Positions 1 through 64,000 of a DNA stretch of 64,000 nucleotides are shown piece after piece. The DNA comes from Heterotrichella gracilis. Lineage: Eukaryota > Sar > Xanthophyceae > Tribonematales > Xanthonemataceae. The first letter of the stretch is position 1; every line of letters starts with the position of its first letter. A program made the position numbers and the translations under genes. The stretch spans positions 95,359 to 159,358 of the forward strand of contig JAULBX010000448.1 in assembly GCA_032358255.1 (NCBI GenBank), written 5' to 3'. The notes beneath the pieces were generated by a model. The model searched no databases. It was not told where the DNA came from and saw nothing but the letters and a program-made list of their open reading frames with translations.

Positions 1-1212
1 GTGTATGCATGTATATGAGGGCGACATACGCCATGCTTGTTAAGGTTTGCAGTTGGCTGGTTGTGTACATGGCTGCAAAGCCCTCCCTAATAAGAGGGGA
101 CTGGTATGCTACAGTGACACAGGCAGTAGGACTAAACAGCGGTGCAAGCCCACTAGGTATTGCAGCCCCTGGTGAGATGCACAGTTGCGTATGCAAATAC
201 AGAATCCCTGCTTGTGTCAACAAGTCAGCACTCGATGTCCAACACATATATGCCACACTAGTCAGACTACACATGGACAGCACTTGAGCGATTTCCATCG
301 CACAGAGCTGGGCCCCTACCTGCTGTTGCGTGGCCTCAGAGCATGCGCAGCATGGAGGGTGAGCCCTTGTGCAGACTGCACAACTGGACAGAAGTGGAGA
401 GTGTGCAGCAAGCATACGTACGCAAATATATGCGCGCTTATTCAGAGTACCCAGGTGTAGACAACTGACACCCTGTGTTGTATTTGTTGCAGCGCGTGCA
501 CTAGGAGCAGCAACCAATTGGGAAAAGCAGAAGTCAAGGGGTCCCCTATAAGATGGGACGGACGGGGTCCAAACGGCAAGGTGGCACGAGTCTTACATCT
601 ACCGCTGTGCAGAGAACAAATAGGGGTCAAACTCGTGCGTTTTTGTGCGTTTTGGCCTGGCCGTTTGAACTGGGAATTTGAACTGGGTCCCCGAGAGTGA
701 AATAACTCCCCGAAATTTCGTCCAAATCCCGGCGCCGCCAAATTTCGTATCCCCATATATTTGCCCGCAAACCTCTACAACTTCCTACAACTTTCCCACC
801 AAGATGCCATGCATATGGTGCGCCCATTTCAGTGCTTAGCCAAGTGTTTTGCAGGCTTCCACCAGTGTCAGATCGCCTCTCGCGTGATCAGGTTGTGTGT
901 AGTTGCAACTGTGCTTTCGTCACTGTGCAAGCTCTGTTGCTACAGCTGGTCCAACGTGTGAGGTGCCCTTTGTGGCTGAGGTTTCAGGCCTTATCCGTCG
1001 CCCTTGCCTTGTTCAGGTGCATTTGCACCTCCGTTCCAACGTTGTTTCCATACTTGTCGAGGGAAACAAAACCTTGCGTCCGACGTACCCGTGTCGCCAA
1101 CCCCAGCAGTCGGGGGTTTGGTTCCAACTGCAAACTTGCTTCCTGCGGTTTCAAAGCCGCCCAACTTAGAACCTCGGTCCTGCTCTTCGCCCTACCCACA
1201 CATTTTGCCACA
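1..1212. other. Intergenic region upstream of the ZIP gene
   Basis: No convincing coding segment was found. The open frames here are short, overlap on both strands and resemble nothing I recognise. The 3' part should contain the promoter and 5' UTR of the ZIP gene, but no clear TATA element can be assigned. Confidence 0.5.
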
Positions 1213-2717
1213 ATGTCTCGTCACCTCGTCCTACTCGGCGTGGTGTTGAGCGCCCTGTCCCTGCATGGGGCGTCGGCGGGCGGTGATAGCCACAGCGGAG
1301 GTAACTTACACGCTGTACCCATGCTCACCACCCACTGGCATACAACAAGTACACCAGTGGCTTCTGGGTTCCTCTTTTGCTTCTTGTTGTCGTTGCCCGT
1401 CCGGTAACTTTACACCAACGGTATTTTGAAATGCGCTGCTTGGACCCACCCATGGCGTCCATCGCCAAGGGTGTATTGCCCAGGCTCTGTCTTGTCCTTG
1501 CACTCACTCCTTGCTTGCACGGTTATGGTCTCGCTAACACCTGTTTTTGTGACGGTCTCCAGAAACAAACTTCTGCGCCAAGGAGGAGCTGGTAGACTAC
1601 AGCCTGGGCCTCCACATAGGCGCTGTCTTCATCCTGCTGGGAGTCAGCCTGCTGGGATCCCTCCTCCCCGTCATCATGTCCTTTGCCTCCATCAAGAAAC
1701 ACACCTGGGTGCAGCTGGCCATCCGCATGGGCTCCTGCTTTGGCTTTGGGACCATGCTGGCCACCGGCTTCATCCACATGCTGGGCCCCGCGCACGCCAA
1801 CCTCACTAACCCCTGCATCAACAAGTTCTGGAGCGAGCAGTACTCCTCGTGGGCGTTTGTGTTCACCATCGTGGCCATCCTGTTCATGCAGCTGCTGGAC
1901 TACTTGATAGAGGTAAAATATATTATGTTTTCTGTATGACTAAAGTATTTCGCTTCATGTTTTTGCATAGTGGTATACCCCGCCCCTGATTCTAAGTCAA
2001 TTACAGGATGTGCGTTTCTTGCATACGGTAGTGCCAAGTATAATGCTCTTTTCTCTCTCATCTGTTCTACTTGCTCAAGTATTAATTTGTGTTTCTGTAT
2101 CAACTCAGGTTGTCACCAAGGTGGACTCTGACGAGGCCAGGAAGGTGTACGACCAACCCATCGGCTGCACCAAGCACACCCACTGCGACGAGGAGTCGGA
2201 GTCGCACCAGAACCTGCTGCAGCTCAAGATGGACGCCAGCCTCAACTGGTCCATGATCCTGCTGGAGGCGGGGGTGGTGCTGCACTCGGTGCTGATTGGG
2301 ATCACGCTGGGAGTCACCTCGGGCGCCAGCTTCAACACCCTGCTGGTGGCGCTCTCCTTCCACCAGTTTTTTGAGGGCTTTGCCATCGTGAGCGCGGCGG
2401 TCAACACCGGCTTCAACGCCAAGAAGTCCCTGCTCATGGCGGTGGTCTACTCCATCACCACCCCGATCGGGATCGCCATCGGGATCGGCATCCGCTCCAG
2501 CTACAACGGCAACTCCAGCGAGGCACTCCTGGTCCAGGGCATCTTTGATGCGCTATCCGCGGGCATCCTCATCTATGTGGTGCTGGTGGAGCTCGTGTCC
2601 CCAATGATGACCCACTCAAAGTGGCTCAGGGGCAGCAGCACGGGGGTGCAAATAGCGTGCTACCTGTCCTTCTATGGAGGGGCAGCGGCGCTGGCTGTTG
2701 TTGGCAAGTGGGCGTGA
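1213..2717 (+). CDS. ZIP-family divalent metal (zinc/iron) transporter
   Basis: Three exons (1213-1300, 1563-1912, 2109-2717) join in frame to about 348 aa; both introns are GT-AG. Residues 1-22 form a signal peptide. Hydrophobic segments follow on both sides of a loop that carries a small His/Cys/acid cluster (HTHCDEE), where plant ZIPs usually have a His-rich loop. The family's metal-site motifs are visible: HSVLIG near residue 205 (TM4) and HQFFEG near residue 231 (TM5). The protein ends right after the last membrane segment, as ZIPs do. Known role: moves Zn, Fe or Mn into the cytosol across the plasma membrane or an organelle membrane. The metal cannot be read from the sequence. The ATG is chosen because it opens the signal peptide and gives the correct phase (1) for intron 1. 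Confidence 0.92.
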
Positions 2718-4351
2718 ACGGTGGTCGCTTTTGAAGCAGTCACACCAGCAGCGACGACGGCAGTAGAACCTGTGGCACTGCCGTGCAGGTGGCCACTGGC
2801 GTGTTTCCCACCACAACTCTACTGCCAAGTATACTTGGCACAGCTCTGATCACAATTGCAAGATACATTGATACATTAATAGAACCCTGTTAGCACTGTC
2901 CCTTCAAGATCTGTTTACATGCCTCATCCTTACAAGGCACTGCGTCCATGCAGATGCTTTTTTCCTATGCTACAGCTTCGCAGGTGTGGTTGCTTATTGG
3001 TTTTTATTTATAGATGTAGGTGGGTGCGAACGTTCGCATCAGTTTGCCACTGCAGGCTTGACATTCATCTTCATTTTGTTTTGAAGGTACAAGAAAAGAA
3101 AGGTTGCTGCGTGACATGCCAGTTAGATGTGAGGGTTAGCCAACTAGTTGACCAGAACTATTCTAGCAAACAAGATGTTACAAGCCGCCTGATGCAAGAT
3201 ATTATTACTGTGTCTGCTCACAGATATTTTACGTCTGACTATTTGTAAGCCTATGCGGTGAACGACACCTACTACAGACTGGGGGGCGTTGCCAACTGTG
3301 ACGCAAACTTTTGTTATCTGATGCCACTGTTGTAAGGCTAAGCTTTGCCTTCCAAAGACAATGCCCAGCTGGCAATTTGTAGCTCCGATAGCTCTGACTA
3401 CACGCAGTGACTGGTGCACCTTATGTCTCACAAATGGGAAGGAAGGAATGCACAGCGAGTAGATAAGGAGCACCCGTGCAAGGCTCACCCAGTGGCAAGG
3501 GTACCTGCGCCAAGCGCCATGACTCACTCGGTGACCGGCTTGCCAACGGCATGCAGAATGCTTTTGAGTGCAAAAGGGTGGGACGTCCGATGACACCTGT
3601 TGAAAGCTTGTAGGAAGGAAGTTTTGTTTCACTGGACTGAATCCACTTTGAACCCACGCATCATGGCAGTGCCTTTGACCCACATGGCAAAGTTCGAAAT
3701 GGTATATACCGTGTCACTCGGATCGTGCATGCTGTGGCACGATAGCTACCACTTCAAATTATACTACAACTTATAGCAACCTGTCGGTAGTGGTGCTTTT
3801 GCCCCTGTATATATGCATGCATGTCTCAGACCTTGGTGCAGACATGTGTGCATGCGGTTGCTGAGGTCAACGAGCATCCGGCGTAGTGTGTTGGCTTCGT
3901 GAGGACATATGCATATACCTAGTTTCACTCAACTGCATGTAAAATATATGGGCACCCCCCCCGTGTTTGATGTGCCTCGGCGGACGTTTGCATGCCCTGC
4001 ATGCATGCATGCATGCATACTGTGCGCTACGAATGACCCTTTTTTTGAACCTGTGTCCATGCCGGGTGCAGACCATGATACATCCTGCGTATCCATCTCA
4101 ATGGTATGAAAGTTTGAGGTTCAATTCGACCACTAGCCCGCAAGCACTTGTCTGCAGGTGCCTTGTCTTTGTGCTGCAGCTGGGCTATATTTCTTGGCTT
4201 GTACGAGAGAATACATTGCAAACCTACATCAGCTTGTGTAAGCCATAGATCACATGCCCACCTGCCACACTATGTTCTGCGAGTAGGTTTGCTGCCGTTA
4301 AACACTACTATTTGCTGCCGTTTGCTGCCATTAGACACATATGCCTGCGAC
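2718..4351. other. Intergenic region, no gene seen
   Basis: An antisense open frame of 179 codons (3144-3683) has no recognisable domain and biased composition, so I do not call it. The region also holds ATGC-type simple repeats at 3808-3822 and 3999-4020. Confidence 0.5.
3999..4020. repeat. (ATGC)n simple repeat
   Basis: A run of about five ATGC units. Shorter TATGCATGCATG-like runs recur elsewhere (near 3810, 25050, 30675, 34205, 34345, 37078, 37105, 39715, 39875, 46990), all outside identified exons. Confidence 0.8.
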
Positions 4352-6790
4352 ATGGCCTTCCCCAGAACCTTACGAATCGCGGTGTTTCTTGAGCACGGGT
4401 TCAGCTCTTCACTGCTCAGGGAACCCCCCCGACATTCAAGCAGGGAAGAACTGCTGCGCCGCCACGAAGCACTCCTGGAACGCCCCGTGCCTCCTGATGA
4501 GTTTGCACATTGACAGCCACCAGAGGATGCCAATGGGTCCTATGGTGACCTGTTTGAGTTTGCCAAGCCTCCTGTAGGGATGCCGGCAGACGTGGGGCAG
4601 CTGAGGGTCATGCACGTCAGCGGGCTGTCGGCAGGGACGTCCTTGGGCAGGGTGTACCGCGGGAGGGTGTTGCCTGGAACCCTCGTGGTGCCTCCAGCCA
4701 TGGACACAGGTGCGTCCAGGCCTTTCCACTAGGACCTCTTATCCCCATTGCTGTCGCCACCCCTAGCTTAAGCCAGACCTGCTGATCAACGAGGTCACAG
4801 TACAAGCCTGCACAGCCTTGCATGCATATATATGCACCGGCTCCCCTCGACAGGACCTATGCAAGCAACCCCATGTCATGTGACTTTTAGCCAACATCTA
4901 TTGGTATCGCTTGAAAGTGCCGCATATGGCATACAAGCAATACAGACAGACCAGCAGTTAACCTTGCATGCATTGTGCAACCCCTTGCAATGTCTCCTTT
5001 GGTGGTCTTTTGCCGACAGTGTGCTCATGTGAATGCGCTGGCAATGAAGAAGGCCTTAAATAAGGTTCTAGATATACCACATTCTGCATATATATACACA
5101 TATAGGCTATATATCAAGTAGCTTCTGAGGCCATTCGTACAGCCCACGCCTCTGCCAATGAGTGGGATTGTCCCACTGCCACAACTCCCCACCCTTGCAG
5201 CGGTGCACACCATCCTGGAGGATGAATTTGGGGATGTGGTGCCCCTGACCATGTACAAGATGTTTCCCAAGTGCCACTCCTACCCGGAGCGTCTGGAGGC
5301 TGCAAGGAGCAAGTTTGGCCAAGGCAAGGTGGTGGCAATGGTTGAGCCGCTGTTCAAGGTGATGCCAGGCTTGGAGCTGGGGATACGCGTGGACAACCCC
5401 AAGGAGGTGAGGTGTGGGCAATCCTTGCAAGGCACGTGCATGGCATGAGGTGTGGGCAACCCTTGCAAGGCACGTGCATGGCATGCGGTGGTTGCTTCGG
5501 AGCATGTCTTTGTGCACATGGAATTGCTGTGCACATCCAGGAATGCACATTCGCTACTGGACGGCTGGTTGTTGTCCTGCCCAGCTTGATGAGGAGCGCG
5601 TGGCGACAGGAAGAAAGGGTGCACAATTGCGTGCCGCCAGTGCATGCTTGCAAATGCATGGCACAGGAGGGATGGCGATTTTCTGCCGTTACAATGCAGG
5701 GTGTACTGTCTTTTAAAGAGCACTTGCATGTGACCCACCTGAAGTCGTTGGCATACCCGCCAGCACTGTGGTCTGCCAGCCCGTTTGCGCGTTGATTTCC
5801 TTAAAAAATGGCGCAGCACGTCAGTACCAATGCGAGTACGTATGCGGTCGTTGCATTGTGATTGTGCCGCATGCTCAGTGCACTCAGTATCACCGTCTGG
5901 TAGCATGAAAGCTGGTGGGTGCAATGCAAACCATTGAACACAAGGGTAACACAGACTTACCAGCCGCTGGGCCACTGTAGCGTAAATCGGAGCGGGACTG
6001 ATTGACCAGCGTAGGTGCCAGTCTTCATTATACAATTATGTCTTTACCGATTGACTGATACTGCACTTGGTGGCACTTGCAACTGCAGCCATGCATGTGC
6101 TTCCCCTTGAATACCTTTAAAACTGGTGTCATGCCTAGCTAGCACCATGTTCCTTTTCGAAAACCACCAATGCTCCCTGATGCGCAGGTGCTTTTCCTCG
6201 AACGCCAAGTCCCCACAGCCTCAGAGTAGTGGCACACCACAGCCCAGGGACAGCTTCACAACAACCCACCTGATGGCGCCCTCCCCTGCTTCTAAGTGCT
6301 GGGGAGAGTGTTCATCGCCCAGGCGGAATTCTGCCTGCAGCCGGGGTAGCCCATGGTTGGAGAGGGTGCAGCGGGCTTGGCCGCAAGGACATTTGTGCCT
6401 GGGCTCCATGCATCAGCGTAGATCTTGTGACAGCACGCAAGACAGCGCATCCCCCTCGTGCACATGAAGCTGGCGCAGCAAGACACCACGTCAATGTTGT
6501 CTCCAGCAGTTTCAAAATTTTTTCAGGTTTGTCAGACTTGTCCCCGGGCTAGCCTGTCCACCCCAGCAGAAGCAGGAGGAACAAGACAATTTGCAAAGGA
6601 GGGCACAGCAGCAGGAGCAGATGCAGCAGCAACAAAACTAATGCAGTGACCGCTGGCCAATCCACAACAGACCCTTCCTCCTATGCGTGTTGTGTGGGGC
6701 GGTACACAGCTTGCCGCCAAATATGTGCCCACATGCGGGGGCTGCGCAAACAAATATCTCAGAACCCTCATCTCTGGCGCACAATATTAA
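4352..6790 (+). pseudogene. Decayed tandem copy of the TPR-RING gene at 7478-10439
   Basis: Segments match the intact downstream gene in order. 4352-4710 matches its exon 1, including a start in the same context (gacATGG). 5199-5407 matches exon 2, with the VHTILEDE, GDV and EP-FKVMP-LELGIRVDN blocks. 6187-6300 matches the start of exon 3, and 6540-6770 matches the end of exon 4. Lesions: an in-frame TGA at 4511-4513 with homology continuing past it, stops in the exon 3 match, loss of most of the TPR region, and a RING remnant (near 6680-6760) lacking most of its cysteine ligands. A non-functional duplicate is the simplest reading; a short N-terminal product is possible but unlikely. Confidence 0.85.
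5411..5486 (+). repeat. 38-bp direct tandem repeat, two copies
   Basis: Two adjacent 38-bp units (5411-5448 and 5449-5486) differ by one base. They begin at the 3' end of the exon 2 remnant of the pseudogene and include its donor-like GGTGTG, so this is another duplication at an exon end. Confidence 0.9.
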
Positions 6791-6817
6791 TTAATTGCAA
6801 GTATTCAAGGTGTATAT

Positions 6818-6863
6818 ATAGAGCCTTTTAGGGGTATTGAATAGAGCCTTTTAGGGGTATCGA
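6818..6863. repeat. 23-bp tandem repeat, two copies
   Basis: Units at 6818-6840 and 6841-6863 differ by one base and contain TTTTAGGGG. They lie just past the pseudogene. Confidence 0.85.
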
Positions 6864-7477
6864 ATTTTGGAGGTTATTGCTGGTATGTTAAGTTCTGCTT
6901 TGCATGCAGTGCACTGCGCCAGTTAGTTTGTGTATATATGGCACAAACCACTTCATTTCAGTATAGGATTGTACCGAGTACAAGTCATTGCATGGCCATG
7001 GGCAGCGCCTGGTGCGCCAGCATATATATAGCCCTTCAAATATTCCTAGGTAATTAGATTTGGCTGCATGCCACCTAGTACTAGGTGTTAACTAGGTGGG
7101 TACTAGATTAGTACTCAACCTGCAGGACTGTTGCCAAATTAATCGTGAGTCACCGCAGTGCACCAAAAACACACCTCAAACTTGACCAGGCCTGTAAAAG
7201 GTAGAATACTTCCACCCTAAAACCTATAGACCCTAATTGTAAACCCTAACTGTAAACCCTCCAGTGCTGCCAGCATGCCCGTGTAGACACGGGTCCGCTA
7301 GGTTGTTGCAACATAGGTTTATCTGGCAAAAGGCCCTTTTGCCATCCACACCTAACGCAAGTAGTTGCAGAACGTTTAACCAGTAGCTGCTGTCAAGGGC
7401 GAGTTGAGCGCTGGAACACAGTTGGTGCCCTTAAAACAGTGTTGCGACAATTGTATATGTATGCGCATGGCCTCGAC
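6864..7477. other. Intergenic region upstream of the TPR-RING gene
   Basis: No coding segment was seen. CTAGGT/ACCTAG-rich sequence lies near 7045-7110, and degenerate CCCTAA repeats lie at 7215-7260. The promoter of the downstream gene should be here. Confidence 0.5.
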
Positions 7478-10439
7478 ATGGATTTTTTGGACTTGTTCAG
7501 GTTGCTCACGGCCAGTGAGCGCCCCCACCGTTCAAGCAGGGCAGCGCTGGTGCGTCACCACGAAACGTTTCTAGCACATTCCGTGCCCACTCATGAGTAC
7601 GAGCACCGAAAAAGCGATGACCTGTGCGTCAAGCCTCCTCGACAGATGCCTGAAGATGTGGGGGCCCTGCGGCCTATCTCCATCAGGGAGCTGTCCACAG
7701 GGGAGTCCAAGGGCCAGGTACACCGCGGGAGGGTTTTGCGTGGAACACTGGTGGTACCCCCAGGCATTGAGAGAGGTGAGTTGTATGCCATTTGCGTGCA
7801 TTGACTTCCCCGCACGGACTTTCCTGTGTCACACATTGGCCTGCAGCTGATTGCATCATGCAGTGCACTTATGCATGGCCATATCTCTCCTGGAGGCTCA
7901 GCAGGAGTGTGTACACAGATCTCTGATAGCTGCTGAGGCAAGGCATCTATATATACCCAACGCATGCAACTATGTTTCTGATAGCCAACTGGAGTCTGGC
8001 ACATGTAAGTACCTTGATTCCCCACTGGCTAGCACTGTTTGAAAACAGGCCTGTCATGCCAACGCTGTACAACCGCCCACTACTGCAGCAGTGCACACCA
8101 TCCTGGAGGATGAGGACGGGGATGTGCTGCCCCTCAACCTGTACAACATGCTTCCAGAGTGCCTGTATCCCATGCAATTGGGGATGGCAAGGAGCATATA
8201 TCCAAAGGGCACAAAGGTGGCGATAGTTGAGCCATTCTACAAGGTGATGCCAGACGGGGAGCTGGGAGTGCGCGTGGACAACAGGGATGAGGTGAGGCGT
8301 GGGTGTGAGGATTGCCCACCTGAGGTGCTTTCTGCCTGCTGGGGTCCTGTGCAGAATCTGATGTGGTGAGGATGTGCACTCTGCGCATCATACTAACATT
8401 GCTGCTGCAATGCCACAATTGCATGCGGCCCACCTGGTGTTGCCCTGGTGCAAGCTAGTGGATATGCTCGACGTTGTTTATGCACGAATCACCCGCCCTG
8501 GACTTTTTCCCTACAATTTCCTAATATGATATATTTGTTTCAATGCTTTTGAGCTCAAAGCATTGACTGGCACCAACATGAGCCCAGCCACAACCTGCTG
8601 GCCGCCATGCGGCATCAATGTACCAACCATCATGCGCTTCTTTAGCTAGCATGGCTGCTCATTCAGATAAAATTCCAATGCAATTATTTGATATTTGCCA
8701 TTTGACAACGTCTGCACCGTTTAGGTGATTGCGACCACATTTCTTCGTGAGCACCAGATGTAGATTGTGCCATGCTACAATGTGCCATGCTAAGATTCGA
8801 TATTTATCCTCCCCGTTGCGCAGGTGGTCTTCCTGGACAGCTTGGGCCCCACAACACTCGAGCAATGGCACACCAAAGCCCAGGCACATCTGGACAACGA
8901 CACGCCCAAACGCGCCCTCCCCTGCTTCCAGCGCGCCCTGAAAATGTCATCGCAGGCTGCCAACCAGGACAGCATCCTCCCCTCACTCCTGCTCAATCTG
9001 GCTGCATGCCACCTGGAGCTTCAGCAGCCAGCGCAGGCACTGGAGTACGCCATGGCGGCACTGGCGGTGGATCCTGGGCTTGACAAGGGGTGGTACCGAG
9101 CGGCAGTTGCGCTGGAGGCGCTTGGAGAGGCCAGTGCTGCGCTGTGGTGCTGCAACCAGGTGGGCAGTGGTGGCATCCTGCTTTGAAATTTGTTCTAAGG
9201 ATCTCAATTGTTGTTTTTGGAATAGGGGCCCACTTGTTGTACATTTTGTTGCTTGTTCTTTCAACTAAAATAATTTCCAGATCCTCACTGGCAGTACTGG
9301 TACTGTTACCCTGGCGCAATGACGCAGACATCCCGACCCATACATTTATTATTTGATTGATTTGGCACCTTGAACCCTAAAAGATGAGCACTAAGCTCAT
9401 TTCAGTTGTCCTGGGGGTGTAAATGGCCCTGGATCCAGGGCGATCCACACCGCGGGGCAAAATACCTTTCAAGAGTCCTTTTCACATTGACTATCGCCAG
9501 ATTGCATGAATAACATCAAAGGTGGCACCACTGCAGGTGGACGGCGCGGGTGATAACCGCGACCCAAAGGTGGAGACGCTGCGCAGCAAGCTGCAGGTGA
9601 GGCATGGGTCCGACAGGATGGGTAGCGCAAGCAGGGCTGATGTTGTGCAGCACCTGGTGCAGACGCTCGCAGCCGCACCGCCGCAGCCGCCAGCACAGCT
9701 TGGCGACGCACCGCCAGCCGCCGCCCCACAGGCCGCGCTGCCACGCAAGGAGGCTGGGAACAGCCTTTTCAAGGGCAAGCTCTATTCCGAGGCTGCTGCT
9801 GAGTACCACCGTGCTCTGACATGCCTGCGCTCATCTGTGGAGCTGCTTGTGGGGTGCGCCAACTGCCAAGTGAAGCTTGATGGGGAGTGTGTGGCTGCCG
9901 CATGGAGCGCATCGGCTGCCGTGGTGGTCAATCCTCACTTGGCAGTTGCCCACCATGCATTGGTGGAGGCTTGCCTGCAGCTGGGGTGGGTGGGAGAGGC
10001 GGGCGCAGCCGTCAAGACCGCGCTCAGATTCTCACCTGGTGACGATTGGCTGGTGTCAATGCATCTGCTCATCTTGGATAGGATGCCGTCTGAGCACCCA
10101 GTGGGACCTGGGACCTCTGCATCACCGGGCAGGGCAGGTGGGGGTGATGAAGTGGGTGCAGCCAGGCAGGGTGCCCATGCCAGTCCCAGCAAAAGCAAGA
10201 GGAAAAAGGACAGCAGGAGGGCCAAGCGGGAGCAACAGCAGCAGCAGAACTCCAGCATGAGCGCTGGCCCATCCACACCTGACCCCTCCTCTGGTGCGTG
10301 TGTGGTGTGCTTTGATCAGGAATGCGAGGTGGTGTTCACAGCCTGCGGCCACATGTGTGCATGCTCAGCCTGCGCAATCAGGCTTTCCAGCTGTCCACTC
10401 TGCCGCGTTCAGTCCAAGGCCATCAAGGTGTTTCGGTAG
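7478..10439 (+). CDS. TPR protein with C-terminal RING finger, putative E3 ubiquitin ligase
   Basis: Four exons (7478-7775, 8089-8291, 8824-9159, 9537-10439) join in frame to about 579 aa. Residues 1-180 hold a conserved block (ILEDEDGDVLPLNLYN, then KGTKVAIVEPFYKV and GVRVDN). From memory this resembles the region ahead of the TPRs in fungal and algal TPR-SET proteins. TPR-like helices follow in exon 3 (LLNLAACHLELQQPAQALEYA) and exon 4 (KEAGNSLFKGKLYSEAAAEYHRAL). After a low-complexity Lys/Gln-rich linker, residues 534-579 form a C3HC4 RING with all eight ligands (C-x2-C-x11-C-x-H-x3-C-x2-C-x6-C-x2-C). No SET domain is present. The start at 7478 is chosen for its gacATGG context, shared with the pseudogene copy; an in-frame ATG also lies at 7457. 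Likely role: ubiquitin ligase with TPR partner binding. Substrate unknown. Confidence 0.85.
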
Positions 10440-10542
10440 ACCAATGCGCATTGGATTTTCCCTGACCAGACTGCAGTTCAGGGTTCAGGGGTTAGGGTTT
10501 AGGTTAGGTATCGGTAGACCATTGCGCATCGGATTTCCCTGA
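10434..10542 (+). repeat. Duplicated 3' end of the TPR-RING gene
   Basis: About 31 bp starting at the stop codon (10434-10465) recur at 10512-10542. Between the copies is a degenerate telomere-like stretch (TTAGGGTTTAGGTTAGG, 10490-10510). Confidence 0.8.
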
Positions 10543-10565
10543 ACAGTTCTACGGTTTTGTGCTAG

Positions 10566-11163
10566 GGTTGCCTCGATGGTAGACACACACCTGTGTGCAT
10601 CAATTGAACTTTCGTGAAACCTGTCAAGTTGAGCAGCGTTGTAAAAGGAAGCAGATTCTGAAGTTGATGTGGGTTTCAGTTATTTTGCACACTGTCAGTC
10701 TGTCATCATGTCCTGGACCATCGCATGGACCATGCGATGTTGCCGTATTACCTCTTCAAGAGGTACGTTTTCATACAGTGTATTTTAATGCATACTGCTC
10801 AGCCCCGGGCAGCCCGCTGACGATGCACTAAGCCTTGCCATGGGCACTGGTCATACCGGCATCTGAGCATACAGCAGGCTTGTGGTACTTCACAAAATGA
10901 TGATCGAGTGCAATTGGTACTGAGTCATACTGGTAGCAGTGTTATCAAAAATTGCTATATCACAGCCACTGTTCAATTTGTAGAGCAGAGGAGGCCAGTG
11001 CCATATGCAATATTGCCATACATGGTTGCTTATTACGGCAGAGGCCCTCGCTGCCCAATGGCCAATCTCAAGCCCCTCGGTAACCACTTTTGGGGGCCCC
11101 TTTTGAAAAGTAAATGTTTAGAGTTTAGAGAAACGTCTCCTGAAATGTATAGCTGATAATGCC
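10566..11163. other. Intergenic region between convergent genes
   Basis: No gene seen. This is the 3' flank of the TPR-RING gene (+) and of the F-box pseudogene (-). Confidence 0.5.
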
Positions 11164-12885
11164 TCATGACAGGAATTTGTCAAGAATGTTGGGCAAATCC
11201 CACCCCTCCTTTGGATCCGGCATCCCATACTCATGCGCTTTGCCTTGACTTCCATCCCGCACAGCAATGCTGTAGCTGCCACCAGGCAGCCGCGTCCACT
11301 GGTACCACACACCATCGGTCAACCTCACGTCCCCTGGATTCGCCGCGCATGGGATGGTGTCAAAGTCCAGCCAAGATTCTGGGCTAACGTGCAGTCGCAG
11401 CTTCGTTGCATGCTCAGACTGCCATGAGAGATCTCTCAGGCTGGGCAGCCAGGGCACCACCACTGGCTGCAGGAGCGGGCCCAGGTCCCTATTTAAGGGT
11501 TCTGCAAACTGCACCTGCAGCTGCTCCAGTTGGGGCAAGCGCGCCAGCCACGCAAGCAGCAATCTATACCTCTCCCTCTCGAGCAGTGTGAGACTCAGTA
11601 CCCGCAACTGAAGTGCCATGCACCCCCACGACTGCATGTTGTGAAATGTGGCACTTGGTAGTCGCACGGTGTGGAGAGCATGAGGGAGGGAGCCCTCCTC
11701 CATCTGGGCCTCGCCACCCGCCACCAACAGGCGCCCAAGGAACTGAGGCAGCCCGCCACGTGGCAACACCACATGCCTGTCGCACCTGGGAAAGGAGGCC
11801 AGCGTCAAGAGGGTGGGGTTGGTGGCGGCAAGGAAATTTGTACATGACACGCACAAACCTTATTCATAAACAGCAGCAATCATGGTGCACATATATGCCT
11901 AGTGGAAAATTGTGACAAATGTCAAAGTTTATGTTGAAAAAGAATAAACTAGTACTTTATATTTCCGAAGTAAATCAATGCTTTATATACTTTTTTAAAG
12001 AATTGTGCAGATTCTAAATGCGAAGGGGAACTGTAGCAAAAAGAACAACATAAAATAAGTAAAATCCTCTACGGGTAATGAGAGTACTCACCTGATGGAA
12101 AGTGTTTGCAGCACGGTGCACCCAGAAAGGTTCACCAGTAGGTGGTCGCTGTACTCTGAATACAGCACAATGTGAGTGAGCGCTGTGAGCTGATTGATTC
12201 CCGGAAACAATGTTGTAATTATGCTGGCATCTTCCATTTCTTCGTCTACCTCCAACTCACTTTGCGCTTCAACTAGCTCCAGTTCCCGGAGCGACAGTGG
12301 CAGCGGGAACGCGGGTGCTGGCCCTTCGCTGGGATGCAGGCTCAGGCCCAGGCTGGTGAGCTGGGTGAGGGCTGTCAGGAAGCGGAAGTTGTCTTCCTCG
12401 GTGGTGGCAATGAGCTCCAGGGTGGTGAGGGTAGTGAACTTGCGCAGGATAAGCTCGGGCTTGCCAGGGATCCCTGGTGCGCCTTGCAGCTGCAACAGCT
12501 CCAAGCGCTGGGGGTTGAGGCAGGCCAGGGACCACTACACCACCTTCTGGCCCCACTCATACTCCATCAGGTCTGCATGTTCGAACTGGCCCAGCTCCCT
12601 CTTTTCTAGCACCTCGTTGAGGTTCGCCCCAGTTTCCACCGACACCCATCTAGCTGTGGCCAAGCGGGGGCCCATCCAGTATGCAAAACGTGCCCACATG
12701 GTTCTGTCAAGCATCCACAGCCAGTCAGTTGACGCAAGCGGGATCCTTTCCCACACAGGAGACGACTCATCCATTGCGTCCCTCCAAGCCCTGCACGTCG
12801 CTTGCGCCCAGATTCTGTCATTCAAGTTGAGCCTGGCCAGGATGTTCTGTAGCTGGGCAACGGGGAGGGACGTGATAGTGGCCAT
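11164..12885 (-). pseudogene. F-box/LRR protein gene interrupted by an in-frame TAG
   Basis: On the minus strand, exon 1 (12885-12092) and exon 2 (11776-11164) join in phase through a GT-AG intron to a 469-codon frame. This is close in size to the intact F-box genes at 34.6-44.5 kb. The N-terminus holds an F-box (SLPVAQLQNILARLNLNDR...CRAWRDA) and the rest holds leucine-rich segments (ELLQLQG, LTTLELIA, LTQLTSLGLSL, LALLARLPQLEQLQVQF-like). A single TAG at 12537-12535 interrupts the frame about 117 codons in, yet homology and frame continue directly after it. Expected role of an intact copy: substrate receptor of an SCF ubiquitin ligase. It is either a recent pseudogene, a null allele or a sequencing error. 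TAG is a normal terminator elsewhere in the window, so recoding is unlikely. Confidence 0.75.
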
Positions 12886-13745
12886 CGGAAAGTGCCTGAG
12901 GGCAAAATAGTTGCGTTTGACTACGCTGGAAATCAAAGCCTTTGGCAAAGGGCTGTGTTACTAGGCATATGCCTGCACTGAAGGGGTGCATGCATATGCG
13001 CCTCCATTGCACGACGGCAGGTTCTGGGCTACCGAGGGCTTATCTTAACGGTTATCATCTCCAAGATGACAACTCAGAGTGCCTGTGCACTTCACCAGTT
13101 GAGATCTGCGGGCGAACACAGATAGGCAGATGCATGCATGCGTATTAATCGAACTCGAGCCAAGGGCCTAAACAGTTCCTCTAAACGTATTTCAGCGGCG
13201 ACAGATAGGCTCGCCAGGACCATGCACCAGATATAAGTCGTTGGGGTTTGGGTTGTGCACCAAGCAGGTGGGCGCTCGAGCTCGAGGTTATTGGCGGGAA
13301 ATGGGGACCATACTTCAAGATGACTGACGCTGCTTTTCTACCACCAGTAACTGCTGACCAGACTGACTACACGTGATTCAACCACAATCCTGTTACCCAG
13401 GTGGACGCTGTACACAACTGTAATCTCATTATCCTCGGAATAGTTGGCCACGCATACTTAAGGACCAAAGCCACTTCACAGCAGAGCCAACACATCACTG
13501 CAAGCACCCCAGGCGGAAGTTAAAACCTGCTGCGGTAGGCCTTTTGAGGTATGTATACGTTAGAGGAGAAGATGCGCTTGATGGGTTTCAAATTTTGAAT
13601 TCAGCCCATGTGCACAAAGTCGAGTCAGTCCCAACTGCCACCTAACAACGCTAGCTACACATATACCACCGCTCCGATTTCCATATAACACCGCTCTGAT
13701 TTCCATTTACACCTATAGGTCGCCAGCAGCAACGGCAGCCAAACC
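12886..13745. other. Divergent intergenic region between two F-box/LRR loci
   Basis: No coding segment was found. The region presumably carries both promoters. A 23-bp near-identical tandem pair (ACCGCTCYGATTTCCAT core) lies at about 13663-13706. Confidence 0.5.
13663..13706. repeat. 23-bp tandem repeat, two copies
   Basis: Two adjacent units share the core ACCGCTCYGATTTCCAT and end about 40 bp before the F-box start codon at 13746. They could be duplicated promoter or leader sequence. Confidence 0.75.
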
Positions 13746-14857
13746 ATGGTGACTATGCGAGGAGCAGGCTGCTGGCCCAAAGGCATGGGCAGTGAGAAGG
13801 CAGCACCTGCTCAACCAAACCCCACCAGCCCCACTCGAGAACTGCAACTGGACGACCTGCCTGATACAGTGCTGGGCCGCATCTTGCTGGGAGGGCCTCT
13901 TGACGAGCGTGCGCGGGCGATCACTGTGTGCAAGCGCTGGCACTCAGTCATTCACAGCCAGGGAGTGCTGTGGGAGGTAACGGACCCCAACGACGCCTGT
14001 CCCAGGCTTGACCAGCTGAAGGCTCACTTGGCGGGCACAAGAGTATTGGACGTCAGGGGTTGGTGTCACTTGCGTGCACGCCTGCCCTGCCTGGAGGTTC
14101 TGTCAGCACTGGACCCAGGTGCAGACACTGAGCATCGGCTTTCACGCTACACCAGTCACCCAGTTGGCCGACCTGGTGGGGCACTTTCTGGCAATAGGGC
14201 GCCTGCGCAAGCTGGAGGAGCTGACGCTGGGGTCTGCAGTCTGTCCCTGGTACGCAGGGTCGGAGGATGGCCGCTTGGCAGCGTTGGCGCGGCACCTCTC
14301 CGACCTCACATGCCTAACCCGCCTCTCGGTGACGCTCTCCCTCATTGGCCATGACGTTGGCTATGGCGATACGGTGTACTGCCTACTCCCGCTGCCTTTG
14401 CTTCCCTCAGTCACCCATGCGGAGGTCGTTGTGGTGCCCCCTGTGCAGTAGGTGCCAGGGAGCAGCTGGGGAGGGAAGGGCATTGCACGGCTGGGGGAGG
14501 GAGGGATTAAGGTGCCTGGCTTAGGGAAGGTAAGCTGTCTGTAAACTATACTTGCTGCAGAGAAGAACTAAAGTTGACACATTGTTTCATCAACTTTCTA
14601 TTTGAATTTACGGTGAATTGCTCTTTGTTCATAAACGAGTTATTCTTTTCCAACGATCTGCTTTTTGTTGAACTTTAATCATGCCATCCTTCCATTTACT
14701 GCAGCTAGATGCGGGTGGCGAGCTGGCGGATGCGCTGCACTGGCTGAAGGGGCAATGCGCAGCAGGCGGGGGTTACGGCGTTCCCATCCCCACACCAAGT
14801 GTGTGCGTGGGAGACCGCACCAGGGCAAGGGTGAAAAGGTCTCGAAATGACTGCTGA
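13746..14857 (+). pseudogene. Short F-box/LRR protein gene with a frameshift and an in-frame TAG
   Basis: The ATG at 13746 (ccATGG) opens a frame with an F-box (LQLDDLPDTVLGRILLGG...VCKRWHSVIHSQGVLWE). LRR-like coding continues in another frame from about 14120 (VQTLSIGF, LRKLEELTLGS, LTCLTRLSVTLSL). The shift equals one extra base near 14118; it could alternatively be a 22-nt GT-AG segment (14097-14118), too short for a normal intron. The second frame meets TAG at 14449-14451, runs 26 more codons to a good donor (AAG|GTAAGC, 14530), and resumes in phase at 14705 for 50 codons to TGA at 14855-14857. Two lesions suggest decay of an SCF-type F-box receptor. A shortened functional product cannot be excluded. 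Confidence 0.65.
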
Positions 14858-15256
14858 GCAGCCTGTTTCTCAATGGATTTGGCTCAACCAATAACATCTG
14901 TATGTAGGATTTTTTTATCTTTTATTTTTAATTTTTCATTTGCATAGTACTGCCAATAAGTTTACAAGGGGGGTCAATTGAATTGACCTCAGGTCACATG
15001 ATGTAATTCACAATAGAACGCAATTGTTCGGGCTCGCGCATGCCACGCAACTGCCAATGTAATTGCTGTGCCTAGGCGGCCGTCCCATGCCCACCCCTCC
15101 AGCCAGCAAGCAGCATTCGGCCTTTTGTGGCCCACTAGCCCTTCACCATCGCTATGGTCCGGAGCTCAACTGTCTTCCCATTGAAACGCTGCTGCCTGCT
15201 CATGCAAATTACCCGGGTGCATCAGGGAAGCAGCAACCTTCAATGTGGCTGCCTCA
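14858..15256. other. Convergent intergenic region with a copy of the last RTCB exon end
   Basis: AT-rich 3' flank of the F-box locus. The only recognisable element is the partial RTCB exon copy at 15131-15192. Confidence 0.6.
15131..15192 (-). repeat. Partial copy of the RTCB last exon 3' end
   Basis: Resembles 15251-15312 (stop codon and preceding codons of RTCB) at an offset of about 120 bp, in the same orientation and downstream of the gene. Confidence 0.75.
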
Positions 15257-18200
15257 CTACCCCTTGACCACCGCGATGGGCCTCAGCTTGACCGTCTTCT
15301 TGCTGATGCCCGCTTGGTGGCACGTGTCCACCACCTCGCTCACATCCTTATAGCTCTCGGGCGCCTCCTCCATCACCAGCTTGGGGCTGGCCACCCGGAT
15401 GGCGATGCCCTTGGTCTTCAGCGCATCAAGAACCTGTGTGGGAGAATGGGGGTGAGGGGTCAAAAGTAATCGTGCGGGTGGTGATGCCTTTGCCATCAAG
15501 GAAAATCTGGGGCAAAGGGAAGCAGGGGGTTCTGTGGCGACTGCCCCAATGGCAAATGGCATCCTACAGATTGCAGGGTGGATCACCATCAACACCATCA
15601 GCATACTGAGAGCCCTAAAACCCTAATCACAAGCCTAATCGAGTAATCGTGCTTTATGCGGGTGCTGCACCCTCATCACAGCCCCGGGTGCCCTGAAACC
15701 CTACACAGCTACCATGGAACCCTAGCGATAGACTGCAACCCGCACTCTGCACCGTCATCATGGACTCTATGCAAACACTCTGGAACCCCTGCACCCTCCC
15801 CACCTGTTGGTACCCCAGGTTATTCCTGGATGAATTCCTTGACCGCGCCCTGCCTGCACCGTGGCAAGTGGAGCCAAAAGTCTCCTGCATGCCCTTCTCG
15901 GTCCCTGGGGAGGTGGGGGTGATGGTCAGCGGGGACGGAATACATTTATAAAGAATCAAAATGCGGCACAGCCGCACGACGCATGCATGCTGTTCGTGTT
16001 CGATATTTTCCTGGGGATGACCAGCAGGGATGGGAATGGGCAAAGTATGGCGCGACATGGAAAACGTGAATGGAATTGGACCCCTTCCGTATCATCACCC
16101 CACCTATGTTGCCGCCCACCCGTGAGCACATAGGAAACCATGGTTCGCCCTGCACCACCGCTAAACCCTAAACTCTAAACCCTAAACCGTACACCCCACC
16201 TGTGAGCACATATGAGCAGGTACCCATGGTCCCCCCGATGAGCACCGGCTGCCCTGTGAGCTGGTAGTCCACCGGGATGAGGGGGTGGTGTGGGGGGAAG
16301 GCGCGCGTGCTGCCCTTGCGGTGCACAAGCAGGGACATGGCCTTGCCGTCCACCCAATGCTCCTCAACCTGCAGCAGGAGGTTTAGTTAGGGTTTCAGAT
16401 AAGACTTTGAGTAGGTTTTGCCACCCATGGGGTTTGCCACCCAGTGCTCGACCTGCGAGGACATTCTAAACAGGGTTTTCCTTAGAGGGTTCTGTCGCTT
16501 GGGCTTGCGCTCTCCTTGCAGTGAACATGCAGCGGCATGGTGTTAACCAGTCTACCCACCTCGGCAATGTTGTTGCTGAAGTCATACACCACATGCATGT
16601 CCAGGTCATTGGGCGTTTAGGGTTTAGGGGTACGGGGATTGGATAGGGCTTTAAACAGGGTTTTATATAGGTTTTTGTCACTTACCTTTGCGATGTTGTG
16701 GCTGACGTCATACACCACATGCATATCCAGGTCGTCGGGCGTGGCCTTGAACATCTTGGCAAAGGCCTGGCGCGCAAGGAAGGTCATCGAGGTGCGGTTG
16801 ACCCACGCGTAGTTGGCGGCGCACGCCATGGCGGTGAGGTACCTTTGGCCCTCGGGGGAGTGGATCCTGCGGGAGGGTGGGGAGCCAGTGAGGGGCGTCA
16901 GGTGCTGAAAAAGTTGCAAGCAAGGTGTTGGGTGATCACACAATGCAATCTTCAACCCTGTGTTGACAGGATGAGTGATATGCGGGCTGACCAAGTACTT
17001 GGCGGCGCAGGCCATGGGGGCGAGGGACCTCTGGCCCTCGGGGGAGTGGATCCTGTGCGGGGTGGTGCGAGGGTGATGGGGATCCAATGGAATGTTGAAA
17101 GGGATTCGCAATGGGGCGATGGGGTATTGACTGGGGTGCAAGTAGAATTTTCCGCCACCGCATGCTACAGTTTGCACCGTGCCCCACCTGCGTGCTTTAG
17201 TTTTGTCACACCTTTCCAAAAAGGATAATCTCCACCATGATCTCTAACACCATCCGCCACACCCTACAGAGCCCACGCTGTGCTCCCACAACACCAGAAT
17301 TCCCCTAACCAGCCCATGCACCCATGCGAGCTATGTCCCAAGCACACCCTACCGCGCGCACGCCAGCTGCCTGTCGTTGACCTTGATCCCGTCCCTCTCC
17401 ATGGCCCGCTCCATCTCTGTGAGGGAGTCTGTGGCAACCTGGTGGCCCAGGCCGCGGCTGCCGCTATGGATCATGATGCACACCTGGGGATCGGGGGTGG
17501 GGTTAAGGACTACCGTTATTGATTGGGGATTGAGAACGGAGATCTAGCTAATCTGGCTGTACTACTAAAACGCATGTGAGAGTGGAAGAGGGTTGATAAT
17601 GGTGATGGTGACGGTATGGTGATGATGAAAGGGGAGGGGTTTAAAGAGAGCACATTGGTGGCCCAGGCCGCGGCTGGCACTGTGGATCATGATGCACACC
17701 TGGGATAGAGATGGGGACTAGGATGAAAGTCGGGGAGGGGATGGGAAAATGAATGTAAGGATGGAGTTTGCGGGGGCGTATTGGTATTGCCACCTTGTGG
17801 TCCAGGCCATGGCTCCCGCTGTGGATCATATATGATGCCCACCTGGGGATGGGGATGGGGGAAATGGATGGGAGTGGGGAACGGGTTGCAGGTTGGGGAG
17901 TGATAATCCACTGGGAATCCACACTGAGCAACGGCATGCACATAACCCTGGACACCAGCAACCACAGCCGCAACGACCACCACAGGCTTCCATCCCCATC
18001 AATTAAACCCTATTCAACCTTAAAGATTCTCAATTCCCGCGACCACACCACAGCCACCCCCACCACCACAGCCACTCCGCACCTGTCCCACTTGGTCGAT
18101 ACCCATCTTCCTTGCCGCCGCCAGGTCAAACACCTCATCCACCACCTGAATCTCAGCGTAGTGGTTGCCGGCGCCCAAGGTACCCATCTGCAGGAGTGGA

Positions 18201-21200
18201 GGGTAGGGGACTGTGTTTAAACTGTGCATTTTGGAGCCTCATGTAAATTACAAGTCATTGACAAATATTTTGATTCTCGGCGCAGTGGTTGCCGGCTCCC
18301 AGGGTTCCCGGGGGTAGGGAGTGGGCGGCTGCTTTTATGCAAAGGGGAGATCATCCCAGATGATAGTGAGCCTCACGTGGATTACAAGTCATCGGCAGTT
18401 TAAAGCAAGTAGACCAGGGATGGCAGCATCACTGCGGGTGGGGAGTGGGTGTGGGTAGTGTGCATTTACAAGGGGGAGACATGCAAGCCAATGCCCTGAT
18501 GCGCCAAGGGTTGGAGGTGACAAGGGAGAGAAGCTTTGCACCTGTGCAGGCCCCTCTTCCACACAGCAGCGGCCATTGCTTAGGCGCCATCAAACCCGAT
18601 TCTTAGTGTGTCAACAAAACCCTTCCCTAGGGTTTCTGCGCACCTGTGGCAGCCCCCTCTTCTTTGCCCTGGAGCTCACACAGGATGGGTCTGCCGCCAG
18701 CATGCGCCCATACTCCTCGCAATGCTCCTTGTCCTCAGCCCACGCGTAACCCTACAGAAGGGTTTGGACAAGGGTTGAAGTAGGGTTTAGGCAAAGCTCC
18801 TTGTCCTCAGCCTGCGCGTAACCCTACAGCAGGGTTTAAGAAGGGTTAAAGTAGGGTTTAGGCAGGGTTGGGGGCAGAACCACTCCTCGCAATGTTCCTC
18901 TTCTCACCCTCAGCCCTCGCGTACACCTACAGCAGGTTTTCAGAAGGGTTAAGTAGGGTTCAGTCAGTGGTGGGGGCGGAAACACAACAGCTCCTGTAAT
19001 GTTGTAGTTCCCCGCCTGCGCCGCCCTACACTAGGGTTTACACCGCCTTGCCACTCCCAAACCCTAAAACCCTAAATCACCTTCCGAAGCAACGAGTCCA
19101 TGCCCATCGCCAGTGCCACTCCCAACAACCCTAAACTCTACCGCATTCCCAAAATCTAGACCCAACCTTTTAAACCATTCTCACCTCTCGCAGCGACCAG
19201 TCCATTCCCATCTCCAGTGCTGCTTCCAGGTCCTTGCGGGTGGTGGGGATGATGCCCTGAGACCCCACCCCCACGGGTATGTGGTCAAATAGGGACTGGG
19301 CGAGCTGCTCCTTGAGATGAGCCACATCCTTCTCTAACTGCAGTATGGGGGACGTAGTTAAAACGACAAGGTTGGAAAGAGGATGTGGATGGGATACCCA
19401 TGAAGGGGTGGGGCCGTTTTCCATGTCTCGATTCCTGGTGGGTCCCATGAGCCTGGCGGCTCATTGAGGTCCAACCGCAGCCCTCATCAGCTTAAGGGTC
19501 TAGGGTGTGTACCCTTCCCCCCCTCACTCGCCGCCAGTGGCCTGACTGACCCTGGCCCACATTTTACATCACATGCACCCATCTACAACAAATTGGTCAA
19601 CACTTCAGTGCCCGCATGCACCCTTCACACTCACCAGGTTTGTCCGGATGAGCCTGACCCCGCAGTTTATGTCGAACCCCACCCCCCCTGGGGACACCAC
19701 CGCCTCGGGGTTGTTCATGTCGAACGCCGCCACATTGCCGATGGAGAAGCCATAGCCAGAGTGCACATCGGGCAGGGCGATGGAGCTCTGTGGGGGCAAG
19801 GGGTGGGTGGGTGGGAGGAGGGAATCAATGGAGGCAGGGTAGTCGGATAAAAAAAGTGGTAGTCTGCCACGGTCTGCCACAGTTCGGTAGCATTCAGTGG
19901 CAACTAACGGTAGTGGTAGGCAGGGTTGTGCATGTCAAATCTTGCCACGTTCCCGATGAAGAAGCGTACCCCAAGTGCACATCAGGCAGGGCGATGGAGC
20001 TCTGTGGAAGTAGGGAGGGGGTGATGGAGGGATGAGCATAGCAAGCGATGAGGAATGGATGAAAGGACCCACCCCGCCGGCGGTATAATACAATAAGAAA
20101 ATGGTGGAAAGTCTGCTGTAGTTTTGTAGTATCTGTTTGGCAATTGACCTTTGCATGGCAATTTGGCTTTGCAACAACTTTGCAACCATTGCTAGCCCCA
20201 ATCCAATGCGCATAGCAATGCACACGCAATACGCCATGGCGTGCCATGTTGCTGACCACTGGCAGATTTTTCTTCAACCCCCTCCCCCCCTCTCCTCCAG
20301 AACACACACCTTGACGATCCCCGGCATGGCCGCCACGTTTGCTATCTGCTTGACAGCTGGCAGGAACCCACCATGGCCCCCGCTGGCCGAGTAGGCGTGC
20401 AGTTCATCGTATAACAACCCCTTGAGGCGGTCGTTCACGTACACGCGGCCTGGCACCAGCATGTTGGGCACAAAGCCCGGCAGGATGTCATAGTGCACGG
20501 GGCCCACTTGGCGGATGTAGGCGGACTCCTGTGGGGGGGGGGAGGGTTTAGGGTTTAGGGTTTGGGGCAGGGAGGACACGAAGGCATTGGGGTTGGGGGC
20601 GTGGGGGGAGAGGGGTTGGAGGCTGAAGGGGATTTGAAGCGGCTTGGCACGCACATGTTGAGCACAGAGCAAACTGCTAGCACAGGGCATATTTGACAGA
20701 CATTAGCGGTTTTGCAGTGGGGAAGCGGGGGTGTTAGGGAGGGGTGGGCAGGTGCGGGGGGAGGGGAGGTATGGTGGGTGGAGATGGGGTGGTGGTGTGG
20801 GGGGACACTGAGTGTGCCCTGGTTATGTAAGTGCCTGGAGGTGGGTGCAGTGTATTCAGATGGTTGTATACCACTACAACTCAGACCTGCCGATTGCCTA
20901 TGTACCCCAGAGGCCCTCTGTGGTAACAACTGCCCAATCCGTGATAATGAGCAACAGTGCAACTCTTTCTTTAGCGTGTGCTGACAAGATGTGACTGGTG
21001 ACAGGCCCATATGCAAAACCGTTGGGCACTGGTGACCACTGCCACCTACTACAAGTCTTGAGGGGTGTATTGAAACCAACGGCACGCCACTTTCAGCTGC
21101 ACTTGCCGTGCCGTGCCACCAAACCCAGTAGGTGCGTACGAAAGTAAAGTTCAGAGCGGAACCAAGCAGAGGCTAGTGGCACGCGAAATTGGCCACGGCA

Positions 21201-21934
21201 TGTGGCTTCCCATGGACTCGCCCATATGCATGCATGCGCTGGGCATGCCACGAGGATGATTACAAACTTGACAAAGCGGGCAGTGTACTTAATAACTGAT
21301 TCGAGCAAATACCTCTTCAAACGTCCTGACCACCATCGCAGGGGCCAGCCGAGCCCGTCACTCGTCGGCCAGTCTAGTAGTATTCACAAATTGACGAAAA
21401 CTGGCCAATGCCTATGCGCCCAGCACCAAGGCAATGCAGCCACTGCAGGACGCTGACAGCCTTCTGCGGATGCAAACAAATATCGGCGCTCTCGCCCACT
21501 GGCAACAAGAGGGACCAGTTTTGCTGGCTATCAGTGTGTATGGCGGGTGGCGCCGATCCTTCTTGTTCTATGAGTTTAAGAGCAAGGCACTCGTTCGGTT
21601 GCAACGACGCAGTGAGGGGTAGCAACGCAAGATTTGCACGAGTGTTTGGACACGGAGGAGTGCTGAGAGCTGCTTCAGTACCCGCATGACCACTGCCCAG
21701 GCCAAGCATCGCCCACCTCCGGGATGCCAATATCGTCGGGGATGCCAGTTTTGGGTTCGGGGACGACAGGTGCTTGGCGCCACCAGAAAATAGATTCCGA
21801 CCGGTAAACTTACTGCACCGGCACAATCCACACACAATCCCTGAATTGTGGGCCAAACCCACGGGGAAGACAGGGGCGTTGGAAGTTACCTCATAAAGGC
21901 TTGCAAAGTCTGCTTTCCAGCTGGCTTTTCCCAT
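15257..21934 (-). CDS. RTCB: RtcB-type tRNA-splicing RNA ligase
   Basis: Eleven minus-strand exons, all in phase: 21934-21890, 20528-20310, 19787-19635, 19337-19185, 18751-18644, 18187-18083, 17483-17353, 16866-16686, 16368-16200, 15904-15804, 15433-15257. They give 513 aa; human RTCB is 505. Eight of ten introns are phase 0. Family hallmarks: GFVPNM and [10 protein letters not shown] near the N-terminus, [12 protein letters not shown] with the metal-binding Cys near residue 130, GNHYAE (His near 235), [12 protein letters not shown] (near 267), DVSHNIAK, and CHGAGR with the guanylylated His near 436. Known role: joins 2',3'-cyclic phosphate and 5'-OH RNA ends using GTP and Mn, in tRNA intron splicing and stress-mRNA splicing. 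The 15-codon first exon is the least certain part; it is supported by its ATG, its phase and alignment to the family N-terminus. The introns are unusual in carrying many partial exon copies. Confidence 0.95.
16115..16150 (-). repeat. Partial copy of the 3' end of RTCB exon 9
   Basis: Resembles the exon 9 end and donor at 16195-16238 (GTGAGCACATA, then CCATGGT). It lies in the downstream intron next to a CCCTAAA tract at 16162-16188. Confidence 0.7.
16160..16190. repeat. Intronic telomere-like (CCCTAAA) tract
   Basis: Four imperfect CCCTAAA/CTCTAAA units in RTCB intron 9, between exon 9 and its partial copy. Confidence 0.85.
16436..16462 (-). repeat. Partial copy of the 5' end of RTCB exon 9
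   Basis: CACCCAGTGCTC-GACCTGC matches 16351-16375 and keeps the acceptor-side CT. It is upstream of exon 9 in gene direction. Confidence 0.6.
16556..16615 (-). repeat. Partial copy of the 3' end of RTCB exon 8
   Basis: About 60 bp matching 16683-16742, including the codons for [10 protein letters not shown] and the donor region. It lies in the downstream intron and is followed by TTTAGGG motifs at 16616-16627. Confidence 0.85.
16994..17055 (-). repeat. Partial copy of the 5' end of RTCB exon 8
   Basis: Encodes [19 protein letters not shown], nearly the same as the start of exon 8 ([19 protein letters not shown]), with a retained AG acceptor, in the upstream intron. It lacks the rest of the exon. 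Confidence 0.9.
17648..17705 (-). repeat. Partial copy 1 of the 5' end of RTCB exon 7
   Basis: Encodes [15 protein letters not shown] after a retained acceptor (compare [15 protein letters not shown] at 17483). It lies upstream in the same intron as copy 2. Confidence 0.9.
17790..17850 (-). repeat. Partial copy 2 of the 5' end of RTCB exon 7
   Basis: Encodes [13 protein letters not shown] in one frame but has a small insertion (ATAT) that shifts the frame. It retains an acceptor-like CCCCAG. Confidence 0.88.
18270..18310 (-). repeat. Partial copy of the 5' end of RTCB exon 6
   Basis: Matches the start of exon 6 (codons for [11 protein letters not shown], source 18146-18187) in the upstream intron. 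Confidence 0.8.
18790..18945 (-). repeat. Two partial copies of the 5' end of RTCB exon 5
   Basis: Two further copies (about 18796-18838 and 18885-18940) of the exon start encoding [10 protein letters not shown] (source 18712-18757). Each is followed by the same intron sequence with CTACAG and AGGGTTTAGG-like motifs, making a three-unit tandem array of about 85-90 bp per unit that crosses the splice acceptor. Confidence 0.88.
19079..19120 (-). repeat. Partial copy of the 3' end of RTCB exon 4
   Basis: Resembles 19183-19225 (codons for [10 protein letters not shown] plus donor) in the downstream intron. CCCTAAA motifs lie between 19055 and 19075. Confidence 0.75.
19924..20007 (-). repeat. Partial copy of the 5' end of RTCB exon 3
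   Basis: Encodes [13 protein letters not shown] then loses frame. It matches exon 3 (source about 19710-19790), with an identical acceptor-flanking stretch GGGCGATGGAGCTCTGTGG. Confidence 0.9.
20540..20566. repeat. Intronic (TTTAGGG)n tract
   Basis: About three TTTAGGG units just upstream of the exon 2 acceptor, in RTCB intron 1. Confidence 0.9.
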
Positions 21935-23039
21935 CTGTCTGTCTTGCGCTGTTTATTGGCAGGCTGGCTGAGGTAAGTGTTCAAGTGAGTGTCCGGTGGT
22001 CCACGACGCCACCAATGGGGCAAGGGGAACAGTTGATGGTGGCAAGGTCAAGTGCTGCGCAACCGCAGAGTGGCACACACCTTGCCAGGAGCCAACGTCT
22101 GTTATTGTATGGGCTGTGTACTGGGGTGCAAACAGCACGTGGCAGGTTGCGGTTGTGAGACATAAAGTGTGGAAGAGGCAGAGTATAATTGTGGGGTGAA
22201 GTTTACAGTCAGATGCCAACCAGGCATACCACCACAATGGCTGTAGCTCAAACAAATACTTCCCAAAAGCAAAACCATTAGAACCGACTATTCTGACCAG
22301 TGCAAGTCAAACCACCGTCAAAACTGTGTCATAAGGGCACACTACAAATTCTGCAACAAGCGCTTCCCCGACACCAAAATTCTCTTCTCATACACAAACA
22401 AAACAGCGCATCGTCTCTCATCACCAGCGTCCAACAATCAGTCTCGAAAAAAGGCTGCCAAACCAGTCAGCCCACTCCAACGAATCGGTGGGCGTGCTCC
22501 CACCCCTGGCCCTCCCCAGTGCTCTTTTACAAGCCTGGCAGCTTGGAGGCCACCTTGTCCTGCAGAAGCCAAGATAACCATCAGGATGGTGTACGCCGGT
22601 ATACAAGAGAGGCTAGCAACAGTACTTGGACATGGGTGGTGTTGTGCCTTGTCCCTCCGCACTAGTAGATACAGCAGGGGTGGCGGGTATGATGGGACTG
22701 GACCTTCGAAAGTGGGTGGCACAACGGAACCTTCATCCAAAAGTTCGCAGCCATGCACTTGAGAACTAGTGTTATCAACTGCAACCTGACTTTTGTTCAG
22801 CCACTGGTTTGGGGTGGCTAAACAAAAGTCTGGCTTCAGCTGACGCCACTAGCCCTCACAAGGCATGGCAGCGACGTTTGGATGCGGGGTCCGTTGTTCT
22901 GCCCACTTTCGATGTCCAGTGGTTTGGGGTATTCCCCGTCCATCAACGCTCACAGCTTCAGAAGCTGTGCACTGTCAAGTTGCCGCGGCTCTGGCAAGGT
23001 GCGCAGCAAGGACACAATACAGCAGCGGCAGTTTAGAGT
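21935..23039. other. Intergenic region between RTCB and the CURT1-like gene
   Basis: No supported coding segment. It should contain the RTCB promoter. A TTTAGGG motif lies at 23040-23046, overlapping the end of the CURT1-like frame. Confidence 0.5.
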
Positions 23040-24297
23040 TTAGGGTTCCTGGTCAGCACGTACCACGTAGGCCTGCAGGTCAGCCAGCAAGTCCTGGTCC
23101 TCTAGCACATACTTGATGACGAAGTAGGGCAGGGACACCACGCCAATCAGCTGCACTGGGAAGCCCAAGAGCTGCGCACAGGGAGGAAAACAACTTCCAT
23201 CAGACGCGCAAACAGTTGGGGACAGCAGCTAGGGACAAGACCCCTGCTGTGATGGTTCAAAGCTAGCCAACAACACAAAGATCAAGGACAGGTTGCTAGT
23301 CAGATTGAAAGCATGACACGGCAGGTAGACTGTGGCTACACCAGCAACAGCAGTGTGCCAACTTCATCAAGGGGCGCACCACATCCAGCACTGGCAGGTG
23401 GATGAACCACTCCAAGAGGAAGAAGGCACCCAGGGTGGCCGCAGACCACCCCACCACAGCCACCTTGTTCTCGGTTTTCTCAAACTGCACAGCGGGGTCA
23501 AACGGGCCATTCAGCCTTGCAAGCAAAAATACCCAAAGAGTTCCGGTGCAGTGAGCATCCAGCACAAAACACGGCAAGTTTATGGGACACTGACCAAGGT
23601 ACTCTTCACTCCTGCTGCTGCATGGTCACCTAGCCCATGGCATGGCATTGACATGGCATGCATCGTGCACCCCTTATAAGAAGGTGGAGGTGCTTGTTTA
23701 CCTTGTCTGCGAACTTCTCCAGGAAAGTGTCGAAGTCGGTTTGGCCAGCTTGGACCACGGCTGCATCAGAAGCAAGGGAGTCTGTTGTAACAGCAATATC
23801 CCCAAAAGTACCCAAGGTTGGATGAGACAAACCGTTCAAAACCCACACGCCATCGTAGCCAAATCACCCCCAAAGATGGCTGGCAACCACGAGACTCAGC
23901 GATGTTGGGCAGTTGATGCAGGTTTCAACGTCAAAAGGGCCAGCAGCAAGCTACCAGCTGCGTCGTAACTGGGTGCAATGGCGCGCGCCTTATCCCCGAT
24001 TTGTCACAAGATACGACCCAGGACCCCAGCCTCGAAGATCAACCCAGTGCAGCCACCAGGCACCAGCGAAGCGACCCAATCTACAAAGCACAGCCCACCG
24101 CAGCGAGTAGAGCTGACTTGACGGGTTTGAAACAGAGCAACTGTACCTGGCCTGCTGCGCAGGGAAGAGGCTCCGAGACCTAGACCGGTCGATAGCCTGC
24201 CTGGGAAGGCGCGTGTGGCCGGCTGGCTGGTGAGGCTGGTGCGGGTTGGCTTTGCCACGGCAAAGGTGGGGACGCGGCAGGTGATGGAGGTGGCCAT
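23040..24297 (-). CDS. CURT1: CURT1-like thylakoid membrane protein with CAAD domain
   Basis: Exon 1 (24297-24147) starts at a good ATG (acgATGGCC) and encodes a Ser/Thr/Arg-rich plastid transit peptide. Exon 2 (23760-23702) encodes QTDFDTFLEKFADK. Exon 3 ends at 23380 and encodes QFEKTENKVAVVGWSAATLGAFFLLEW plus a second hydrophobic stretch (split here for length: FEKTENK, VAVVGWSAATLGAFF, LLEWFIHLPVLDV). Exon 4 (23171-23040) encodes LLGFPVQLIGVVSLPYFVIK, then LEDQDLLADLQ. The amphipathic helix, two membrane spans and acidic C-terminus fit the CAAD/CURT1 family, which curves thylakoid membranes at grana margins. The exon 2-3 junction is unresolved. The obvious acceptor before 23515 is out of phase; an in-phase acceptor at 23589 adds 25 hydrophobic residues; a missed mini-exon is possible. 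Confidence 0.75.
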
Positions 24298-24940
24298 CGT
24301 GCCTGATGGGTGGTTGGGTGATGGGTGGGTGGATCGGTCTGATGGCGGGCAGGAATCTTGTTATGTGTTTGCGAAGGCTGCAGCACACGAAACAGGCGAG
24401 GACAGCAACACTTGGTAAGGCTACTGTTTTAATAAGGGATGAGCATTCTACCACCGTTGTTTGCTGTGGTTTGTCGCAACGCCTATTGGTCGAGGTTTCC
24501 GCGGGAAAAGGATCCCGTTTTTCCGGAAGCATTTTTTGAAATTCAAACTCATTTTCGAAAAATTAATTAACCCCCAACAAAACCCTCCGTTGTCCCCATG
24601 CATTTGGTGGAGCTTGACTGCTCCCTTAATCAGCAACTTAATGGGAAAAGAGTTGCTTTGAATGCTTGCTTGCCTCATTAACACCTGGCAGCGGTTTGTA
24701 ACCACCCACCTGGTCTGAGCACATCACTGTGGCCCCCCAACCAGTGCCCGGGACACTGCCTTGCCAGCGCTTAATATTCAACAAAACCTGGCAGGCCCTT
24801 GTGGCGGCGTTAACGCAGCGTTTCCTTATGCTTGGGGTCGCCCTAGGACAGCTTGACTGACCAGAGTGTGTCAAGCAACGGCCATCCCTGTGTCTCAACC
24901 AGCTGTCCCAAGAATAGCTCTCAAACCGCCAGCTGCTAGG
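24298..24940. other. Divergent promoter region of CURT1-like (-) and NDOR1 (+)
   Basis: 643 bp with no coding segment; AT-rich part at 24540-24600. It must hold both promoters, though no core element is clear. Confidence 0.5.
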
Positions 24941-27900
24941 ATGGGACCGCAGGCCAGCACCACCCCGCTGTTGGTGCTCTATGGGTCCCAGACTGGCAAT
25001 GCACAGGTGAAGCCCTGCATGGGGAAGCTCTGCATGGGCTACAGAGTTGCCTCCATGCATGTATGCATGCAACCATGGCCTTATAGGCTGAAGATGTTTG
25101 CGCTCTGGAACTGCATATGTATCCACCTCCACCCCGCTCCCCTACACATGAGCCCTTAGCATCACTCACACCTGCCCTCTCCCGCCCTTCTTCCCCACAC
25201 TGACCCAAAACCTCCCGCCTCCACAACCCACCACTCCACGCACCACCAACGGCACCCACCCACCCACCCACCTGCCCCCTCCCTGGCGCCATCCCGCACC
25301 CGCATTCCCACCCAAATACACCTCCCACCCACATCCCCCACCTGCTCGCAGGACGTAGCAGAGCTCATTGGCCGCGAGGCGCGCCGCCGTCACTTCTCCC
25401 CCCGCGTGCTGCCCATGGACGCATACGACGTCACAAACCTGCCTGGTGAGCTGGCGGTGGTGGCGGTGGCGGCCACCACGGGGCAGGTGCGGGACACAAA
25501 AATCTGGGCCACATGCATGCCTTGGGCATTGGGCATTGGGATGTTGCATGCCATGGCGCACGCCATCCTTGCTGGCCGTGCTTGTGCCACCTGCACATAT
25601 ACGTTTGTGGCCACATGGTGCTGGCAGCACTATTGTCAGCATGGTCGATGCGGTATGTTCTTTGGAATCATGAGTTGCATTGGGGTCGTGGGCAATTGCC
25701 ATGCTGTGCGGTCAGCGCCCCGATGCCGCCGCCAGCACTGTTTTCGAGGGCATGTGGTGTGTATCTGCTCTGATTGCCACACAGCTGTGCAAGTCAGGTT
25801 GGCGTGCACCCACTAGCGCCTTTTTTGTGTGGCAGCCCTTGCCTAGGATTAGCATCCTGACATGCTGGAACCCTTGCTTAGGGTGAGCACCCAGACAACA
25901 TGCGCTCCTTCTGGCGCTTCCTACTGCGCAAGTCACTGGCTCCAGACTCGCTTGCTGAGGGGGCGTACGCAGTGTTTGGCCTGGGCGACTCAGGTTTGTC
26001 AGTTACTACTGCAGGTTTCTGGTACACGTGGTGTTTGTGTGCCTGGGGAATTTGAGGGTGGCAACAAGCATTTCCATTGCTCCCTCCCCGTTGGCCGCCC
26101 GACCTTGCATTGCTTTATCGATAGCCACTGCCGCACCCCCCCCTATACCCTCCACGCCACTCATGACACCCCACACATTCCGTGGACACCCTCCCCATAC
26201 TACTCCCCTTACACCCGGCCTGAAACCCTGCGTAGGGTATGTCAACTTCAACACGGTGTCCAAGAAGCTGGACAGGCGGCTGAGCGGCCTGGGTGCTGCC
26301 CCCCTCCTCCCACGGGGTGAGGGCGATGACCAGCACCCAAGCGGCTACGAGGCGGCGCTGGATGCGTGGCTGCCGCAGCTGTGGGGGGCGCTCAGGGGGC
26401 GCTTCCCGCTGCCAATTGGGGTCACCGAGGTGCGGGGGGAAGCTTCCTGATGGCTGGTTGATTACCTGCAACGAGTAACGATGTCAAAGGCATTAAAGTA
26501 CAAGTAATCCAACAAACAAAAATTCTTATTTAATAAAAGTTTCATTGGTGAGTATACATTTATTTACTTGGCTGATTACTTTCATCCAAGAGTGCAGCCA
26601 GATGAGCAATGCGGTTTAGCTGAACCAACCATGCTGTCCCCTGATGCAGCCATCACCGGATGACACCACTGCACACCTGGACCCCAAATTCCGTGTCACG
26701 TTCCTCCCCTCGCCTCCCTCCCCCACCGCCCCACCCCTTGACCACCATGCCGAGGCCATCGCAGCAGCAGCAGCCTTTCGAGTGGTGGATGCAGCAGCCT
26801 CCGGCCAATGCGCAACACCAATTGCAACTGATCATAACTCATTCGACGGACAATTGCGGGAGGGGTGGAGCCGGGATCGACCCTATTTTGCCCGCATGGT
26901 GGGGAATGCGCGAATAACTGCCCCGGAGCATTTTCAGGACGTGCGCCACATCACGCTGGATATAGGCCCCTCTGGGATGGAATACCAGCCAGGTGGGGCT
27001 GATTTGGACCCTTAGTAACAACGCCCCCTCATCACTGGCTCTCTATGTGTGTTCAATGTGCGACTGTGCATGCTTGCGCACCAGGAGGTATTTTTTTGTG
27101 CATTGTAGTAGGCACGAGCAAACAAAGTTGCTGCGGTTCCCCAAACACCTCAGATGATACCACATTGCAACCCATGCCCCAGCAGTTTCCAGCACACATT
27201 GCTGCTATAATTCAAGCGATTTCGTTCAGAGTTTTAAATCAGTATCCACATTTCTGCCAATTTGCACTGCCCCGCAGCCATCCACACCCTACTCAAACTC
27301 TACAAAACCCTGTCAGAAAGTCTTGTGTGGGGTTTTCAGGTGATCTGCTGGCCATGTGGCCCCGCCAGTCTCACGAAGCGGTTGAAGGGTTTTGTGCGCG
27401 CATGGGCCTGAACGCTAACGATTGGGTGCGGGTGGAGCCTGCGGAACCCCCCGTCTCATCCGCATCCCCTCACCCCCACATGGAGGTGCGTACTTGTCAG
27501 GACTGCTCGATCGAAACCCTAACCCCTGAACCCAACATGGAAGGGGACATAGTGGACAGGAGGGCAAAGCCGTCTTTGCTAAAGACTAACTCCTCTTCCT
27601 GGACCATCACACCTGTTCCAAGACGCAGTTGCAGCGTAGTTTGTTTATAGACCTATCAGCAGTCTCCAGGGTGCATTTTTGCCAATCCCATGCTATTGGT
27701 CGCCATTCCTTGCAGGTTTTTGCTGATCCTCTGCCGACAATACAGTTGTGTGCCCTGGACACTTGTGGGATCCCCATGTGAGGGGCATCAATCCCCCTTG
27801 TCCGTGTGACGCCATCCATTTCCCTCCCTCCTTCTCCCTGCAGGCACGGGTGGGGGCCCTGGTAGCCGGGGTCCTGGACATCTATGGGATCCTCATGTCA

Positions 27901-30209
27901 TGGGCACCAGTCCCCCATCCACGTGTGACGTCATCCATTTCCCTCCCCTTCTTCTCCCTGCAGGCACGTGTTGGGGCCCTGGTGGCTGGGGTCCTGGACA
28001 TTTGTGGTGCCTCCCCCCGGCGCACATTCTTCCAGTGCCTGCAAGAATGCACCCCGGATGGCATGCAGCGGGAGCGGCTGGAGTACTTTGGCAGTGCAGA
28101 GGGGAGGGACGACATGTACACATACAACCAACGGGAAGGTAACGGTTTTGTGCAATCTTGTGCATCATCGACCCATTGCATACACGACTCCCTGCAAGGG
28201 TTGCTGAGGGCTTGGAGTTGTGTGTGCGGCATTGCGGGGTTCTCCCTGCATTGTACGATGGCAACAGGAGGACTTCAATATATCACGATATATTATGTTA
28301 TATATTGAAGTCCTCCTGATGGCAGCCCTAGGTGAAGGTTTAATGATGAGACATGCATATGACTGAATGAAGCAACACATGCATGGAATCCTGTGACATC
28401 CGATGACTGTCCGCTCAAAATTGTTACCCCTCCCCCACCCCCCTGCAGGCCGCACAGTGATGGAAATCCTCCAAGATTTCTCCTCCTCTACACCCCCCTT
28501 GGACCTGCTGCTGCAGACCGTGCCCCACCTCAAGCCGCGCCAATTCTCAATCTCCTCATCCCTGAAGATGCATCCCGGGGAGGCCCACCTCACTGCCGCC
28601 ATCGTCCAATGGAGGACCCCCTTCAAGCGACTGCGCCAGGGTGTGTGCACGTCGTGGCTGGCGGGTCTAGACCCTAGCGCAGGGCAGGTAGGGTTTTGGG
28701 CGGGTTTGTGGCTGTGGGTGGGTCCTGCCAGGTTGGAGAGGGCGCTGGATGCAAGCTGCCAACTGCTGTGGCTGGTTGTGTATTCGCACGCACATGTGTA
28801 CATATGATTGCATGCATGTCAGCAGTGCAGCCAGATTGGCAGTCAAAGTTGCACAGCTGGTGCTACCCAGCTCTGTCTTCACAATCAAAACAAACCGCTT
28901 GTAACTGTATTACAAAGCATAACCATTCCATTATCTAGTGGCTCCACAGCCTGGAATACTGGCTCCAAAGCCTGGAAGAAACCTTGGTTGCTTGAACCAA
29001 CATGCTCCACAAAACCATCACCAGGCACACCACCGCCTCGCCCATGCACCTTCATTTTCACCCTCTCAAACCACACACCACGATCCCTAAACCCTGAATC
29101 CAAACCCTCATCGCCCATGCACACTCATGTGCGCGGTCTCCCAGCCCCCAACTCCACATTGCCTACCCTTCTCCCCACCGCAGGTGTGTGTGCCGGTGTG
29201 GGTGGAGCGTGGCGTGATGCGCCCCCCACCCACCCCCACCACCCCCATGGTGCTGGTGGGGCCTGGCACAGGGGTGGCCCCTCTCAGGGCAATGCTGGAG
29301 GACAGGAAGGCGGACCAGGTAGCAGGTAAGGGGTTGAGCTAGGGTTTAGGGTCCACGCTAGGATGGGGCAAGGGTGTGGGGCGTAATGCTGGAGGACAGG
29401 AAGGCGGACCATGTGGCAGGTAAGGGGGTTTGCGTTAGGGTCTGGTTGAGGGTTTGGACCTGGGGTTTAGGGAGGAAATGCTGGCAGAACGACAGGTTGT
29501 GGGCCAGGCGGCATGGAAGGGTTTGGCTAGGGTCTGCTAGGGTTTCGGCGAGACCTGCTCATCATGGAGCTGCTCGCGGACCTGGGCAGCAGATCGAGGC
29601 AGTGTATGGTAGGGTTTAGGGTTTACGACTGCAGTGGTGCAGCCCTGGTGTAGATGCACCGCTCCATGTGGATAGGCATGATATGCGCTTGACCTGGCTG
29701 AGACGATTGTCGTTTCCTAGTGTGCATAGGGAAGCTCATGAAATCTCCACTCCACATGCAACCCCACGCATGGCCTGGAGCCATCCCCATGTCAAACCCC
29801 TGTTTTTAATTCTCGCTGGCCTGCAGGCATCCCCATTGCTCCCAGCTACCTCCTCTTTGGCTGCCGCAACTGCAAGGGGGATTATTACTACCAATCGCAA
29901 TGGGAGGAATACACGCGCACGGGGGTACTGGCTCCCCAAGGGGGACTAATCACCGCCTTCTCACGGGACCAGGCCCAGAAAGTGTACGTGAGCCACCGCA
30001 TCCGGGAGCATGGCGAGACCCTGTGGAGGGTATTGCAGCAAGGGGGGGTGGTGTATGTGTCGGGGTCGGCGGAGAAGATGCCGCAGGATGTGGCCAGGGC
30101 ATTCTGCGATGTGGCGGTGGCGCAGGGGGGGATGAGTGAAGAGGAGGGGAGGAGGTTTGTGCGGGGGCTGGAATTGCAGCGGAGGTACTTTGTAGAGGCG
30201 TGGTCTTGA
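24941..30209 (+). CDS. NDOR1: NADPH-dependent diflavin oxidoreductase 1 (Tah18/ATR3 type)
   Basis: Ten exons join in phase: 24941-25006, 25352-25486, 25882-25993, 26236-26429, 26650-26992, 27340-27485, 27964-28138, 28449-28687, 29184-29325, 29827-30209, giving 644 aa (human about 600). Order of domains: FMN flavodoxin (LYGSQTGNAQ at 13-22, FGLGDSGY), FAD-binding (FQDVRHITLDI, QPGDLLAMWP, RQFSISSS), NADPH-binding (VLVGPGTGVAPLRAML, LFGCRN, AFSRDQAQKVYVSHRI, GGVVYVSGSAEKMPQDV). The C-terminus RYFVEAWS is typical of the family. Known role: passes electrons from NADPH to Dre2/anamorsin in cytosolic Fe-S cluster assembly. No membrane anchor is present, unlike cytochrome P450 reductase. The start of exon 7 lies in a threefold 120-bp repeat, so the true acceptor is less certain there. 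Confidence 0.95.
27725..28010 (+). repeat. 120-bp tandem repeat across an NDOR1 acceptor
   Basis: The segment from CTCCCTGCAG|GCACG through GGCCCTGGT-GC-GGGGTCCTGGACAT recurs at 27844 and 27964, exactly 120 bp apart. A degraded third copy begins near 27749. The period is divisible by three, and a single frame stays open through all copies (27748-28138), so upstream acceptors would add 40 codons without a frameshift. Confidence 0.9.
28257..28326. mobile_element. MITE-like perfect hairpin flanked by direct repeats
   Basis: An 18-bp perfect inverted repeat (28266-28283, AGGAGGACTTCAATATAT, and 28300-28317) has a 16-nt AT-rich loop. It is flanked by 9-bp direct repeats GATGGCAAC (28257-28265) and GATGGCAGC (28318-28326) with one mismatch. 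It sits in NDOR1 intron 7. The structure fits a very small non-autonomous insertion with a target-site duplication. No transposase is present in the window. A structured RNA hairpin is the alternative. Confidence 0.55.
29374..29425 (+). repeat. Partial copy of the 3' end of NDOR1 exon 9
   Basis: Repeats 29290-29340 (AATGCTGGAGGACAGGAAGG, then CGGACCA and GCAGGTAAGGGG), including the donor, 84 bp downstream. A GGGTTTAGGG motif separates the two. Confidence 0.92.
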
Positions 30210-31060
30210 GACTGGGGAGGGGAGCCGTGGAGCACATCCAATCGTTTATGAGGGGACACCTGGCAGGGTGGTGGCACGCGCCATGCGGCATGTGGCATTG
30301 TAGGTTGTATTGGTCGCCGGGCCCCACCTGGCCCTTGGTGATGTGTTGCCGTTAGACATGGCTTGTAAGACATCATTGACGAAAAGACCCGTGTGTGCGA
30401 CCCCTTTTAGTGCGAGGATATATCATATTGCTTTGAGAGCAAAACCACAACATAAAATAAAATAATTAAAAAATTAATATTGATCAATTCCATTTCATTT
30501 TTGAGCTGACCTGAGAGTTGATGGCCAGTCTACTTGACAAGATGCGATGGGTTTAGTTGTCAGGAGCTGGGCCAGAAGTCACGTCTCAAGGAACTGTTCC
30601 ACAAGGTACGTAAAGCCACTGACGCGTTGCTGGCTGGTTGTTTAGGTGTAACCTCGTCCAGGGGCATATTTGTGCATGCATGCATGCGTGCCGGAGGTCT
30701 TGTTATGTGCGCCGTTTGAGAAACGTATACAGCTCAAAGCTTTCAAAAATTGCATTTTGTTGCTTCTGGAGTAAAACCCACTTGTTGGTGTTGTCCACAG
30801 CTGTGCCATCTTTGACATCAAGAAGTTAGTCACTAACTCGACCTATTGATGCCTGAGCATGTATCTTTCCTGGGTTGCCAGGTATATAATTTTAGGTCCA
30901 CTATATCATTAGAGCGCTCGAAGTATCCATCGATTGTACCTTCCTTTAATACCTATCGATACACTCAGCTGTGATACTCATTGACACACCCACCGCGGTT
31001 GGCATGGTACCACCCCACACAGGTCATTCTTGAGTCCAGCTGGGGTGCCACCAGACCACC
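30210..31060. other. Intergenic region between NDOR1 and the MYND pair
   Basis: No gene seen. AT-rich at 30440-30500. An acceptor-like CCACACAG lies at 31014-31021, just before the first MYND start; the same lies before the second MYND gene, suggesting a 5' UTR intron. Confidence 0.5.
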
Positions 31061-31581
31061 ATGAGTGCCCCTGTCGCCCTTAAGCACCGTGTACAAGCCT
31101 CATACAGGATCCAGGAGTGGGGGAAGGTGTATTTGCAGCCTGTCACAGCTGAACAGCTGACTGATGCCCACTCATTCGTGGAGGCAAGGGCGCAGCTAGT
31201 GACAAGCTTTCTTGACGATGTCAAAAAGGATATGTTCTCTGCCAAGCCCTGGCTTTGTGTGGAATGTGGGCAGCCAGCCAAAACTATGGAATACCAATCT
31301 ACTGCACACCTGAACACAGCAGAACCCGACGTCGTTTCCCTTGCTACTCCACTGTGCAAAACGGGAACTCAGTGCCATCGAGCCATGCACCGCAGAGGGA
31401 AACGGACATTCAGGGAGGAGGCTGCCCTCGACAGCAGCTCAGCTTACCTGACCGTGTGCCACTTCTGTACCAAGCTGGCCGATCAGAGTGCTCCGCCTGC
31501 CGCGTCGTGTACTACTGCTCCAAGGAGTGCCAGAGGGAGCACTGGAAGGTACACAAGCAGGAGTGCAACCCAGTGAAGTAG
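31061..31581 (+). pseudogene. MYND zinc-finger gene with a one-base frameshift
   Basis: The protein (start MSAPVALKHRVQAS) is collinear with the intact neighbour at 32328 (MSAPIALKYRVQAS) up to the MYND finger. Near 31487-31491 one base is missing relative to the neighbour (CAGAG|TGCTCC), so the frame leaves the finger. The remaining zinc ligands ([19 protein letters not shown], then HKQEC) are encoded in the next frame and end at TAG 31579-31581. It is either a recently broken duplicate or a sequencing error. Read literally, the product has 171 aa and a ruined MYND domain. Confidence 0.75.
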
Positions 31582-32327
31582 CTGCTACAGTAACCCTCCT
31601 GCTGCAGCAACGGGTTGCAAGCCCTATCTAGTGCAGCTGGTGGCTACCCAGGGCTACCCTCCTCCAGGCGCTAACTACAAGGGGGCCACTGAGGCAAGGA
31701 CCAGTGGTGACAGATCTGGATGACCTTGACAGAGGGCAGCCAGCGCAACCAGGGCTGCAGGCAGGAATGTGGGTCACAGCAAAACAAGGGTTGCATGGTG
31801 CACTGCGGGGAATACAGTAAGTGCAACTGATTTGACTAATTTGACACCAGCTAATTAGATCAACTGGGCTTGTGCCAATTTTTGTGAGAGCCTGTGACCC
31901 GCCCTCAGTGAGCGTCTAGATGAATCAATTTAACGCAGCTAACGCACATCCATCTGTATTTTCACCTGCAGCATGGCAGCACATTATAGCACCATCCACA
32001 AACTCAAGGTGTCAGATTTAGCAGTAACATTCGGTACAATGCAAATATGTGCATGCATATGTGATGCTATAGCTTACCATTCTTACACACAGCAGAGCCT
32101 TTCGTGTGCCACATTTCACACTAAGTACAGCAAACACTTTATGGTAGAATCAAGTGTTGCTGCTGGCTATTATTCTTAACCTTGCTGTAAAATGACCATG
32201 GTGTAAATTTTGTAGCTGCTGCGCAACAAAATTTGTGTCTATATATTGCTGACTATCGATAGCGATATATGGCCAACCCCACACCACACAGGTTGTTCTG
32301 AGTCCAGCTGGGCGCCACCAGACCACC
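31582..32327. other. Spacer between the tandem MYND copies
   Basis: No coding segment. The 3' part (32285-32327) repeats the leader found before the first copy (GTCCAGCTGG, then CCACCAGACCACC just before the ATG). Confidence 0.6.
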
Positions 32328-32849
32328 ATGAGTGCCCCGATCGCCCTCAAGTACCGTGTGCAAGCCTCCGACGGGAGCCAGGACTGGGAAAAGGTGTACA
32401 CGCAGCCTGTCACAGCTGAACAGATAGCTGACGCCCTGTCATCGCCAGAGTCAAGGGCACAGCTTGTGGCAATGTTTACAAGCAACGAGGACCACGTGCA
32501 GGAGGTGTCCGGTGCAAAGGCCTGGCGATGCACTACTTGTGGGCAGCCAGCCACCAACATGGTGTACAACTTTATAGGTCACCTTCGCAGTGACGAACCC
32601 GAGATGATTGCCTGTGCAGCTGCTGTGTGCAATCTATCCCAGTGCTATCGGGCCATCCAGCGCAACTCCAGGCGGGCACTCAACCCAGACCGACGTATGC
32701 CTCACGAACACCTGTGCCAGAATTGTTCAAAGATGGCCCACACCAAGTGCTCCGCCTGCCGCACCACCTACTACTGCTCCAAGGCGTGCCAGAGAAAGCA
32801 CTGGAAAGAGCACAAGCAGGAGTGCAACATGAACCCAGATGAGGAGTAG
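32328..32849 (+). CDS. Small MYND zinc-finger protein
   Basis: Single exon, 173 aa. The N-terminal 60 residues are charged and of unknown function. A CxxC pair lies at about residue 66 (CTTCGQPA). The C-terminus is a complete MYND finger with ligands in CQNC, KCSAC, YYCSKAC and H-x3-C order, closing in HKQEC. MYND fingers bind proline-rich partner peptides and often recruit chromatin or signalling factors. No SET or other enzymatic domain is present, so this is probably an adaptor. The ATG context (accATGAG) is conserved with the upstream copy. Confidence 0.85.
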   Translation: MSAPIALKYRVQASDGSQDWEKVYTQPVTAEQIADALSSPESRAQLVAMFTSNEDHVQEVSGAKAWRCTTCGQPATNMVYNFIGHLRSDEPEMIACAAAVCNLSQCYRAIQRNSRRALNPDRRMPHEHLCQNCSKMAHTKCSACRTTYYCSKACQRKHWKEHKQECNMNPDEE

Positions 32850-34648
32850 CCTTTCCTGCAGTAGCAAAAGCTGGGGGATGCGCAGCTGGTGGTTACCCTC
32901 TCAAACACTAGCTGCCTCAACAAGCGGCCCTGAGGCAGGACAAGTGGTGATAATGACAGACAACTAAACCAAAACCCTAAACCCTAAACCTTGCAAAGAG
33001 GGTACCCTTTGCAGCAGGGGCTGCAGGCAGGACAGCGCACTGCAGCTCTCAAGGATAGCGGTGGGTGCGAGATACGGATGTGCCCATAGCTGACGCTGCC
33101 GTTCAGAACATTGATGGTATCTTGCAATGATTTTGTCCATTTCCTTGCACTAGATCTGGGTGCTGACGCTATTGGTGGAGCACAACTAGTACAGCAAGTT
33201 GTCCTAGGTTTGATGTGGGTGTGAGTTTGTGAGGAGTTGTGGGTGAGCCCTTAGGGGACAGGAGTTTGTGTGCGTGTGGGTGGGAGTGTAGGCGGCGGAT
33301 AAATACCAGGTCTGGGCACATGCGCACCTTGGGTTAATTGGTTGCAGGTGCAGTATGGGGTAGATCTAGACATGCCATGCAACATTTGTGCGTCATGTCT
33401 GTCGTTGGTTAATAACATTGACACGTTACAAAAAATATGCGTAATGGTTCTAAAAAACTGCACGGAGGCCTCAAACTGTTGTTTCAACTCTTATTACAAG
33501 GCGTTTGCCACCCAGAACTGCACTGCTGCACCAAGGGTTGTCCACCAAGGTGCATACCCAGGTTTGGCACTGCCAGTGATTGACAATAGGGCACTGGCTG
33601 GCGCCCTGAGCGGCTTGGTCGCCAACCACTTGAAATAAAGTTGCAAACTATAGCCTTTCTTCATTGTCACAATCTTCAAGATATCTGAGGCAGTGCCACA
33701 TTGATGCTGGCGCCTAGGTTTGGGCTGGCGTCTCCTCTTTGACGCTTTGGCCTGCTGCTTAGTCTTAAAACCAACTAAACTTCATATTGGAACTGCAATG
33801 CAAACCTCTTGACAGCCAGCACAACTGGCTGTCAGAATGGGTAATATTATTTGAGCAAAACTGGTCCCAATATTATTGACCCTAAGGGTTATCAGCCTGA
33901 ATTGTGTTGATCAACACCAGTCGGGGAATTTCTGAAGGTCAACCTGTCGCCCAGGACAAGAAAGGCCTCCAGAACGAACCAATTACTGCCGGGTGCATCC
34001 TATTCCTACTTTGGTCCTACTAAGGTACTCCAAGGTCGCCCTGCATGCACGTTGGTGTGCCGAAGGGAGCTTGCACGCCCAACAGAGAGTGGCAACGACG
34101 ACAACCATCACCACAACCTGTGTGTGCACTGGTATTAGTCCAACGTCTGCCACCCCAAACATCACAGCACCTGCCGCAACCTGAGGTGCGCCCGTCTGTC
34201 CACCCATATGCATGCATGCGAGGACCGGCGCTGACACCTTGGTGGGCTCATTCCTGAGCAGTTATCGACCGTTGTATTTGTGCTTGATGTGTTGTCCTTG
34301 GTACCAGCAACGTGCCTGTAGCGGCCTCGCCGATCTGAACACTTATGCATGCATGTAAGTTGATGCATGCATGCACATGGGCGGTCGCACCGGGCATACG
34401 CTTGGCCAGCACGCTACCTACAGCACCAACTTTGGTTTTTACAGTGACGTTGCTACAGGAGCTGTTGCGTTCTCAATATCTTTGTCCATACTTGAGGCAT
34501 ACACCCTTACAAGGGTCGTAATTGGCAGGCACTTTAAACGCCACCCGCCGCTTCCTCTGCAGTGCTGGGGGCTTGGCACTGAATGTGCGCCTGAATGTCA
34601 CTTGGCCTGCCCCCCGCAGGTTGTGTGCCCCCTCCCCAAACCGTCACC
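32850..34648. other. Intergenic region between the MYND pair and the F-box array
   Basis: Contains CCCTAAA motifs at 32974-32990 and a cysteine-rich open segment (33342-33638, listed separately). ATGC repeats lie near 34205 and 34345. The last 50 bp hold the acceptor-like leader shared by all F-box array genes. Confidence 0.5.
33350..33638 (+). CDS. Possible cysteine-rich exon, unrecognised
   Basis: After an acceptor-like TTGCAG (33344-33349) an open stretch of about 95 codons encodes a protein with at least eight cysteines (CNICASC, CVMVLKNC, NCCFNSYY, QNC) and a more neutral C-terminus, ending at TAA 33636-33638. No start exon was found and I recognise no family. It could be the last exon of a small secreted cysteine-rich protein, a gene remnant, or a chance open frame. 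Confidence 0.25.
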
Positions 34649-35980
34649 ATGGCCGAGTCGAGCACGCGGTCCAGCGCCAGCATCCAGCATCTGCCAGACC
34701 CCATCCTGCAGGAGGTGCTGGGGCGCCTGCCTGTGGTACAACGCATACACGCTCAGGAGGTGTGCAAGCGCTGGTGGGCGGCCCTGCAGGGGCCCAGCGC
34801 AGCCTGGGGTATCATACGGATGACCTCGTTTCAGTACAACTTGGTGGGATTTCTCATGCAGAGAGGGACCCAGACCACATCCTGGCAAGCGCGCTGCCAG
34901 GCTCGTCTCACAGCAAGAGCAGCAGCAGCCACCCCCCCTGCCACATCCACACCCGCCACCAGCACCAGCCTGCTTCCCAGGCTGGCTCTCACACACACCC
35001 TCGACCTCAAAGGACACGTTTCCTACCTGCCTCTCCTTCGGGCCGCCAGCGCCGCCCACTTGCGCCATCTGCATGGCGTAATGGTGCATGGGGCAGAGGG
35101 GCGAGACTCCACGCCAGCCTTGGCAGCGCTGTGTGCCCTGACTGGCCTGGAGACCCTGGTGCTGGGGTGCGAGTGGAAGGAACAGGCGCTGCCAGCTAGC
35201 AGCAGTTCAGGCACCTTACACGCTCTCTCGGGCCTGGGACAGCTGGCGTGCCTCCAGCGGTTTGACTTCCAGCTGACAAGCGAGTACTGTGAGTGGACTC
35301 ACAGTGACATGGCTGGCCTAGCATCCCTTGCCAGCCTCCGGACCAAATGCTTGGTCAACCTCTCGCTGCCCCTTAACGCCGTCCCTCACCTACCCCCGCT
35401 GCCCGGCCTGCGTTGGCTGCGGATCGATGCGGACAGGTACAAGATACCTGGTAGTGGCGGGTGGGTGGAGGCACTGGCACCCATGGAGGGCTTGGAGTCG
35501 ATGGTATTGGATGCTTACGAGGTATACGAGGGCTACGAGAATGGCCCTGGTGGTTATGGATGGGACATGGCGCAGCTTGTGGGGCTGACCCGGCTGGTCA
35601 TCCGGGTTGCGAACGCGGTTTCCCCCCCAATTATCAGCTGGCCAACCTCGCTCAGGGTGCTGGATGTCCATGCTAGCTGGAAGCAAACAGACGAGAACAT
35701 CTTTTTTGACGACATGGATCCTGTGGTTGACGCCCCCCTCCAGGCGCTCACCCAGCTCACGTACCTCCGGCTGCCAATCAGCTCCCAATTAGACTTGAAG
35801 GAGATGCTGTCTGGGTTGGTGTCCCTGAAGGCGCTGCATCTGGATAATGCATGGTGGATTGATGAAGAGGGGAATGCCAGACATAGTGAAGATGAAAACT
35901 ACATTCATCCAACCCTGCCCAGTTTGAAGTCGTACTCCATCATCCATCCAACTGGGTGGACAACAAAGTTTAGTTGGTAG
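34649..35980 (+). CDS. F-box/LRR protein, array copy 1
   Basis: Single coding exon, 443 aa, from ccATGG. The F-box is near residues 11-55 (IQHLPDPILQEVLGRLPVV, VCKRWWAALQGPSAAWG). About eight degenerate leucine-rich segments follow, such as LAALCALTGLETLVLGCEW, LPGLRWLRIDA and LQALTQLTYLRLPI. It ends ..TKFSW-TAG-TGA. F-box proteins of this layout select substrates for SCF ubiquitin ligases; the target is unknown. A leader acceptor (CCCCGCAG|GTTGTGT) about 30 bp before the ATG is conserved in all four copies, implying a shared 5' UTR intron. Confidence 0.88.
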   Translation: MAESSTRSSASIQHLPDPILQEVLGRLPVVQRIHAQEVCKRWWAALQGPSAAWGIIRMTSFQYNLVGFLMQRGTQTTSWQARCQARLTARAAAATPPATSTPATSTSLLPRLALTHTLDLKGHVSYLPLLRAASAAHLRHLHGVMVHGAEGRDSTPALAALCALTGLETLVLGCEWKEQALPASSSSGTLHALSGLGQLACLQRFDFQLTSEYCEWTHSDMAGLASLASLRTKCLVNLSLPLNAVPHLPPLPGLRWLRIDADRYKIPGSGGWVEALAPMEGLESMVLDAYEVYEGYENGPGGYGWDMAQLVGLTRLVIRVANAVSPPIISWPTSLRVLDVHASWKQTDENIFFDDMDPVVDAPLQALTQLTYLRLPISSQLDLKEMLSGLVSLKALHLDNAWWIDEEGNARHSEDENYIHPTLPSLKSYSIIHPTGWTTKFSW

Positions 35981-36149
35981 TGAAATGTTTTTTTGGGACA
36001 TCAACCAGTTGACACTCTGCTGCAGTGGTGATGTACTGTGATGGTTTGCCAACGTGTGCAGAACTGTATTATTTTTGGCCCTGTGTTGCGCAGCAGCTGG
36101 GAACGTGAATTAATTAAATGTGTATGGATAATTTTGCAGCAAATGTGGA

Positions 36150-36330
36150 GAAGAAGTGTGTGTATGTGATGGGCTTTGCAGAGATGCCGCACCATGTGGC
36201 CTGGGCTCGTTTCTCTATGTGGTGGTGGTGGGCGTTGCTGGTCAGGGTTAGCAGTTGTAGGTGTGGTCATGATGGGGGCGTCTCCTGAGCACACATTAGG
36301 TTGACAAGTAGGGCTTTCAATTTTTATAGA
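36150..36330 (+). repeat. Downstream block of F-box array unit 1
   Basis: GAGATGCCGCACCATGTGG, then TGGTGGTGGTGGGCGTTG and GATGGGGGCGTCTCCTGAGC, recur almost unchanged at 38945-39115 after copy 2. The conserved order shows that whole 2.8-kb units, not only coding regions, were duplicated. Confidence 0.9.
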
Positions 36331-36649
36331 TGATGTGCATGTGCAAGGAGGTGCTGGTGCTGAATGCAGGGCCGTGGGCGAGCACGTTAATGTTCAGTAA
36401 TCTTAATCATAATCATGCCCTGGCGCGCCATGGCGTCCTTAATGTTCCTGCGCGTCACTTCAAAGTAAATTAATGAGATAAGATGGATGCCCGCTTATCG
36501 CATGCATTCTTGAACTGCCTGCTGGCGTGGCAAGTTGCAGGCCTGCAAGCTATGTCCCTTGCTAGATAATGCCTTTGACATAAGGAAAATACAAAAAGAT
36601 ATTCCTTTATTCCACAAGTGTATACGAATCCTACAAAACCTGGTTGCTA

Positions 36650-36960
36650 GCATAGTCTTGGCGCAGGAATATAAACCTGGCACCCACATATGACAACCCT
36701 GAAGGTATTCTGCTGTGCTTTTCTGTGCTACGGGTGGTGGTAGCTGGTGTGCCTGTTGGATTGTCACTGGGGAGCTGCAGCCTGCTGGGAGTGTGCCAGC
36801 CAGGCAGCGACGGACAACTAGCACCAAAAGGTGGGTTTGCACGGTCTTAGGTTTCAAATGCACGTTCCCACCCTCGAACAGCAAGATGTCCCGGGCCTCC
36901 TATTCACGCAAACGCATGCATGCATCCACCAGCGGATCAACTTGCCACTAACACACACGC
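36650..36960 (+). repeat. Inter-gene block of F-box array unit 1-2
   Basis: About 310 bp matching 39450-39765, at a spacing of about 2.8 kb, with shared GGTGGTGGTAGCTGGTGTGC, GGCAGCGACGGACAACTAGC and GCATGCATCCACCAGCGGA. It is noncoding in all frames I could compare. Confidence 0.9.
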
Positions 36961-37399
36961 AGTCACCCTGGTTGACCATGTTGGTACAGGGCTCACTGTA
37001 TGTGTGATTAACTGATGCACGCTGAGATTTTGCAGCGCGCTGCAGCGATATCCCCCCACCCTCTGACCACCCAACATATGCATGCATTGTGGCGAGATGT
37101 ATATGCATGCATTCAGGCGTGTATGCATGCAAATGCAGGGGTGCTAGTACCTTTGCAACGGGATATCCTTCCAGCAGAGTACAGCAGTGCATGGGTTCTC
37201 AATGCCGTTGCTGCAGGAGCTGTTGAAACCCTAACCCTTTTGTCTGAGACCCTAGACCTGTCCTGGGCACACTTGTGCGTGCATTGAAAGGCGTGCCGCC
37301 CGCCCATACTTTGTGACTCGATTGTGGGTTTGGGCCTGACTGGCTGGTGGTCTGCTGCTGCAGGTCTGTGTTCCCACCCCCACCCCCACCCCTCACACC

Positions 37400-38776
37400 A
37401 TGGTCAAGTCCCGCGCCAAGGCAAAGCCACCCACCACCACCATCCACGACCTGCCAGAGCCCATCCTGCAGGAGGTGCTGGGGCGGCTGCTGTTTGTGAG
37501 GGAGCGTGTGCGTGCACAGCTGGTGTGCAGGCGCTGGCGGGCGGCGCTGCAGGGGCCCAGCGCAGCATGGGGCAGCCTAAGCACACCAAAGTATCATGCC
37601 TCTTTGATGACCTTTCTCTTGCAGAATGGGTCCCCAAGCAGGTCCCCAAGGGGGTCCCAGATCATTTCCCACAGGCAGACCCGCTCCCAGGCTTGTCTCA
37701 CAGCAACAGTAGCAGCCGCCACCCCTTCTGCCACACCCAAACCCACCACCAGCACCAGCCTGCTCTCAAGGCTGGCTCTCACACACACCCTCGACTTCCA
37801 CGGTCAGGAGGGCTACCTGCCTCTTCTTCAAGCCGCTAGCCCTGCCCACATGCGCCACCTGGGTGACATGCCAGTGCGTCTGTCAGAGAGGCAAGACGCT
37901 GAGCCAGCCTTGGCGGCGCTGTGTGCCCTGACAGGCCTGCAGACCCTCAGTATTGAGTGTGAATGGATGGGGCATGCGGCGCTGGAGGGGAGCAACTCGG
38001 GCACTTTGAGCGCATTCTCAGGACTAGGCCAGCTGGCGTGCCTCCAGAAGCTTGATTTCGACCTGACAGGCGACTGGTCTTTTGGTAATATGCCTGGCCT
38101 AGCATCCCTTTCCAGCGTGCGGACCGAGTGCTTTGTTCAACTCTCGCTGCCTATCAACGCTGTCCCTTACCTACCGCCGCTGCCCGGCCTGCGCCGGCTG
38201 TACATCAATGCAGACAGCCAGTCAATCCAGGAGTGTGAGGGGTGGGTGGAGGCACTGGTACCCATGATGCGCCTGGAGTCGCTGGACTTGGACGTGTGTG
38301 ATGTATACGAGGACTACCAGGATGCGATCGGCGACCCTGGATGGGACATGTCACAGCTGGTGGCGCTGACCCGCCTGACCATCAGCGTTGCCGATGCGCT
38401 CACCCTCCCAATCACCAGCCTGCCAGCCTCGCTAAGGAAGTTGGACGTCCACGCCAGCTGCAGCTGGCAGCAATTTGACGCCAACGGCAAGTACGCCTTT
38501 GTGGCAGAGGACATGGTGCCAGTAGTGAATATCCCCCTCCATGCGCTCACCCAGCTCACGCACCTCAGGCTGCCGATCGGTCCCCGCACGGACCTCAAGC
38601 AGACTCTGTCTGGGTTGGTGTCCTTGGAGGTGCTGGAGCTGGATTGTGCATGGTGGTGTGATGAAAACGCAGGAGATGTCAACGAAAGGGAGGACTACAG
38701 TCATCCAACCCTGCCCAGTCTGCGATCATGTACCATCATCCATTCGGCAGAGAAGACATTAACGTTTAGGTGGTAG
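37400..38776 (+). CDS. F-box/LRR protein, array copy 2
   Basis: Single coding exon, 458 aa, from accATGG. F-box: IHDLPEPILQEVLGRLLFV, VCRRWRAALQGPSAAWG. The leucine-rich body is collinear with copy 1, with the same order of segments (ALCALTGLQTLSIECEW, LGQLACLQKLDFDL, WVEALVPMMRLESLDLDV) and the C-terminal block HPTLPSLRSC ending TFRW-TAG. A hypervariable stretch lies between the F-box and the first LRR. The role is presumed as for copy 1. The two share upstream leader and downstream blocks as well as coding sequence. Confidence 0.88.
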   Translation: MVKSRAKAKPPTTTIHDLPEPILQEVLGRLLFVRERVRAQLVCRRWRAALQGPSAAWGSLSTPKYHASLMTFLLQNGSPSRSPRGSQIISHRQTRSQACLTATVAAATPSATPKPTTSTSLLSRLALTHTLDFHGQEGYLPLLQAASPAHMRHLGDMPVRLSERQDAEPALAALCALTGLQTLSIECEWMGHAALEGSNSGTLSAFSGLGQLACLQKLDFDLTGDWSFGNMPGLASLSSVRTECFVQLSLPINAVPYLPPLPGLRRLYINADSQSIQECEGWVEALVPMMRLESLDLDVCDVYEDYQDAIGDPGWDMSQLVALTRLTISVADALTLPITSLPASLRKLDVHASCSWQQFDANGKYAFVAEDMVPVVNIPLHALTQLTHLRLPIGPRTDLKQTLSGLVSLEVLELDCAWWCDENAGDVNEREDYSHPTLPSLRSCTIIHSAEKTLTFRW

Positions 38777-38944
38777 TGGTATAGGGTCCTGTGGCATCAA
38801 CCAGTTGACACTATGCTGCAGCTTGTGAGGTATTGGTGTTTGTTTGCCAGCACGTGCAGAACTGTAGTGGTTTTAGCGCTGTGTTGCGCCACAGCTGAGA
38901 ACATGAGAAGACAATACATATGGAGGGTTTTGTAATGTAGAAAA

Positions 38945-39115
38945 GCGGTGTGTGTATGTGTTGGGCTGTGCAGAGATGCCGCACCATGTGGCCTGGGCGC
39001 TTTTTCTATGTGGTGGTGGTGGGCGTTGTTTGTGCGGGGTTTCAGTTACAGGTGTGGTCGTGATGGGGGCGTCTCCTGAGCACACAGTAAGGTGAAAATT
39101 AGGGCTTTCAAGCAG
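38945..39115 (+). repeat. Downstream block of F-box array unit 2
   Basis: Counterpart of 36150-36330. Confidence 0.9.
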
Positions 39116-39449
39116 AGTCCGTAGTTTTCTACAGGTGGCATGCACAAGGCGGTGGTGCTGAGTGCAGAGCCGTGCGCAAGCAGGTCGCCCATGTTGAAGT
39201 GCTCTGGCGCGCTCTGTCGTCCCTAATCATTCTGCATGTTCAACCACTCAAATAGGATGGATGCCTGCGTATTGTACTTGTATATAATCCATGCGTTTCT
39301 TGACCTGCCTGCTGCAAGGTTTGTCCCTTGCTAGGCAATGCCTGCCTGGAAGTTACTGAAAGCATAAACAAAACCCTTCTTTTTACACCAGTATACTGCG
39401 AAACCCTACAAAACCTTTCCCCACCCCTTTTGCCGGCACAACTCTTGCC

Positions 39450-39765
39450 AGCATAGCTTGGCGCAGGAATATACCCTTGGATCCCGCATATGGCCGTATT
39501 ACTCAAGGATTCTTCTGTGCTTCTCCGCGGATACGGGTGGTGGTAGCTGGTGTGCCAAATCCACAGTCACAGTGGGAGCTACATGCCTATCGGAGCGTTT
39601 GCCCAGGCAGCGACGGACAACTAGCATTAAACGGTGCGTGTGCACGGACACTGATCCAAAGTGCCCTTTCGCACCTTCAAACAGCAGTGTGTCCCAGGCC
39701 TCCTACCCACACAAGTGCATGCATGCATCCACCAGCGGAGCAACTTGCCATTGGCACAAGCGCAG
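39450..39765 (+). repeat. Inter-gene block of F-box array unit 2-3
   Basis: Counterpart of 36650-36960, followed by the same ATGC-rich stretch and the pre-gene leader. Confidence 0.9.
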
Positions 39766-40216
39766 TCACCCTTGTTAGAACAGGGCTCGTTGTAAATGTG
39801 CTAGCGTGATGTTGGCTGGGACCAGCAGCGTGCTGCAGCGGTCTTGCCCTACCCTCCAGACCACCCACCTTATGCATGCATCGTGTCGACATATATGCGC
39901 ATGTGGGTGGCTCTCGGGTGGCGTTCCCAGGACCGTCGCCGCGGTTTTACCCTTACCAGCATGCCATAACACTGCAAGGATTTTTCAGTGCCGTTGTTAC
40001 AGGACAGGAGCTGAGCAAATGCCCTTGTAGTTGGCCTTGAAACCCCAACCCTTGCCCTGACACCCTAGGCCTGTCCTCAACACACCAGTGCCTGCGTGAA
40101 AAGGCACACTGCCTGCCCCTGCCTTGTGACTCGGTTGCGAGTTTGCGCCTGACTGGCAGCTGGTGTGCTGCTGCAGGTCTGTGTGTCCTCCCCACACCAC
40201 GGTCGTCCCTCACGCC

Positions 40217-41578
40217 ATGGCAGCAGCGCCATCCCCCACCAGCATCCACCAGCTGCCAGACCCCATCCTGCAGGAGGTGCTGGGGCAGCTGCCAGTGACA
40301 GAGCGTGTGCGCGCCCAGGCGGTGTGCAGGCGCTGGCGGACGGCGTTACAGGGGCCCAGCGCAGCATGGGGCAAGGTGCACATCGGGGGAGGGCTGGACG
40401 GCTTGGAGGTGTTGGAGGCGTGGACCCTATTGCAGAACCTACAGCGATATTGGGTGCCTTTCTTCACGGACACTGGGAACTTGGGCACATTCCAACTGTT
40501 GACATGGTCCCGCGCCCGCATAGCGGCAGCAGCAGCGGCAGCAACCAGGCTGCCCTCCACACCCACCGCCACCACCATGCGGCGTCCAAGGCTGGCCCAG
40601 ACGCACACACTCGCCCTCACCGGGCCAGTCCAGTACCTTCCCCTCCTGCATGCAGTCAGCGCCACCCACTTGCGCCACCTGGAGGGTGCGGTGGCCTGGG
40701 TGGTGCAAGGGCAGGGCTCCGTGCCGGCCCTGGCAGCGCTGTGCGCCCTGACAGGCCTGCAGACCCTCTCGCTCAAATGCGATTGGGAGGGACGCGCGGA
40801 GCCTGTGGATGGCAACGCGGGCATTGCGAGCGCGCTGGCAGGCCTTGGGCAGCTGACCTGCCTCCAGAAGCTTGACCTGGAGATGTTTGGGGAGTGGCCT
40901 GCCAGTGCCTTGGCTGGCCTATCGTCCCTCTCCAGCCTCCAGTGCACCATGGCGCTCAAGGTTGCCATCAGCATCGCCCCCCGCCTTCCGCCAATCCCCA
41001 ACCTGCGCCGGCTCCTGCTCCTGGCAGACCAAGACACCATCAAGGGTGGTGAAGGGTGGGTGGAGGCGCTGGTCCCCATGCCCCGTTTGGGATCCCTGGA
41101 GCTGCTGGTGTCGCATGTGTACGACATGCATGGGGATGTCTTTGATGGGGTTGAATGGGACTTATCACAGCTGGCGGGGCTGACGCGACTGGCGGTGTCG
41201 CTGGTGGAGTCGGTTGAGCTCCCATTCATCAGCCTGCCAACTGGGCTCAAAGAGTTGGAATTCCAAGCGCGCTCGGAGACATGTGTTTTGGACCCTGAGT
41301 GCATGATTCCACATCTGGGTGACATCATGCGGCCGCTCACCCAGCTCACGTACCTGGAGCTGCCCATCATCTCCAACACCAATGTCCAGGAGACGCTGGC
41401 TGGGTTGGTGTCTTTGGTGAAGCTGAAACTGGATAACGGATGGTGGTGGGAGAATTTGGGAGACGACGCGGAGTATTCTCAAAGTTGTAATGGGGACCAC
41501 AGCCTGCAAGGCTTGCCCAATTTGGCGTCCTTGTCCTACGTCCACCCCTTTGGCGCAACAACGTTTGCTCTCAAGTGA
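40217..41578 (+). CDS. F-box/LRR protein, array copy 3
   Basis: Single coding exon, 453 aa, from gccATGG. F-box: IHQLPDPILQEVLGQLPVT, VCRRWRTALQGPSAAWG. It is the most divergent between the F-box and the first LRR. The LRR core keeps the family pattern (ALCALTGLQTLSLKCDW, LGQLTCLQKLDLEM, LPPIPNLRRLLLLAD) but the C-terminus differs (NLASLSYVHPFGATTFALK-TGA). A 390-codon antisense open frame across it is a composition shadow. The role is presumed SCF substrate receptor. Confidence 0.87.
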   Translation: MAAAPSPTSIHQLPDPILQEVLGQLPVTERVRAQAVCRRWRTALQGPSAAWGKVHIGGGLDGLEVLEAWTLLQNLQRYWVPFFTDTGNLGTFQLLTWSRARIAAAAAAATRLPSTPTATTMRRPRLAQTHTLALTGPVQYLPLLHAVSATHLRHLEGAVAWVVQGQGSVPALAALCALTGLQTLSLKCDWEGRAEPVDGNAGIASALAGLGQLTCLQKLDLEMFGEWPASALAGLSSLSSLQCTMALKVAISIAPRLPPIPNLRRLLLLADQDTIKGGEGWVEALVPMPRLGSLELLVSHVYDMHGDVFDGVEWDLSQLAGLTRLAVSLVESVELPFISLPTGLKELEFQARSETCVLDPECMIPHLGDIMRPLTQLTYLELPIISNTNVQETLAGLVSLVKLKLDNGWWWENLGDDAEYSQSCNGDHSLQGLPNLASLSYVHPFGATTFALK

Positions 41579-43233
41579 TACGTCTCCGTGGCAGCATTCA
41601 ATTATGTCTAGGCTGGTAGATTTCTATCAGTTATGTACTATATTCATTGGATTGCATTACCAGTGTTGTTACCTGTGGGCGTTCCCTTTCTTTTGTACAC
41701 GGCAATCAGAAGTGCTGGCGAGCTATTTTTTTGGTTTGTTTGTTAGTGTTGCGCTCCTTGCAATCTGTACAAAAAATAGGATAAGATAAAATGGAAAAAT
41801 ACCACACCAGTGCTGTATGCTGCACATTGCGCCCTCTTGCCTACCGCATGCGTGCATAACACACGCCTGTAAGTTGTATTCTTGCAATGGCTGAAACAGG
41901 AGTTCAACAAAAATAAAGATAAAACGTTCTCACTAAATAAGGTGAGCACCTAATAGGGCACTGGGAATGCACTCCTCAGCAAATCTCTCACCTTGCCCTC
42001 CAAGGCTGAAGCAGTTGCCACCATTAGCTGTTGGGCATCTAGTCTTGGCCTCTGGCTGGTAGGCTGACAGACTGGGTGACTGGAAGATAGGGCGCTGGGT
42101 GACGGTAGGGATGCAATGCCATTGCATCGGCTATGCATCCACTGGCAGTTTTTCTTCTTGTGCATGCAGGCGTTTGCCATCCGGTGCCTGGGACCAGACC
42201 CTAAAGACCCTAGCTGAAACCCTAAACAATAAGTAGAATATAAATAGTTGGTATATTGGCAAACCACGCCTGGTGCACCACGAAGTCAGGTTTGGCGCCA
42301 CTATCATAGTGACTACGTTGCCCAGCAGTATGCAGCCGGCACATACTGTTGGTGCACGATATATCGTTACATCCTGTCGACTGTAGTCTTAGCCCCAGCC
42401 CCCACACAGCCAGGCAGCGCGACACCAAGGATACAGCGATACCAAGGGTTCGTGATAGGGCCTTCCCCAGCCAGGCAGCGACACATACAGGCTTGGTTGT
42501 ACCCGTTTGTCGATAAAGCTTGCCACCACCCACCACCACCATTGCTAAGGTGCGCCCGTTTACTCCTGCTAAACCCAAGATCTTGGATATGTTCACCTGG
42601 GATATACGATAGTGACACCAAGGTTTGAGCCCACACTGTGGTATAACCGCAATGACTCTCTCGGCCAGTCAGTTCATGTGTATAAGGTGTGTTGCAGTGC
42701 TGTCACGGTGGCACCCACCAGCTCTGTGTCATCCTTTGAAATGGATGTTATGCTTGCCTCTATATGCATGCATATGGCAATCCACGTTAACACAAGTGTA
42801 TGGTACCGCCAGAGTTGCAGTCGACCTTGCAGATATTGCAGCACCCAATTTTATTTTGGCAGACTCTTAATCCCGTTTTCCCTTTTTAATTTGGTTACAG
42901 AAATAAGAACCATATATATATCAAGATCCCTCATTACAGCGGCACGGCGCGCGCAGACCCATGGGTGCCATTACCCTTCAACGTAGCATACATTTTAATA
43001 TCCCAATTTATTTCGCAGTCTTTGAACATGTCCACCACCTAGGTCATACCCGATAGATGGGTAAAACAGTGCACAGACCAGATGTCCACCTACCCCTTGG
43101 GAGGCACATGGAAGCAAGCACTCTCAAGCACTGCCTGCCACTTCTCAGCAGTGCTGGTGGCTCAGTAGTGGAAGTATACATGACTGACTGACGGTCTGCC
43201 CCCGCAGGTTGTGTCCTTTTCCCTATTCCCGCC
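41579..43233. other. Spacer between F-box copies 3 and 4
   Basis: No gene seen. It lacks the full inter-gene blocks of units 1 and 2. Short GCCAGGCAGCG matches remain at 42408 and 42470. AT-rich at 41740-41945. The F-box leader acceptor lies at 43200-43207. Confidence 0.5.
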
Positions 43234-44529
43234 ATGGCGAAGCCCCGCACCAGGACGTTGACCACCCGCACCACCATCCACGACCTGCCAGACCCCATCC
43301 TGCAGGAGGTGCTGGGGCAGCTGCTGTTGATAAGCGAGCGTGTGCGCGCCCAGGTGGTGTGCAGGCGCTGGCGGGCGGCCCTGCAGGGGCCAAGCGCAGC
43401 ATGGGGCGACTTATGGATGGGGGCGTTGGCCAATCATGTCGATGAAATGGCATTCCTCATGCAGGGCGGTGTCCCGGCCGTACCCCAGAGGCAGACGCGC
43501 TCCCAGGCCCGTCTGGCAGCAGCGGCCACCCCCCTTGCCACACTCACCAGCAGCACCAGCCTGCTTCCCAGGCTAGCACACACGCACACCATCTGCTTTG
43601 GAGGGCAGGGCGAGTACCTGCCTCTCCTGCAGGCTGCAACCTCCGCCCACATGCGCCACCTGGACGATGTGGTGGTGCGTGCGGCAGATGGACACAGCGC
43701 TGTGCAGGCCCTGGCAGCGCTGTGTGCCCTGACAGGCCTGGAGACGCTCACGCTGGGTTGTGATTGGGGGGGAGGTGATGCACAGGCCGTGAGCAGCGGG
43801 GGCTTCTCAAGCACGCTGGCAGGCCTAGGGCAGCTGACGTGCCTCCAGAGCCTAAATCTATACATGACTGGGGAGTGGCCCGCCAGCGCCTTTCCTGGTA
43901 TGGATTTCCTCTCCAGCCTGCAGGGCCCCTTGTCGCTCACGCTCCCTATCTACGCCGTCCCGTTCCTGCCGCCACTGCCCAGCCTGCACCGGCTGTGCAT
44001 CGATGCTGACAGCCACTCCATTCATGGCTGTGAGGGGTGGGTGGAGGCGCTGGTTCCCATGGTGAGCTTGGACAGCCTAGAGCTTGTGGTGTCCGACATC
44101 TACGATGACTGGGAGGATGTCATCGATGAGCGATGGGACTTGTCTCAGCTGGTGGCGCTCACCCAGTTGTCGGTGACGGTGACCGATGCGGTCGCTCTCC
44201 CAATCGCCAGCCTGCCAGCTGCCCTGAAAGAGCTGGATGTTCAAGCGAGCCTAGAATCTGATGGGTCCGTCATAGAGCCGCAGCACATGCTTCCGGTTGC
44301 GGGCAACAGGCTCCAGGCGCTCACCCAGCTTACGCGCCTCACGCTGCCGATCCTCCCCAACACAAATCTCGAGGGATTGCTGGCTGGGTTGGTGTCCCTG
44401 GAGGTGTTGGAGCTGGATAATGAGTGGTGGTGGGCGAGCTCGGAAGAAGATGATTACCACAATGGGGACTACACCCATCCACGCCTGCCCGCATTTCAAG
44501 AATGGAAAAGAATTTTGCAAAATAGATAG
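43234..44529 (+). CDS. F-box/LRR protein, array copy 4, altered C-terminus
   Basis: Single coding exon, 431 aa, from gccATGG. F-box: IHDLPDPILQEVLGQLLLI, VCRRWRAALQGPSAAWG. The LRR body follows the family to HPRLPAF. Then the sequence departs abruptly (QEWKRILQNR-TAG) where copies 1-3 continue about 15-20 residues, so the 3' end was replaced or truncated. Otherwise it is open and well conserved, and likely functional as an F-box receptor. Confidence 0.86.
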   Translation: MAKPRTRTLTTRTTIHDLPDPILQEVLGQLLLISERVRAQVVCRRWRAALQGPSAAWGDLWMGALANHVDEMAFLMQGGVPAVPQRQTRSQARLAAAATPLATLTSSTSLLPRLAHTHTICFGGQGEYLPLLQAATSAHMRHLDDVVVRAADGHSAVQALAALCALTGLETLTLGCDWGGGDAQAVSSGGFSSTLAGLGQLTCLQSLNLYMTGEWPASAFPGMDFLSSLQGPLSLTLPIYAVPFLPPLPSLHRLCIDADSHSIHGCEGWVEALVPMVSLDSLELVVSDIYDDWEDVIDERWDLSQLVALTQLSVTVTDAVALPIASLPAALKELDVQASLESDGSVIEPQHMLPVAGNRLQALTQLTRLTLPILPNTNLEGLLAGLVSLEVLELDNEWWWASSEEDDYHNGDYTHPRLPAFQEWKRILQNR

Positions 44530-44987
44530 TGCCATGTTGCACAACAAGGTCCTCAATATAAAAGGCAACTCAATTGCTCAGAACTCAGAGACCTGTCAAG
44601 TGCATTGCAAATATCTTTTTTCTGCCACGTTGCAGCATCATGTGTCATGAATGATCAGGTCCCATATTACTGGCTGTCGTAGAACATTGTGACTAGCCTC
44701 CTGGCACAGTTCCACCACAGCCTGCCCTAACGGTGTGCAACACAATCTGTCACACAAGTTGTGCCACAGCCACTGCTGGCAGCCAACGTCAATTATGCCA
44801 TGCAAAGATGCTGCTGCTCTTGCTGGCCGCTGCTACGCCCGCGCCTGGCATTAATTTTGGGTGCCCGAATGGGGGAGAGCTGATCTACACCGTTTATGGC
44901 ATACCCTTCAATGTGTCCCCTCGCCCCGCTGCGCCCTGCCATAACTAAATAAGTGTGGTCCAGGACGGTACTTAATCCCCTTCACCT

Positions 44988-47341
44988 TTATTGCTTTTCT
45001 TTTTGCGCCCTGCAGAAGCAGTTTGGTGCGTGGTCGTCCACCATGCCCGCTGCCTGCATGAAGGCGTAGCAAATGGTGGGGCCCACAAAGGAAAACCCTA
45101 GGGCTTTCAGCGCGGAGCACATGGCCTGGGACTCCGCCGTCCTGCACAGGCACAGGCCAGTCAAAACCCTAGCAAATGGTATTTTGAATACCCTAGGGCC
45201 TTGTGGACAGAGCACATGGCCTGGACGCTGTCATCCTGTACAAGGCAGAGCACAGTCACAACAAGAGCTGACCTATGATCAGCAACATCTGAGGTAGGCT
45301 ACATCAGATGTAGAAGATGCAGTCAATGTGTCAGATGGGCGCCGACCTCTCCATGCAAACCCAGGCGCACGCAACAGAGATGGAGGCATGCATGTCCATT
45401 GTTCTGCGGTGGTGGGTGCTATCAGTGTTCATTGAGTGAGTCATGACAGTGATCACTGTGGCCATTTGCCTTACTTGCTGGGCAGCGCCGCCTCCCCTGC
45501 CACCTGGGTGTTGACGATAGGCTTTCCCCCTGGCACAAACCCCCACAGATAAGTGCTCAGTGAGCCGTGCTTCTGCTGCACCTCCACCACCCGCCTGCAG
45601 GATACATGGGTGCGGGGTTACAAGTCATCCCCTCCACCCTCACAAGGTGAAGGTGCGTGCGGGTGAAACACTGCTGTTGGTGTGGCAATGCTATGGGTCA
45701 GTGTTAGAGAGTTGGCTGCATGCAACCTCAGCACTTCAGCCAGGTCCGTGCATGGCAACGTGGCGATGCAATGCGACGTGGGTACAGTGGGACGATACTG
45801 ATGATGCTCAATTGACTGCCATGTGGCAACGTGGCAGTCATGTAGTGATTATGGGTGTGGCGGTCCGACAAGAGACGATGATGATGTTGTGCCAATGCAG
45901 CGGTAAGAGGTTGAGCATGTGGGAATGTGGCAGCAGGCTGCTGCTGCACTGGGCCCTGTAAGTCATTTGTTCCCTTTATGACACAATGGCACCACACACA
46001 CCACGTGCTGCTTCTCCAGCCTGCACTCACCTCGCGTTGTTGATTGTGCTGGTGATTTTGCCCCTGTGCCGCACCACGCCACTGTCGGGCTGCAGGAGCG
46101 CTTCTATGTCTGACTCGCCGAGGGCCGCCACGGCAACTGGGTCAAACCCTAGGAAACCCTTGCGGTAGGCCTCGCGCTTGGCCAGGATGGTGGCCCAGCT
46201 GAGGCCGGCCTGGGGCAAGGGGTTTGGGGTAAAATGTAGTTGGCGAGGGATCTGGTAGGGTTTGAGAATGGGTCACCGTTGCAAGCTTCCATGTGGTACC
46301 CATCCCATGCAAGACAAGGGGGGGCTTCATGATGCCTCAAGGCTGTCTGGCATGGTTTCCGTGCTTTTGCAATAGGGTTCTCAATAGGGTAATTGGTGCA
46401 GACGTTTCACATGCTTGAATACCATCGAGCTCAGGCTCGAGCTCAGGCAAGGGGGATGCAGACATGTGTGCACTGGATTCAGAATACAATAACATACTAC
46501 AGCACCCCGGGGCTGTATTGTGTACCAGCAAGGGTATAGACCATACCACTCCTTGCATCCACTTCTCACCTGTGCCCCTTCCAAGGTGAGCAGCTCAAAG
46601 AGGGTGACGTCATCGTGCACAGGCCTGCCCCACTCCTCGTCGTGGTACCGCACGTGCTCCGCCAGCACAGCTTTTGGTGCCATGTACGCCCACCGACACC
46701 TGAGGGCAGTGGGTCGATATGAAGGGGTCGTGCTGTGCGTGCTGTGAAAGGGAAGCTGCAAGGTGCAGGCTTGTAGCGGGTTTAAGGAAAGGGACAGGTG
46801 CCAAATACAAGGGTAGGCAGTCAAAAGAGGTTGCGTTGAGCTGTCATAGGGTGGGGCGGGGAAACCATACATCGTGATGGGCGTGCTGCGTGGTGCTTGG
46901 ACCAAGCTGACAGATATACAAACACCGGAATGCTACGCTTTGATAAGTATGTGCCACAAACCACTGCCGTCTGGTTGTGGATGGATACGCACAGGCAGAT
47001 GCATGCATGCATGTGCGTAATGCATGCATATATTTGCGAGGATCCACCCACCTTTCCAGCCCGTCAGGCCACTGCGAGGTCTTGTCTGCTCCCTTATCCA
47101 CGTCAGCATCCTTCACAGCTTTCTTGCTCCTCCGTCGCTTTGCACCGTCCCCTTCAACACCTGCTGCAGTGCTCGCCCTGTTGCGCCCAGATGCCATGCC
47201 ACCCACAGCAACGCTCCCCGCGGTGCAAGGCGCGCCACAACCTGTTAGTTCTTTCAAAGTTGATCGAAGACGCAAGCAGGCTGTGTGGCGGGTAAAAAGC
47301 GCAGGGTGCAGGGAGCGGTACGCTGCGAGTGTGCTGCGCAT
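44988..47341 (-). CDS. TAG: DNA-3-methyladenine glycosylase I (Tag family)
   Basis: Five exons join in phase: 47341-47052, 46699-46570, 46209-46031, 45594-45475, 45141-44988, giving about 290 aa. Exon 1 encodes an Arg/Ser/Thr-rich N-terminus suggestive of plastid or mitochondrial import, then a Lys/Arg-rich linker. The catalytic domain follows E. coli Tag: RCRW (zinc Cys), YHDEEWG (zinc His), FELLTLEGAQAGLSWATIL, KREAYRKGF, FDPVAVA, then FVGPTICYAFMQAAGMVDDH and the C-terminal H-x3-C zinc pair. Known role: removes 3-methyladenine from alkylated DNA to start base-excision repair. A second ATG lies about 50 codons into exon 1 (GGMASG) and could give a non-targeted form. Confidence 0.93.
45185..45245 (-). 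repeat. Partial copy of the 5' end of the TAG last exon
   Basis: CCCTAGGGC-TT, AGCACATGGCCTGG and CCTGYACA-GG in this order match 45100-45150, in the upstream intron. Diverged. Confidence 0.7.
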
Positions 47342-48287
47342 GCTGTGCTGGCAGAAAATTGTTGTGAAGTGCTGGGTGGAGCATGTCTTGTTTACATGAA
47401 GTTTCCTTGGCAGTGACCTTATGTATAGGACGCCGCTTCATATAGCTTACCGGCCAGCCCTTATCAGAATTTGTATCATGCAAAGCTGCCCAAGTTTAGC
47501 GATAGTGCACCCCCCTTGTCCAGTGAGAGGGGAAGGGATGGACTTTGCCCATGGGCCACGCATGGGCAAATGCTGTCTTACTAATTAGTGGGTGTTGCGC
47601 AGTATATTTCTGTCACTACTCCAAAGTATTTCTTCCAAGTTCATGTTGTTGAAACAGCACTCATAATAGTCACCGTTATGTAAACTCCACTGGATACCTT
47701 GGACCCAACAACAGGTTCAACCTGCGCCTTTTCTGTGACGCTTACTTTGCCCACAACTTACCGTAAAAAAGGGAAACTAAAAACACCTACATCGTCCTTG
47801 TACTCCAGCTGCCTGGCAAGCAGGTGGAGTGGCGCAAGTCCGCCACTAAAGTTCAGGTTGCAGTGCAGAGACGTGTGTCCACAAAATAAGATAGTCACTA
47901 CCTGGCTAGGGTTCTTGCAACATGTACGCTTCAAGTTGGAGGCACAAAATATGCAGCGCGCTTTGGACCCGCAGCCTTCAGGCAATGGTCCACCCGCCAA
48001 CGCCATTTGCAATGGCACCGTTCCGCACCGTCCTCCCCAAGCTGTGCATAAATTGCCCAGGCTCCTTTCCATCCCCTCCACCCCCCGAGCTGTGTATTCT
48101 GGGTGCAAACCCCTTGCCCCCAGCAGCCCCAGCTTCCCATTGACCACCACGTCCAGCGGCTTTTTATAGACCTGGGTCTCCAGGCTTCTGCGGTGCAAAC
48201 ACCCCCCCCAGCACCCGCTGCCGATGGCGCAGCCCTCCCCTCTTCCCGCCAAGAGGTCCCGGTGATGAACCCCGCGCCCTCACCCTC
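47342..48287. other. Intergenic region upstream of TAG and downstream of glucokinase
   Basis: No independent gene. Holds a copy of the end of the glucokinase last exon (48104-48172) beyond the gene's stop. Confidence 0.6.
48104..48172 (-). repeat. Partial copy of the glucokinase last exon 3' part
   Basis: On the minus strand it encodes VVVNGKLGLLGA, matching VVINEKLGLLGAKEF in the real exon (source 48313-48383). It lies about 210 bp downstream of the stop. Confidence 0.85.
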
Positions 48288-51200
48288 TCATTCCGACATG
48301 GACAGCAGCCTGGTGGCAAACTCCTTTGCGCCCAGGAGGCCCAGCTTCTCGTTGATCACCACATACAGGGGCACCGTCTTGAGGAAGGCGTGGAACTTAG
48401 GGTTTTCGCGGTACAGGAAACCCTCCAGCACGCTGCCCATGTGCAGCCGCTCAAGCACCTGCGCAAGGGGAGTAGGATTGGTTGAAGTGTTCATGCAGCT
48501 GCTGCTAGGGTTTGGGATTTAGGGTGTAGGGTTTGGCAAGTGAAGAGATGGCTGGAGAACATGCCACCATTTCTCATCGAGCCTACCCACCACCACCAGG
48601 CTGCAGCATTGCAGTCCCCCCCCCTCCCTCGCCTCCGCATGCCAACCCTTTGCCTCACGCCAATTTGAGAAAGCAATGCATCCCATGCGACACACAATCA
48701 TCAACCTCCTCGCAAACCCAACTCCACAACCATCCTCAAATATTAAAAACAATCCACACTGCGCATGTGCCACAACCCTGCACACCATGACACCCCCGCA
48801 CACCCACCACCACCCTCTGCACTCACCTTTGGCGTGATGCCCCAGCACACATCCCCCCTCTCTTGTGCCAACTTAGGAAAGCAATGCAGGTCAACCCTTG
48901 CCTCGTACAACCTGAAGAAGCAATGCAAGCTGCGCATGTGCCACAACCCTGCACACCCACACCATCACACCCACACACCACCACCACCACCCACCTTTGG
49001 CGGGATGCCCCCGCACACATACACCCCCCCCCTCGCCAGCGTGCGCAGCGCCATCTGCCCCGCCTCCGCACCCACTATGGCCAAAAACATGTCCAGGGCC
49101 TCCACAGCCAGGGGGTCACTGCCATCCAGGGCGCTGCAGGTGATTTCGGAGGGACCCTGGGGTGGGGGAGAAGTGGGGGTTTCGTATGGCTAAGTCAGTG
49201 AACTTTAATGTGGAGGGAGGTGGGGGTGGTGCAATGGGGGTGTTGTCGGACAAGATGGTGGTGGAGTGGGTGGAATGAGAGAGGGCATGGATGTCCAGGG
49301 TTTCCACAGCCAAGCGTCACTGCCGTTGAGGGCACTGGTGGTGATTTCAGAGGAACCATGTGTAGGGTGGGCGAGTGTTGGGGGGATGGAGCTGGCGTAG
49401 CGGGACTGGGTATTCAGGGGACTGGTGAATATGCGACACAACTGCCTCATTACCCATCAACATGCAATTGTTGGCCTCATGGTAATGCAGAATCATGATA
49501 CTGCAAGTACTAAAATTCCCTGCTCAAGATTTTTTGTGCAAGAGTTTATTTAATGCATTTCTATTCCCTACATCCTGCAACGTGCTTTGCATAAGCGCAG
49601 CGCTAGTGTCGCCTCACCTTGACCATTGACATATCCATTTCTGGCCTGTTCTGCCTAATGTCGCTGCGCAGGAAGTTGTAGATGCGCTCAAGACCCACGC
49701 CGCACGCAACCTGGGGGAAGGGCAAGCTACTTAGGGTTTGAGTAGGGTTGAGATAGGGTTTTGCGCAGGAAGTTGTAGATGCGCAAGGCCCACGCCGCAC
49801 GCAACCTGGGACGGGGGAAGGTAGGGTAAGGGCTTTCGAGTTGGCATTTGGGCCAGGGTTGGCGCACCGTACCAGCGCCCCACGCCATCTACATCAGCAC
49901 GGGGGTGGTGAAGGCAGATGTGATGGCCAGGGGTTTGGGTGGATTTTGGATTAAAATGGGTGGGTTTTTTGTATGCTCTGTACCCCTACCTGTCATGTCA
50001 CTAACATATGTCGCTAACTCGCTGTGTGCCACCTATCACCCATCCCAAGCCCATAGCATGCTGCATGTTCAAGGTTTAGGCATAAGAAGTTCAGATGAGG
50101 GTTCCAGTGCAGCAATGAATGATGGGTGCACCCCTCACATACACCAGCCTGCAGTACCCTAGGGTGTCCTCGACGCAGAATTTGGAGTTTTTTTCATGGG
50201 TGCACCACTCACATACTCCAGCTCGCAGAACCCTAGGGTGTCCTCGATGTACCCCTGCAGCGCCCGCTGCTTCCACCCCCTTGGAGCAAACGTAGCATGC
50301 GCCCCCTCCGAGGGGAGCACCCGGTACTGGCCCACCTCCCACACAAGGTTGGCCTCGCCTAGCCCTGTGCCGGGGCCCAGGATGGCGATGGGCTCCTGCG
50401 GGGAGGTTGAGGGTTTGTAGGGTTTTAATATAGGGTTTGGAACATTCACACAAGGTTGGCCTCACCCAGCCCAGTGCCGGGGCCCAAAATGGCGATGGGC
50501 TCCTGCAGGGGAGTGGGGGGGGGGAGCTGGTAAACGTTCAGAACCTGGTACTAAGAGGTTTGGCTTTGAAGCTGGGATGCAAAAGCTTCATTACTCAGGT
50601 TAAATAGGGGACAATGATATTTTAAGAGTATATTTCAGTCATCATTAATGTCCCCCACAGTCGCAGGTATATAATCCATTATATTGATGTTTCCCACTTG
50701 TCCCTACCTCTGGTATGGCTGGCACATCGTTGATCTGCACCACGTCCTCTGGCAGCAGCCCCAGTATGCCGTACCCATTGGCCTCAAAGTCGTTCAGCAC
50801 AGCCACCCTGCACCATGGGCTTTGGTGAGATGCTGGCAAGGGTTTAGGGATTAGGGTTTAGAACGTAAGATTCAAGGTGGAATCTTACATTATAAGGTGC
50901 TGACAAAGGGTTTATTGTTTATGGTGTAAGATTGGGTGCTTTCTTTCACAGTCGTTTCAGCACAGCCACCCCAACTCACACCATGCCATCAGCCGAGGAA
51001 CTTTCAAGGCAGCCTGTTGCATCGCAGGTCATGAGCTGTGATGAAACCCGACATTGAACTGTGATGTCCGCAGCATTGATCACCAGCCTGTGGAGTTTGG
51101 TGAGCTGACACCGCTGGCTGATAAAAAACCGTAAACCCTAACATTTGCATTCCAACCGGCCAGCCAGATCGTTCAAAATTGCGCCGCATGACGCCATGAG

Positions 51201-52767
51201 ACTCACGCGTGAGAAACAGGCAGCGCTCCTGCATTCTTTAGGGTTTAGGGTTGCGCGCACCTCCAGCCGTATGTCTTGTTGATTTCGGCACCGTCGATCA
51301 CCCAGCCCTGGCGGTTGGTCAGCTGACACCGCTGGCTGACCACTGGGCCCGCGCATGCAAAGGCTGCGGACTTGATCTGGACATCCGAGTGGGTGGCCAC
51401 GTAGCTCGCCAGGGCGTCGTTGAAGGTCTCAAACTCCAGGGTGGGGATGATCTGCAGGGCGACGGGGGGTCCTGTTAGTGCGTGCTAGGGTTCAGGGACT
51501 AGGGTTCCGGTCGGGGTTAAGTTTAGGGTTCAGGGACTAGGGTTTCGGTCGGGGTGGAGGGGCTTGCCACAAGCTTGCAAGGGACCTGCTTGAGTAATAC
51601 GTGCTACAGTAGGATCCTATTGTGGCGTGTGGCCTTGTGGCAGCTTTATAGGGTTGCACCATCTGCCTTGGACCCTAAACCCTAGACCACAAGTCCTGTT
51701 GCTCCTCCATCAGACAAGGTTAGGACAAGTTCCCGCGAATGCGTACACTATCACGTGTAGGTAGCAAGGGGTGGAAGATATCGAGGGGTGGATGTTGTGA
51801 GAGGTGCATGGGGGCGAAAGGGGTATGCGCCTCACCGTTTCGTCTATGAAGGTGCTGCTTGAAGCCCCTGAGCCAGCCACCACACCAGTCACCACCCTCC
51901 ATAGCTGAAAGCGGCAGTTGGTGCCGCCAATGTCAGCGATGATGACGGCCTGCGATCCCTGGGAGCCACAGAAAGGCAACTAAAACCGCTGATATCCTCA
52001 CAAAGACTTGCTGTGAGGCCATTGGGGTAAAGAAGCGGTGGCATGGTTGGCTTGATTAGGAGCTTCACCACAGTATCCAGAGCGAGTAAGAGTGCAGAGT
52101 GCCTTCAAGCTCTAGGGTGACTTGTGTACACTTTTACACCTACCTGCGCAGCAGCTAGCACTGGTGCTTTGCTGGGCTTTGCCGTTGCAGATGCCATTGG
52201 CGCAGGGCGCACCCATGGGGCACGACCTGCTTTGGGGAAGGGCTTCAAGTCAGCTAAAACAGCCACAGGATGCACTGAATATGTTGCTGTGCAACCTTAG
52301 CAGAAGTACTGCCCCGAGTGGTCCTGTGAGGTTGTGTCGTGGTCAAAGTGGGCATGTCATGCAGATGTGACACCCTGGAAACGCTTGTGGCAAGCAGCTG
52401 CTGGGGTTTCGAGAGGTTCCTAGACGACTACATTGGTTCTAAGCCCTGGCTAGGTACAACAGCGCTTCACTCAACCGTGTTCCGCTGCGGGATTGTGCTG
52501 TGGAATTGAGTAGATGGACTGCAATGCATGCATATGTGTCACCCAGACATGCAGCACGCCACCAACCCACACCTCCGATCCTTTCACGGTGACAAGCTCG
52601 GGTGAAAGCCCCAGATGCAACGTACCTGTACGTCTCGTTCCAGCTAGTTGGTGCTGGAAACCTCGTAATTGTGTGTTGAGTGACGGGCGAGGTGGGTCGA
52701 CCGCTAGGGCACGCGCTGGCCTGGCGCAAGGGGTGGCGCGCAAGGCAGATGCTGTAGCGACCTTCAT
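48288..52767 (-). CDS. GLK: Bacterial-type glucokinase, probably plastid-targeted
   Basis: Eight exons: 52767-52573 (candidate transit peptide), 51958-51836, 51451-51261, 50807-50708, 50395-50213, 49710-49618, 49156-48995, 48458-48288; about 405 aa. Exons 2-8 are in phase and give the bacterial Glk fold: IIADIGGTNCRFQLW (ATP phosphate loop), AAFACAGPV, TNRQGWVIDG, VAVLNDFEANGYG with the catalytic Asp, AILGPGTGLGEA, SEGAHATFAPR, VACGVGLERIYNFL, GGVYVCGGIPPK and VINEKLGLLGA. Known role: ATP-dependent phosphorylation of glucose to glucose-6-phosphate. Exon 1 is inferred from an ATG opening an Ala/Arg/Ser-rich presequence and a phase-0 donor; it is the least certain part. The many introns exclude bacterial contamination. 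Several introns contain partial exon copies. Confidence 0.92.
48826..48875 (-). repeat. Partial copy of the 3' end of glucokinase exon 7
   Basis: CACCTTTGGCGTGATGCCCC and GCACACAT match the exon 7 end and donor (source 48988-49035), with shared flanking CAACCCTGCACACC. In the downstream intron. Confidence 0.85.
49285..49360 (-). repeat. Partial copy of the 5' end of glucokinase exon 7
   Basis: ATGTCCAGGGTTTCCACAGC, then TCACTGCCGTTGAGGGC and GTGATTTCAGAGG match 49090-49157. Upstream intron. Confidence 0.88.
49759..49810 (-). repeat. Partial copy of the 5' end of glucokinase exon 6
   Basis: GCGCAGGAAGTTGTAGATGC and GCCCACGCCGCACGCAACCT match 49665-49715 with a three-base difference in length. 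The acceptor is retained, and a CCCTA/TAGGGTTT tract lies between the copies. Confidence 0.92.
50128..50180 (-). repeat. Partial copy of the 3' end of glucokinase exon 5
   Basis: GGGTGCACC-CTCACATAC and ACCCTAGGGTGTCCTCGA match 50198-50252, including the donor. Downstream intron. Confidence 0.9.
50447..50510 (-). repeat. Partial copy of the 5' end of glucokinase exon 5
   Basis: About 60 bp matching 50341-50400 with only five or six mismatches by eye, acceptor included. One of the youngest-looking copies. Confidence 0.93.
50949..50978 (-). repeat. Partial copy of the 5' end of glucokinase exon 4
   Basis: GTCGTT-CAGCACAGCCACCC matches 50789-50808. Upstream intron. Confidence 0.75.
51075..51128 (-). 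repeat. Partial copy of the glucokinase exon 3 3' part
   Basis: TTGATCACCAGCC, then TTGGTGAGCTGACACCGCTG match 51293-51340. Downstream intron. Confidence 0.85.
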
Positions 52768-54198
52768 AACGGTTATTGCAGCTAAATGTAGAGCTACGTG
52801 CGACGGATTTCGCGAGTACTACAGCCACTCTTGTCACACCAGTCCCGGCATGCCATCAACTGTGATGCCAGGGCAAGACTTAGGCAGATCAACAGCAACG
52901 GCGCGATGGGAGGAGCAACATCGACTTGCGTTACGAAAAGTGTTAGTGAGCCGTTCTCAAAGCTCCTTACTTGACAGCTCACCTACTGCTGCCTTCAAGC
53001 ACCCACCCAAAGTTTGCCCGCTGACTGTGTCGGGAAACTGCTGAAAACCCCAGGATAGGGTAAAGTTCTACATGTTTACAAGGAAACCCTTACCGGTTCA
53101 CAATGGCCATCAGGTGCGTACCATGGCCGAGCAAATACAGGGCAATGATTGGCAAGAATCGACGTAGATTTCCGCAGTAGTCAGCACAAAAGCTAGGGGC
53201 ACCCCGTACACATACAAATGAATGGATAATTTGAAGAGGTTTGCACACCCAGCTGCTGGTTCTACCCAGGGCTTTTTGGACCCACAAATGAAGCTGAACC
53301 ACTCGCCGTGAAGCCCAGCGCAGTGAACCCAAAAGCGTTGGCTTGCCCACAAAAGCCAGCAGCGCGCCCCTGTCCCCCCCACACGTCACGATACAATGAC
53401 ACAAGGAAAAGAAAAAAAAGGCCTGGAAAGTGCTCAGTGTCCAGAAAGAAATGCCAAAAGCTTTAATTAGGCGACGAACACAATTCTTTACCGTCTAAAC
53501 TGGAACGAAGCTGCAGCTCTAATGGTTTGCAATTTCCTGTTAAAAAGGTCATGCATATCGCTTCCTAGCGCTGGCGCCGCTGCTCGTGACATCTCAATGC
53601 ACTCCCATGGCCCAGCCAGCCACTCGCCAATCCCTATGCAACAGGTATCAGCCACTCGCCAATCCCTATGCGACAGGTATCAGCCACCCACAAACCACTA
53701 CAAATAACCAAGCACCACCATGCGCGTCTATTGACCATGGACACCCCACTGTTGTTTGGCCTACCAGCAAACCTACCAGCCATAAGCACGCCCACCACCA
53801 TCCCGCCACAACCCCACCAAGCAAAAATACATCGCAGGTCGGTAGTCACTGTAGTCTTGAGGAGCTGTGAATGCCACATCGCCCCTTCACAGCCATCGCC
53901 CCTACACCCTTCCCTCGCCACATTAATCTAATAACCAAGATGCACTGCGTCTCATCACGCACAATGCCCTCTTGAAGCATAAAAAGGGGAAAAAAGACCC
54001 TTTATTTAGCATCAGATGGCTGTGTGTGCGCTCATCCACGGCCTCCACCCCATGCTTATCCTCATCTCTTGCTACTCCACCAGCGTGACCATGGCGGTGA
54101 GGTCAATCCCCACAATGCACCTCCCCCTGCCTAGCTCCTCACACGCTGCCACATCCCAGAGTGCCAAAGAGGGATGGGCAGTGGGTGGCCAACGGCCC
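52768..54198. other. Intergenic region between glucokinase and PP2C
   Basis: No supported gene. Contains the minisatellite at 53617-53688 and a 104-codon antisense open frame at 53090-53404 without recognisable features. Confidence 0.5.
53617..53688. repeat. 32-bp minisatellite, 2.25 copies
   Basis: Units 53617-53648 and 53649-53680 differ by one base, followed by a partial third unit. Intergenic. Confidence 0.95.
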
Positions 54199-57100
54199 TC
54201 ATCTCCCACTCATCCGCCTGTCCCCCCAGTCAAGCAGCATGACCACGGCGGTGAGATCATCCACGCACTTCGCCTCCTCTCCGCCACTTTGCCTGACTGC
54301 GGCGTCTGCCAGCGCCTGCGCCGCCGCACGCGAGTGCCTGCTGCCAATGTCTGAGTACACGTAGTCACTGTTGTACAGGCAGGACTGCACCGCATCCACC
54401 GCCTCCTGGTCCGACAGCTTGGTGAGCAGGCCATCGGTGGCCAGGATGACGAACCTAGGCAGGGTGGGGAGGGGAAACAGGGTCATGATGATGGCTCAAC
54501 GTGATAATGGTGGGATCATTGATGATACAATAAGCAGGACTCATCAATCGGATTGGTTACCATGCATATACAAATATGTCACAGCATGGGGGATGCAGCT
54601 GCGGCGCAGTAATTGCGTGTTCCCATTACTTCACCAACCAATACCCCCCCTGCTTACCCCTCTCCCTCCCGTTCCCCACCACCCTCAACCTCCCACTCAC
54701 GTGTCATGCGGGCTCAGGAACACCCTCCCCATGGTGGGCTCCGCCGACACCAGGTGGCAAGGATGAAAAATCTGGAAGGACACCGGGTACATACAGCTAG
54801 TGGGGCATGACATTGGTTACTATGCATACATACAAATTTGCAACTGCGGCCCCACGATTTCACCAATGAATGCCACCCCCCCCCCCTCTTTCACTCTATC
54901 CTCATTCCCACCACCCCAAAGCCCCCACTCACTTGTCATGCGGGCTCAGGAACACCCTCCCCACAGAGGGCTCGGCCGACACCAGGTGCGTGGGGATCTT
55001 CATCTCAAAGTTGCCCAGCGCGCGCGACAGGTTGATGGCGGTGGTCCACTCCGTGGGCACAAACACCCGGTTCTCCTGCGCATCCACCAGCCCCCCCTTG
55101 TCCTCGATGCGCTGCCGCTCGTCGGGGTCCATGGGCTTGTGCTGGCGCGTCAGGCGCAGCGCGGCCCCGTCGCGGCACAGCAGCGCGGCCGAATCGCCTG
55201 CAGGAGTGGAGCGCAGATTGTGAGTTGCGAGGTGATATACATGGGGCACGCACTGTTGCTGCAGCATGGAACTGGTACTTGAATTGCCTGTGGGAAGGCG
55301 TTGTGCATAAGTTGACGATCAATGGATTTTGCTGGCGCATAAGGTGCAGCGCGGCAGGATTGACTGCGAAAATGCAGGGATATGGGATGTGGATTGAGAT
55401 GTGAGTACGATGATGCGTACGCGCTTGCAATATAAAATATTGTTGAGTGGCATGCAAGATGGGCGTGGGTTTATGGTTTGTCCTAGCGCGTGGGGCGGGT
55501 TGAGTCAGCAGGAATTGCCTGACAAAAAGGCAGGGATGCAATTATTGCCACTCCTCCCCATCGGTCCCCACCTAGCTGCGCCAGGTAGAGCGTGCTGCCC
55601 ACAGTGACCGCCACCGTGGCCGCACATCCGCCTGTGGCGCCCTCCGTGGGGTTGAGGATCTTTGCATCTGTCTCCAGGAAAGCCTTCTTCAGCGCCTTCA
55701 CCATGAGCTCAAACTCTGCATCGTCGTCGCCAAGGCCGGTGACCTGGGAGAGGAAGAAAGGGGAGGGTTTGTGTTTAGGATTATGCCCACAAGGCCGGGT
55801 CAGGGAACTAGGGTTCAGGTTTTTGCCGTGGTCCTCGAACTGGAGGGATGATTTGGAGCTTTGAGTATGATATTGAGGTTTTTATATGGTCCTTGATCTG
55901 GAAATGTGGCGTTCCAGTGGGAATTATAAGATATTTCCAGCTTTTCCTCAGCCTTGTAGCAAATGATACCATTACATGCATTACCCGCCCTGAATTCTAA
56001 ACCCTAAACCCTCTGACTTCAACTCTACACCCACAGCGGAACTTCATGAAGTCCGCATTGGCTGCCAGTACATGCACTTCCTCCCCCTGAACCCTAAACC
56101 CTCTGACATAAACCCTACACCCCCAGCGCACCTTCATGAAGTCCGGGTTGGCTGCCAACTTCAAGTGCAGCTCGCTGGCCGCCATGTTTGCCGCCCCCTG
56201 CGTGACGTGCCCGTCAAACACCGCCGCATATGAGCGGGGGATGGCGTCGCGCTGGATGGTGCCCAGGGTGTCGTCCACCAGCGCAAAGTTGCGGATCATG
56301 GTGTCGCGGTCCTGCATGGTCTCGCTGAAGACGTGCACACCTGCGGCAGGGAAATGAGCACGAGAGGGGGGGTCAGATATAGATATGTGCACACTTGCCT
56401 AGGTTGACAACATAAGGACGCGTGGCCACTGTTTGTAGGTGCATCTCATCCAAGGCCAGCATGGTCTCGCTGAAGATGTGCACACCTGGGGCAGGAGGGT
56501 GGAGGGCTGAAAAGGGACCAGAAATAAAAATGTGCACAGTTGGAACCAGTGTTACAACCATGATGTGCATGACGTGTGGCCACTGTTTCTAGGTGGTCTC
56601 ACCCAAGGCCCGCATGCAGCTGTAATTGTGTCAACATGGTCCTAAAGGATGCTCATTAGATACTGGCAATGCAGCCAGTCCGCTAGCCCATGCAGAACCC
56701 AACCTGTTCAGTCCTGGCGCAGCTATACTTGCTGATCTTGCATGATGTACCTCTGTGACCGACACAATACACACTACCTAATATGCTTTAATTCTTTTTT
56801 CATTATTAATTTGCACTAGTTAGCTGCCGCCACACCCACCGCTCCAACCTGGGTGCTTAGCGGAGTTGATGTACACGTGCTTCAGCACCGCGCTGCCTGC
56901 CTTGTAGGCCGTCCCTTTCTCCTCGCCAGGCTTGGGCACGCCAGGTGGCGGATGCTCAGCAATGCCCTTGTGCACTTGCGCCTCGCGGGACAGTGGGGGC
57001 AGCTCTGCATGGGGCCAAAACAATGAGCACCTATGCAGCCTGTCCTTGAAATGGCGCATGAAGAGCGAGTTGTTGGCAAGGATTTGGCCAGGAGAAGGGC

Positions 57101-57239
57101 ACTGTCCTCTTTGTATGGGAGTCAAGGTGTATTTATGAGCTGGCGATGCTTGTGCATGACCCTTGCAAATGGCAATCGCCCTGATCAAGTGGTTATCGGG
57201 GACGATTGCATGGCAGTTGAAACAACTTTTCCTGTTCAT
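54199..57239 (-). CDS. PP2C-family protein phosphatase (PPM type)
   Basis: Five exons in phase: exon 1 ending at 56849, then 56340-56132, 55743-55572, 55197-54933, 54454-54199. From the ATG at 57239 this gives about 430 aa; an in-frame ATG at 57059 is an alternative, so the N-terminus is uncertain. PP2C signatures in order: FALVDDTLGT, AVFDGH (metal-binding Asp), GGCAATVAVTVGSTLYLAQL, GDSAALLCRDGAALRLTRQH, NLSRALGNFEMK, FVILATDGLLTKLSDQEAV and CVDDLTAVVMLLDW (C-terminal metal Asp). Known role: Mg/Mn-dependent Ser/Thr dephosphorylation. Odd: the usual DGHGG is DGHVTQG and the usual DGLWD is DGLLTK, so catalysis may be altered. Introns carry partial exon copies. Confidence 0.88.
54695..54765 (-). 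repeat. Partial copy of the 3' end of PP2C exon 4
   Basis: GTCATGCGGGCTCAGGAACA and CACCCTCCCCA, then GCCGACACCAGGTG match 54934-54990, including the donor. Downstream intron. Confidence 0.92.
55325..55352 (-). repeat. Partial copy of an internal PP2C exon 4 segment
   Basis: GCTGGCGCATAAGGTGCAGC matches GCTGGCGCGTCAGGCGCAGC at 55141-55160. Upstream intron, diverged. Confidence 0.6.
56035..56075 (-). repeat. Partial copy of the 3' end of PP2C exon 2
   Basis: CTTCATGAAGTCCGCATTGG matches 56132-56151. The preceding AACCCTAAACCCTCTGAC is shared by both copies, so the duplicated unit includes telomere-like intron sequence. Confidence 0.9.
56395..56610 (-). repeat. Tandem duplication including the 5' end of PP2C exon 2
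   Basis: ATGGTCTCGCTGAAGATGTG and CACACCTG (56461-56488) copy the exon 2 start (56317-56342). An outer repeat (GTGGCCACTGTTT-TAGGTG with AAGGCC) recurs at about 56422 and 56576. Confidence 0.85.
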
Positions 57240-59259
57240 CCCAGCGCAAACATGCTACTTCCAAGGCTGCAATTGTACCTCCTACCGCTTGTCATGTGGT
57301 GTGTAAACAAACCAGTAGGACGGTGTGGAGTGGGTGGTATGAACACAATTATTGACAGCAAAGCAAAGTGGCAAATGCGTAGTTGGCGCACCGTCATCAT
57401 CCGACGAGGAGATGCAATTTGAATCGCCATACGGTGCATAATGTCGCAGCTCAGCTGTTATATTGTGGGACAGTGATCTCTTTCCCATTGGTCAGCCCGG
57501 CCCAGGGCCCCTGAAAATTGAAAATGGTGAATGTGGATCACAAGCGATTTCAGGTGCACTTGTAACAATCTGGAAAGTTCAAAAACCACAGAATAAATGG
57601 ATTTTATTGAGCAAGAGTGACCATTGTTGTAAAGCCGCTATTCCTAGTTGCCCAACCTGCTGTGAAAGTTTGGTGAAAGGCTGTGATAGGTGAAACAAAG
57701 AAAAGTTAGTGCATTATCCACGAGGGGCATGGCAATGCGCCTCGTCGTGTGCAAGTGGTGCATTTGCAGACCAGGCACCCCACCTTTGTAGATGTCAAGT
57801 CCCTTTGAAGGTTGAACACTCGAAACAATATCCAAGTTCTGTGTGACTCGAGTACTGAACTATCGACTGACCCCGTGGTAGGTAGGCCAAACCGCTACTT
57901 TTCTCAGCAGTCGGTTACTGGGTGTTTATAACGAGAGCTGTCACAGCCTCAGTAACTTGTTGAAAGGGCTTTTGCTGCAGTACGTGCCCTGGGACCAGCG
58001 TGTCCCGAAGGTGTGCGAACAAAAGGGTCCTCAGGAGTCAGGTGTAGCGCAACCTGGAGCAAGGTGCGTGCGATATTAGTAACACAACCCCATCAACACA
58101 TGGACGATGTGTAAAGCCTTCTACAAGCAAGCTGTTGTCTAGAATGTGCGAACGTTTAACTTGAGTTTGGGGGTGGCCCTTGTTATCGTAGCTACAGTCT
58201 AGCTGTGTCGAGCCGTGAGGATGAGGGTTTTGCTTGCAGCATAAACCACAGTTTGGTGGGATGGCATGGGGAAGCTGGCAATAAAGGCAACCACGTCATC
58301 CGACAGTAAATGGGGGAATTTTCAGGAAAATGGATTCCTGCTGGAAATAGGCAATAGCGACCCATTATCAACTGCTGCTGCCTATTCCTTGTTGTGGGAA
58401 ATGACAGGCTTGTGGATGCAAAGTGGCACACACCTGGGGCAAGGTACAGTCCAGCAAACGATCATTACAATCCCAGGCAAAGTTGCCACAACAGTGCCCA
58501 ACACTCCTGAACAGTCAATGCATTGTTAATCATACAATAAACCACTGGCTTGCTTTGAAGGTTGCTTTGCAATACCATGTATGCATTAGGTATAGCATAC
58601 TGTGCATGATGGTGGGATTAGCCCACACTTCTACACCGTTACTTATGTCAATTATCCTTTGATCCCAGGATTGGTCACATTTGCAGTACAGCAGATTTGC
58701 ACATGCACATGCAAAAATATATATTCATCTGGCACTGTATATATCACACATGATAGTGGGTGTGTACATTATTTGTGGCAAGAATGGTGCACACCTGTTG
58801 ATTTACTTATCTGCAATATGCATTGCTCGGCATTTTCACACATATTATTGCGTTGTCAATAATAATGTTGAAATTGAATAGTGTCAGCATATTATTGTTA
58901 CACATTGAAGTAAACAACAATCAACAGGCTTACTACTTTCCTTTTCTAACCTTTCCTTTTCTAACCGAGGTTATGAAGCAAGCAGTTTTGCAACATTGCT
59001 AAATCAATCTATTCTATCAGTCACGTAGCATATATTTACATTCCTTTTCCAAGAGCATGCCCCCTATCTCCCCAAATTAGCCATATTACATTCATATATT
59101 CAAACACACAGTTTGCACAGGTGTATGCAATGTTCACCAGCATTGTCACACCAAATCCTATTCACCTCACAATTATTGTTTGTCAGCTGCCATATTATAC
59201 ACCACACTGCCAACACTTATCATAGTTATCTTTTCAACAGCTGCCAACAGTACACTAAT
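57240..59259. other. Two-kilobase intergenic region, no gene seen
   Basis: AT-richer than its surroundings, with scattered stops in all frames and no recognisable domain. It holds the 5' flank of PP2C and the 3' flank of PSBS. A small noncoding RNA cannot be excluded by reading. Confidence 0.5.
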
Positions 59260-61688
59260 TTAGTACACTTCATCATCATTCTCATCCCCACCGAACTTGG
59301 CCTGCGCCAGTCCCAGGGGCAGGATCAGCAGTGCAACGATCAGCCCCAGCAGCAGGAGGGGAGCTTGCAGCAGCGGCACACCTGTCTCAATCCCAATCTG
59401 GGTCAAGGGCCCGCGGTTGGTGAAGTGCTCCCCTGCGGCAGCACATGTGAACATAGTAGTCAATTCTCAGCTTCACCTAGCTGTTACACGGCAAAATTCA
59501 TGCATTGTTGACATGCACATACAACTTGTCCAAGTTGTATGTTTGCCCATCACATATTTTATTCCAAGGCAAGGAGATGCATGCATTTCACCTACCTCTT
59601 CGGACAAGAAACATCCATCTCATGGGTAACATGGGGTCTTACATCACAAACATTCACATAGACGGCATTCCTCATCAACCCATACCTTTCCCTTGTCACA
59701 CAACCAATAAAATATCCCCCACTATTTTGCGTAGTCATCCGCATAAGCTCAAACAAAAAATAATATATTTCAATGCCACAACTTGTCAGGCTAGCAGTTG
59801 CCAATATCACCCCGAATATCACCCACTGGTAACAGCGCCAAACATTACAACCTACGTGCTTACTTTGTTAACTTTATATATCCCATTTTCACAACCCTTC
59901 CATATCAGATTGCCACTTTCCTACCATTCCCTCGTCACATTCCCATCCTCTAAGACTTACCGATCAGGGATGCAGCAAAGCCGAGCTGTGCAAAGCGACC
60001 AATGATAACTTCATTGCTCTTGCTGCCAGCAGCACCAAAGTTGCGCTCTGTCCTAGCAGGTTTGGACACGTTGTCGCGCTTGGCCACATCGCGCTGGTTG
60101 GCCCTGGACCAGGTTGGGGATCCTGCAATATAGCACAAGATTCAGAATACTGCAACAACGCAAACATTGTGTTGGATTGCATATGATGTTAGTGTAATCA
60201 CAGTGATAGTGATTGGATTTATGCTGGCTACGCACAAATTGAGGAAGATATTTGCAACTTTTGAGTGGAACCGCATTTGCCTATTTTTCTACTGCACCAG
60301 TGCTATGCGCCAACATATACCCCATTTCGGCAAATTCAAAGGCAATATCCCCATCAAACTACTCCCCAGTGCTGCAACAGGCATATGTTCACAACTGGAC
60401 GGCTTATGTATCATTCCTCACCTGGGTTCAATGAGCCGATTGCCTGGTATGCCACAAAGGCTGACAAGAGGACCTCAACAGCCTCCTTGGACAGGCCTGT
60501 ATACCCCTGGATCTGCCCGATGGCACCTTGACCAGTGGCAATCTGCAGCAAATGCAGAGGAACAGATTTAGCATAAGGGGGGGAAAGGGTGTGCATGCGC
60601 GCAAAAGGGGAAAGGGGTGTGTATGCGGCAAAAGGGGAAAGGGGTGTGTATGCGCGCAAACAGGGAAGGGGCGGGCATGCGCATTAACAGGGAAGGGGCG
60701 GGCATGTGGGCATTGTTGGGAACCACTGTACACGTACTGGAATGTCCTACCAATTTCTGTGCATCCAACATGATATTACAATCCGGTATTCTGCCGCACA
60801 CCACATAATCACTGAAAATTGCATGCTATGGACTATCATGAATGAATTACAGTTCAAGCTTCCAGAAGTAGAGAGCGCCCTAACCGATTGTATTAATTGA
60901 CTGCTCTAGCTACAAGATGCAAAATGAAGTGCGATTTCCAGTGGCTCATACCCTTGCAATCATGCTGCACAATGCAAGTGCCCGCGCAGGCTCACACACA
61001 TGATAAATTAATCAGTTTACCAAAATGATACTGAGGCCACCGTCAGCTTACCTCCCCAATAAGCATGGCAGCCCATCCAAACATTGCCAGCCGGCCTGCA
61101 AACACCTCCCTGCGGCGGGTGAATGCTGGCTGCGCTGGGTTGTTCACCTTGAAGGCGTTGGGGTCGGTGCGCTGCAGCAGGAGGCATAAATTTTACTTAG
61201 CAGAGCTTGAGAGAGGTCCGCGAGGGACTGTTGGTGTGTGAACGACAATATTGCCAAGCATAGAAATCCAACTTTGCCAGGCATAACCCACTTAACAGCA
61301 CTTTCCACAATGATTGCAGTGGGCAAGGGCCAACACTGATTATGTTAATTGCTATAAATGAATTTGAGCAACTGCAGTCCACACTTGCAGTTCAAGTGCC
61401 CACTCAAGTTTGATTAACCCTGGCACGGCGTAATTGCTCACACAAACAGCACACAGGAGGCCTTACCTTGTTGGTCTTCACACGGTCCTGCTCCCTGATG
61501 GCCTGGGTGCTGAAGGTACCCCTGGATCGGCTCTGGCTCTGGAGCCTGGGCTTGAGGCTCAGGCGAGCAGGCAGGGCAGGGCGAAGGGCGATGCCAGGGG
61601 TGGCCAGCAGCCTGTTTGACCCGAGGCTGGAGGAGGTGAGGGTTGACATAGTGCTTGTGGTGCGAGCAGACATTGTTGCAGACGCCAT
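59260..61688 (-). CDS. PSBS: Photosystem II 22-kDa protein PsbS
   Basis: Five exons in phase: 61688-61467, 61171-61052, 60542-60422, 60122-59961, 59432-59260; 265 aa, the usual precursor size. Residues 1-60 are a Ser/Thr/Arg-rich plastid transit peptide. The mature part has two internally homologous halves of the chlorophyll a/b-binding superfamily: VFAGRLAMFGWAAMLIGE with GQGAIGQI, and VIIGRFAQLGFAASLIGE with RGPLTQIGIETGVPL. Each half is followed by a second hydrophobic helix. Known role: lumenal pH sensor that triggers energy-dependent quenching (qE) in thylakoids. The second lumenal loop keeps IETG; the first has IQGYTGLSKE instead of the usual LxLETG. Intron 3 carries a minisatellite. 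Confidence 0.88.
60574..60709. repeat. Minisatellite of about 28 bp in PSBS intron 3
   Basis: Five imperfect units of the form RGGGRAAGGGGYGKGYATGCGC in tandem, G-rich on the plus strand. Begins about 30 bp upstream of the exon 3 acceptor in gene direction. Confidence 0.92.
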
Positions 61689-61842
61689 CGTGAAAGTTGC
61701 TGGTCAAGGACGACTTGCAGAGTGACCGTTGTAAGTTGGCTGTCACACAAAGCGCGAGGAGAGGGCCGACAGAAAGCAAGTGTAGGAACGTGACTGTGGT
61801 AGGCAAGGCAGGAAATAGCAAGGCGGAGGGTACGTTGACCTC

Positions 61843-61848
61843 TTTATA
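61843..61848 (-). promoter_or_regulatory. Candidate TATA box of PSBS
   Basis: TATAAA on the minus strand (in GGGTATAAAGAGG) 155 nt before the PSBS ATG, which would give a 5' UTR of about 120-130 nt. Position and context suit a strongly light-expressed gene; untested. Confidence 0.5.
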
Positions 61849-62667
61849 CCCTGTGCAAAAGTCGAAGTTTGTTGCAGCACTCCTAATGATCAGGTGCTCA
61901 TCAGCTATACACCCTCACACGCTGTGGCCGAGGTCGGCCCACGACACGACCCTATCGCATGCAAAGAGGTCGGAAGAAGCAATTCGGCAGCCTGCATGAC
62001 GCTGTGCAGCGGCTGGAATGGTGTCAGGAAGCCCCAAACACAAAAACGTTCCCGCCATTAGGTTTTTTGTGGTGCAGCAGGGCACCAAGAGTGCATGTGG
62101 GACCACATGATCTGCGCATGTGATTCACATGGCTAGCAATTTTGTCTCTGAAACCAGAATCAAAACCCTACAAAACCCCACTCAAGGGTCTGTGGATTTT
62201 GCGATCGTGGCGTTGCTGGGCAGCTGCTGAGTAGCCTTGCATGAAAACCAGCTAAGCTCTCAAGTTGCACGAGCCTGGAAGAAACGTGCAGTTTGCAAGC
62301 CTGCTGCCTTGTTAGTGCCGTCTGACTTGTGCCGTAGGATGAAACTCTTCAGGTGCCCAGTTCGCAATACTTAAGAGTTATTCTGGCGGTCCGTTGTTTA
62401 TCCCGTTTGGGTGAGGTATAGTCAGCAGTGAGCTCAGTGCTGACTAGGCTCTTGAGAACTCTTTCAGAGCAAAGCCTGTGCTTTTTATGCCGTCACAACT
62501 GCTGTACCCACTTTATGTATACCTGATAGGGTGTGGGGTCTAGGGCTACAGCAATTTCAATCCTCACAAGGTTGAGCTCTTCTCCTGGCGTTCAACTGAC
62601 TACACCACTAGCTTATTGATTTCACCATATTTATTTCTATTCGTCACCCATTTTCAAGCAGCTCAGC
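61849..62667. other. Divergent promoter region of PSBS and the MFS-like gene
   Basis: No coding segment was seen. Shared upstream region for PSBS (-) and the gene starting at 62668 (+). Confidence 0.5.
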
Positions 62668-63034
62668 ATGAAACAAAAACCAGACGACCCTCAACCCGGC
62701 ACTGCCGAGCCCCTGCTGCACTACCATGCCTCCCTCCCACGGACCAGGAGCGTGCTCCCGCCTCCAAGCCCCTTCGCCACCACCCACCGCCCCTGCCTAT
62801 GGCGGCGGCGCAGCCACAGCGAGCCCCACAAGCGGGACTTTGTGCGGGACAGGGCCGCCACCACCGCCCTGGTCAACCTCACCGCCATTCTGGAGAGGAA
62901 CACTGAGCAGCTGCTGCCCTCGGTGTACCGGTTCGTTGGGCACTCCTTCCACGTGACCCCGTCAGAGCTTGGGGTGCTGGCGCTGTGCAGGGCGCTGCTG
63001 CAAGCCCTGGCATCGCCCCTGGGAGGCATACTGG
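62668..63034 (+). CDS. First exon of a probable MFS transporter (gene continues or is truncated)
   Basis: ATG at 62668 opens 122 codons ending in a phase-1 donor (CTGG|GTAAGG, 63035). The first 65 residues are Pro/Arg-rich. Then LVNLTAILERNTEQLLPSVY, RFVGHSFHVTPSELGVLALC and RALLQALASPLGGIL match the start of Spinster-like MFS proteins of green algae as I remember them: a first membrane helix, a loop, then a second helix ending near a GG motif. The next exon is not clear. An open stretch at 63674-63760 (TIGCFFWAAMAASASFLAS) could be the following helix but lacks a good acceptor. The rest would lie beyond the window. Confidence 0.55.
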
Positions 63035-63311
63035 GTAAGGGGCACACTGGGCATGCCATGCAAAATGTGCAGGGAGTACAGACTACTTGTGGAAAGGGTG
63101 ATCATCCATCCTGTGTAAGGACCTCTAGGTGACCCTTTCATTACATGTGGATGTGCATATTCAACTGCATAATGCACCTAAATACGGAAAATATGCGCCT
63201 GAGGCCAGCGCTTAATTCACTGGATTGCACTGCATGCAATGCATATGGCAAAGGTTAGTCCACGTGTACACGCAGGCTCAAAATCAATCTGTGTCTGCAT
63301 GGCAATGCAAT

Positions 63312-63342
63312 GCATGGCATGGCATGGCATGGCATGGCATGG
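63312..63342. repeat. (GGCAT)n simple repeat
   Basis: Six tandem GGCAT units in the putative first intron of the MFS-like gene. Confidence 0.95.
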
Positions 63343-63435
63343 ATGGAGCAATAAACATTAAATATGCTTATATTTATGTTCTATGGTTCATAGATTAACA
63401 GCTCTAGCCAAGGTCTTGCGGTCAACTAAATTCAT

Positions 63436-63582
63436 CAGCCACGCCATGCCGTGCCATGCCATGCATACAACTAAATTCATTTAAGGGATCAGCCGTGCCA
63501 TGCCGTGCCATTCTGTGCCATGCCGTGCATACAACTAAATTCAGATCAGCTGTGCCATGCCATGCATACAACTAAACTCATT
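63436..63582. repeat. Complex tandem repeat of GTGCCATGCC-type units
   Basis: Three imperfect units of about 45-65 bp, each with several GCCRTGCC words, then GCATACAACTAAAYTCA and usually TTTAAGGGA. Related on the opposite strand to the GGCAT repeat. Confidence 0.9.
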
Positions 63583-63673
63583 TAAGGGAGAAAGCACGGC
63601 TATGATATCTGGGTATGATATTCAAGGAATCCCATCCTAGTTCTCCACCTCTTTCCAACCCCTCTCACTGTAT

Positions 63674-63928
63674 GTGGCCACTATCGGATGTTTCTTCTGG
63701 GCTGCCATGGCAGCAAGCGCCTCCTTCTTGGCAAGCTGCTGTGTCGTGATGCGCTACTTGATTGAATGGCCGCTCAGCGCTATGCGTGCGCCAGAGGCTC
63801 TTGGCAGCTTTCCAATCTGTGAGCGCACCAAAACACTGCAGCTTGCCAAGCGTGAGGCCCTTGCTGCCGTGGCAGCAAGGTTTGCCCTGCGCACCAGAAG
63901 CTGCTGTCCTCCTGCCTGCTTATGTTAG
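63674..63928 (+). other. Open segment, possible second exon of the MFS-like gene
   Basis: Encodes one hydrophobic helix (FFWAAMAASASFLAS) followed by Ala/Arg-rich sequence. No convincing acceptor precedes it and the second half does not look like an MFS protein. It may be an exon with unresolved ends or noncoding. Confidence 0.25.
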
Positions 63929-64000
63929 TTAGTTACATGCATTCCAGCAAAATAGCCAGATTAGCAGTCAGTCTTGCACATGCGGCGCCACGCAGCTCTT

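Follow-up and report, generated by a model that had tools for sequence, protein, structure and literature searches.

Schiml et al. 2016 reportedly described small tandem duplications that arise from paired nicks in plants. In mouse cells, fill-in by CST and DNA polymerase alpha-primase leads to small tandem duplications at staggered breaks (PMC8355091). What these share with the exon-end copies described in this report is that a break is surrounded by some tens of bases doubled in direct orientation, and a telomere complex, CST, acts in the known pathway; here, in contrast, many pairs hold sequence added between the 2 arms, and the doubling lies at exon-intron borders. Interstitial telomeric sequences in mammals are inserted at double-strand breaks (PMC2246262), and are similar to what we observed in that short telomeric tracts lie at repaired breaks with some of the flanks doubled; duplication of the flanks is a minority outcome there (6 of 130 rodent loci and 4 of 25 primate loci). 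Duplications formed by capture of proximal DNA (PMC2671141) are likewise small and local, include splice sites and often carry filler. Introns gained through tandem duplication, or when breaks are repaired with direct repeats (review PMC3443670), share with our copies the doubling beside AG or GT and a surplus that is spliced out, but differ in that here it is existing introns that grow. The part of the Coccomyxa genome paper (PMC3446292) on which we drew makes no mention of exon-end copies with telomeric filler, and we found no report of such copies at splice borders among the titles and abstract openings of the open-licence literature. The repair chemistry is known elsewhere; as far as this search reached, the concentration at junctions in many genes, together with telomeric filler at the borders, is new.

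The window, by which we mean the whole 64,000-nt stretch of DNA analysed, contains an RTCB gene that we rebuilt on the minus strand as ten exons with GT-AG borders and a single open frame. A small, home-made, ab initio gene finder, trained on RTCB (and so in part on these same exons) and on long ORFs, returned all ten exons exactly, along with three small false exons, each of which proved to be an exon-end copy; this is a warning for annotation, since such copies can be called as exons. The features of the locus are collected in Table 1. Partial copies of the neighbouring exon ends had been noted at 12 places in the introns of this gene by the initial annotation. We aligned each of them to its exon end and compared the result with 91-bp windows drawn up to 1000 times from the rest of the window, draws at 15000-20600 being discarded; 11 of the 12 beat every draw, the exception being the marginal match near 16436. 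All 12 are in gene orientation and lie on the side that had been claimed for them, copies of 5' ends upstream and copies of 3' ends downstream. The claim that each copy includes its splice site needs amendment for 2 of them, namely the copy at 15131, which derives from the end of the coding region with the stop codon, and the copy at 18270, which has lost its AG. In a self-comparison of the locus the strong direct repeats had offsets of 72-355 bp, and the inverted matches listed in it were telomere-like tracts. The spacer between exon 6 and its first copy matched only itself in a search of the genome, and gave short matches against the sampled sequence described below.

Table 1. Exons, exon-end copies and associated features, in positions of the window (fractions are identical over aligned bases)
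Feature	Position	Strand	Basis
RTCB exon 10, stop codon 15257-15259	15257..15433	-	rebuilt gene and gene finder
RTCB exon 9	15804..15904	-	rebuilt gene and gene finder
RTCB exon 8	16200..16368	-	rebuilt gene and gene finder
RTCB exon 7	16686..16866	-	rebuilt gene and gene finder
RTCB exon 6	17353..17483	-	rebuilt gene and gene finder
RTCB exon 5	18083..18187	-	rebuilt gene and gene finder
RTCB exon 4	18644..18751	-	rebuilt gene and gene finder
RTCB exon 3	19185..19337	-	rebuilt gene and gene finder
RTCB exon 2	19635..19787	-	rebuilt gene and gene finder
First recognised RTCB exon (short upstream first exon not located)	20310..20528	-	rebuilt gene and gene finder
Exon 10 end copy including stop region, 33/43	15135..15177	-	random windows
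Exon 8 3' end copy, 19/21	16115..16135	-	random windows
Possible exon 8 5' end copy, 12/13, marginal, p ~0.012	16437..16449	-	random windows
Exon 7 3' end copy, 51/59	16558..16616	-	self-comparison and random windows
Exon 7 5' end copy with AG, 63/71	16995..17065	-	self-comparison and random windows
Exon 6 5' end copy with AG, 46/49	17656..17704	-	self-comparison and random windows
Exon 6 5' end, second copy, 53/62	17789..17854	-	self-comparison and random windows
Exon 5 5' end copy, AG lost, 33/39	18271..18309	-	random windows
Exon 4 5' end copy with AG, 43/47; within 72-bp tandem unit	18791..18837	-	self-comparison and random windows
Exon 4 5' end, second copy, 47/54	18882..18940	-	self-comparison and random windows
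Exon 3 3' end copy with GT, 38/48	19077..19124	-	self-comparison and random windows
Exon 2 5' end copy with AG, 63/77	19923..19999	-	self-comparison and random windows
Spacer, exon 6 to its first copy; no significant match to corresponding intron flank	17489..17655	.	
Telomere-type tract, CCCTAAA orientation on +	16161..16188	.	
Telomere-type tract separating exon 7 from its 3'-end copy	16615..16629	.	
Telomere-type tract between exon 4 and its first copy	18781..18791	.	
Telomere-type tract with three perfect units, close upstream of first recognised RTCB exon	20543..20563	.	
Second stretch dense in junction copies; PP2C gene predicted in 47-57 kb chunk	48099..51339	-	

Exon-end copies are real, far above chance and general to many genes. 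This was observed in a sample of about 0.4% of the assembly (68.5 Mb in 903 contigs, with 43 matches to chlorophyll a/b-binding proteins), which comprised 20 stretches of 10 kb from eight contigs and the window as eight chunks, or 28 stretches and 264 kb. Exons shorter than 55 bp were dropped, introns of at least 100 bp were admitted, and 400 bp of intron beside each junction was searched; intron and intergenic labels throughout are predictions of the gene finder, which calls little intergenic sequence (25 of the 264 kb). Five further loci (L007, L008, L009, L011 and L012), which telomere-like or other short matches had brought in, were used in gene-finder training, in the 397-intron test given below and as subjects of the spacer search, and enter no other counts. 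At score 32, a copy of the exon end was found in the adjoining intron for 58 of 627 junction entries (the window chunks overlap, so that the 627 entries and the depth-scan counts given below include repeats; the 58 positives become 54 once repeats are removed), against 0 of 627 for the reversed intron, 0 of 627 for unrelated introns and 2 of 544 for the intron on the wrong side. At the looser score of 24 the controls were no longer empty (own intron 73/627, reversed 3, unrelated 3, wrong side 13/544). Acceptors and donors carried copies equally (31/314 and 29/313 at score 30). The supposition that RTCB is specially dense in copies did not hold, in that they are widespread in many other sampled stretches and elsewhere in the window, where 48.0-51.4 kb and 54.0-56.6 kb are two further stretches dense in junction copies. 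Their distribution over the 28 stretches is uneven (chi-square 93.7, p 3e-9; 0 of 2000 permutations reached this value), and some stretches with 20-39 junction entries have zero copies. Predicted protein stretches from affected regions matched Pfam in 8 of 8 cases, including a DEAD helicase, sucrose phosphatase, PP2C and flavodoxin.

We observed that the doubled part is anchored at the exon-intron border. Exon windows of 40 bp taken at depths of 0, 40, 80 and 120 bp matched the intron in 45/603, 11/486, 2/372 and 0/233 cases, respectively, and at the same four depths in exons of at least 190 bp the matches numbered 15, 5, 2 and 0 of 233; inverted matches of such windows to the intron were 0 at every depth. 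Pairs at offsets below 420 comprised 91 direct and 0 inverted, self-alignments of one place being left out. Under a rule that keeps self-alignments, 18 inverted pairs at less than 400 bp were counted, which were not listed individually and are presumably self-palindromes, and one weak inverted pair was seen in the window (29084/29447, E 0.004). The remark that copies vary in divergence is borne out by aligned identities of 71-100% over the 91 pairs. Mismatches in the copies fell at codon positions 1, 2 and 3 in 69, 82 and 162 cases over 839, 842 and 834 sites, respectively. Copies drift neutrally, since this pattern fits a copy that changes everywhere and an exon that changes mainly at third positions. 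In the 54 junction pairs there was also a suggestive clustering of offsets near 101 and 189 bp, two preferred offsets giving a BIC of 40.5 vs 46.2 for one.

The telomere repeat is TTTAGGG, and contig C770 starts with a perfect CCCTAAA array; from this repeat and the chlorophyll a/b-binding proteins one would expect a green alga. The genome-wide count of a 21-base form of the repeat was 406 for one strand and 428 for the opposite one, figures that include overlapping places and true telomeres, and its backward-read control was found nowhere in the genome. Telomere 7-mers numbered 30.9 per kb between copies, 19.5 in copies, 4.9 in other intron-labelled sequence, 2.1 in intergenic-labelled sequence and 0.56 in exons, with 0.77 expected from base composition. 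Telomere tracts lay in intron-labelled sequence in 95 of 101 cases and were flanked by direct repeats in 34 and by inverted repeats in 1 of the 101, against 43 of 505 control intron sites; in both location and flanks they differ from the mammalian insertions described above. With respect to the gene, the tracts had no clear strand bias (40 and 55). After adjustment for length, a tract was more likely in introns with a copy (odds ratio 3.0, permutation p 0.002), and among introns of at least 400 bp the association was not significant (odds ratio 1.8, p 0.14). In a young cluster at L032:3291-3542, three copies, 95-96% alike in two listed comparisons, are joined by TAGGGTTTAGGGTTTAG-type sequence. 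Other pairs regarded as young are those at L029:4751 and, in the window, at 17440 and 49665. Long GCATGCATGC runs are also frequent genome-wide, a 20-base pattern having been counted 70 times per strand.

Our preferred reading, to which we assign somewhat better than an even chance, is that the copies are scars of small break repair in which ends are doubled and filler, often telomeric, is added, preferentially at exon-intron borders. The border would suffer a staggered break or a pair of close nicks, one in each strand; both overhangs would be filled in, which would double some tens of bases across it (roughly 25-130); and extra sequence, frequently TTTAGGG repeat, would often be inserted between the arms before joining. 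The arm on the exon side would stay in use as exon and splice site; splicing would remove the other arm, together with the filler, as part of the intron, and both would then drift; and repeated events would give longer introns with copies of differing age. Direct doubling combined with inserted sequence would be expected from such a series, in which staggered breaks or paired nicks are followed by fill-in, addition of filler and joining. The staggered break and the fill-in are inferred, as are the origin of the filler in telomerase or telomeric capture and the cause of the junction bias; as to why borders should break, our guess would be linker DNA at the edges of exons, or breakage connected with transcription or splicing. 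Tentatively, we also raise the possibility that exon-intron borders are recurrent break sites, at which doubled-end repair with telomerase-made filler continually lengthens the introns of many genes, junctions then being mutational hotspots. Intron growth has mostly been inferred from old events; here a single genome shows its steps at differing ages, and the arms, the filler and the retained splice site can still be read. Were junctions break hotspots, the places where DNA breaks would depend on gene structure or splicing, and the telomeric filler could serve as a tag for counting events in strains and for tests in repair or telomerase mutants.

The process originally proposed for RTCB was plain short tandem duplication across splice junctions, kept because it spares the reading frame, and such events would now be represented by copies whose intron half has decayed past recognition. 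Direct orientation, polarity and junction anchoring all agree with that proposal, as do the full or nearly full tandem units at 18719-18985 (RTCB exon 4), L017:5363, L032:3291 and L015:8975 (186 bp at offset 193) and the weak similarity of the intron part across the set (median z 1.8, 51 pairs). The whole event, however, is not accounted for. In 35 of the 54 pairs, those in which the copy reaches the junction and the spacer is at least 30 bp, we compared the spacer with 40 simulated tandem duplications whose intron part was given 1.5 times the divergence of the exon copy and 2% indels; the intron part was recognisable in 17 of the 35, where 34.4 were expected under tandem duplication at the measured divergence, and many pairs therefore hold spacer sequence that was not duplicated from the intron. 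In 25 of the 35 the intron part was less alike than in all 40 simulations. Frame-sparing also fails to explain the junction bias, because wholly intronic duplications spare the frame equally and fall several-fold to tenfold short of the number expected. When uniform events were simulated on the annotation we had predicted, under constraint and drift and at a fixed detection score, the ratio of junction to intron-only clusters came to 0.50-0.55, whereas the 69 observed clusters comprised 49 at junctions, 10 intron-only (4 of them in introns of up to 1500 bp between real exons, a restriction not applied to the 49), 10 with both copies in predicted exons and 0 intergenic. Another filter gave 43 junction, 8 intron-only, 8 exon and 0 intergenic clusters, with 0 inverted. 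Two neutral copies of one junction still matched each other in 5 of 9 two-copy entries at score 39 and in 8 of 9 at score 32 (2 of the nine are one cluster viewed from both sides), the reference being 45 of 54 exon-copy pairs at score 39; allowing for this loss of copy-copy matches, the junction excess is by our own arithmetic about seven- to tenfold. The excess over the uniform-event model is strong but not final, depending as it does on our own gene finder and a simple model, and the same picture would arise if purely intronic duplications were lost faster. Taken with the spacer results, these observations lead us to hold plain tandem duplication rather unlikely.

The order of events could also be the reverse of that in the break-repair reading, with pre-existing intronic telomere-type tracts acting as fragile sites that provoke nearby duplications, as a cause and not as filler. 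Telomere words and pair counts are correlated over the 28 stretches (r 0.77), and at least 3 words occur in 120 of 569 introns without a detected copy, both of which would be in keeping with fragile tracts. Against this, in 44 pairs (after exclusion of nested pairs, of spacers shorter than 15 bp and of pairs lacking a clean intron flank), the telomere word was present in 19 spacers against 8 outer flanks, and was more abundant in the spacer in 16 pairs and in the outer flank in 5 (p 0.012); in the L032:3291 cluster, moreover, the flank after the last copy is without a telomere tract. We consider tract fragility an unlikely cause. Counting against the break-repair reading, in turn, are the 25 of the 44 spacers that have no telomere word and the 5 of 44 pairs in which the outer flank has more. 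Less likely than tract fragility, in our view, is a function for the copies, such as the decoy or alternative splice sites suggested in the initial annotation or alternative exons, which appears improbable from the sequences: AG or GT is kept in 24 of 36 junction-reaching copies (26 of 54 of all copies), and three RTCB copies were called as exons by the gene finder, but the neutral mismatch pattern, gaps of which 23 of 26 are not multiples of three and the lack of a frame preference in the offsets (d mod 3 = 0, 1 and 2 in 17, 21 and 16 pairs) argue against such a role. Most improbable, in our estimate, is that break repair by strand invasion captured DNA from close by and pasted exon pieces randomly into introns. 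This has a vertebrate precedent, with linked segments as long as 619 bp, splice sites among them (PMC2671141), yet random pasting predicts inverted, wrong-side and exon-interior copies, which we found in 0/627, 2/544 and, at 120 bp depth, 0/233 cases.

Several minor observations were made in the course of this work. Of 397 predicted introns, 2 had donor and acceptor regions that are copies of each other at a score of at least 22 (0.05 expected), as an intron born by duplication would have, and one of these, L029:4762-4899, was convincing. In it (region 4751-4914), a perfect 26-bp direct repeat spanning AG/GT surrounds 112 bp of AT-rich AAATAAAT-type sequence, and the region is inside a 607-codon frame without stops. 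This may be an intron newly made by the same repair process or, since the 607-codon open frame crosses it, may equally be an in-frame insertion. One repeated sequence common to the spacers would point to an introner-type mobile element; when 47 spacers were compared with the sampled sequence the matches were mostly short, with one short dispersed repeat in two spacers; a sequence of 30-50 bp is common to the spacers at 17547-17577 of the window and L026:4248-4298, and is also present in L014, in L029 and at 28805-28840 and 63927-63977 of the window.

Two other RtcB genes were seen in the assembly. The gene at L001 (G000:C1:769386-773459) is one open frame without interruption, and GC is 35.5% in the stretch around it and 54% in the window; on these grounds it was left out as a comparison, and contig C1 is likely to be a bacterial contig in the assembly. 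The gene at L013:4007-6747 (G000:C739) is a second RtcB, of bacterial type, with piecewise Pfam matches and genome-like composition. It seems to have introns and may possibly reflect gene transfer, and it was rejected as a paralogue control, the predicted protein looking different by eye and of bacterial type. Finally, the segment 34442-44529 of the window carries about four related genes in tandem, with ORFs of 461, 458, 471 and 431 aa, which lie ~2.8-3.1 kb apart and are 65-88% alike piecewise.
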